Shown here in pieces: positions 1-36,083 of a stretch of 36,083 nt of DNA (the stretch's first letter is position 1; every line of letters begins with the position of its first letter). This DNA is from Deltaproteobacteria bacterium (lineage in GTDB: Bacteria > Desulfobacterota > GWC2-55-46 > DRME01), in the NCBI GenBank assembly GCA_011375175.1, contig DRME01000050.1:1-36083 (forward strand). The letters run 5' to 3'. A program made the translations under genes and the position numbers. Under the pieces are notes generated by a model. The model saw only the letters and a program-made list of their open reading frames with translations. It ran no database searches and was not told the DNA's origin.

Positions 1-301
1 CCCAGACTCCCTCCAAAGACTTTTGACGCCCTGCGGATCATCCCGATTCTGCTTGCAAAATCGGGATGATCCGCAGGGAATTAAAAGTCTTTGAAGGGGC
101 ATCATATGCCCGTGGCGGTTGCCCCGGGGAGGCTGTACCGGGGGGTCGGGCCGCAAAGGCGTAAAAAATCCCGCCTGGCGCGGGCCGACCCCCCGGTACA
201 GCCGAAGAACCGAATAACATGAGACGGGTCTGGGGAAAACGTGGGCCTGTGGCCCTTCTACAGAAAGTTTCCCCCAGGGTAATTGATCAGAGCTTCCTTA
301 C
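1..301. repeat. Composite hairpin repeat, copy R1 (truncated by window edge)
   Basis: This 300-base gene-free stretch is made of three hairpins. Module A has a 20-bp perfect stem (29-48 with 59-78), a loop containing GCTTGCAA, and flanks reading CTCCAAAGACTTTTGACG and AAAGTCTTTGAAGGGG. Module B has a 19-bp stem (131-149 with 185-203) around a loop that itself pairs AGGCG with CGCCT. Module C (about 233-275) pairs GGGGAAA with TTTCCCC. The copy ends in GTAATTGATCAGAGCTTCCT, the inverted form of the repeat end seen elsewhere in the window. Modules run A-B-C here, the reverse of the copy at 22122-22490. Short reading frames across it are repeat-derived and not supported as genes. Confidence 0.85.
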
Positions 302-334
302 GGCCCCGGTTTGCCGGTGGGAAACCGGGCCGCG

Positions 335-505
335 TTAAAAATCTTCCTGGAGGTAAATCTCGTCGGTCTTCGTCTTCTTTATCTTGAGGGGTACCTGGCA
401 GTAAGGGCAGTATATCTGCTGGCCCACCCTTTCGTCGCCGTCCAGCGGTATCTCGACGTCACAGGTGGGGCACGTAAGGTAGTCGATGGAGCCCAGGTCT
501 GACAT
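335..505 (-). CDS. Small two-CxxC zinc-ribbon protein
   Basis: This encodes 56 residues starting MSDLGSIDYLTCPTCD. Two CPxC knuckles (CPTC near residues 12-15 and CPYC near 33-36) are separated by an acidic stretch, and the tail is Lys/Glu-rich. The pattern is that of a single zinc ribbon, broadly like LysW or FmdB-type mini-ribbons, but it lacks a recognisable LysW C-terminus, so no pathway is assigned. The start was chosen because GGAGGT lies nine bases upstream of the ATG. A TTGACA box sits on the same strand about 50 bases upstream. The gene diverges from the DUF3553-like gene at 605. A longer frame through 1381 on this strand is a shadow of the VWA gene. Confidence 0.72.
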   Translation of the reverse strand: MSDLGSIDYLTCPTCDVEIPLDGDERVGQQIYCPYCQVPLKIKKTKTDEIYLQEDF

Positions 506-528
506 GGTGGTCTTACCTCCGCCGTCAT

Positions 529-558
529 ATTGTCCACCAGGGCGGGCTTGGTTGTCAA
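529..558 (-). promoter_or_regulatory. Predicted sigma-70 promoter for the zinc-ribbon gene
   Basis: On the minus strand TTGACA (553-558) is followed after 18 bases by GACAAT (529-534). Transcription would begin about 15-20 bases before the ATG at 505, leaving a short leader that still contains the GGAGGT ribosome site. The -10 box matches consensus at only four of six positions. Confidence 0.45.
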
Positions 559-604
559 GCCTTTTGGCCCGGTCGTCGGGAGAGGAAAAGAAAAGGAGTC
601 CTGC

Positions 605-829
605 GTGTACGAGACAAGGAGGCTCTACCTCGCCGTGGGCGAGCGGGTCATACATATGGAGCACCCCGAGTGGGGGGTGGGTCTCGTCGTCGAAGAGGCC
701 CGCTCCACCGTGCCGGGCGGCATGTGCATGGTGAGGATCGAGTTCGCCGACGGCAAGAAGAGGGTCTTCAACAACGACATGGAGTGCCTGGACAGCTGCT
801 GGTACGCGGGCATAAGAAGACACCCCTGA
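605..829 (+). CDS. DUF3553-like small protein
   Basis: The 74-residue product begins (V/M)YETRRLYLAVGERVIH and continues through a HPEWGVGLV segment and a VRIEFADGKKRVF strand. This matches the DUF3553 pattern, a small SH3-like beta barrel carrying an H-P-E-W-G motif, whose function is not established. The GTG at 605 is preferred because AGGAG lies six bases upstream; an ATG at 530 in the same frame would start inside the intergenic spacer without a good ribosome site. It lies alone between the divergent zinc-ribbon gene and the VWA gene. DUF3553-like segments are also found attached to UvrD-type helicases, but no helicase is adjacent here. Confidence 0.7.
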   Translation: MYETRRLYLAVGERVIHMEHPEWGVGLVVEEARSTVPGGMCMVRIEFADGKKRVFNNDMECLDSCWYAGIRRHP

Positions 830-869
830 TTTTTTCCATCTTCCCGTTGAGGAGGGCGTTCCGGGAGCG

Positions 870-2465
870 ATGACGCCCATCAGGATGATAGCGGCTGCGC
901 TGGCCGCCCTGGCGGTCTGCGCACCCACGGGCGCGGCGGCAAGGGCCGCCCTCGATGTGGCGCTCGTCATGGACGCCTCGGGCTCCATGAGGCGGACCGA
1001 TCCCATGACGCTGCGCATACCGGCGGCGCGGATGTTCGTCGATCTGCTCGACGGGGCCGACAGGGTCGCGGTGGTGAGCTTCAGCACATCGGCCCGCGTG
1101 CTCGGCGGGCTGCGAAGTCTCGACGCCGCCGGTACGGCCGCCGTCGAAGAGGCGGTGGGGAAGGTCACCTCCAGCGGGGCATACACGAACCTGTACAAGG
1201 CCGTATCGGCCGCCGCAGACCTCCTGGAGAGGGGCGGCGGCGTGGAGGGCGGCGAGCGCCGCAGGCGCATAATCGTCCTCATGTCGGACGGCAAGATGGA
1301 CGTGGGGGACCCGAAAAGGGATGAAGCGCTCGTCAGCAAGCTCAAGGACGGTCTCGTCGAAGAGCTAAAGAGGAGGTCCATAAGGGTCTACACCATCGCG
1401 TTCACCGAGGAGAGCGACATGGCGCTGCTTGAGGAGGTGGCCAGGAAGACGGGCGGCCTCTTCAACGTGGCCCCCTCGGACGACGTCTTCCACCTCGTCT
1501 TCGGCTCCATATTCGAAAGCCTCAAGGAGCCGGACATGCTCCCCATAGAGGAGAACACCTTCTTCGTCGACAAGGCCGTCGACGAGCTCACCGTCGTAGC
1601 CTCCAAGCACTCTCCCGAGACGCATATAACGCTCGTCGCACCCGGCGGCGTGGAGTTCACGGCCGCCACGCGGGACCCATCGACGAGGTGGTCGGTGGCC
1701 AGGACCTTCGAGATGATAACCATCCCGGACCCCGCGGACGGCACTTGGAAGATACTCTTCAGCACGGAAAACAACAAGGCCTACATCATAACGCGGCTCG
1801 GCATAGAGACGTCCCTCGACAGGCTCAACGTGATGCTCGGCGAGGGCGTGCCGGTGAACGCCTGGCTCGAGGACGCCGGCGGTGTGGTGACCGTGCCAGA
1901 GATACTCGATGAGCTCGACTTCGATCTTCACGTCTCCCTGCCCGACGGCTCGACGGAGAAGGCGGAGCTTGCAGACGACGGCGGCGAGGGAGACGTGGAG
2001 AAGGGGGACGGTGTCTTCTCCACCGTCTACAGGCCGGCCTTGACGGGCCCCTACAAGTTCAGGCTCGTGGCCGTCTCAAGGACCTTCGAGCGCGAAAAGA
2101 CCTTTTCCTTCAACGTCTACGAGCCTGAGCCGGCCGGCGCGGAAGCCCACGGCGTCGCGCACTCCGGCGGGGAGCACGGCGCCGCCGCGCCGGACCGCGA
2201 CGCACCGGCCGGCGGCCATGACGGCGGCCATGACGGCGAGGGAGGCGGCCACGGCGAGGAGGCGCCGCAGAGCGACGAAGAGCCCGGGGCCGATTCGGAC
2301 GGCGGCGTGTGGAGCGGGGCCGTCGTGAAGTTTCTGCTCATCAACCTCCTGGCCGCCGGCGCGGTCCTCGGCTGGCTCAACCGCCGCAGGCTCGGCGGCG
2401 TCCGGGAGAAGTGGGCCTCCCTTGCCGCAAGGCTTGCGGGGCTGGTGGGGAAGAAAAAAGAGTGA
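870..2465 (+). CDS. Exported, membrane-anchored VWA-domain protein with His-rich linker
   Basis: The 531-residue product begins with a signal peptide (hydrophobic to about residue 24). A von Willebrand factor A domain follows at once, with the metal-ion (MIDAS) motif DASGS at 35-39, spanning to about residue 210. After it come beta-rich segments resembling the choice-of-anchor X type: a phrase on Asp-Gly-Gly-Glu-Gly-Asp before GVFSTVYRP, then a Pro/Tyr strand. A linker near 425-470 is rich in His, Gly and Asp (repeated GGHDG) and may bind metal. One membrane helix (about 490-510) precedes a short basic cytoplasmic tail. The bulk should be periplasmic. VWA domains mediate metal-dependent protein contacts; the partner is unknown. 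Its TGA overlaps the GTG start of the next gene, so the two are probably cotranslated. Confidence 0.8.
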   Translation: MTPIRMIAAALAALAVCAPTGAAARAALDVALVMDASGSMRRTDPMTLRIPAARMFVDLLDGADRVAVVSFSTSARVLGGLRSLDAAGTAAVEEAVGKVTSSGAYTNLYKAVSAAADLLERGGGVEGGERRRRIIVLMSDGKMDVGDPKRDEALVSKLKDGLVEELKRRSIRVYTIAFTEESDMALLEEVARKTGGLFNVAPSDDVFHLVFGSIFESLKEPDMLPIEENTFFVDKAVDELTVVASKHSPETHITLVAPGGVEFTAATRDPSTRWSVARTFEMITIPDPADGTWKILFSTENNKAYIITRLGIETSLDRLNVMLGEGVPVNAWLEDAGGVVTVPEILDELDFDLHVSLPDGSTEKAELADDGGEGDVEKGDGVFSTVYRPALTGPYKFRLVAVSRTFEREKTFSFNVYEPEPAGAEAHGVAHSGGEHGAAAPDRDAPAGGHDGGHDGEGGGHGEEAPQSDEEPGADSDGGVWSGAVVKFLLINLLAAGAVLGWLNRRRLGGVREKWASLAARLAGLVGKKKE

Positions 2466-3376
2466 TAAAGATAGACGCCCTCCTCTTTCTCTTCATAGTC
2501 GAGTTCGCCGTGGCCGCTGTCGCGGCCCTTGTGGTCCTCTTCGTCCTCTACAGGAGGAAGGCCGGTGCCGCCAGGGAGGCGGTGAAGAAAAAAGAGGGCT
2601 TCGAGTCCGCCCTGAGGTCGGAGCTCGAGGAGCTCAAGAAGAAGATAGCCGGGGAGGACGCAGAAGGGGAAGGGGCGGCGCAGGGATACGAGCGCGAGAT
2701 GATGAGGCGCATAGACCTTGCGCGCGTAGAGCTCCTCGAAAGGATCGTGGCCAGGCTCGAGGGGGCCGGCGACGAGCACTCCATGTGGGAGAGCATCTGC
2801 GAGAGCCTCACCGACGTGTTGCAGACCGACTTCGAAAAGCTCAGGGAGTCGGAGACCGAGAAGGCCCAGATCATGAAGCAGCTCGAGGCCTCTTCCTCGG
2901 CCATGGGCGACGTCAAGAGGCTGCTCGACGACAAGAGGCGCCTGCTCGCCGATCAGAGCGAGCTCAAGGAGAAGGTTCAGGAACTCAACCGCAACCTCGA
3001 CAACATGACCAGGGCCTACGAGAACCTGACCCGCATTCACGCCGAGCTCGAAAGCGAGTACATGAGGGTCTACGGCCGGACCTCGGGGGACGGCGATGGC
3101 GCGCCGCCTCCCTCGGCCGCCGCCTCGGAAGAGGGGAAGGCGGACGGGGAGGCAGGGGAGCCGGTCCCGCAAGACGAAGCCGGAGAGGCCGGCCCGCAGG
3201 CCGGGCCCGCGCCTGATCCCGCCGCAGAGGCCGCCCCGTCCGCCGCCGCCGCATCCGTCCCGGCCGCCGGTGAGGGGACTGCCGCCGGTGAGGGGACTGC
3301 CGCCGGTGAAGGGACTGATGACGGTGAAGGGACGGCCGGCGGTGGAGGTGAGGGGCACGGCGAGGTTCGCCCCTGA
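2462..3376 (+). CDS. Membrane-anchored coiled-coil protein, coupled to the VWA gene
   Basis: The 304-residue product starts at a GTG overlapping the upstream stop (GTGA), giving (M)IKIDALLFLFIVEFAV, a single N-terminal membrane helix of about 25 residues. The middle (about 45-210) is almost all charged heptad-like helix, for example SELKEKVQELNRNLDNM, and is predicted to be a cytoplasmic coiled coil. The C-terminal third is Ala/Pro/Gly/Glu-rich and ends in four copies of a six-residue GEGT-type repeat. A frame extending upstream to 2309 is less likely because it runs inside the VWA gene. No enzyme motif is seen. The overlap suggests that it forms an envelope complex with the VWA protein; that is inference. 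Confidence 0.72.
   Translation: MIKIDALLFLFIVEFAVAAVAALVVLFVLYRRKAGAAREAVKKKEGFESALRSELEELKKKIAGEDAEGEGAAQGYEREMMRRIDLARVELLERIVARLEGAGDEHSMWESICESLTDVLQTDFEKLRESETEKAQIMKQLEASSSAMGDVKRLLDDKRRLLADQSELKEKVQELNRNLDNMTRAYENLTRIHAELESEYMRVYGRTSGDGDGAPPPSAAASEEGKADGEAGEPVPQDEAGEAGPQAGPAPDPAAEAAPSAAAASVPAAGEGTAAGEGTAAGEGTDDGEGTAGGGGEGHGEVRP
3263..3334 (+). repeat. 18-base tandem repeat inside the coiled-coil gene
   Basis: Four head-to-tail units of GCCGCCGGTGAGGGGACT (the third with GAA for GAG, the fourth more diverged) encode the hexapeptide A-A-G-E-G-T near the C-terminus. The unit length preserves frame, so copy-number changes would only lengthen or shorten the tail. Confidence 0.9.
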
Positions 3377-3406
3377 ACTCAACGGTCCCGGCCGCGCCCG
3401 CCGCGC

Positions 3407-3435
3407 TTGACAGGGAGGGTCGATTGTAATATAGG
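3407..3435 (+). promoter_or_regulatory. Predicted promoter overlapping a repeat end
   Basis: A perfect TTGACA (3407-3412) is followed 17 bases later by TATAGG (3430-3435). The last three bases of this -10 box belong to the start of the degenerate repeat R2. It would drive the lipoprotein gene at 3609 through a leader containing R2. Confidence 0.45.
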
Positions 3436-3513
3436 GAAGCTCTGATCCGTTCCACCGAGGGAGCCGGGGCCATGGCCCTTGAGTCTCCCCAGCGGTAATT
3501 GATCGGAGTCTCC
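3433..3513. repeat. Degenerate short hairpin repeat, copy R2
   Basis: The left end AGGGAAGCTCTGATC and right end GATCGGAGTCTCC are imperfect inverted repeats. Between them GGGGCCATGGCCC is a palindrome at the place of module C. This is a short end-C-end form, more decayed than the copy at 4048. Confidence 0.65.
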
Positions 3514-3608
3514 ATGGAGCTGTTTCATAAACAGTCCCTGTCGCTCTCTCTCGACGTCACGGAGCGCGCAGGACCCGTTTCCGGGCGGGGGCTGGGGGGG
3601 AGCGCCTT

Positions 3609-4004
3609 TTGAGGAGGGACGGCACATCGGCGACGGGGGCCCTCTTCGTTGTTGCCGCGTCGCTTCTGCTCCTTGCGCAGGGGTGCGGCGGCGATGGAGG
3701 CTCGGCCGGGACCTCGACGGCGGCCCCGGAGGGGGCGGCCGCCGCGACCGGCTCGGTGACGCTTGTATGGAGCGCCCCGGCGACCAACACGGACGGCACG
3801 CCGGTCGCCGACCTTGCGGGCTACAATATCTATTACGGCGCCTCGCCGGGAGACTACACCGCCTTCAGGGACGCCGGCAACGTCACGTCCTACACCCTCG
3901 ATGGACTCAACTCGGGCGCGAAGTACTTTTTCGCCGTCACGGCCTACAACGAGGCGGGCTACGAGAGCGACTACTCCAACGAGGTGAGCGCCTCCGTGCC
4001 GTAG
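3609..4004 (+). CDS. Putative fibronectin type III lipoprotein
   Basis: The 131-residue product has a basic N-terminus, a hydrophobic segment (about 11-22) and then AQGC, a plausible lipobox with the lipidated Cys near residue 26. A Gly/Ser/Ala-rich linker leads to one fibronectin type III domain (about 48-131), recognisable from VTLVWSAP, GYNIYYG, YTLDGL and YFFAVTAYN, with ESDYSNEVSA closing the fold. Such single-domain proteins are usually surface-exposed binding or structural modules. The start is a TTG at 3609 with a G-rich ribosome site; no ATG lies suitably upstream. The gene stands alone between two repeat copies. Confidence 0.72.
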   Translation: MRRDGTSATGALFVVAASLLLLAQGCGGDGGSAGTSTAAPEGAAAATGSVTLVWSAPATNTDGTPVADLAGYNIYYGASPGDYTAFRDAGNVTSYTLDGLNSGAKYFFAVTAYNEAGYESDYSNEVSASVP

Positions 4005-4047
4005 TCCCTGTTTTTTTCCTTGTAAAAGCCCCCCCGAAGATGCTAAA

Positions 4048-4128
4048 TTAAGGGAACTCTGATTGATTGCACCGAGGGGACCTTTTTGTAAAAGTTTCCC
4101 CCGGGGTAATTCATCAGAGTTTCCTTAA
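4048..4128. repeat. Short inverted-terminus repeat, copy R3
   Basis: Here the minimal form is clear. TTAAGGGAACTCTGAT (4048-4063) and ATCAGAGTTTCCTTAA (4113-4128) are 16-base terminal inverted repeats with one mismatch, enclosing a module C hairpin (GGGGACC...TTTCCCCC). It has the size and shape of a miniature inverted-repeat element. Confidence 0.8.
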
Positions 4129-4196
4129 GGGAACTCTGAATTCTTGCACGGAGGGGACCTTTTTGTAGGAGGGTCACGGACCCGCGGTTCCCCCGG
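4125..4196. repeat. Second, one-ended repeat abutting R3
   Basis: A new left end (TTAAGGGAACTCTGAA) shares its TTAA with the right end of R3. It is followed by a module C hairpin whose inner arms are GGGTC and GACCC, then the similarity stops. It is probably a truncated copy inserted at, or recombined with, the end of R3. Confidence 0.6.
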
Positions 4197-4252
4197 CCGG
4201 CACGGGCCGTCCCGGCTCCCCCGCTTCACAGGCCGTGCCGGTCACGACAGCC

Positions 4253-4343
4253 GGAGAGATGCCCGAGCGGCCGAAGGGGCACGACTGGAAATCGTGTGTG
4301 CATTAATCGTGTACCGAGGGTTCGAATCCCTCTCTCTCCGCCA
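4253..4343 (+). tRNA. tRNA-Ser(GGA)
   Basis: The acceptor GGAGAGA (4253-4259) pairs with TCTCTCC (4333-4339), followed by G and an encoded CCA. The anticodon loop CTGGAAA gives anticodon GGA (codons UCC/UCU). A long variable arm and 91-base length are typical of class II tRNA-Ser, and the T arm reads GGTTCGAATCC. Confidence 0.95.
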
Positions 4344-4452
4344 CATTCGTCCATAGAGGGGGCCCCGTGCGGTCCGTCCGGGGGAGGCGGCGCGATCCTT
4401 CGATAGAAGCTCCCCGGAAGAGAGCCGCTTCGGGGCTTCCCCTAACGCTTTT

Positions 4453-4579
4453 GCGGGCGTTGTTGATAGCTGGGTCTCGCGCAATGGAAAGGGTGTGAAC
4501 CCCGTCAGGTCCGGAAGGAAGCAGCGGTAGCACCTCGGCCCATGTGCCGCGAGGGTGCCTAGCTATCAACAGCGCCCGC
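4453..4579 (+). ncRNA. ffs: Signal recognition particle RNA (small bacterial type)
   Basis: The universally conserved SRP domain is present: GTCAGGTCCGGAAGGAAGCA with the GGAA tetraloop, followed by GCAGC and the return strand. The ends pair over a long helix: GCGGGCG (4453-4459) with CGCCCGC (4573-4579), then TTGATAGCT with AGCTATCAA. The pairing extends a little further out (CTTTT with AAAAG), so the precursor helix may be longer than the limits given. No Alu domain is evident, as expected for the small form. It precedes dnaX. Confidence 0.95.
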
Positions 4580-4698
4580 AAAAGGTTTGGAGCCGGGCGC
4601 ACTCCCCCCTGTACGTCACGACTCCCCGGATGCACAGCGGCCCCGGGGCGGCGAATCATGGTTGCCTTGACGGCTCTTCCTGCTGAAAAGTCCCGCAT

Positions 4699-6405
4699 AT
4701 GTCTTATCTCGTCATAGCAAGGAAGTGGCGGCCCCTCGTCTTCGACGAGATCGTCGGGCAGGACCACGTGACGACGACCCTCAGAAACGCCGTCACCTCC
4801 GGCAGGATCGCCCATGCCTATCTCTTTTCCGGTCCCAGGGGCGTGGGCAAGACCACGGCCGCCAGGATACTGGCCCGATGTCTCAACTGCGCACAGGGAC
4901 CGACCGTCTCGCCATGCAACGAGTGTGACTCCTGCAGGGGGGTGGTGGCCGGCTCCTCGGTCGACGTCTTCGAGATAGACGGCGCCTCCAACACCGGCGT
5001 GGACAACATAAGGGAGCTGCGCGAGAGCGTCAGGTACGTGCCCAGCAGCGGCCGCTACAAGGTCTACATCATAGACGAGGTCCACATGCTCTCGGGCGCG
5101 GCCTTCAACGCCCTGCTCAAGACCCTTGAAGAGCCTCCGCCCCATGTGATATTCATCTTCGCCACGACGGAAGTCCACAAGATACCGGCCACGATACTCT
5201 CGCGGTGCCAGCGTTTCGACTTCAGGCGCATACCGCTGCGTGTCATAGAGGAGAGGCTGCGCTCGATTGCCTCGGCCGAGTCGATCACAATCGACGAAGA
5301 GGCCCTCTACATGATAACGAGGGAGGCCGACGGCAGCCTGCGCGACGCCCAGAGCCTCCTGGACCAGGTCATAGCCTTTGCCGGCACGGAGATAAGGGCC
5401 GCCGACGCGGCTTCGGCCCTCGGCCTCATGGACCGCACCACGCTCTTCGAGCTCACGGCGGCCGTTGTGGCGGGCGACGGCGCGAAGGCTTTAAATATCG
5501 TTGAAAAGATATATGATTTTGGTTATGATTTAAAAAAAGTCTGCTCCGAGATGCTCGAGCAGATCCGGGATCTCATGGTCCTGAAGGTCACGGGAGAGAC
5601 GGCTCTCCTGGACCTGCCGGAGAGCGAGAAGGAGAGGCTCAAGGGACTTGCGGCCGGGCTGGGACTTGAGCGGATCGAGCAGCTCTTCACCGTGGTGACC
5701 AGGGGGCTCGACGAGCTTTCGAGGTCCGCCACACCGCGGTTCGCCCTCGAGATGGCCCTGGTGAGGGCCGCGCATACGGGCGAGCTGAAGACGCTCGCCG
5801 AGATCGCGGCGGGACTGGAGGCGCTGAGGAGCGCCTTTTCCGCCGGGGTGCCCCTTGCGGGGGTGGCTCCGGGGCGGCCCCGGCCGGAGTCGGGACCGGC
5901 GCCGGCGTCTCCGAAGGCGCCGAAGTCCGTCAAGGCCGCGGCGGTCGCCGGGGGGACCCCGGCGAAGGAGGCCGCCGGGGCGCCGGGAAGGGCTCCGGCT
6001 ACGCAGGGGGGGGCTCCGGCTGCGCAGGGGGGGCAGGCGGGGCAAGGGGGGGACGCCGCCTCTGCGGCAAAGGCCGGGCAGGGCCGAAAGGGCGCGGCAA
6101 AGGCCGGGCTCGTAGAACTCCTTAAAAAGCGCGACCGCGTGGCGGCCAGGGTCCTCTCCCAGGCCGACGTGCGCTTCGGCGGCGCCGAGGTGGAGATAAG
6201 GGCCGGCGCCGGGGAGGCCGTCCTGCGCCAGGCCGAGCACCGCAGGTCTCTCGAAAAGGCCCTTGCCGAGTACCTTGGCCGCCCGGCGCGGGTGAGCTTC
6301 GGTCCCCCCGACGCCGCAGGCGCGGACCCCCAGGCCATCGTCGAGGAGGCGCGCCGCATATTCGACGCCGAGATAATTGAAAACCCCAGGAGGAGCGATG
6401 TCTAA
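4699..6405 (+). CDS. dnaX: DNA polymerase III subunits gamma/tau
   Basis: This is the clamp-loader ATPase of the replisome. The 568-residue product begins MSYLVIARKWRP with Walker A GPRGVGKT (45-52), four zinc ligands at C64, C73, C76 and C79, Walker B followed by DEVHML, and an SRC arginine-finger motif. A helical collar domain follows to about residue 370, then a low-complexity Ala/Gly/Pro linker (about 385-465) and a C-terminal tau-like domain. The order dnaX-ebfC-recR is conserved in bacteria. The stop overlaps the ebfC start by eight bases. An unusually AT-rich patch at 5491-5540 contains seven A in frame (A-AAA-AAA), a possible slippage site, but truncation there would lose the collar, so a functional gamma form is doubtful. 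Confidence 0.97.
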   Translation: MSYLVIARKWRPLVFDEIVGQDHVTTTLRNAVTSGRIAHAYLFSGPRGVGKTTAARILARCLNCAQGPTVSPCNECDSCRGVVAGSSVDVFEIDGASNTGVDNIRELRESVRYVPSSGRYKVYIIDEVHMLSGAAFNALLKTLEEPPPHVIFIFATTEVHKIPATILSRCQRFDFRRIPLRVIEERLRSIASAESITIDEEALYMITREADGSLRDAQSLLDQVIAFAGTEIRAADAASALGLMDRTTLFELTAAVVAGDGAKALNIVEKIYDFGYDLKKVCSEMLEQIRDLMVLKVTGETALLDLPESEKERLKGLAAGLGLERIEQLFTVVTRGLDELSRSATPRFALEMALVRAAHTGELKTLAEIAAGLEALRSAFSAGVPLAGVAPGRPRPESGPAPASPKAPKSVKAAAVAGGTPAKEAAGAPGRAPATQGGAPAAQGGQAGQGGDAASAAKAGQGRKGAAKAGLVELLKKRDRVAARVLSQADVRFGGAEVEIRAGAGEAVLRQAEHRRSLEKALAEYLGRPARVSFGPPDAAGADPQAIVEEARRIFDAEIIENPRRSDV

Positions 6406-6718
6406 ACAGTTAGCCAGCATAATGAAGCAGGCCCAGAAGATGCAGCAGAAGGTCGCCGAGATACAGAAGGAGATGGCCGGCAAGACCGTCGAGGCCAGCG
6501 CCGGCGGCGGCATGGTCACGGCTGTCGTCAACGGCGCCAACAAGCTCGTCTCCATAAAGATAGACCCCGCCGTCGTGGACCCCGATGACGTCGAGATGCT
6601 CCAGGACCTCGTCGTCGCCGCCGTGAACGAGGCCTTCGCCAGGGCCCAGCAGATGATAAGCGACGAGATGTCGAAGGTTACGGCCGGTCTCGGTATGAAC
6701 ATACCGGGTCTTTTGTGA
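6398..6718 (+). CDS. ebfC: YbaB/EbfC family nucleoid-associated protein
   Basis: This encodes 106 residues beginning MSKQLASIMKQAQKMQQKVA, a helix rich in Gln and Met, then VEASAGGGMVTAVVNGANK and VSIKIDP, the signature of the YbaB fold. The family forms dimers that bind DNA and is nearly always encoded between dnaX and recR. AGGAGG lies just before the ATG at 6398; an in-frame ATG 21 bases upstream is less likely. The gene overlaps dnaX by eight bases and shares its last bases with a possible GTG start of recR. Confidence 0.95.
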   Translation: MSKQLASIMKQAQKMQQKVAEIQKEMAGKTVEASAGGGMVTAVVNGANKLVSIKIDPAVVDPDDVEMLQDLVVAAVNEAFARAQQMISDEMSKVTAGLGMNIPGLL

Positions 6719-6723
6719 GGGCC

Positions 6724-7320
6724 ATGGAGTACGCCGGGCCCATCCGCAGACTCATCGACTCCTTCGCCAGGCTGCCGGGCATAGGCGAGAAGACGGCCTC
6801 GCGGCTGGCGCTCTACGTGCTCAACGCCGACAAGGGCTACGTGGACGAGTTCGTCGCCAGCCTGCTGGAGGTCAGGGATGGGGTGGGCCTCTGCTCCGAG
6901 TGCATGACCTTCTCCGAGAGGGACCCCTGCGCCATATGCGGCGACGCGCGCCGTGACGGCTCCACGCTCTGCGTGGTAGGCGACTACAAGGACATGGTGG
7001 CCATCGAGTCCGGCGGTGCCTACCGGGGCCGCTACCATATCCTGCACGGCACGCTCTCTCCGCTCAAGGGGATAGGGCCGGGCGAGATAAGGCTCGCCGA
7101 GCTCGTGCGCAGGGTCGAGCGCGGCGGCGTGGCCGAGGTCATCGTCGCCACCGGCTTCGACAGCGAGGGCGAAGCCACGGCCGTCTATATTACGGACCTC
7201 CTCAAGCCCTACGGCGTGAAGACGACCCGCATAGCCTCGGGCGTGCCCATGGGCAGCTTCATCGAGTACATGGACAGCTCCACGCTCTCGCGGGCCATGG
7301 AAGGCAGGCGCGAGCTCTGA
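6724..7320 (+). CDS. recR: Recombination mediator RecR
   Basis: RecR works with RecF and RecO to load RecA at gaps. The product (198 residues from MEYAGPIRRLIDSFARLPGIG) has a helix-hairpin-helix motif (LPGIGEKTASR), a four-Cys zinc finger (CSECMTF...CAICGD) and a Toprim domain with VVGDYKDMVAIE and VIVATGFDSEGEATA. The start at 6724 matches the usual family N-terminus; a GTG at 6715 overlapping the ebfC stop would add three residues and may instead be used through coupling. It is the last gene of the dnaX-ebfC-recR group. The 167 bases that follow hold no clear feature. Confidence 0.96.
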   Translation: MEYAGPIRRLIDSFARLPGIGEKTASRLALYVLNADKGYVDEFVASLLEVRDGVGLCSECMTFSERDPCAICGDARRDGSTLCVVGDYKDMVAIESGGAYRGRYHILHGTLSPLKGIGPGEIRLAELVRRVERGGVAEVIVATGFDSEGEATAVYITDLLKPYGVKTTRIASGVPMGSFIEYMDSSTLSRAMEGRREL

Positions 7321-7487
7321 GCTCGGCCCGCGCCGTCTGCGCGGGAAGAGCGCCGGGAGGCTGAAAGGGCCTGGACGTCGAGTGGACGGGCGGACCGGCA
7401 CCGCGAAGGCTTGCCGCCCCGCGGCGGCCTGGCGCCCCGCGGCAACGACCCCTCCGGGGAAAAAGAAAACGAAGGGAAGAAGAGACT

Positions 7488-8084
7488 ATGGAAGGTTACG
7501 TTGAGGTAAGGTGGCACGGCCGGGCCCAGCAGGGCATAGTGACGGCCGCCAAGATGCTGGGCGAGGCCGCGCTGCTCTCCGGCAAGTACGTCCAGGCCTT
7601 TCCCGAGTTCGGCCCCGAGAGGATGGGGGCGCCGGTCAAGGCCTTCAACCGCGTCTCCGACGAGCCCATAAGGCTCCACTGTCAGGTGACCAGGCCCGAC
7701 ATCGTGGTCATAGCAGATCCCACGCTCATCGGCATGGATATCTCCGGCGGTATGGGCGTGGCGGGCAGCGTCACCGACGGAACGGACGAAAAGGCCGTCT
7801 TCATCGTCAACACCACCAAGAGCGCCGAACAGATGCGCGGCGAGCTCGGAGTGGGCGACGGCCCCGCCGTCTTCACCGTCGACGCCTCCCGCATCTCGAT
7901 GGAGAGCCTGGGCCGTCACATGCCCAACGCGCCCCTTCTCGGCGCGCTCTCCAGGGTCACTTCACTGGTGCCGCTCGACGCCCTGACAAGCAACTTCAGG
8001 GACAACTACTCCAAGAAATTCAGCGCCAGGGTCATAGAGGGCAACGTCAACGCCATCCGCCGCGGCTACGAGGAGGCGGCCTGA
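7488..8084 (+). CDS. porG: Pyruvate:ferredoxin oxidoreductase, gamma subunit
   Basis: The 198-residue product begins MEGYVEVRWHGRAQQGIVTAAKMLGEAAL, a family hallmark with the H-G-R-x-x-Q-G motif, followed by the typical FPEFGPERMGAPVKAFNR. Gamma is one of four subunits of the archaeal/anaerobe-type enzyme that oxidises pyruvate with CoA to acetyl-CoA, CO2 and reduced ferredoxin in the cytoplasm. The order gamma-delta-alpha-beta is the usual one. A purine-rich leader (GAAGGGAAGAAGAG) precedes the ATG. Other 2-oxoacid oxidoreductases share this fold, so pyruvate is the likely but not proven substrate. Confidence 0.92.
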   Translation: MEGYVEVRWHGRAQQGIVTAAKMLGEAALLSGKYVQAFPEFGPERMGAPVKAFNRVSDEPIRLHCQVTRPDIVVIADPTLIGMDISGGMGVAGSVTDGTDEKAVFIVNTTKSAEQMRGELGVGDGPAVFTVDASRISMESLGRHMPNAPLLGALSRVTSLVPLDALTSNFRDNYSKKFSARVIEGNVNAIRRGYEEAA

Positions 8085-8136
8085 GCGGGCCTCTGTTCTC
8101 CTTCCGTGCCGATACAAAGACGAACAAGGGGGTAAG

Positions 8137-8418
8137 ATGAAAGTCGATAAAGAGCTTCCCTGGGGAGGCGTCATACTCGATGCGGGCTCGGCCGACGCCT
8201 ACTCCACGGGCGGCTGGCGCAAGCTGCGGCCCGTGCTCGACAGGGACAAGTGCATAGACTGCCTCATCTGCTGGGTCATGTGCCCCGACTCGGCCATCAT
8301 AGTCGAGGACGGCAAGATGACCGGGTTCGATCTCGAACACTGCAAGGGTTGCGGCATCTGCGCCGTCGAGTGTCCCGACAAGGTGAAGGCGATTACTATG
8401 GAAGAGGAGGCCGTCTGA
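8137..8418 (+). CDS. porD: Pyruvate:ferredoxin oxidoreductase, delta (2x[4Fe-4S]) subunit
   Basis: The 93-residue ferredoxin-like protein carries two CxxCxxCxxxCP motifs (C39-C49 and C69-C79), each expected to bind one [4Fe-4S] cluster and pass electrons from the TPP site to ferredoxin. The N-terminal 35 residues (ELPWGGVILDAGSADAYSTG) are typical of the Por delta subunit. AAGGGGG lies just before the ATG. The TGA stop overlaps the ATG of porA (TGATG), indicating coupling. Confidence 0.95.
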   Translation: MKVDKELPWGGVILDAGSADAYSTGGWRKLRPVLDRDKCIDCLICWVMCPDSAIIVEDGKMTGFDLEHCKGCGICAVECPDKVKAITMEEEAV

Positions 8419-9614
8419 TGTCAGTAGCCACGAAGCCAGCAAACCGGGTCGGTCTTACCGGCAACTCGGCCGTTGCGCACGCCATGAGGCAGATAGACCC
8501 CGACGTGGTGGCGGCCTACCCCATAACGCCGTCGACGACGGTGGTCGAGGAGTTCTCCGGCTACGTAGCCGACGGCAAGGTCTCCACCGAGCTCATCACC
8601 GTGGAGAGCGAGCATTCGGCCATGAGCGCCTGCGTGGGCGCCTCGGCGGCCGGCGCGCGGGTCATGACGGCCACGAGCTCACAGGGACTCGCCCTCATGT
8701 GGGAGGTCCTCTACATAGCCTCGGGCATGAGGCTGCCCGTGGTGATGGCCACCGTCAACAGGGCGCTCTCGGCGCCCATCAACATACACTGCGACCACTC
8801 GGACTCCATGGGAGCCAGGGACTCGGGCTGGATACAGCTCTACTCCGAGACCGTCCAGGAGGCCTACGACAACCTCTTCCAGGCCGTGAGGATCGCCGAG
8901 CACAGGGACGTGCGCCTGCCCGTCATGGTCTGTCTCGACGGCTTCATAACGAGCCACGCCATCGAGAACATGGAGCTCATAGACGACGGGGCGGTGAGGG
9001 ACTTCATAGGAGAGTACAGGCCCGACACGTCGCTTCTCGACACGGACAATCCGGTGACCCTCGGCGCCATGACCCTGCCCGACACGTACATGGAGTTCAA
9101 GCGCCAGCAGTCCGAGGCGATGACGCGCTCCAAGGGCGTCATACTCGACGTGGCAAAGGAGTTCGAAAGTGCCTTCGGCAGGAGCTACGGCCTCTTCGAC
9201 GCCTACATGGTCGACGACGCCGACGAGGTCATAGTGATCCTCAACTCGGCGGCCGGCACCACCAAGGTGGCCGTCGACAGGCTGAGGAAGGAGGGCAGGA
9301 AGGTCGGCGTGCTCAGGCCCCGCGTCTACAGGCCCTTCCCTCACGAGGAACTCGCCCAGGCCCTGCGGGGCAGGAAGGCCGTGGCCGTGCTCGACCGCGC
9401 CGACTCGATGAACGCCTTCGGCGGCCCCCTCTTCAGCGACATCCGCTCGGCCCTCTACGAAGTGGACGACAGGCCCGTGGTCTTCGGCCGCATATACGGC
9501 CTCGGCGGGCGCGACTACATGGTCGAGGACGCCCTCGGCGTATTCGACGAGCTCAGGGAGGCGGCCGGGAAGGGCAGGGCCGGCGAGCTGATAAAGTACA
9601 TAACCCAAGGATAG
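8418..9614 (+). CDS. porA: Pyruvate:ferredoxin oxidoreductase, alpha subunit
   Basis: The 398-residue product starts MSVATKPANRVGLTGNSAVA at the ATG overlapping the porD stop. It contains AAYPITPSTTVVEEF and VESEHSAMSACVGASAAGAR, which form the pyrimidine-binding part of the TPP site (catalytic Glu in VESEHSA), then TATSSQGLALM. Domain II follows (VILNSAAGTTKVAVDRLR). It forms the catalytic core with PorB. A longer frame upstream runs through porD and is not the gene. Confidence 0.95.
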   Translation: MSVATKPANRVGLTGNSAVAHAMRQIDPDVVAAYPITPSTTVVEEFSGYVADGKVSTELITVESEHSAMSACVGASAAGARVMTATSSQGLALMWEVLYIASGMRLPVVMATVNRALSAPINIHCDHSDSMGARDSGWIQLYSETVQEAYDNLFQAVRIAEHRDVRLPVMVCLDGFITSHAIENMELIDDGAVRDFIGEYRPDTSLLDTDNPVTLGAMTLPDTYMEFKRQQSEAMTRSKGVILDVAKEFESAFGRSYGLFDAYMVDDADEVIVILNSAAGTTKVAVDRLRKEGRKVGVLRPRVYRPFPHEELAQALRGRKAVAVLDRADSMNAFGGPLFSDIRSALYEVDDRPVVFGRIYGLGGRDYMVEDALGVFDELREAAGKGRAGELIKYITQG

Positions 9615-9622
9615 AGGACGAT

Positions 9623-10558
9623 ATGGCGACTCTCAAGCAACTGGCAAGTCAGGAAGAGCTCTTCACCGGAGGCCACCGGCTCTGCGCCGGCTGCGGCATA
9701 CCGCCCATAGTGAGGCTTCTGCTCAGGTCGGCGGGCGGGCCCGTTGTGGCCGCCACGGCCACGGGGTGTCTCGAGGTGGGCACCACCATCTACCCTTACA
9801 CGTCGTGGCGCATACCGTGGATACACTCGGCCTTCGAGAACGCCGCCGCAACCATAAGCGGTGTGGAAGCGGCCTACCGGGTTCTGAAGAAGAAGGGGAG
9901 ACTGCCGGGCGGCGACAAGGAGATCAAGTTCGTCGCCTTCGGCGGCGACGGAGGCACCTACGACATAGGCTTCCAGTCCCTCTCGGGGGCGCTCGAGAGG
10001 GGGCACGACTTCCTCTACGTCTGCTACGACAACGGCGCGTACATGAACACCGGCATACAGCGCTCCAGCGCAACGCCGCTTGGAGCCGGCACCACTACGA
10101 GCCCGGCCGGGTCGGTCATCCCCGGCAAGAGCGAGTGGCGCAAGGACCTCACCCGCATAGTGGTGGCCCATAACGTGCCCTACGCGGCCCAGGCCTCGCC
10201 CCACAACTGGTCGGACCTCGCCAGGAAGGCCCAAAAGGCGCTCTCCACGAAGGGGCCGACCTTCCTCAACATACTCTCGCCCTGTCCGCTGGGCTGGTAC
10301 TCGAAGCCGGAGGACTCGATGCGGCTTGCCAAGCTCGCCTCCGACACCTGCTACTGGCCTCTCTACGAGGTCGAAGACGGCGTGCTCAAGGTCACCTACA
10401 AGCCGCGCGATAAGAGACCCGTGGAGGAGTGGCTAAGGCTCCAGGGCAGGTTCAAGCACCTCTTCAGGGGAGGTGACGGCTCGGTCGTCGAAGCCCTCCA
10501 GAAGGGGATCGACGACGAATGGGAGAGACTCCTGGAGCTTGACGGCAAACGGATCTGA
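9623..10558 (+). CDS. porB: Pyruvate:ferredoxin oxidoreductase, beta subunit
   Basis: The 311-residue protein binds the TPP diphosphate. It has CAGCGIPPIVR near the N-terminus (cluster Cys), ATGCLEVGTTIYPYTSW, the Mg/TPP motif GGDGGTYDIGFQSLSGALERG, and YDNGAYMNTGIQRSS. An ATG at 9623 follows porA by eight bases with AGAGGACG as the ribosome site. This completes a four-gene por set. The C-terminal end (KRPVEEWLRLQGRFKHL) is usual for the family. Confidence 0.95.
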   Translation: MATLKQLASQEELFTGGHRLCAGCGIPPIVRLLLRSAGGPVVAATATGCLEVGTTIYPYTSWRIPWIHSAFENAAATISGVEAAYRVLKKKGRLPGGDKEIKFVAFGGDGGTYDIGFQSLSGALERGHDFLYVCYDNGAYMNTGIQRSSATPLGAGTTTSPAGSVIPGKSEWRKDLTRIVVAHNVPYAAQASPHNWSDLARKAQKALSTKGPTFLNILSPCPLGWYSKPEDSMRLAKLASDTCYWPLYEVEDGVLKVTYKPRDKRPVEEWLRLQGRFKHLFRGGDGSVVEALQKGIDDEWERLLELDGKRI

Positions 10559-10671
10559 AGAGGCGCAGGCGGACCTTCTTCTACACCGGCGGCCGGCGGG
10601 CGTCAATCCCCCCCGCCGACAGGTCCGCCGCCCTTGCTTGACGCCCCCGGCGCCGGGGCGGGGAAACGGTC

Positions 10672-11157
10672 ATGACTCAAAGCTCGCTTGTGATGTTCGA
10701 TGAAGAGTACCGTGAGCTTACCGGCATCGTCGAGAAGCTCGTGGCCGACGCCAACGCAAAGAGCGCTTTCCTCGTGGACAAGGACGGCCAGCTCATTACG
10801 CTCGGCGGCGAGACCGAGGGCATGGACGTGACCTCGCTCGCCTCGCTCACGGCGGGCAACATTGCTGCCACCGACGGCCTTGCAAAGCTCGTGGGCGAAA
10901 AGGAGTTCTCCATACTCTTCCACGAGGGGGAGAAGGACAACATCCACCTCTCGCTCATCGCCGGCAAGGTCATACTCGTCGTCATATTCGACGAGAGGAG
11001 CTCGCTCGGGCTTGTAAGGCTCCGGGTCAGGAAGGCGAGCCGGGCGCTCGAAGAGTGTATAGAACGGGTCGTCAAGAGGGCCCGGGGCTCGCAGTCGGCG
11101 GAGTCGAGGCTCCTCGACGAGATCACGGACGAGGACATAGACAAGCTCTTCAGTTGA
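10672..11157 (+). CDS. Roadblock/LC7 domain protein (MglB-like)
   Basis: The 161-residue product has one roadblock/LC7 domain: an N-terminal helix ([20 protein letters not shown]), a strand [14 protein letters not shown], a central helix ([20 protein letters not shown]) and strands around FSILFHEG and [11 protein letters not shown]-terminal tail of about 40 charged residues ends DEDIDKLFS. Roadblock proteins such as MglB act as GTPase-activating partners of MglA, and an MglA gene lies 58 bases downstream, so the pairing is likely. The ribosome site is weak (GGGGAAACGGTC). Confidence 0.85.
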
Positions 11158-11215
11158 AGCCCCTACGCCCCCGGCGCCGGCCCACAGACTCGGGGAGAGT
11201 ATCGACACTCACGAT

Positions 11216-11803
11216 ATGTCTTTCATAAACTACTCCGCAAGGGAGATAAACTGCAAGATCGTCTACTACGGCCCCGGCCTCTGCGGCAAGACGACGAACC
11301 TGCAGTTCATATATTCCAAGACGAGACCCGAATCGAAGGGAAAGATGATCTCCCTGGCCACCGAGACGGAGAGGACGCTCTTCTTCGACTTCCTGCCGCT
11401 CGCCCTCGGTGAGATAAAGGGTTTTAAGACCCGGTTCCACCTCTATACCGTGCCGGGCCAGATCTTCTACGATGCGTCGAGAAAGCTCATATTGAAGGGG
11501 GTTGACGGCATCGTCTTCGTCGCCGACTCGCAGGTGGAGCGCATGGACGCCAACCTCGAGAGCTTCGACAACATGCGTCTCAACCTCGCCGAACAGGGTT
11601 ACAACCTCGACGAGCTCCCTTACGTCATACAGTACAACAAGCGCGACCTCGCCGACGTGGTGCCCGTGACGGAGCTGAAGAAAGTGCTCAACACCAGGGG
11701 CGTGCCCGACTTCGAGGCCGTGGCCGTCAAGGGTGTCGGCGTCTTCGAGACCCTCAAGGCCGTGGTCAAGCTGGTGCTCAGGGAACTCAAGAAAGGGGCG
11801 TAA
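11216..11803 (+). CDS. mglA: MglA-type small Ras-like GTPase
   Basis: The 195-residue product starts [27 protein letters not shown]: the MglA-type P-loop GPGLCGKTT lies at 19-27. Switch region TLFFDFLPL and the G3-like YTVPGQ follow, and the base-recognition motif is NKRD. MglA GTPases set front-rear polarity or organise motility and envelope machinery in deltaproteobacteria and others, cycling with a roadblock partner, here the upstream gene. The stop overlaps the next ATG (TAATG). No gliding or type IV pilus gene is nearby, so its output is unknown. Confidence 0.95.
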
Positions 11804-12255
11804 TGAACGTGAGTGCGCGGGAAAAGGTCATCTCCGACATGAAGGAAGCGCTGAAACGTGGCGAAAAAGCTCGTCTTTCCGTGCTACGCATGTTCGTTGC
11901 GGCCATGAAGAACAAGGAGATCGAGCTCAGGCGCGGGCTCGATGACGGAGAGGTCGCCCAGGTGGCGGCCACCCTCATCCGCCAGAGGACCGACTCGGTG
12001 GTCCAGTACCGCCGCGGCGGCCGTGACGACCTGGCCGACAGGGAAGAGGCCGAGATCGCGGTCCTCAGGGCCTACCTGCCCGAACAGTTGTCGGCCTCGG
12101 AGCTCGAGGAGGTCGTGGCCTCCGCCGTGGAAGAGCTCGGCGCCTCGGACATGAAGGACATGGGGCGCGTCATGAAGTCGGTCATGGAGAAGGTCAGGGG
12201 CCGGGCCGACGGCAGGGTCGTGAGCGAGACCGTTAGGAAGGCCCTCTCCCGCTGA
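11803..12255 (+). CDS. GatB/YqeY domain protein
   Basis: The 150-residue helical protein fits the YqeY family: an N-terminal helix followed by RLSVLRMFVAAMKNKEIE, then QVAATLIRQRTDSVVQYRRGGRDDLADREEAEIAVLRAYLPEQL, and a C-terminal half (EVVASAVEELGASDMKDMGRVMK) homologous to the tRNA-binding tail of GatB. It is often linked to translation or rpsU-dnaG-rpoD loci; its precise role is not known. It overlaps the mglA stop by one base. Confidence 0.92.
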   Translation: MNVSAREKVISDMKEALKRGEKARLSVLRMFVAAMKNKEIELRRGLDDGEVAQVAATLIRQRTDSVVQYRRGGRDDLADREEAEIAVLRAYLPEQLSASELEEVVASAVEELGASDMKDMGRVMKSVMEKVRGRADGRVVSETVRKALSR

Positions 12256-12321
12256 CGTTCCGGGTAGCTCCTTCGGGGGGAGGAGGGGGAGCGCCTTTCC
12301 GCAACTCCTTCCTCTGAGCGC

Positions 12322-12389
12322 CCGCAGGGGGGCAAAGAGGGGGCGCAAGGGCGTTAAAAGGCCCGCATGGCGCGAGTCGGCCCCTGCGG
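12322..12389. repeat. Decayed module B hairpin
   Basis: CCGCAGGGGGGC (12322-12333) and GGCCCCTGCGG (12379-12389) form an imperfect stem. The loop CGCAAGGGCGTTAAAAGGCC then CGCATGGCGCG is a recognisable version of the module B loop, in the same orientation as at 131-203. The rest of the 228-base gap between the YqeY and NIF3 genes holds no other feature. Confidence 0.55.
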
Positions 12390-12483
12390 CCGCCGCCGCG
12401 GCCGGGGCCCTTGGACGGAGAGTCTTCCAGGGGGCGGCCAGTCCCTCTTTCACCGACATGGGAATGAGAAAGGAAGTGGAGTC

Positions 12484-13434
12484 ATGAAGATACGCGAGAT
12501 ATACGAGAGGGCCTACAGGCGCGGCATGGAGCTCGATCCCCGCGGCGGCGACGAGGTCGCCAAGGTTCTCGAGAGGACGAAGAAGGATTACGAGGACCTC
12601 AAGGAGAAGGAGCGCAAGTGGTTCGACATGGAGGCCCTCGAAAACCCTTTCGCCGACACGCGCATCCTCTACGGCGACCCGGAGGGCGAGGTGAGGCGCG
12701 TGATGGTGGGCATCGACGTTGAGGTCGGCGAGGTGCTCCTTGCCGACCGGCTCGGCGGGAAGGGCACGCCCGTGGACCTCATCATAGCCCATCACCCCGA
12801 GGGCCGTCCCATGGCCAGGCTCTACGACGTGATGGACATGCAGGCCGGCATCCTCAACCGCTACGGCGTGCCCATAAACGTGGCCGAGAGCCTGATGAGC
12901 GACCGCATAAAGGAGGTGGAGCGCAGGCTCATGCCGGCCAACCACACGAGGGCCGTCGACGCCGCAAAGCTTCTGGGCATCCCGATGATGTGCATACACA
13001 CGCCCTCGGACAACGCCGTGACCGACTACCTTCAGCGTCTCTTCGACGACGCCACCCCCCGTTACGTCTCCGACGTGGTCGACACGCTCAGGGACATACC
13101 CGAGTACCGGGCGGCCATGGAGGAGGCCGTGGGGCCCAAGGTGGTCGTCGGCTCTGCGCGGCGCAGGGCGGGCAAGGTCTTCGTCGACATGACGGGGGGC
13201 ACGGGCGGCAGCAAGAAGGCCTTCGAGAAACTATCCCAGGCGGGAGTGGGCACGGTCGTGGGCATGCACATAGGCGAGGAGCACCGCAAGGAAGCGGAAA
13301 AGCACCATATAAACGTCGTCCTGGCCGGTCACATATCGAGCGACAACCTGGGGCTCAACCTCCTGCTCGACTACGTGCTCGACGGCGTGGACGTGGTCGC
13401 CTGCTCGGGCTTCAGGAGGATAACGAGAAAGTAG
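12484..13434 (+). CDS. NIF3/DUF34 family metal-binding protein
   Basis: The 316-residue product begins MKIREIYERAYRRGMELDP. Typical NIF3 elements are the LIIAHHPEG metal-ligand motif (His-His), PINVAESLM, HTPSDNAVTDYLQ, and near the C-terminus VVGMHIGEEH and NVVLAGHISSDNLG, supplying further ligands for a two-metal site. The family forms toroidal oligomers; a role in metabolite repair or GTP cyclohydrolase-like chemistry has been proposed but is unsettled. The ATG at 12484 has AGGA and GGAG upstream; an upstream extension crosses the decayed repeat and is unlikely. mutS2 follows after 42 bases. Confidence 0.85.
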   Translation: MKIREIYERAYRRGMELDPRGGDEVAKVLERTKKDYEDLKEKERKWFDMEALENPFADTRILYGDPEGEVRRVMVGIDVEVGEVLLADRLGGKGTPVDLIIAHHPEGRPMARLYDVMDMQAGILNRYGVPINVAESLMSDRIKEVERRLMPANHTRAVDAAKLLGIPMMCIHTPSDNAVTDYLQRLFDDATPRYVSDVVDTLRDIPEYRAAMEEAVGPKVVVGSARRRAGKVFVDMTGGTGGSKKAFEKLSQAGVGTVVGMHIGEEHRKEAEKHHINVVLAGHISSDNLGLNLLLDYVLDGVDVVACSGFRRITRK

Positions 13435-13476
13435 GTCTCCCGGCGGGGCGAGCATCCCCGCCGCGACGTCCGTCCC

Positions 13477-15837
13477 TTGACTCTTACCGCACATCCAACG
13501 GCCGCCCTTGTCGATGAGGCCACGCTCGAAGCCCTCGAGTACGGTCTGGTCCTCGAGGCCGTGGCGTCCCATGCCTCGTCGGTCCAGGCCGCCAGCTCCA
13601 TCAGGGACCTCAGACCCATGGCCGACCCCGCGGCCATGGAAGAAGCTTACGCCTCGGTGGCCGAACTGTCGGCCCTCCTCGACGCCGGCGGCCGTCTGCC
13701 GCTCGGCGGGCTGCGCGACGTGAGGGGGCCGCTCTCGCGCTGCGTCCCAGAGGGGGCCTGCCTGCCGCCCGAAGAACTCCTCGACATCCGGTACACGCTC
13801 GAGACGGCCGTCGGCCTCAGGGCCGTGGTCGACGCCGATTTCAGGGGCCTCTGTCCCCGCGCAGCGGCGCTCATCGGGACCCTGAGCGACCAGCGCGACC
13901 TGCTGCGCCGCCTCGATGGCGCCGTCGACGAGAAGGGCGGCGTCAAGGATACGGCCTCCCGGCGTCTCCTGTCCATAAGGGGGGAGATACGGCGCACCAT
14001 GGAACGCTCGCGCTCGCTGATAGCCGAGATGGCCCGCAGCGAGCGCTGCAGGGACGCGCTGGCCGACGACCTCTACTCGGTCCGCGACGACCGCTACGTG
14101 CTCATGGTGAAGGCCGGCCCCCACGCCTCCTTTCCCGGCGTGGTCCACGGCCGCTCGGCGAGCGGGCTCACCTACTTCATAGAGCCCATGCAGATGGTGG
14201 AGCTCAACAACCGGCTCGCCATACTGCGCCGCGACGAGTCGGCCGAGGTGATGAGGATCCTGCGCGAACTCACCGCCGCGGTGGCCGCCGTCAAGAGCGA
14301 GATAGAGGCCGACATAGCGGTCATGGTCGAGCTCGACCGCCTCCAGGCGAAGGCGCTCTTCGGCAGGGCCGTCGACGGGGTGGTCCCGGTGCTTCGCACC
14401 GACGGCTCCGTGAGCCTTCGCGGCGCGCGCCACCCTCTGCTCGTCTTCAGGGAGGCCGAGGGCAAGGGCCGCGCCGTCCCCATAGACATGGAGCTGGAGC
14501 CCCACGTGGCGGTGCTCGTCATATCGGGGGCCAATACGGGGGGAAAGACGGTCTCACTCAAGACCCTGGGCCTCTTGACGCTTCTCGCCCAGTCGGCCGT
14601 CCCGGTCCCGGCCGCCCCGGGCAGCGCGCTCAGCGTCTTCGGCCGCCTCTGGGCCGACATCGGCGACCGCCAGAGCATCGTATCCGATCTCAGCACCTTC
14701 TCGGCCCACCTGCGGCGCACGGCCCGCATACTCGACGGCGCCGGACCCTCAACCCTCGTTCTCATCGACGAGATAGGCGTGGGCACCGACCCGGCCGAGG
14801 GGAGCGCCCTTGCGCTCTCGGTGCTCGAGGAGCTCGCGTCAAGGGGGGCGAAGACCGTCGTAACCACCCATCTCAATCTGCTCAAGGCCCATGCCCAGAC
14901 CGATCCGGCCTTCGAGAACTGCGCCGTCCTCTTCGACGAGGAGGCCATGCGTCCGCTCTACGCCCTGCGGCGCGGGGTGCCGGGACCGAGCCTCGGGCTT
15001 GCGGTGGCGCTGAAGTACGGCCTGCCCCAGGAGGTCGTGGAGCGCGCAAAAGAGAGGCTTGCCGGCGGCGAGGGGGCCTTCGTCGAGTCTGTGCGGCTGC
15101 TGGAAGAGGAGAAGGAGAGGGTCGCTCGGCTGGAGGCGAGGCTCCGCGAACTCGAGGCCCGGAGGAGCGAGGCGGTGGAGCGGTTCAGGCGCGAGCGTCG
15201 AAGACTCGTCGAGCGGCTGCGCCGCCGGCTGGAGCAGGACGCCGAGCGGGCGAGGACCGAGATCCGCCGTGTCACCGAAGAACTCAGGGGGACGGCCACG
15301 CGGGGCGAGGCCGAGAGGGCCTCGAAGCTCGTCCGCCGGGCCCTCGGCTCCTTCGCGCCGGCGCCCGAAGGGCGGGATGAGCGCTCTTACCGGCCCCGCC
15401 CCGGCGACTGGGTCGAGGTCACCGGCACGGGCCGTCGCGGCGAGGTGACGGCCGTGGACGACGGGGCAAGGCGCGCCGACGTTGCGGTGGGAGGGCTCAA
15501 GGTCAGGCTTGCCTGGTCGAGGCTCAAGAAAGTCGCCGCCCCCGCCGCGCCGGTCCGGCCCTCGGGAGCGGCCGTGCTCGCAGGAGACGCCGCGGCGGCT
15601 ATGACGCTCAACATCATCGGAAAGCGCGTGGACGAGGCGCTTGCGCTCGTGCGGGGTTTCGTCGAAAAGGCCCACATGGTGGGCCTCGAGAGGGTTGAGA
15701 TAATACACGGAGTGGGCACCGGCGCCCTGGCGCGCGCAGTGCGCGCCTTCCTCAAGGAAAGTCCCGTGGTAAAGGGGGCTTCGCCGGGAAATCCGGACAG
15801 GGGCGGGGCCGGCGTAACGGTGGTGGCGCTCAAATGA
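13477..15837 (+). CDS. mutS2: Endonuclease MutS2 with Smr domain
   Basis: The 786-residue protein begins at a TTG and soon matches the family (VDEATLEALEYGLVLEAVASHASS). It has the core and clamp regions, the ABC-type ATPase with Walker A GANTGGKT (351-358), Walker B LVLIDEIGVGTDP and a His switch (VTTHLNLLK). A long charged coiled coil (about 520-610) leads to a KOW-like segment (GDWVEVTGTGRRGEV) and the Smr nuclease domain (LNIIGKRVDEAL, IHGVGTGAL). The usual L-D-x-H/R-G entry to Smr is L-N-I-I-G here, losing the acidic residue, so nuclease activity is less certain. MutS2 suppresses homologous recombination and, in some bacteria, rescues collided ribosomes. Confidence 0.94.
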   Translation: MTLTAHPTAALVDEATLEALEYGLVLEAVASHASSVQAASSIRDLRPMADPAAMEEAYASVAELSALLDAGGRLPLGGLRDVRGPLSRCVPEGACLPPEELLDIRYTLETAVGLRAVVDADFRGLCPRAAALIGTLSDQRDLLRRLDGAVDEKGGVKDTASRRLLSIRGEIRRTMERSRSLIAEMARSERCRDALADDLYSVRDDRYVLMVKAGPHASFPGVVHGRSASGLTYFIEPMQMVELNNRLAILRRDESAEVMRILRELTAAVAAVKSEIEADIAVMVELDRLQAKALFGRAVDGVVPVLRTDGSVSLRGARHPLLVFREAEGKGRAVPIDMELEPHVAVLVISGANTGGKTVSLKTLGLLTLLAQSAVPVPAAPGSALSVFGRLWADIGDRQSIVSDLSTFSAHLRRTARILDGAGPSTLVLIDEIGVGTDPAEGSALALSVLEELASRGAKTVVTTHLNLLKAHAQTDPAFENCAVLFDEEAMRPLYALRRGVPGPSLGLAVALKYGLPQEVVERAKERLAGGEGAFVESVRLLEEEKERVARLEARLRELEARRSEAVERFRRERRRLVERLRRRLEQDAERARTEIRRVTEELRGTATRGEAERASKLVRRALGSFAPAPEGRDERSYRPRPGDWVEVTGTGRRGEVTAVDDGARRADVAVGGLKVRLAWSRLKKVAAPAAPVRPSGAAVLAGDAAAAMTLNIIGKRVDEALALVRGFVEKAHMVGLERVEIIHGVGTGALARAVRAFLKESPVVKGASPGNPDRGGAGVTVVALK

Positions 15838-15896
15838 TCTCCGGCGACGGGCTCCGGCCCTCTCACGCCGTGGTGTCCCTTATGGCGTAATGATGA

Positions 15897-16206
15897 GACC
15901 CCCTGAGGGAGGACCGGTCGCGCCAGGCGGGGGTATACGCCTTTGCGACCGGTCCTCCCTCAGGGGGTCGAAGTCCACGAGGCACGGAAGGTGGAGGCAG
16001 GGAAAGTCTGAGGGAACCTTTTTGTAAAAGGGTCACAGACCCACGGTTCCCTCAGACTCCCTCCAAAAACTTTTGACGCGAGTTGGTTTCCCCTGTTTTG
16101 CCAAGCAAAACAGGGGAAACCAACTCGTATCGAAAGTCTTTGAAGGGGGTCCGGGGGAAACTTTCTACAGAAAGTTTCCCCCGGTGAAATAAATCTAAAG
16201 ATTTAT
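15897..16206. repeat. Composite hairpin repeat, copy R5, reaching the dnaG start
   Basis: This fills most of the mutS2-dnaG gap. Module B has a 24-bp perfect stem (15897-15920 with 15946-15969) around the family loop (CGCCAGG...CGCCTTTGCG). Module C pairs 16005-16018 with 16045-16058 and contains GGGTC/GACCC (16030-16042). Module A has a 23-bp stem (16079-16101 with 16105-16127) and flanks CTCCAAAAACTTTTGACG and AAAGTCTTTGAAGGGGG. A second C hairpin (16153-16182) and the palindrome ATAAATCT/AGATTTAT (16189-16206) end four bases before the dnaG GTG. Confidence 0.85.
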
Positions 16207-16210
16207 CATC

Positions 16211-17998
16211 GTGATTCCGAAAGATAAAATAGAAGAAATCAAGCTGCGGGCCAGCATCGTCGATATCGTCTCCGACTATGTGAATCTGCGGCGCAGGGGC
16301 AGGAACCTCGTCGGCCTCTGTCCTTTTCACTCGGAGAAGACGCCGTCTTTCACCGTAAGCGAGGAAAAGAACCTCTATCACTGCTTCGGCTGCCACGCAA
16401 GCGGTGACGCCATCGACTTTCTCGTAAGGTACGAGAGGCTAAGCTTTGTCGAGGCCGTCAGGGCCGTGGCCGCAAAGTACGGCATCGAGGTCGAGGAGCG
16501 TAAGGGCGGAGGCGGCGCAGCCTCCGACGAGGTTGCAAGGCTCGTGGAGGCCAACGCGCTGGCGGGGCGTTTCTTCACGGAAGAGCTCATGGGTCCCGCC
16601 GGGGCTGCGGCGCGCCGGTATCTCAAGGGCCGCGGCTTCGGCAGAGAGGTGGTCACGGCCTTCGGCGTCGGCTACGCCCCGGACAGGTGGGACGGGCTCC
16701 TCTCGTACCTGAAGGCCGGGGGGGTGGATCCCGCCACGGCCGAGAAGGCCGGCCTGCTCGTAAAGAAGGGCGAGGGGAGGTATTACGACCGCTTCAGGGG
16801 GAGGATAGTCTTTCCCATAAGGGATACGCGGGGGCGCATAGTCGCCTTCGGCGGCAGGACGGTCGTCGGCGCCGAGCCCAAGTATCTCAACTCCCCGGAG
16901 TCGCCGCTCTTCAGGAAGAACCAGACACTCTACGGCCTCTACGAGGGTAGGGAGCAGATAAGGAAGAGCGGCGCCGTGCTCGTCGCCGAGGGGTACTTCG
17001 ACCTCATCGCCCTCCACAGGGCGGGGTTTCGCAACTCGGTGGCCACCATGGGCACGGCCATGACGGCCGCCCACTTCCACAGGCTCAAGGGGTACGCCGG
17101 GAAGGTGTATACCATATTCGACTCCGACGAGGCCGGCGTGAAGGCCGCTTTGCGGGTGCTGGGGCCGAGCATCGAGGCGGGCGTGGACGCCATGGTAGTG
17201 CTCCTGCCCGAGGGGGAGGACCCCGACGACTTTCTCAGGCGCCGCGGCGCCGCGGCCCTCGATGAGGCCGTAGCGAAGGCCGGGGCGCTCATGGACTTTT
17301 TTCTTGACGGGCTGAGGGACCGCTTCGATACGGCGAGCGCCGGGGGCAAGGCGAAGGCGCTGGAAGAGGCGCTGCCCTATCTGACGGCCTTGAAGAATGT
17401 GGCCGTGCGGGACCACTACGCCGTTAGGACTGCTACGGTGCTCTCACTCAACGTCGCCTCGGTCTACGAGGCCATGCGCAGCGTCGGCCGCCGGAAGAGG
17501 CGGGCCGGGTACGCTTTTGCCGAGGCCGCGCCGTCTTCGCGGAGCGAGGCGGCAAGGCGGGCCGCAGCGGCGAGAAACACAAGACGCATCGAGGAGACGC
17601 TTCTGCGGGTGCTCATGGCCCACCCCGAGCTCCACGGAGAGAGGACGGCCCTGGCGCTCCGGCGCTTCAACGACCCGCTCCTCAAGGGTGTTGCCTGCGC
17701 TCTCGCCGACTTCCTCGACTCCGGCCGCCGCGACGTGCGCGCCCTGCTCGACGAGATCGACGGCGAGGAGACGAGGGCCGCCGCGGCCTCTCTGCTCGTA
17801 AGTGATGAAGATGGGTTCATAGAAGAGCCTGGCAGGATGCTCGACGACTGCACGGCGAAGCTGCTCGACGCCGGCAAGGTGAGGGCCGCCACCATCGAGA
17901 CGACCGTCAAGAAGGCGCGGGAGGCGGGGCTCGACGAACTGGCCGCAAGACTCATCAAGAGGATAGAGGGCGGTCGCAAAAAAAACGGACTGGAGTAG
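16211..17998 (+). CDS. dnaG: DNA primase
   Basis: The primase makes RNA primers at the replication fork. The 595-residue product starts (M)[20 protein letters not shown], the usual DnaG N-terminus, at a GTG. The CHC2 zinc finger is C37, H40, C58 and C61. The RNA polymerase-like Toprim core includes [16 protein letters not shown] and the metal-binding FDSDEAG. The C-terminal DnaB-interacting region is more divergent. There is no recognisable ribosome site: the 25 bases upstream are the end of repeat R5. Five bases separate it from rpoD, giving a reduced dnaG-rpoD macromolecular synthesis operon without rpsU. Confidence 0.97.
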
Positions 17999-18003
17999 AA
18001 GAG

Positions 18004-19419
18004 ATGCCTTTGAACACATCCGGAACAGAGGGTGCGGAGAAGAAGGACCTCGTCGAGATCGAGGACTGCGACGACGGCCTCTGCGCCGTGGAGGACGAGT
18101 CGGGCGAGGTCTACGACCCCGTAAAAAGGTACCTCCAGGAGATGGGCGAGGTATATCTTCTGACCAGAGAGGGCGAGATCGAGCTCGCAAAGCGCATAGA
18201 AGAGTCGAGGATGGCCATTGCGGGCGAGCTGCTCAAGACACCGGCCCTTGCAGGGGAGCTCGACGCCCTGAGGGCGAGGATCCAGGAACGCTTCGGCGCG
18301 GAAGACCGGTCCGGGTCGGACGATGACGATGACGACTTCGAGGAAGAGGAGACGGGGGACCTGAATGGCGTGCTCGCCAGGGTCGACGAGCTCGAAAGGT
18401 CGTTCAAGGCCAACGGCAAGGGGCTCGGCAGGGAGCGCGAGTCGGAACTGGTGGTCGAGATAGACAACGAAACGGGCGTACTCGTTGCCGCTGCTTCCGC
18501 CGTAAAGGGCTGGCGCGACGAGCTGCTGCGCCTGGAGGAGAGAAGACGGGCCGCCAGGGAGAGGGGCGACGACGGGGCGAGGGCCGAGCTCAGGGAGATA
18601 AGCAGGCGCAAGCGCGCCGTCGAGGCCGCCGCCGGCATGAAGGCTCGGGCCGTCATCGACATGGCCAAGGTGCTCGACTACTGGGAGGAGGTCATGGACG
18701 GTGCGAAAAAACAGCTCGTCACCGCCAACCTGAGGCTCGTGGTGAGCATCGCCAAGAGGTACATGAACCGCGGCCTCCAGCTCCTCGACCTCATCCAGGA
18801 GGGCAATATCGGCCTCATGAGGGCCGTCGACAAGTTCGACTACCGCCGGGGCTACAAGTTCTCCACCTACGCCACCTGGTGGATACGACAGTTCATCACC
18901 AGGGCCATAGCCGACCAGTCTCGCACCATCCGGATCCCCGTCTACATAACGGAGATCGTCAACAAGCTCGTCCAGCTCTCCAACAAGCTCGCCCAGGACA
19001 ACGGCGTTGAGCCCACGCCCGAGGAGCTGGCCGAGAAGATCGGGCTTCCGGCGGCCAAGGTCAAGAAGATGCTCAAGGTGGTGAAGGAGCCGGTCTCGCT
19101 CGAGGCGCCCGTCGGCGACGACGACGGCTCGCTCGGCGACTTCATAGCCGACACCAACACCCTTGCGCCCCACGAGACGGCCGTCAACGAAAACCTCGTG
19201 GAGCAGATAGACGAGATACTCTCCACCCTTTCGCCGCGGGAGGAGCAGGTGCTGCGGATGAGGTTCGGTATCGGCCAGGATACCTCCTATACGCTCGAAG
19301 AGGTCGGCGCCTGTTTCAATGTCACCCGCGAGAGGGTCCGGCAGATAGAGGCCAAGGCCCTGAGAAAACTGCGCCACCCCACAAGGTGCGTAAAGCTCAA
19401 GGTCTTTACCGAGCACTGA
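18004..19419 (+). CDS. rpoD: RNA polymerase primary sigma factor
   Basis: This is the 471-residue housekeeping sigma-70. Region 1.2 is visible ([31 protein letters not shown]), then an acidic, shortened non-conserved region ([11 protein letters not shown]). Regions 2.1-2.4 follow ([43 protein letters not shown]), then region 3 ([13 protein letters not shown]) and region 4 with its helix-turn-helix ([20 protein letters not shown]). Region 1.1 is essentially absent, leaving about 35 residues before 1.2. It lies five bases after dnaG and is probably cotranscribed. Its expected recognition sites, TTGACA and TATAAT, are found at several places in the window. Confidence 0.97.
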
Positions 19420-19424
19420 CATAA

Positions 19425-19870
19425 GGAATTACCCTGGGGGAGACTTTCCGAAGAAGGGCCGCAGGCCCGCGTTTCCCCCCTGCCCCATTGTATGGTTGTT
19501 CGGCTCTTCGGCTGTACCGGGGGTTCGGCCCGCGCCAGGCGGGATTTTTTACGCCTTTGCGGCCCTAACCCCCGGTGCAGCCCCCCGAGGCAGCCGCCGC
19601 GGGCAGGACGCCCCCTTCAAAGACTTTTCTTAGGGAAGCTCTGATTAATTACCCTGGGGAGACTTTCCGAAGAAGGGCCGCAGGCCCGCGTTTCCCCTCT
19701 GCCCCATTGTATGGTTGTTCGGCTCTTCGGCTGTACCGGGGGTTCGGCCCGCGCCAGGCGGGATTTTTTTACGCCTTTGCGGCCCGAACCCCCGGTGCAG
19801 CCCCCGAGGCAGCCGCCGCGGGCAGGACGCCCCCTTCAAAGACTTTTCTTAGGGAAGCTCTGATTAATTG
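19425..19870. repeat. Composite repeat R6: 219-base unit in tandem duplicate
   Basis: Two nearly identical units are offset by exactly 219 bases (TATGGTTG at 19491 and 19710; AGGGAAGCTCTGATTAATT at 19632 and 19851). Each has a module C hairpin (GGGGAGAC...GTTTCCCC with inner GGGCC/GGCCC), a spacer CCCATTGTATGGTTGTTCGG, a module B hairpin with a GGCTGTACCGGGGGTTCGG stem and conserved loop, and the left flank of module A (CTTCAAAGACTTTT), after which A is missing and a repeat end begins. The B stem differs slightly between units: unit 2 pairs fully where unit 1 has a C-T mismatch. Confidence 0.85.
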
Positions 19871-19955
19871 CACTGGGGGAAACGTGGGCCTGTGGCCCTT
19901 CTACAGAAAGTTTCCCCCAGGGCAATAAATCAGAGAATAAATCAGGGCTTCCATA
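19851..19955. repeat. Third, short repeat unit following R6
   Basis: After the duplicated units comes an end-C-end form. AGGGAAGCTCTGATTAATTG begins it, a hairpin GGGGGAAACGTGGGCC...TTTCCCCC forms the middle, and two imperfect right ends follow (CAATAAATCAGAG, then AATAAATCAGGGCTTCC). The doubling of the right end suggests an extra recombination or insertion step. Confidence 0.7.
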
Positions 19956-20001
19956 AGCCCCGCCGTTACCCCCCCCGGCGGCCGCCTTACGTAAAGAGTG
20001 C

Positions 20002-20030
20002 TTGACAGCGGCCGCTTATTTTCATAAAAT
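20002..20030 (+). promoter_or_regulatory. Strong sigma-70 promoter of the tRNA-Met operon
   Basis: TTGACA (20002-20007), a 17-base spacer, then TAAAAT (20025-20030). Transcription should begin near 20037, about 70 bases before the tRNA. The preceding bases AGTGC match those before the consensus promoter at 25346. Confidence 0.8.
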
Positions 20031-20106
20031 AAGGAACCACCATGTCGGCCGCCCCTGATGGGGCGTTCACAGGGCGGAGTCTCTGTTGCGACGGCTACGG
20101 CGGGCG

Positions 20107-20182
20107 GGGCCCATAGCTCAGTTGGAAGAGCCACCGGCTCATAACCGGTCGGTCCCTGGTTCGAGTCCAGGTGGGCCCACCA
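20107..20182 (+). tRNA. tRNA-Met(CAT)
   Basis: The acceptor GGGCCCA (20107-20113) pairs with TGGGCCC (20172-20178), followed by A and an encoded CCA. The anticodon stem-loop CCGGCTCATAACCGG gives CAT. The fully paired position 1 argues against initiator tRNA; elongator tRNA-Met is likeliest, though tRNA-Ile2 (lysidine-modified CAT) cannot be excluded by eye. The last A of CCA is also the A of an ATG beginning the next reading frame. Confidence 0.93.
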
Positions 20183-20223
20183 TGTCAAAGGAGGGACTCC
20201 GAAAAAAGATTGGAGGCTGCTTT

Positions 20224-20952
20224 TTGCAACATTCGCTGAAGGTCCTGGAAGAGATCCAGAAGATGGACCTCGAGATAGGCGAGATCGAAGGTGAGAGGGA
20301 GAGTCTGCGCAGCAGGATAGGAGAGGTGGAGGGCGAGATAGAGGCCCTCGAGGCCGAGCAGCGGCGGCTCGGCGAAGAGCTCGACGGATTCCTGAAGAAA
20401 AAGCGGGATGTCGAGGAGCAGATAAGACTCCGCGTAGAGAGGATAAGGCGCGACGAGAAGCGCACCGCCGAGATCAGGAAGGACCGCGAGTACGGGGCGC
20501 TCTTGCGGGAGATAAACAACGCCAAGCGCGAGCGTGAGGAGCACGAGTTCGAACTGCTGAAGATAGAAGAAGAGATCGCCGGACTCGACAAGCGGCTGGA
20601 GGCCGGCAAGGCCGCCATCGAGGAGAAGAGGGGCGTGCTCGCCGCCCTGACGAGCGACTTCGGAGCCAGGGAGCCACAGTGGGACAAGCAGATCGCCGAG
20701 GTGACCGAGCGCAGAAAGACGGTCATGGGCGAGATAAAACCGCTGGTGCTCAAGACATACGAGCGCATCAAGGAAAAGCGCGGCGGCCTCGGCCTCGTGC
20801 CCGTAAAGGACGAGATCTGCCAGGGCTGCTACATCAACATCCCGCCACAGGTATACATCCGGCTCATGAGGGGGGACGACGAGCTCATCACCTGCCCCCA
20901 CTGCCACCGCATACTATATTTCGACCATTCGGACCGCTCCGAGGCCGTCTGA
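20224..20952 (+). CDS. C4-type zinc-ribbon coiled-coil protein (DUF164 family)
   Basis: The 242-residue product is almost wholly coiled coil to residue 180 (LEEIQKMDLEIGEIEGE onward). It ends with a zinc ribbon holding CQGCYINIPPQVY and CPHCHRILYF. This is the CT398-like/DUF164 family, often encoded next to an RNase HI-type gene and thought to act in RNA or peptide handling or as a secretion chaperone; function is uncertain. The TTG at 20224 has GGAGG eight bases upstream and gives a family-like N-terminus. An ATG at 20182 would add 14 residues, but it overlaps the tRNA 3' end and has no ribosome site. It is cotranscribed with tRNA-Met and the RNase H gene. Confidence 0.82.
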   Translation: MQHSLKVLEEIQKMDLEIGEIEGERESLRSRIGEVEGEIEALEAEQRRLGEELDGFLKKKRDVEEQIRLRVERIRRDEKRTAEIRKDREYGALLREINNAKREREEHEFELLKIEEEIAGLDKRLEAGKAAIEEKRGVLAALTSDFGAREPQWDKQIAEVTERRKTVMGEIKPLVLKTYERIKEKRGGLGLVPVKDEICQGCYINIPPQVYIRLMRGDDELITCPHCHRILYFDHSDRSEAV

Positions 20953-20953
20953 T

Positions 20954-21640
20954 ATGAACGGCCGGGACGCGCCCTCTGAGGACAAGGGCCGGCATCCCGA
21001 AGGCGCCGTTATAGGGGCGGAGAGAGACGGGGGCGCCGACAGAGAAGCGGTCCGCGCCTTTCTCGCAACGCTCGCAGAGACGCTCGATGTGGACGAGACG
21101 CTGCGCCGTCTCTCCATGACGGCCGACCAGGCCCGTTCGATCCTCGCATCGCTCATCGCCGTCCAGGGCCACGGCGCCGCCGGGCCGGAGCCCGGGGACC
21201 GGCCGGGGAGGTCCGTACCTGCCGCGTCCACTGCCGTGGAGGCCACCATCAACGTGGACGGTGCTTCGCGGGGAAATCCCGGGAAGGCGGGCCTCGGCGT
21301 GATCATAAGGGAGGAGCCGGGGGGACGGGTCGTAAGGAAGATATCGCGCTACCTCGGCGAGACGACCAACAACGTGGCCGAGTACAGCGCGCTCATAGCG
21401 GCGCTCGAGGCCGCAAGGGAGCTCGGATTGCGGCGTATAAGGGTGCTGGCCGATTCCGAGCTCATGGTCCGCCAGATAAAGGGCCTCTACAAGGTGAGAA
21501 ACGAGGGGCTTCGTCCCCTTCACGCAAGGGCCGCGGCCCTGATAAAGTCCTTCGACCGCTTCGAGATAAGACACGTCCCCAGGGGCCGCAATAGTGAGGC
21601 CGACGCCATGGCCAATGCGGCCATAGATGCCCGCAAGTAG
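20954..21640 (+). CDS. RNase HI-like ribonuclease with N-terminal extension
   Basis: The 228-residue product has an RNase H domain from about residue 96. The catalytic acidic residues D102 (NVDGASRGNPG), E143 (NNVAEYSAL), D167 (VLADSEL) and D217 (NSEADAMAN) are all present. It matches the short bacterial RNase HI-like group (YpdQ/Rnh-like) that lacks the basic protrusion of E. coli RnhA. The first 90 residues form a helical domain (REAVRAFLATLAETLDVDETLRRL) and a Gly/Pro linker, not usual for RnhA. It should cut RNA in RNA-DNA hybrids. It starts one base after the zinc-ribbon stop. Confidence 0.88.
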   Translation: MNGRDAPSEDKGRHPEGAVIGAERDGGADREAVRAFLATLAETLDVDETLRRLSMTADQARSILASLIAVQGHGAAGPEPGDRPGRSVPAASTAVEATINVDGASRGNPGKAGLGVIIREEPGGRVVRKISRYLGETTNNVAEYSALIAALEAARELGLRRIRVLADSELMVRQIKGLYKVRNEGLRPLHARAAALIKSFDRFEIRHVPRGRNSEADAMANAAIDARK

Positions 21641-21667
21641 TTTCTCTTTATTTTGCAAGTCCTTTCG

Positions 21668-21676
21668 TGTTATAAT
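21668..21676 (+). promoter_or_regulatory. Extended -10 promoter of rnpB
   Basis: TGTTATAAT is an extended -10 element (TGn followed by a perfect TATAAT at 21671-21676). No good -35 is seen at 17 bases, which extended -10 promoters tolerate. Transcription would begin near 21683, just before the RNase P RNA. Confidence 0.75.
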
Positions 21677-21694
21677 TGATGTGTTTGCTTAACA

Positions 21695-22100
<406 letters not shown>

Positions 22101-22121
22101 GGTGAAGCAAATCCCGGCGCG

Positions 22122-22490
22122 GTTATCCTGGGGGAAACTTTCTGTAGAAGGGCCAACAGGCCCGAGGGTCACAGACCCGAGGGCCACAGACCCGCGTTTC
22201 CCCCATGCCCGTCGTATGTTATTGGGGTCTTCGGCTGTGCCGGGGGGCGGAGGGGGCGGGCCGCGCCAGGCGGGATCTTTACGCCTTTGCGGCCCGACCC
22301 CCCCCGGCACAGCCCCCGATGCAGCCGGCGCGGGCAGGACGCCCCCTTCAAAGACTTTCAATACGAGTTGGTCTCCCCTCTTTTGCTTGGCAAAAGAGGG
22401 GAGACCAACTCGCGTTCTTGGAGGGAGCCTGAGGGAACATTTTTGCAGAGAAGGTTCCCTCGGCCGCAATAAATCAGAATTTTCTCGAGT
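22122..22490. repeat. Composite hairpin repeat, copy R7 (most complete)
   Basis: The order is C-B-A-C-end. Module C has GGGGGAAAC...GTTTCCCCC with two inner hairpins (GGGTCACAGACCC and GGGCCACAGACCC). Then comes the spacer GTCGTATGTTATTGGGGTCTT, module B (stem GGCTGTGCCGGGGGG... around the conserved loop, 22233-22314), and CGGGCAGGACGCCCCCTTCA. Module A has a 23-bp stem (22364-22386 with 22390-22412). A final C (GAGGGAAC...GTTCCCTC) and a decayed right end (AATAAATCAGAATTTTC) close it. Modules A and C are inverted relative to R5. Confidence 0.85.
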
Positions 22491-22555
22491 AATAAGGGAC
22501 TGAAAGACCGTCTCGGGCCGGGGCGCGGGGCGACACGGAGGGGCTTTCGAGGGGC

Positions 22556-23557
22556 GTGCCGGCACTGTATACAAGGTTTCTGCTCTCCATCTTCTTCGTC
22601 TTCGTCGTAGTAGTATCGGGCACCATAGGTTATGCGGCGGTTGAGGGATGGCCGCTCTTCGACTCGCTCTACATGACGGTCATAACCCTCACCACCATAG
22701 GTTACCAGGAGCTCAAACCCCTTTCGCAGGCCGGCAGGGCCTTCACCCTGGGGCTCGTCTTCGTCGGCATCGGCGTCTTTGCCTACGCCGTCAACAACGG
22801 CATACGCATAGTCTTCGAGGGCGAGTTCCAGAGGCTTCTGGGCAGGAGAAAACTGGAGAGGCGGCTCCTGGCGATGAAAGACCACTACATAGTCTGCGGC
22901 TACGGCAGGATGGGGAAGATAATCTGCCGTGAGCTCAAGGGCAGGGGCGTGCCCCTCGTGGTGGTCGAGGTCCGCGCCGAAGAGAGGGACGCCGACGACG
23001 ACACCATCGTCATAACGGGCGATGCCACGAAGGACGAGAATCTCGTCGCCGCCGGCATAGAGAGGGCCAGGGGACTCATTTCGGTCCTCTCAACCGACGC
23101 CGACAACCTGTTCGTAGTCCTGAGCGCGAGGGGGCTCAACCCCAACCTCTTCATCGTGGCCAGGGCGGGCGAGGAAGGCTCGGAGCAGAAGCTGCTGCGC
23201 GCCGGCGCAAACCGCGTCATCTCACCCTACCACATAGGAGGGCTGCGCATCGCCCACACCATACTCAAGCCGGCCGTAGTGGACTTCCTCGAGTTCGCCA
23301 CCAGAAGCGGAAACCTCGAGCTCCAGCTCGAGGAGATCGTCGTGCGGGAGGGCTCCCGGCTCGCCGGCAAGACGCTCGGCTCCTGCGGCCTCGGCCGCGA
23401 CCTCGGCGTCATGGTGGTGGCCATAGCGACGGCTGAGGGGGAGATGAAGTTCACGCCCCTTGGCGATACGGTCATAAGCCCCGGCGACAAGCTCATCTCC
23501 ATAGGCGAGCAGAAAGGGCTCGAGGAGCTCGAAAGACTCGCGGGCGGCGTTTCCTGA
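22556..23557 (+). CDS. Two-helix potassium channel with TrkA N and C domains
   Basis: The 333-residue product begins at a GTG. Helices at about 7-27 and 62-82 enclose a pore loop and filter TTIGYQ (46-51). A TrkA-N/RCK domain follows with HYIVCGYGRMGKIIC (nucleotide-binding GxGxxG) and the acidic GDATKDENL. A TrkA-C domain (about 245-330) contains LELQLEEIVVREGS and ISPGDKLISIG. It should form a ligand-gated K+ channel like MthK in the inner membrane. The usual G-Y-G is G-Y-Q, a variant found in some bacterial relatives, so ion selectivity should not be assumed. It lies downstream of repeat R7, with no obvious operon partner before it. Confidence 0.88.
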   Translation: MPALYTRFLLSIFFVFVVVVSGTIGYAAVEGWPLFDSLYMTVITLTTIGYQELKPLSQAGRAFTLGLVFVGIGVFAYAVNNGIRIVFEGEFQRLLGRRKLERRLLAMKDHYIVCGYGRMGKIICRELKGRGVPLVVVEVRAEERDADDDTIVITGDATKDENLVAAGIERARGLISVLSTDADNLFVVLSARGLNPNLFIVARAGEEGSEQKLLRAGANRVISPYHIGGLRIAHTILKPAVVDFLEFATRSGNLELQLEEIVVREGSRLAGKTLGSCGLGRDLGVMVVAIATAEGEMKFTPLGDTVISPGDKLISIGEQKGLEELERLAGGVS

Positions 23558-23641
23558 AGGAGCGGCTCCTGTGCGCGGGGGGAGGGCGTGGGAGGGCGGC
23601 GGCCGAGAGATGGGCCGTCGAAACCCCGGTGGAAAAGCACG

Positions 23642-24535
23642 ATGTCGAGTCGGACAGGGCGGATGATAACGGCCTTTTCGGCCCTGCTCTTTCTCGCCGC
23701 GCCCAGGGGCCCGGCCTTTGCGGCTGCGGCGGGGGCTGGTGTCTTCGGAGGGCGGACGGCCACCATAGGCGAGGCCTTCGACGGAGAGGTCTTCGACTAC
23801 ACCATAGGCTTCTGGATACTCGACGACGTGGCCGAAGGGAGTATCGGCCTGCGGCGCGAGGCCGACGGCACCTATGTGGCCGAACTCAAGGCACGCTCCA
23901 CCGGCGTGGCCGATACACTGGTGCGCCACAGGCGCGACAGCTACGTGGCGCGGCTCGAGGAGGTGGAAGGCGGCAGGAGGTTCCGCACCGTCCGCTTCGA
24001 AAAGACCGTCGCCTGGGGATGGAGCCGGAGCAGGACCGTAACGGAGCTCGACTACGAAAAGGGCGTCATAACGTGGCGCACCTGGAAGGGCGGCAGGCTC
24101 GTGGACTCGGCCAGCTTTCCCATGGAGAAAGGCGCCTACTACGACGGCCCCCTTACGGCCTTCTACAACTTCAGGTACGGCGTCTACGGTCCCGTAGGCG
24201 AGGGTGTCTCTTACGCCATAAGGACCTTCCCCAAGAACAGTGAAAAGGACTCGGTCATACTCATGACCATAGCAGGCCGCACCGAGATACGGAGGCGCCG
24301 CGACGGCAAACCGGCGGCCGATTACCTGGCTGACGTGAAGATCGACAAGGAGATATTCGGCTCCAAGAGCGGGGAGATCGAGATACTCTTCTCCAAGGAC
24401 ATGGTCCCCGTCGAGGCCGTGGCAAAGGACATCGTGCTCTTCGGAGACGTGCGCGGCAGGCTCAGGGGCATGACGGTGCCCATGACGTTCAGCAAGAGCG
24501 CCGGGCTGCGGGGCGGACGGAAGGCGTTAAAGTAA
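23642..24535 (+). CDS. Exported DUF3108-like protein
   Basis: The 297-residue product starts MSSRTGRMITAFSALLFLAA, a signal peptide cleaved near AFA-A. The mature part is beta-rich and fits DUF3108: GEVFDYTIGFWILDDVAEGSI, then GTYVAELKARSTG and a Tyr/Arg-rich middle, with YYDGPLTAFYNFRYG. DUF3108 proteins are periplasmic or outer-membrane-associated with an unknown, possibly lipid-carrier-like role. The ATG at 23642 follows GGTGG by nine bases; an ATG at 23663 would also keep the signal sequence. It begins 84 bases after the channel gene. Confidence 0.75.
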   Translation: MSSRTGRMITAFSALLFLAAPRGPAFAAAAGAGVFGGRTATIGEAFDGEVFDYTIGFWILDDVAEGSIGLRREADGTYVAELKARSTGVADTLVRHRRDSYVARLEEVEGGRRFRTVRFEKTVAWGWSRSRTVTELDYEKGVITWRTWKGGRLVDSASFPMEKGAYYDGPLTAFYNFRYGVYGPVGEGVSYAIRTFPKNSEKDSVILMTIAGRTEIRRRRDGKPAADYLADVKIDKEIFGSKSGEIEILFSKDMVPVEAVAKDIVLFGDVRGRLRGMTVPMTFSKSAGLRGGRKALK

Positions 24536-24569
24536 GAGCGCGAAAATGTCGATATTAAATATAACAACA

Positions 24570-24586
24570 GGAACCCGAAGGGTTCC
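24570..24586 (+). other. Short hairpin in the leader of the next gene
   Basis: GGAACCC, loop GAA, GGGTTCC form a perfect 7-bp stem in an otherwise AT-rich 135-base spacer upstream of the gene at 24671. There is no T run, so it is not a clear terminator, and it matches no riboswitch class recognised by eye. Confidence 0.4.
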
Positions 24587-24670
24587 GCAATAGTCAGACC
24601 GATAAACAGGAATGCTGAAGCGATCACAGAGACTGTGCCCTGTATCGGTGTGGAGAAGGGGGTGAACCTC

Positions 24671-25108
24671 ATGAGAAGGCATATAACGGCAATTGCGGTG
24701 CTCCTGGTACTTGCCGCATCGACGACCGTCTTCGGCGACGGGGGGCACAATCTCTGGAGGACGATAAAGCCTGCCGCGCCGGACAAGTTTCTCGTCTACG
24801 AGTCCACCATCGTACCCTGGCTCCAGCATGAGTTCTCCCGTGCCGTCGATATCCATCCCACCGGTATCGTAAAGCGCGGGCTCGTACGCTCCGATCTCCT
24901 CCGTTACGAGAATATAAACGGCCAGAACCGTTATAACGTCCATATCGAATACAGGGTATTCATAAGGGACGCAAGCGGTGTGGAGATATCGGGTCTCAAG
25001 GGCCAGGAGATAGTCTTTCTCGTAAGCGACGGCGCCATAAAGGACTACTTCCCCTTCAACGAGTACTGGATCGAAGGGGTGGTGCTCCAGGAGGGCGACT
25101 TCTACTGA
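24671..25108 (+). CDS. Small exported protein of unknown function
   Basis: The 145-residue product starts MRRHITAIAVLLVLAASTTV, a signal peptide with likely cleavage after VFG. The mature part is about 122 residues, beta-rich and aromatic (RYNVHIEYRVFIRDA, IVFLVSDGAIKDYFPFNEYW). No family is recognised. AAGGGGGTG six bases upstream supports this ATG; an in-frame GTG nine bases earlier is possible. It is followed by a strong hairpin, so it is probably the end of its transcript. Confidence 0.65.
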   Translation: MRRHITAIAVLLVLAASTTVFGDGGHNLWRTIKPAAPDKFLVYESTIVPWLQHEFSRAVDIHPTGIVKRGLVRSDLLRYENINGQNRYNVHIEYRVFIRDASGVEISGLKGQEIVFLVSDGAIKDYFPFNEYWIEGVVLQEGDFY

Positions 25109-25121
25109 TCTCCATGCCATC

Positions 25122-25167
25122 GGTGGCGGCGCCTCCTTGCGCACGGACGCAAGGAGGCGCCGCCACC
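25122..25167 (+). terminator. Terminator-like hairpin without T run
   Basis: A perfect 20-bp stem, GGTGGCGGCGCCTCCTTGCG (25122-25141) with its complement (25148-25167), has a six-base loop. It lies 14 bases after the stop at 25108. The following bases are TCTTCCG, so a classical U-tract is lacking; it may stop or stabilise the upstream mRNA. Confidence 0.55.
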
Positions 25168-25229
25168 TCTTCCGTCCCGGTCCGTCTCAACCCTTTCATC
25201 TCACGGGCAGCGGCCCTGTAAGCTGTAGT

Positions 25230-25319
25230 TTAACGCTTCCACCCCTCCTTTCCGGCGCTTGTCACGAACAGTTCAATCGGCGACGGAAACACCCTGCATT
25301 TCTCGTGCTTGCGCGGCAT
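25230..25319 (-). CDS. Possible 29-residue peptide or gene remnant
   Basis: A minus-strand frame of 29 residues, MPRKHEKCRVFPSPIELFV then TSAGKEGWKR, has a good ribosome site (GGGAGG seven bases before the ATG). The first eight residues recall the start of DUF134 regulators (MPRPxKCRxV), but nothing of their helix-turn-helix follows. It could be a real small peptide or the stub of a lost gene. It diverges from the strong promoter at 25346. Confidence 0.3.
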   Translation of the reverse strand: MPRKHEKCRVFPSPIELFVTSAGKEGWKR

Positions 25320-25345
25320 AGCCGATCCTCCCTGTAACAAAGTGC

Positions 25346-25374
25346 TTGACAAGAACATTCATCTGCTGTATAAT
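25346..25374 (+). promoter_or_regulatory. Perfect-consensus sigma-70 promoter
   Basis: TTGACA (25346-25351), 17 bases, then TATAAT (25369-25374): both hexamers and the spacing are ideal, in a locally AT-rich stretch. The predicted start is near 25381. No credible ORF follows for more than 500 bases, which suggests that it makes an untranslated RNA or a long leader for the gene at 25914. The overlapping TATTAT on the other strand could serve the divergent peptide. Confidence 0.85.
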
Positions 25375-25380
25375 ATAACA

Positions 25381-25477
25381 CAATTTATTAAAACAATTGC
25401 GGGCCGTTCTGCTTGCGTTTCGGTGAGTGCAGAGCCCTATCCGTAAGGGAGCTGTGTCCCGGCAGGGGCGCAGCTCC
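25381..25477 (+). ncRNA. Candidate structured non-coding RNA
   Basis: Downstream of the consensus promoter the sequence can fold. GGG...TCTGC (25401-25414 area) pairs with GCAGAGCCC near 25428-25437, CCCTATCCGTAAGGG forms a small hairpin, and GGAGCTG...CAGCTCC (25448-25477) closes a third stem with an inner CCC/GGG. It has no ORF and no recognised family signature. It might instead be the leader of the prophage-side transcript. The 3' end is undefined because repeat R8 begins immediately. Confidence 0.35.
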
Positions 25478-25716
25478 TCTATGGAGACTCTGATTTGTCG
25501 CACCGGGGGAACCTGTATGTAAGAGGGTCGCAGACCCACCGTTCCCTCGGACTCCTTCCAGAAACTTTTAATGCTTTCGGACTTTCCTGATTTTGCTTGC
25601 AAAACCAGGAAAGTCCGAAAGGGAGCGGACGTCTTTGAAGGGGGGCTTGGGGGAGCGCGGGCCTGTGGCCCTTCTACGGAAAGCTTCCCCGGCGTAGTCA
25701 ATCAGGGCTTCCCTGT
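25477..25716. repeat. Composite hairpin repeat, copy R8
   Basis: A complete end-C-A-C-end element of 240 bases. The left end is GGAGACTCTGATTTGTCGCA. Module C has GGGGGAACC...GGTTCCCTC-like arms with inner GGGTCGCAGACCC. Module A has a 16-bp stem (25574-25589 with 25606-25621) and the loop TTTTGCTTGCAAAA. The flank GTCTTTGAAGGGGG leads to a second C (GGGCCTGTGGCCC) and the right end TAGTCAATCAGGGCTTCCC. The A stem is unrelated to those in R1, R5 or R7. Confidence 0.85.
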
Positions 25717-25837
25717 CTCTTCGGAATACAAGCTTATTGGTGCGGGACGTCTTCACTCCGCCGCCTCCGTTCTACTCTGAAATCCGTCGGCATGGGGAGC
25801 CGGGGTGTGCGCCACGGTGTTTTGTCTGTAAAGATGT

Positions 25838-25852
25838 GTGCATATTATGCAC
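25838..25852. promoter_or_regulatory. Perfect 15-base palindrome, candidate operator
   Basis: GTGCATA-T-TATGCAC is a perfect inverted repeat with a one-base centre. It contains TATTAT, which could act as a -10 box with TTGTCT (25822-25827) upstream, though the 15-base spacing is short. It lies 60 bases before the gene at 25914 and resembles a repressor site. Confidence 0.45.
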
Positions 25853-25913
25853 CTCTCGTTTGGCAAGGGCGGTCGCCGTCTTCCGGCGCTCCTTGCATCA
25901 AGGGGACCCTGCG

Positions 25914-26180
25914 TTGTCTGACTCCAGAAGGATAGATGCCGACAACTTTTACGGAAGCCTCGACGGCGAGGGGGTGGAGCTTCGCGAGCTGCTCTGGCCC
26001 CTCGCGGAGCTGACGCCGAGGGAGAGGGCCGTCTTCGTGGAATACCACTACTGGAAGACCCATATGAAGGTCGTGGCCGCAAGCCACAGAATATCTTTAG
26101 GGAGGGCCTATGAAATCCTCTACAGGGCGGAAGAAAAGATCGCGACTTCAAGGGCACAGAAAGAGGCGCAGAAGCATTGA
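25914..26180 (+). CDS. Sigma-70 region 4-like DNA-binding protein
   Basis: The 88-residue product (from a TTG with AAGGGG eight bases upstream) begins (M)SDSRRIDADNFYGSLDGEG. It then reads ELTPRERAVFVEYHYWKTHMKVVAASHRISLGRAYEILYRAEEKI, which has the layout of sigma region 4: L-T-P/x-R-E-R, a Y-W segment, then a helix-turn-helix. Such phage proteins control late transcription or packaging initiation. The frame is open further upstream to 25737, but that part covers repeat R8 and is not gene-like. A 15-base palindrome precedes it. Confidence 0.6.
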   Translation: MSDSRRIDADNFYGSLDGEGVELRELLWPLAELTPRERAVFVEYHYWKTHMKVVAASHRISLGRAYEILYRAEEKIATSRAQKEAQKH

Positions 26181-26376
26181 AGTCCACGGCGCTCCGGAGT
26201 ACGGAAAACTATCGTGGACGGAGTACAAGACCATAAGGCAGTATCAGACGATGGGCGATCTGCTCGAGGAGCTCAAACTCTTCGGTTGCGCCGCAGGCGG
26301 CGAGCTCCGCATCGAGGCTGACGACGCATACAGCAGGAACGGCCACCTCTGGCTTACCAGGGATCCGGAGTCCTGA
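26110..26376 (+). CDS. Hypothetical small basic protein (phage-side)
   Basis: The 88-residue product has a very basic N-terminus (MKSSTGRKKRSRLQGHRKRR) and a C-terminal part (TMGDLLEELKLFGCAAGGEL) ending shortly after GHLWLTRDPES. GGGAGGG lies just before the ATG at 26110, so the 71-base overlap with the preceding gene seems real, although a start at the ATG at 26251 would avoid it. No family is recognised. A strong terminator follows 27 bases after the stop. Confidence 0.5.
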   Translation: MKSSTGRKKRSRLQGHRKRRRSIEVHGAPEYGKLSWTEYKTIRQYQTMGDLLEELKLFGCAAGGELRIEADDAYSRNGHLWLTRDPES

Positions 26377-26403
26377 ACCGCCGCAGAGGGCGAAGACCGT
26401 GAA

Positions 26404-26442
26404 GCCCCCTCCCGCGCACCGCGCGGGAGGGGGCTTTTTTTT
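26404..26442 (+). terminator. Intrinsic terminator
   Basis: GCCCCCTCCCGCGC (26404-26417) pairs perfectly with GCGCGGGAGGGGGC (26421-26434) over a three-base loop, followed by eight T. This is the best intrinsic terminator in the window and separates the regulatory genes from the packaging genes. Confidence 0.95.
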
Positions 26443-26608
26443 GCCTCTTGCGGCTTGCGGCCGTTGCAGGGACGGGGCGGGAGTGTTGCGGGGGTAGAAT
26501 AAAAAAGCCGCTTTTTCCCTGTACTGTCGGGACCTTATGAGAGAGGGGGTAGAAAAAAAACACCATATCATGAAGTTCGAGCAAACCGAGACAAGGAGGT
26601 GCGGGCTT

Positions 26609-26818
26609 ATGGGCAACTACGACGGCGGTTTCCTCCACGCAGGAGAGGCGGAGGACTGGCTGCGCCACCATCCCAAGGGCAGGGAACGGGTGCTGCTCAG
26701 GGGGCCTGAGCGCTGTGAAGAGTGCGGCCGTGTCTACCTGAGTCTCTACAGACTCAGGGGATGCGTCGATCACGATGGACTCGAAAGGCTCGACGGCGGA
26801 AGGGGCTGCGACGTTTGA
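26609..26818 (+). CDS. Small Cys/His protein, possible zinc finger
   Basis: The 69-residue product starts MGNYDGGFLHAGEAEDWLRH at an ATG preceded by AAGGAGGTG, the best ribosome site nearby; two earlier in-frame ATGs (26537, 26570) are less favoured. RCEECGRVYLSLYRLRGCVDH supplies C-x2-C and C-x2-H, a plausible zinc knuckle. No family is recognised. It sits between the terminator and the terminase small subunit, where phages often carry small DNA-binding or HNH-related proteins; no HNH motif is seen. Confidence 0.6.
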   Translation: MGNYDGGFLHAGEAEDWLRHHPKGRERVLLRGPERCEECGRVYLSLYRLRGCVDHDGLERLDGGRGCDV

Positions 26819-26890
26819 GCAAGGCTCGGAGGGGAGAGGAGCGGCGCCGCCCCGTGGAGGCCGCCTCTTCGACGACTGCGAGGGTGACTG

Positions 26891-27334
26891 TTGGCTATAG
26901 AGTGGCGCAGAGTCAGGGATGAGTATGAAAGGGAAGGGCTCGGCTTCGAGACCCTGGCCGGGAGACACGGATGTAAGGCCGAGACCGTGCGAAGGCGGGC
27001 CCGCAAGGAGGGCTGGACCAGGCGCGTCGCTCCAGGCGGGGCCCCGCCTTCCAACGAGGACATCCTCGAGGAGTACAGGAGACTCTGGCGTGACGTGAAG
27101 AGCACGCTCGTGAGGGCCCTCAAGAGGAGCGACGCCAAGCACCGTCTCGACGAGCTCAAGGCGGCCAAGCTCGCGGGCGAGATCGTGGCCACCATAGTAA
27201 AGGGCGAGAGCCGCCTGTGGGGGCTGGACGAAAACCTCTACAAAGAGCTTTTGAGTGAGAGCGACGAGATTGCCGCCCAGATGGAAGGCCTTACGGTTTC
27301 ACAGGGAGCAGCACAGGCTCTGGACGGAGAATAG
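26891..27334 (+). CDS. Putative terminase small subunit
   Basis: The 147-residue product starts at a TTG with GAGGGTG upstream. The N-terminus, AIEWRRVRDEYEREGLGFETLAGRHGCKAETVRRRARKEGW, is a clear helix-turn-helix of the type that recognises pac/cos sites. A helical oligomerisation region follows (LKRSDAKHRLDELKAAKLAGEIV). The gene overlaps the large subunit by about 80 bases. Family identity rests on the fold and position, not on a diagnostic motif. Confidence 0.7.
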   Translation: MAIEWRRVRDEYEREGLGFETLAGRHGCKAETVRRRARKEGWTRRVAPGGAPPSNEDILEEYRRLWRDVKSTLVRALKRSDAKHRLDELKAAKLAGEIVATIVKGESRLWGLDENLYKELLSESDEIAAQMEGLTVSQGAAQALDGE

Positions 27335-28523
27335 GCGCTTCAAGGTCGTCGCGGCCGGCAGGCGCAGCGGCAAGACCGAGCTCGCCAAGCGCAGGCTCGT
27401 CGTGGCGCTCACCGAGCGGAAGCCGTGGCCCGATCCCCGCTACTTTGCGGCCGCTCCCACCCGCGAGCAGGCAAAACGCATCTTCTGGAAGGACCTCAAG
27501 GCCCTGGTGCCGCGCCGATGGACGGCGCGCGTCTACGAGAGCGAACTCTGCATCGTCACGCACCTTGGCTCCGAGCTCTGGGTCGTGGGACTCGACAGGC
27601 CGGAGAGGATGGAAGGCACTCCCTGGGACGGCGGCGTGCTCGACGAGTACGCCGACATGAAGGCCGATGTCTGGAGATCGAGCGTGCGGCCCGCGCTGTC
27701 GGACCGGCAGGGCTGGTGCTGGTTCACAGGCGTGCCCGACGGTCTGAACCACTTCAAGGACCTCGCCGACTATGCGCGCAGCTCAGGGGACCCGCTGTGG
27801 GGCTACTACCACTGGCCCTCTGCCGATATACTCCCGGCCGAAGAGGTCGCCGCCGCCCGCCGCGACCTCGACGAGAGGACCTTCCGCCAGGAGTACGAGG
27901 CGAGCTTCGAGGTGGCGTCGGGAAGGGTCTATTATCCCTTCGACAGGAGCCTGCACGTGGACGACACCGTGGAAATCGACGCCCGCCTTCCCATATGCCT
28001 GTGCTGCGACTTCAACGTCGACCCCTGCGTCTGGGAACTGGCGCAGACCGACGGTGCGATGGTCCGGGTCTTCGACGAGGTGGTGCTGCGCGGGACGAGC
28101 ACAATGGAGATGGGGCGGGAAGTACTCGCCCGTTACGGCGGCCACGCCGGGGGATTCCGCGTATACGGAGACGCCGCAGGGAGCGCGAGGAGTACGACCG
28201 GCGCAACCGACTACGCCATCCTCGCCGAGCTCGGCTTCACGGACCAGAGGGTCGCGCGCTCCAACCCCGCCGTCAAGGACAGGGTCAACACCCTGAACGC
28301 CATGCTCAGGAGCAGCAGCGGCGAGGTGCGGCTGCGGATCAACGGACGCTGCCGCATGCTGGTGCGCGACCTCGAGACGGTGTGCTGGAACGGCGACTCC
28401 ATGGACCTCGACAAGAGCGAGCGCGACAGGACACACGCTTCCGACGCGCTCGGCTACTTCCTCTGCCGCGAATTCGCCCCGCGGCGCTTCAGGCCGGACA
28501 GGGGCGGGAGGTTCTACAAATGA
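27255..28523 (+). CDS. Phage terminase large subunit
   Basis: The 422-residue DNA-packaging motor has Walker A GRRSGKT (35-41), a coupling region FAAAPTREQAKRIFW, Walker B GVLDEYAD (D130, E131) and motif III-like CWFTGVPDG. The nuclease domain has acidic clusters at CCDFNVDP, VYGDAAGSAR and RTHASDALGYFL. It cuts concatemeric DNA and pumps it into the prohead through the portal. The start is uncertain: GTG at 27255, or a TTG at 27270, both inside the small-subunit gene. The stop overlaps the portal start (ATGA). Confidence 0.92.
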   Translation: MRATRLPPRWKALRFHREQHRLWTENRRFKVVAAGRRSGKTELAKRRLVVALTERKPWPDPRYFAAAPTREQAKRIFWKDLKALVPRRWTARVYESELCIVTHLGSELWVVGLDRPERMEGTPWDGGVLDEYADMKADVWRSSVRPALSDRQGWCWFTGVPDGLNHFKDLADYARSSGDPLWGYYHWPSADILPAEEVAAARRDLDERTFRQEYEASFEVASGRVYYPFDRSLHVDDTVEIDARLPICLCCDFNVDPCVWELAQTDGAMVRVFDEVVLRGTSTMEMGREVLARYGGHAGGFRVYGDAAGSARSTTGATDYAILAELGFTDQRVARSNPAVKDRVNTLNAMLRSSSGEVRLRINGRCRMLVRDLETVCWNGDSMDLDKSERDRTHASDALGYFLCREFAPRRFRPDRGGRFYK

Positions 28524-29887
28524 CGAAGAAGCAGCTCCTCAAGACCCACCCCGACTACGATGCGAACATCGATTCCTGGGTCTTTTTCCTCCACTCCTAC
28601 TTCGGAGGCAACCTCTACAGGTCGGGCGGATATCTCGTGCGCCATCCCTTCGAGAGCGCCGCCAACTACGAGCGGAGAAAACGCATAAGCTACTACTACA
28701 ACTACTGCGGTCCCATAGTGGACATCTTCGTGTCGCATCTGTTCAGGCGCAAGGCGGTGCGCGACTTCGGGAGCCTCACCGGCGACCCCCTCTTCGAGCG
28801 CTTCCTGAGAAACGCGGACCTCGAGGGTTCGTCGTTTGCCCAGTTCATGCGCGACGCCCAGCGTTTCGCCTCCATATACGGCCGCGTGTCGATAGTTGTG
28901 GACAAGCCGCCGCTCGAGGCCGCGACGATGGCCGAGGCCGTGGAGCGCGACCTGAGGCCCTACGTGACGCTCGTGACGCCGGAGAACCTCCTTGACTGGT
29001 CCTACGTGCGCGAGCCCACGGGACGCACGGTCCTCGACGCGGTGAAGATCCGCGAGGGCCGGGATCTCTACCGCATATGGAGCCGCGGCGGCTGGGAGCT
29101 CTGGCGTCTCGAGGCGAAATCGAGTGATGCCGTGCTGGTCGACGCCGGCGAACACCCCCTCGGCGAGGTGCCGGTGGTGAACCTCTACAACAAGCGCTCG
29201 GGCACGGCAATGGTAGGCGTCTCGGACCTCCAGGACATAGCCGACATCAACAAGAACATCTACTATCTGTGCAGCGACGCAAAGGAGATAATCGAGAACA
29301 CCGCCTTTCCCATGCTGGCCGTGCCCTACGGTCCGGGCGTCGACGAGCAGGAGGTGGGACCGCGCAACATCCTGGGGTTCGACCCCTCGGAGCCCAACTC
29401 GCGCCCCTACTGGCTCGAGCCCCCTCATTCCTCGTTGACCGAGATACGCGAGTGGGTCCGCCAGGACATAAACGAGATCCACAGGATAGCCAAGATGGGG
29501 GGTGTCAAGGCCACCGAGGACTTCGGCGGTGTGCGAAGCGGCGTGGCCCTCGAGCTCGAACACCAGCAGCTCCACGCCCTCCTGAGCGAGAAGGCCGACA
29601 ACACGGAACACGCCGAGAGCTCCCTTCTCGAGCTCTGGGCCCGCTGGCAGGGCGTAAGCTTCGACGGCCGCATAGACTATCCCGACGACTTCTCGGTGCG
29701 CGACCTCGACCGGGACCTCGACGTCGCCATAAAGGCCCGTTCCGCCGCCGTGGCCTCGGAGACCTTCAACCGCGAGATCGAAAAGAAGATCGTCAGGGCG
29801 GCCCTGCCCAAGCTCGACGAGTCCGTGATGAAGACCATCGTGGCCGAGATAGATGGCGGAGACGGGAAGACAAGGAGTGAGAAGTGA
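28520..29887 (+). CDS. Phage portal protein
   Basis: The 455-residue protein follows the terminase with a 4-base overlap. It shows portal features: an N-terminal helical region (YERRKRISYYYNYCGPIVDIFVSHLFRR), a beta wing (YVTLVTPENLLDWSYV and DLYRIWSRGGWELWRL), GEVPVVNLYNKRSG, the helix VSDLQDIADINKNIYYLCSD, and a long C-terminal helix (GVALELEHQQLHALLSEKADN). It resembles SPP1 gp6-class portals. It should form the ring through which DNA enters the capsid. Its stop overlaps the next start (GTGA). Confidence 0.85.
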   Translation: MTKKQLLKTHPDYDANIDSWVFFLHSYFGGNLYRSGGYLVRHPFESAANYERRKRISYYYNYCGPIVDIFVSHLFRRKAVRDFGSLTGDPLFERFLRNADLEGSSFAQFMRDAQRFASIYGRVSIVVDKPPLEAATMAEAVERDLRPYVTLVTPENLLDWSYVREPTGRTVLDAVKIREGRDLYRIWSRGGWELWRLEAKSSDAVLVDAGEHPLGEVPVVNLYNKRSGTAMVGVSDLQDIADINKNIYYLCSDAKEIIENTAFPMLAVPYGPGVDEQEVGPRNILGFDPSEPNSRPYWLEPPHSSLTEIREWVRQDINEIHRIAKMGGVKATEDFGGVRSGVALELEHQQLHALLSEKADNTEHAESSLLELWARWQGVSFDGRIDYPDDFSVRDLDRDLDVAIKARSAAVASETFNREIEKKIVRAALPKLDESVMKTIVAEIDGGDGKTRSEK

Positions 29888-30153
29888 AGAACCCGACTGT
29901 AGAGGACAGGGCCCGCGCCGCCGCCGACGAACTCGTGAGGCTCCATGCCATTGACCGGACGACGGCGCTCCACATGACCACGACCCTGTGGAACGAGGTG
30001 CGCCGCCGTATCGTGGCCGTAGCCGACGGGACCGATTGGCGGCGCCTCTCCTTCGAGGACAAGGCCATGGTCTGCACCGCCGTGGTAAGAGCGCTTCTCG
30101 ACGGCAAGCGCCTCGGAGCCTTCCTTGCCGGCGAGAGGAAGACGCTCGTCTGA
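29884..30153 (+). CDS. Small helical phage protein
   Basis: The 89-residue product begins at a GTG overlapping the portal stop, with AAGGAG upstream. It is mostly helical (RARAAADELVRLHAIDRTTALHMTTTLWNEVRRRIVAV) with no known motif. Its position between portal and scaffold is common for small head-assembly or regulatory proteins. No function is assigned. Confidence 0.65.
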   Translation: MKNPTVEDRARAAADELVRLHAIDRTTALHMTTTLWNEVRRRIVAVADGTDWRRLSFEDKAMVCTAVVRALLDGKRLGAFLAGERKTLV

Positions 30154-30249
30154 GAGGCTCTGGGGGGGCGCTCAACCCGCAGCGCTCCCTTTTCGTGGCG
30201 GGGTCTTGAGATGCGGGGAGACTGGAGAGAAAACCGAGGAGGTAGCGAG

Positions 30250-30906
30250 ATGACGCAGGTTGACGAACCGAAAACGGCTCACAGGGGCGGCGGCCCTGAA
30301 GAGGGAGGCGCATCGAGGGAGCATGGCCGGGTGGAGTTTTCGCCCGAGCAGCAGCACAAGGTGCAGGAGCTCATCGACGAGGCCTACAGACGGGCCTTTG
30401 CAAAGGCCCGCTCGGCGAAGACGACCTCCGAGGAGGTCGCCGAGATGAAAAAGGAGATAGAGCGGCTCAGGAGGGAGAAGAGGCGCGCCGCCGTCATGAG
30501 CGCCGTCTCGCGTCGTGACGTGGTCGATGCGGACGAGGTGGCATCGCTCATCGCTCCCCACGTGAGTGAGGGACCGGGCGGCGAACTCTACGTCGAGGAC
30601 GGAAAGAGCGGCGGCGTCCCCCTGGGCGAGTACGTAGACCGCTGGCTCAGCGAACGACCGCACCACCTGAGGGCCCGCGGCGCCGCGGGCGCAGGCTCGG
30701 GCGGAGCGAGGTTCGCCGAGGCGCGCCGTCGCTACGACCTCTCGGACCACACCGTCTGGCGCAATATGCCGCGCGAGGACTTCGAGAGGTTCATGGCCGA
30801 AGGGGTGAGCGTCCAGGGGGCTTCGGGCAGGAGCTACACCTTCAAGGACGTGAAGAACCCTTTCGTCCAGGCGCGCCGCATGAGACGACAGCAGCAAGGA
30901 GGATGA
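30250..30906 (+). CDS. Putative capsid scaffolding protein
   Basis: The 218-residue product has a strong ribosome site (GAGGAGGT six bases before the ATG). It has a disordered N-terminus, a charged coiled coil (VQELIDEAYRRAFAKARSAK then EEVAEMKKEIERLRREKRR), and a basic C-terminus ending VQARRMRRQQQGG. Small acidic/basic coiled-coil proteins directly upstream of the capsid gene are typically scaffolds. The middle contains VVDADEVASLIAPHV and ELYVEDGKSGGVPLGEYV, a pattern often seen in such proteins. The frame runs 39 bases further upstream, but without a ribosome site. Confidence 0.65.
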   Translation: MTQVDEPKTAHRGGGPEEGGASREHGRVEFSPEQQHKVQELIDEAYRRAFAKARSAKTTSEEVAEMKKEIERLRREKRRAAVMSAVSRRDVVDADEVASLIAPHVSEGPGGELYVEDGKSGGVPLGEYVDRWLSERPHHLRARGAAGAGSGGARFAEARRRYDLSDHTVWRNMPREDFERFMAEGVSVQGASGRSYTFKDVKNPFVQARRMRRQQQGG

Positions 30907-30912
30907 TCCCAC

Positions 30913-31776
30913 ATGGCTAACGAGGTAACCACGGCGGCCGCGAGCGCGGGAGAGCTCGTGGCCGCGGAGATAGTGTCGAGGCTCGTCATAGACGCGGCCT
31001 ACGGCGAGGCGGTGATGCCGCCCCTTGTGAGGGTGGCCGACATAAGCGACGAGAGCACCCTTACGGTGGAGTTCCCCAAGTGGCCGCTGCTCAGCGCCTC
31101 GGACCTCACCGAGGGGACCGACGCGGGCAACACGGCGGTGAACACCACCTCCGTATCCGTCACGGCCGACGAGGCCGGCATCATGATAACGGTGACGGAT
31201 ATGCTGTTGAACAGCACGGGGTTCGGCGGACTCGAACCCTACGCCCGTGAGCTCGGCAAGGCCCTGGCGAACAAGATCGACGCCGACCTGCTCGCCGAGG
31301 TGGGCGACTTCACCAATACGGTGGGAGCCACCGGCGTGGACATGAGCGAGGCCGACTTCCTCTCGGCGATCTACACCCTCGAGAGCGGCAACGCCAAGGG
31401 GCCTTTCGTCTGCGTGCTCCATCCCATCCAGGTGAGCGACCTGCGGACGGCGCTCTCGAGCACCACGGGGGCCATATGGGGCGGGCCTTCGGCTCCGGCG
31501 GCGGACCTGGGGGCCTTTGCAAGCCTCTACGGCATCGACGTCTTCAAGAGCACCAACTGCGCTTCCGTCAACACAGGCGCGGACCGCCAGGGCGTGATGA
31601 TGCCGGCGGGCAACGGCTCGGGCCTCGCCTACGTGCTCAAGACCGGTGCGAGGACCGAGTTCCAGCGCGACGCGTCGCTCCGGGCAACCGAGATCGTCGT
31701 CACCGCCGTCTACGGCGACGAGTGCGTCAACCCGGAGGCCGACGGCGGCGTGGCCATCGTGACGGACCACGAGTAG
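30913..31776 (+). CDS. Phage major capsid protein (HK97-like)
   Basis: The 287-residue protein starts MANEVTTAAASAGELVAAEI seven bases after the scaffold stop. A long first helix is followed by VEFPKWPLLSASDLTEGTDA and a strand-rich P domain (TTSVSVTADEAGIMITVTDML). An A-domain part follows, KGPFVCVLHPIQVSDLRTAL, then VFKSTNCASVNTGADRQGVM and a C-terminal strand ARTEFQRDASLRATEIVVTAVYG. This is the usual order for small HK97-fold capsids. Two strong hairpins follow the stop. Confidence 0.85.
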   Translation: MANEVTTAAASAGELVAAEIVSRLVIDAAYGEAVMPPLVRVADISDESTLTVEFPKWPLLSASDLTEGTDAGNTAVNTTSVSVTADEAGIMITVTDMLLNSTGFGGLEPYARELGKALANKIDADLLAEVGDFTNTVGATGVDMSEADFLSAIYTLESGNAKGPFVCVLHPIQVSDLRTALSSTTGAIWGGPSAPAADLGAFASLYGIDVFKSTNCASVNTGADRQGVMMPAGNGSGLAYVLKTGARTEFQRDASLRATEIVVTAVYGDECVNPEADGGVAIVTDHE

Positions 31777-31788
31777 GGCGCCTTTTCG

Positions 31789-31816
31789 GGGGACCTCTTC
31801 CACGGAAGAGGTCCCC
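31789..31816 (+). terminator. Hairpin after the capsid gene (no T run)
   Basis: GGGGACCTCTTCC (31789-31801) pairs with GGAAGAGGTCCCC (31804-31816), giving a 12-13 bp stem with a tiny loop, 13 bases after the capsid stop. The bases after it are TCAAGCTCCC. It could attenuate transcription or protect the capsid mRNA. Confidence 0.6.
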
Positions 31817-31845
31817 TCAAGCTCCCTTGTTCGTCGGTTCCCTTG

Positions 31846-31892
31846 CGCGGCGCTCTCCCGGAGGTCGGCCCGGCCTCCGGGAGAGCGCCGCG
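31846..31892 (+). terminator. Second strong hairpin downstream of the capsid gene
   Basis: A perfect 19-bp stem, CGCGGCGCTCTCCCGGAGG (31846-31864) with its complement (31874-31892), has a nine-base loop. No T run follows. With the hairpin at 31789 it separates the capsid gene from the lower-demand genes downstream. Confidence 0.6.
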
Positions 31893-31963
31893 ACTCGACG
31901 GGGGGACGATGGCAAGGCGGACATATCCGCTCCAAGTCCGCCGCACATACGATGGAGAGACTT

Positions 31964-32434
31964 ATGAGTCTTGTCGAGAGTACGAGGAAGAAGGGTTACA
32001 TACCGCTGGCCGGCGACGGCATGGTATGCCTGGGGTGGCGGGGCGAGGAGCTCGAAGACTTCTGGATGTGGAACGGCCGCTTCATAGAGTACGAAGGCGG
32101 CGGCCGCCGCATAAGGACCGTGAGGGTGAGGGAGCTCAAGGAGGCGGCGCTTCGCTACTGGCTCGACGGCTGGGTCCCCGTCGCGGCGGTGGACGAGGCC
32201 CTGCTCAGGCGCATGGAGGCGGCCCTCAGGAGCCACCGCGGACTTGCGCGCCGGGGCGTGAGGGTGCCTGCCGGGGCTTTCCTCTCCATGCCCGAGCCCA
32301 TACCCCGGGAGTATATCGAAGGGCCCGACGGCCGGGCGCGGCAGCTTCGCAGCGTGCCGGAGTCCGCGCTGGAGGCCTTCAGGCGGGAGCTTGCGCAAAG
32401 GAGTTCCGGCCGGGCGATGGAGGAGGAGTCATGA
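31964..32434 (+). CDS. Hypothetical phage protein
   Basis: The 156-residue product starts MSLVESTRKKGYIPLAGDG at an ATG with GGAGAG just upstream; an ATG 12 bases earlier lacks a ribosome site. Segments include MVCLGWRGEELEDFWMWNGR, RVRELKEAALRYWLDGWVPV and a Pro-rich PEPIPREYIEGPDG. It ends MEEES. No family is recognised. The position suggests a head-completion or head-decoration role, but this is inference from gene order only. It overlaps the next gene by four bases. Confidence 0.6.
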   Translation: MSLVESTRKKGYIPLAGDGMVCLGWRGEELEDFWMWNGRFIEYEGGGRRIRTVRVRELKEAALRYWLDGWVPVAAVDEALLRRMEAALRSHRGLARRGVRVPAGAFLSMPEPIPREYIEGPDGRARQLRSVPESALEAFRRELAQRSSGRAMEEES

Positions 32435-32589
32435 AGGAGAGGGAGGCCGTAGAGAGGGTCGTAGCCCGCATGTACAGGCACGCCCTCAGGACCACCGGCA
32501 GGCTCCCGACGGGCCGCGAGAGGCGGACCATGGAGAGCAGGGCCCGGAGGGCGGCCCTGGAGACGGACAACAGAAGGAAGAGGAGATAG
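32431..32589 (+). CDS. Very small basic phage protein
   Basis: This encodes 52 residues, MKEREAVERVVARMYRHALR followed by TTGRLPTGRERRTMESRARR and a basic tail. The ribosome site GGAGGAGGAG and ATGA overlap with the previous stop support it as real. It is probably a single or two-helix, nucleic-acid- or protein-binding peptide; no family is known. Confidence 0.6.
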   Translation: MKEREAVERVVARMYRHALRTTGRLPTGRERRTMESRARRAALETDNRRKRR

Positions 32590-32599
32590 AGGTGGCGCA

Positions 32600-33022
32600 A
32601 TGCCCGACGTAATCTACAACTCATTCAAGAAGGACATAATGAACGGGTCCATCGACCTCGGCGCGGACACGATCAAGGTCATGCTCGTGGACTCGTCGTA
32701 TGTGCCCGACCAGGACCTCCACACGGTCAAAAGCGACGTGACCGGCGAGGTGACGGGCGCGGGCTACACGGCCGGCGGCGCGGCCCTCGCCAACAAGACG
32801 GTCACCCAGGACAACGTGGACAACGAAGGGGTCTTCGACGCCGACGACGTGACCTGGGCGAACTCGACCATAACGGCCCGGGGCGCCGTGCTCTACAAGG
32901 ACACGGGCGCGCCCTCGACGAGCCCGCTCATCTGCTACATGGACTTCGGGGCCGACAAGACGAGCTCCGGCGGCGACTTCACCATCCAGTGGAACGCCGA
33001 GGGCATCGTGAACCTCACGTAG
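32600..33022 (+). CDS. Phage structural protein, beta-rich
   Basis: The 140-residue product starts MPDVIYNSFKKDIMNGSIDLG with GAGGTG upstream. It continues IKVMLVDSSYVPDQDLHT, GAGYTAGGAALANKTVTQDN, a WANSTITARGAVLYKD strand and ICYMDFGADKTSSGGDFTIQW. Proteins with this layout are common in siphophage and prophage structural clusters, often near tail or head-fibre genes, and are usually left unnamed. A beta-rich virion surface protein is likely. Confidence 0.65.
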   Translation: MPDVIYNSFKKDIMNGSIDLGADTIKVMLVDSSYVPDQDLHTVKSDVTGEVTGAGYTAGGAALANKTVTQDNVDNEGVFDADDVTWANSTITARGAVLYKDTGAPSTSPLICYMDFGADKTSSGGDFTIQWNAEGIVNLT

Positions 33023-33030
33023 GCGCGGCG

Positions 33031-33408
33031 GTGGCGGAGTTCCTCATAAAGGCCGTCGACGCCTCCCATCCCGACCCGGCAAAGGACCGCACGGGCTGCT
33101 ACAAGCGCGGCGACGTGGTGGCCGTGGCCCCCGACGGCCACCGGTGGGGGCGCGACGAGGCGCTGCCCAAGTTCTTAGTGGTCCGCGTGCCGGGGCTGCC
33201 GGTGGAAAGGGCGCGCCGCTACACCGAGCCCCTCTACGACCCGCTCGATGCAAGTCCCGAATCCCGCGTCATGAGGCGCAGGCGCTACAGGTTCGACTTC
33301 ATGCGCCGTCTCGGCGCGGGCATGATGGATGCCGTCGGGAAGAGCGAGTGGCTCGTGCCGGAGATAAGCGAAGCCTTCATAGAGGACAAGACCGGGAGGA
33401 CGGGGTAG
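33031..33408 (+). CDS. Hypothetical phage protein
   Basis: The 125-residue product starts at a GTG eight bases after the previous stop ((M)AEFLIKAVDASHPDPAKDR). It contains YKRGDVVAVAPDGHRWGRDEA, a Pro-rich VVRVPGLPVERARRYTEPLYD and a basic RRRRYRFDFMRRLG stretch, ending AFIEDKTGRTG. No family is recognised. Its stop directly abuts the next GTG, indicating a single transcript. Confidence 0.6.
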   Translation: MAEFLIKAVDASHPDPAKDRTGCYKRGDVVAVAPDGHRWGRDEALPKFLVVRVPGLPVERARRYTEPLYDPLDASPESRVMRRRRYRFDFMRRLGAGMMDAVGKSEWLVPEISEAFIEDKTGRTG

Positions 33409-35061
33409 GTGGCAACCGAAGTCGTCAAGACGGTCAAGGCCTCGGGCGGCGACTATACTTCCCTTGCCGCCTGGGAGGCCGGCGAGCAGCGCGACCTGGT
33501 GACGGCCGACGAGATAGCCGTCGCCGAGTGCTACGCCTTCACCGACACGAGCGCGCCCGTCACCATAGCGGGCGCATGGACGGTCGATTCGACGCGCTAC
33601 GTCCATATCCGCGTGCCCGCGCCGGAGCAGCACAACGGCGGCGACTGGTCCTCCGGGCCCGGAGGGTACACGCTTCTTCGCAACGCCAGCTGGAGCGTCT
33701 GCCTCGAGGTCGACGCCCCCTACACCAAGGTCGACGGCGTCTATGCCACGACCACGGGTGCCAACAGTAACGGCTTTCGCGTGGACGCCGACAACGTGGT
33801 CTTCAACCGGTGCATCGCCGAGAACACGAGCGGCGCGCCCGGCACTTCGGCGCAGGGATTCACGTGGCTGTCGGCGGGGGGCGCAAACACCTTTGCGGCC
33901 CGTAACTGCATCGCCAGGGGTTTCTACTACAACTTCTACCCCGCCACCGACGGTACCGAGATATCCAACTGCACGTCCTACGGCGGCGAGTACGGTGTCT
34001 TCAGGGCCGGCAACGCTCCGGTGGTGCGCAACACCATCGCCGTCAGCGCGAAGACCGCTCCCTTCGAGGTCAACGGCGGGTCCTGGGGCGCCGGCACGGA
34101 CCACAACCTCTCGGACACGGCCACGGCCACGGGCGGCGCAAACGACCTGACGAACAAGTCTGCGGCGAACCAATTCGTCTCCGTCACGTCGGGCTCGGAG
34201 GACCTCCATCTCAAGAGCACGGCAGACGCCGTCGGCGCGGGAGCGGACCTCTCGTCGCTCTTCACGGACGACATCGACGGAGACACGCGCTCCGCGCCCT
34301 GGGACATGGGGGCCGACGAGTACGTGAGCGCCGGCGGCGGCGTGACGGTCACGCCGGCGGTCGCGGCCGCGGCGGGGAGCGTGCCGGGCGCCTCCGTGGC
34401 CGGCGGTGCGCTCGTGGGAAGCGCGGCCCGGGCCGCCGCCGCGGGTGTGGCTGCTCCGGCGGTCACGGGCGGAGCGCTCATCGGGGCGGGCCCGGCGGTC
34501 GCGGCCACGGCTGCGGCGGCCGCCTCGGTCAGCGCCGGGGCGGTTGCGGCCCCGGCGCGCCATGGTGTCTCGACCTCGCCCCAGGCGCCCGGCGTGTCGG
34601 GTGGAGCGCTGGTTGGTGCAGGGCCCGTGGCTTCCGCCGCCGCGGTCCAGGGTGCCTCGGTCAGCACCGCCGGCGGCGTGACGGTCACGCCGGCGGTCGC
34701 GGCCGCGACGGGGAGCGTGCCGGCCGCCTCCGGTGTTGGCGGTGCGCTCGCGGGAAGCGCGGCCCGGGCCGCCGCCGCGGGTGTAGCTGCTCCGGCGGTC
34801 ACGGGCGGAGCGCTCATCGGGGCGGGGGGCTGGAGCGCTTCTGCGGCGGTATCGGCGCTCACCCTCTCTACATCGGCCGTAGTCACGGCGGCGCTGTGGG
34901 ACGCCGTGACCGCGGTGAAGAGGCCTTCGGTCTTCAGCCCGGCGTCCGGCGGTTTCATACCGACGGCGTCGCCGTACGCTCCCGCGTCCCGTGTGGTGAC
35001 CGGGCGGAATGAATCGAGGGTCGTCGTCGGGAAGAAATCCATGAAGGCGGTGAAGAGATGA
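33409..35061 (+). CDS. Beta-helix fibre-like phage protein with Ala/Gly-rich stalk
   Basis: The 550-residue product starts at a GTG with GGGAGG nine bases upstream. Residues 1-305 read as a right-handed parallel beta helix (GFRVDADNVVFNRCIAENTSG, FAARNCIARGFYYNF, EISNCTSYGGEYGVFRAGNAPVV), ending DDIDGDTRSAPWDMGADEY, a common closing motif in such proteins. Residues 310-475 are a very Ala/Gly/Val-rich region with two copies of a 52-residue repeat. The C-terminus (RVVTGRNESRVVVGKKSMKAVKR) is basic. It may be a fibre, spike or surface-binding protein. Confidence 0.65.
   Translation: MATEVVKTVKASGGDYTSLAAWEAGEQRDLVTADEIAVAECYAFTDTSAPVTIAGAWTVDSTRYVHIRVPAPEQHNGGDWSSGPGGYTLLRNASWSVCLEVDAPYTKVDGVYATTTGANSNGFRVDADNVVFNRCIAENTSGAPGTSAQGFTWLSAGGANTFAARNCIARGFYYNFYPATDGTEISNCTSYGGEYGVFRAGNAPVVRNTIAVSAKTAPFEVNGGSWGAGTDHNLSDTATATGGANDLTNKSAANQFVSVTSGSEDLHLKSTADAVGAGADLSSLFTDDIDGDTRSAPWDMGADEYVSAGGGVTVTPAVAAAAGSVPGASVAGGALVGSAARAAAAGVAAPAVTGGALIGAGPAVAATAAAAASVSAGAVAAPARHGVSTSPQAPGVSGGALVGAGPVASAAAVQGASVSTAGGVTVTPAVAAATGSVPAASGVGGALAGSAARAAAAGVAAPAVTGGALIGAGGWSASAAVSALTLSTSAVVTAALWDAVTAVKRPSVFSPASGGFIPTASPYAPASRVVTGRNESRVVVGKKSMKAVKR
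34335..34490 (+). repeat. 156-base direct repeat, copy 1
   Basis: This begins CGGCGGCGTGACGGTCACGC and recurs 336 bases downstream with few changes. It encodes GGVTVTPAVAAAAGSVPGAS and onward to TGGALIGAG in the fibre-like gene. 336 is a multiple of three, so frame is preserved. Confidence 0.9.
34671..34826 (+). repeat. 156-base direct repeat, copy 2
   Basis: This is the second copy of the stalk repeat. Residue changes against copy 1 cluster in its first half (AAAAG to AAATG, PGASVA to PAASGV), while the second half is the same in protein. Recombination between copies would remove 112 codons cleanly. Confidence 0.9.
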
Positions 35062-35942
35062 AGCAGCAGTTCCTTGTCGGCATGGCCGGAACACTGAGAA
35101 CCCATGTCTACGAAAACAACAGAAAAATAGTACCCTCCTCCGCCACCGTGACCGTATACAGGCCGTCGAGTACCGATAAGCTCGTGGACGCGGCGGCCAT
35201 GAGCATAGGCGCGGACGGACTCCTCTCTTACGGCCTGAGCGCCGGGGACAACTCGCTCGCCGCCGTCGACTACAGGGCGGTGATCTCCTACGTCCACGAC
35301 GGCGCCTCCTACGAGTTCACCCTCTTCTACGACGTGGTGCGCTCAAAGCTCGTCAAGGTCATAACAGACGACGATCTCATCGCCGAGCTGCCGCAGCTCA
35401 GGGACGCGGGCTGGAAGGTCACGGGCAAGGCCCAGGGCGGATCGACGACGACCATCGTGGACGCCGGGCTCAGACGTTACGGAGACGACTATTTCACCGG
35501 CGGGCTCGCCTACTCGGTCGACAAGGACGAGACCCGCGCCGTCACGGCCTTCGACGCGGCGAGCGGAACGGTCACGGTGGAGCCGTTCTCCGCGGCGATC
35601 ACGACCGACGGCTACGTACTCACCCGCTCCTACACGGCCGAGATAGACCGGGCCTTCGAGAAGATCGAACAGCGGCTTTCGGGGCTCGGCGCCAGGGCGT
35701 CGCTCATCCTCGACCCTTACGACCTGCGGGAAGTTCATATATACCTGGCCGTCGCCGAGGCGTGCAAGGGCCTCGTGATGGACGACGGAGGGTTCTGGTG
35801 GGAGATGTGGCGGACCTACGAAAAGAAGGCCGACGAGGCGTTCTCCACGCTCCGCTTCAAGTACGACTACGGTGACGACGGCGTCATATCGGGCGGGGAG
35901 ACCGCCTCGACGTACAGGACCGTGAGGGCTGCAAGGAGATGA
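35058..35942 (+). CDS. Phage protein, possible head-tail connector
   Basis: The 294-residue product begins MKQQFLVGMAGTLRTHVYEN at an ATG overlapping the fibre-gene stop. The N-terminal 95 residues look like a beta-sandwich (VTVYRPSS, YRAVISYVHDGASYEF). ITDDDLIAELPQLRD begins a middle segment with VDAGLRRYGDDYF. The C-terminal third is helical (RAFEKIEQRLSGLG, VHIYLAVAEACKGLV, RTYEKKADEAFSTLRF). The helical end is like head-tail adaptor proteins, but no diagnostic motif is seen. It overlaps the next gene by four bases. Confidence 0.6.
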   Translation: MKQQFLVGMAGTLRTHVYENNRKIVPSSATVTVYRPSSTDKLVDAAAMSIGADGLLSYGLSAGDNSLAAVDYRAVISYVHDGASYEFTLFYDVVRSKLVKVITDDDLIAELPQLRDAGWKVTGKAQGGSTTTIVDAGLRRYGDDYFTGGLAYSVDKDETRAVTAFDAASGTVTVEPFSAAITTDGYVLTRSYTAEIDRAFEKIEQRLSGLGARASLILDPYDLREVHIYLAVAEACKGLVMDDGGFWWEMWRTYEKKADEAFSTLRFKYDYGDDGVISGGETASTYRTVRAARR

Positions 35943-36083
35943 CCGGCGGCGAGATAATAAGGGCGGTGACGGAGAACATGGAGCGGGTGCTTACGGGTCT
36001 CGGCGTGCGTTTCGAGGCGAGAGCGGCGGGAGAGGCGGAAGCGGCGCTCCAGGGGGCGCCGCCGGCGGGTGTCGTCGAGTACC
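35939..36083 (+). CDS. Partial phage gene running off the window
   Basis: An ATG overlapping the previous stop (ATGA) opens a frame of at least 48 residues, MTGGEIIRAVTENMERVLTG then LGVRFEARAAGEAEAALQG, with no stop before the end. It starts helical and may be another connector or tail-completion protein. No family can be assigned from this fragment. Confidence 0.5.
   Translation, partial: MTGGEIIRAVTENMERVLTGLGVRFEARAAGEAEAALQGAPPAGVVEY

Follow-up and report, generated by a model that had tools for sequence, protein, structure and literature searches.

The stretch of DNA analysed here (36,083 nt, hereafter the window) carries a perfect-consensus sigma-70 promoter, PE, upstream of two small overlapping genes, sig4 and ORF2, which head a terminase-portal-capsid-tail cluster of about 15 kb (Table 1). 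The pair is followed by a small Cys-containing ORF (Cys-ORF), the terminase subunits TerS and TerL, portal, a scaffold-like protein, capsid, tail tube, tape measure, more tail genes and an M15 peptidase. The window's contig ends inside the cluster, and contig C129 of the window's genome carries the remainder (tail tube, tape measure and more). G009, a complete genome, has the cluster between pth-HPPase-ychF and lpxC-phoH, a ychF-lpxC placement that is common to several genera, whereas the window's own family differs in having tmk downstream. In G009 and G022, the conserved ORFs of the ychF-lpxC interval, not all of them identified, included no recognisable integrase or replication gene. Elsewhere in the window, Rfam models identify an SRP RNA at 4468-4567 and an RNase P RNA at 21701-22098, and a perfect 20-bp inverted repeat at 25122-25167, just past a gene ending at 25108, is perhaps a bidirectional stop before the element.

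Table 1 Features of the control region and the downstream gene cluster, with positions in the window unless a locus is named.
Feature	Position	Strand	Remarks
Operator-like inverted repeat O1, GTGCTTGACAAGAAC	25342..25356	+	overlaps -35 box
Early promoter PE, TTGACA-17-TATAAT	25346..25374	+	12/12 consensus bases; kept across order
Structured 5' leader RNA	25397..25478	+	predicted fold: branched stem 25397-25446, perfect 14-bp hairpin ~25447-25478
Dispersed ~235-bp MITE-like repeat R8	25480..25714	.	matches across own genome, both strands
Operator-like repeat O2, GTGCATATTATGCAC	25838..25852	+	~60 nt before sig4
sig4, 88-aa sigma-70-region-4-like regulator	25914..26180	+	TTG start; weak profile matches
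ORF2, 88 aa	26110..26376	+	arginine-rich conserved N-terminus RLQGHRKRRR; alignment A5, 20 sequences
Strong intrinsic terminator T2	26401..26443	+	between regulatory pair and structural genes
Tandem box 1, GGGGGTAGAATAAAAA	26490..26505	+	paired boxes in relatives
Tandem box 2, GGGGGTAGAAAAAAAACACCATATCAT	26545..26571	+	candidate late promoter or activator site
Small Cys-containing ORF (LLREPERCxEC..SLY)	26609..26818	+	nearly all loci; start inferred from AAGGAGG
Terminase small subunit	26891..27334	+	PHROG 1206, E 4e-5
Terminase large subunit	27255..28523	+	PHROG 2, E 2.5e-37
Portal protein	28520..29887	+	Pfam SPP1_portal; homologue PHROG 145, E 1.7e-71
Scaffold-like protein	30211..30906	+	conserved position before capsid gene; role inferred
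Major capsid protein	30913..31776	+	Pfam Phage_capsid_4, E 2.3e-6
Conserved gene g11	35058..35942	+	cluster continues on contig C129
Second promoter with -35 repeat	L266 (G017:C116), L265 (G007:C108)		ahead of 62-aa protein

The similarity of the sig4 product to sigma-70 region 4 is weak but consistent. It matches Pfam Sigma70_r4 with an E-value of 0.002 and 17.9 bits against a curated cut-off of 24.1, as well as the NCBIfam models sigma70-ECF (1.5e-4) and 'positive control sigma-like factor' (0.02), both below their curated cut-offs, and a Foldseek search ranks sigma chains at the top, all with E above 1 and none significant. ORF2, whose predicted fold is of low confidence (pLDDT 62), overlaps sig4 by 71 nt (26110-26180) in another frame, and a similar out-of-frame overlap is seen in relatives. 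Strong conservation in both frames of the overlap may account for the SLGRAYEILYRAEEK stretch being so highly conserved. Three genomes keep sig4 and ORF2 with the structural part largely or wholly lost (G025, locus L100; G028, L112; G006, L133), and from such genomes without structural genes a separate role of the pair is possible.

A strong intrinsic terminator is found directly after ORF2 in 35 of 37 loci, compared with 39 of 148 shuffled sequences. Between T2 and the next gene sit the tandem GGGGTAGAA boxes, a pair of direct repeats (GGGGTAGAATAAAA and GGGGTAGAAAAAAAACACCATAG) whose spacing is conserved across the order: in 33 of 40 loci it amounts to 54-55 nt. The boxes may represent a late promoter, activator sites or RNA signals.

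Promoter PE and its operator-like repeats

The PE hexamers, TTGACA at 25346-25351 and TATAAT at 25369-25374, are separated by a 17-nt spacer and agree with the consensus at 12 of 12 bases, just as a preliminary description of this DNA had stated. Its remark that such a promoter is a rarity is equally borne out, PE being the only TTGACA-16/18-TATAAT pair on either strand of the 36 kb window, against 0.0005 expected from hexamer counts. A TTGACA-17-TAAAAT sequence (11/12) at 20002-20030, about 75 nt before the tRNA-Met at 20107, is probably the promoter of that tRNA. When the best sigma-70 site within 650 nt upstream of sig4 was scored in 39 loci of the same order, 34 of them carried a site with at least 11 of the 12 consensus bases (12/12 in 23 loci, 11/12 in 11), while 4 of 1170 dinucleotide shuffles reached 11/12 and none reached 12/12. 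The preliminary description had called this a promoter with no gene; relatives, however, keep the same promoter upstream of the gene at 25914, i.e. sig4, at a distance of mostly 130-360 nt and up to about 490 nt, compared with 580 nt in the window. Because the promoter stays upstream of that gene across the order, the other option raised at the time, that of a leader of this regulatory gene, is the right one, and the comparison strongly supports PE as a conserved promoter at which the control operon of a phage-derived cluster starts, rather than an orphan promoter.

The long leader of the window's genome is the only one to contain R8, a repeat already noted after the stems and now recognised as a dispersed MITE-like element. 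At least 40 copies were scored in its own genome (454 first-look candidates, with query positions 41-275 matched); the ends of the repeat are imperfect (GGAGACTCTGATT / AATCAGGGCTTCC), and it matches itself on both strands. The idea that the insertion of R8 had split a canonical terminator from its U-run was dropped because the repeat ends at 25714 and neither edge is followed by a U-run.

In many relatives the -35 box is framed by an inverted repeat, GTGC-TTGACAA-GCAC, which takes the form GTGCTTGACAAGAAC in the window. Exact GTKC-N7-GMAC is present at the -35 box in 15 of 36 leaders, with one mismatch in 4 more, and within the last 130 nt before the gene in 18 of 36; the 39 upstream regions together hold 23 occurrences of the strict form GTGC-N7-GCAC, compared with an expectation of 0.22. 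Genera g10, g20, g27 and most of g17 lack the -35 repeat or have a poor version of it, though the promoter is kept there. The repeats, at the -35 box and before the gene, look like operators. In G007 and G017, an order-wide search for GTKCTTGACANGMAC recovered another perfect promoter, away from the sig4 locus, that also carries the -35 repeat, and the 62-aa protein encoded behind it was found in four genomes only (also G001 and G019). A trans-acting factor is therefore likely, as the repeats recur on a second promoter elsewhere, and the locus of the 62-aa protein is a possible second target of the same regulator. Searching the window's whole genome for GTGC-N7-GCAC was unspecific and gave fewer matches than the reversed control.

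The leader RNA

The stretch after the promoter was previously described as not coding, and indeed no plus-strand ORF of at least 60 aa runs across 25375-25570. The leader (25381-25482) has a predicted minimum free energy of -47.2 kcal/mol (z = -4.8), with 1 of 200 shuffles folding equally well. The three stems reported earlier cannot all coexist because CCC at 25436-25438 and GG at 25449-25450 would each be used twice; the predicted fold consists of two domains, a branched stem and then a perfect 14-bp hairpin. Using 25340-25520 as a BLAST query against 38 genomes of the order, we obtained informative matches confined to the first 35-54 bases, that is, the promoter plus the bases just after it. 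For the stem region, matches to these 38 relatives were at chance level only, and the stem sequences are kept in none of them. No Rfam family, 6S (RF00013) included, matches at 25380-25480, no tRNA or tmRNA was detected at the promoter and leader, and the 6S RNA of the window's genome lies on another contig (G000:C45).

These results bear on two alternative views of the leader. The site had been put forward as a candidate new small RNA, and the strong fold, the perfect promoter and the ORF-free stretch all speak for an independent trans-acting RNA of about 95 nt, starting at 25381, to which the neighbourhood of sig4 would be incidental. However, two of the checks suggested along with that proposal turned out against it: Rfam models gave no match at the site, and the homologue search left the leader stems without a conserved counterpart in 38 relatives, although the promoter is kept in most of them. 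In addition, the last stem lacks a following U-run and the promoter holds its place before sig4 in other genomes, and we regard an independent small RNA as very unlikely. A better case can be made for an attenuator, in which most transcripts would end early as a short leader RNA and an antitermination factor would gate read-through into sig4. Leader terminators are predicted in 23 of 36 loci compared with 34 of 144 shuffles, the leaders of g10, g17, g20, G029 and G037 combine a strong hairpin with a U-run, and attenuation would fit the explanation favoured below as an additional layer. On the other hand, 24% of the shuffles also pass, the g10 leaders show little covariation, with one pair changed on both sides and too few changes for a signal, and the window's own leader contains no strong terminator, just a weak hairpin (-8.5) before a U-run. 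Going by these predicted structures, a short leader RNA could arise by premature termination, and we hold attenuation to be a tentative possibility, well short of the favoured reading.

Descent of the cluster and a proposed two-stage switch

Of the order's 48 genomes, which are metagenome assemblies, 40 carry sig4, normally as a single copy; among the good assemblies the count is 29 of 33. The phylum's 381 remaining genomes have no sig4. Of 24 splits, 19 are common to the tree built from TerL, portal and capsid and that of RpoB, while label shuffles share at most 2. In close pairs, dN/dS lies between 0.04 and 0.45 for nearly all cluster genes, with one Cys-ORF comparison reaching 1.08, and for most pairs the dS of the cluster falls within the range seen for ychF beside it. 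The nearest phage TerLs are at most 45% identical. In IMG/VR, six contigs carry a TerL at 58-65% and other viral TerLs do not exceed 46%; since four of the six also carry the element's boxes or the Cys-ORF motif, which none of the more distant ones do, these contigs appear to be the element itself. Four of the criteria for a gene transfer agent (GTA) are seen in the cluster: tailed-phage genes, one-copy vertical inheritance, purifying selection and a lack of recognised integrase and replication genes. The site had been placed at a prophage edge, which is correct as to position, but the block is a GTA-like element passed on by vertical descent.

Were the cluster an ordinary active prophage family restricted to the order, and PE the switch to its lytic cycle, the head, packaging and tail genes and the repressor-like operators would be accounted for. 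This is rendered rather improbable, however, by the presence of one copy in almost every genome, the tree congruent with RpoB, the ychF-lpxC location fixed in several genera and the unseen integrase and replication genes, as well as by the IMG/VR comparison, where the TerLs at 58-65% come with the element's boxes where these are covered and all others stay at or below 46%. Another view would see the repeats as LexA boxes and the element as an SOS-induced prophage remnant, an inverted repeat over the -35 box being typical of LexA control. We consider this extremely improbable, as the lexA genes of the order have a different upstream repeat, GGGTAACA-NN-TGTTACCC, and no lexA is detectable in the window's genome; GTGC-N7-GCAC, which is not the repeat upstream of the order's lexA, was rejected as a LexA/SOS operator. 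The LexA box of the order was seen at loci L138-L151, and several families, the window's included, are without detectable lexA. Finally, the particles might be killer or defective ones, like PBSX of Bacillus, rather than transfer agents. PBSX likewise has a sigma-like positive control factor, Xpf, and the weak match of sig4 to the NCBIfam model of that description points the same way, while a holin-like gene in G025 with a weak match to GTA_holin_3TM (E 0.004, below cut-off) points towards GTAs. These observations do not separate the two kinds of particle, of which we hold the PBSX-like one to be rather unlikely.

We regard it as likely that the site comprises the early promoter and leader of a sig4-ORF2 operon of a domesticated GTA-like prophage, vertically kept in this order of uncultured 'Deltaproteobacteria'. 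The cluster is probably a new kind of GTA; like all functional conclusions here, particle production and the trans-acting factors are inferred from comparison. On balance, we lean towards an undescribed GTA family, exapted once in the order's ancestor, kept in nearly all families and run by a self-contained two-stage switch. In order to rationalise such a switch, we propose that a repressor on the GTGC-N7-GCAC sites keeps the intrinsically very strong PE off. Once the repressor leaves, the housekeeping polymerase would transcribe the leader and the overlapping sig4 and ORF2, and transcription from PE would then halt at the terminator after ORF2. The sigma-region-4-like Sig4 and/or its arginine-rich partner ORF2 would subsequently enable the polymerase either to pass T2 or to start at the tandem boxes 55 nt apart, leading to expression of the packaging, head and tail genes and to particles that would most likely be gene transfer agents.

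Very few gene transfer agents are known to date, the best studied being those of Alphaproteobacteria, and no GTA from this order is described in the literature searched, which was largely open-access. If the proposal is true, an order-wide, vertically kept GTA outside their phylum would add one more independent instance of phages becoming host-controlled particles. Because the control region is short and strongly conserved, the switch, with its repressor sites, terminator, sigma-like activator and late boxes, would be open to reporter assays in a common laboratory host, though the bacteria themselves are uncultured.

Comparison with known systems

Our comparison covers the GTA of Caulobacter, RcGTA, BhGTA and BaGTA and extends to phage late activators. 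In general terms, Sig4 may be likened to Xpf of PBSX and to the late activators of the RinA/ArpU type in phages, as a small sigma-region-4-like protein encoded just before the terminase genes, although its profile similarity is only weak. As with RcGTA and its activator GafA in Rhodobacter capsulatus, the system is phage-derived and host-kept, with an activator of local sigma-like DNA-binding similarity, although Sig4 has just 88 aa and GafA is a larger, multi-domain protein (PMC9638019). In a phmmer search of PDB sequences, a capsid homologue matched 9m66 Gp6 only and no RcGTA chain; a distant relationship is possible. By description, the element can also be likened to BhGTA (Brachyspira) and BaGTA (Bartonella), as an independent exaptation of a tailed phage that has descended together with its host (PMC9662315).

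The closest described circuit is that of Caulobacter, to which the proposed switch bears a likeness in design. There, RogA represses gafYZ at inverted repeats in the gafYZ promoter and GafY acts as an activator (PMC9632790, PMC11150451), while the GTA promoter contains an inverted repeat to which GafZ binds; GafZ has a sigma-like HTH and antiterminates past a terminator after the first GTA gene (PMC11150451, PMC9632790). As in the Caulobacter crescentus GTA, the regulatory operon is small, its core promoter carries repressor-type inverted repeats, and one of its regulators has a sigma-like HTH, predicted for Sig4 and described for GafZ; a terminator early in the structural cluster and a cluster size of about 14-15 kb are further common points. 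Unlike in Caulobacter, the regulatory pair directly heads the structural cluster, the repeats read GTGC-N7-GCAC rather than GGAA-N4-TTCC, and a perfect-consensus early promoter is combined with tandem GGGGTAGAA boxes 55 nt apart in a host of another phylum.
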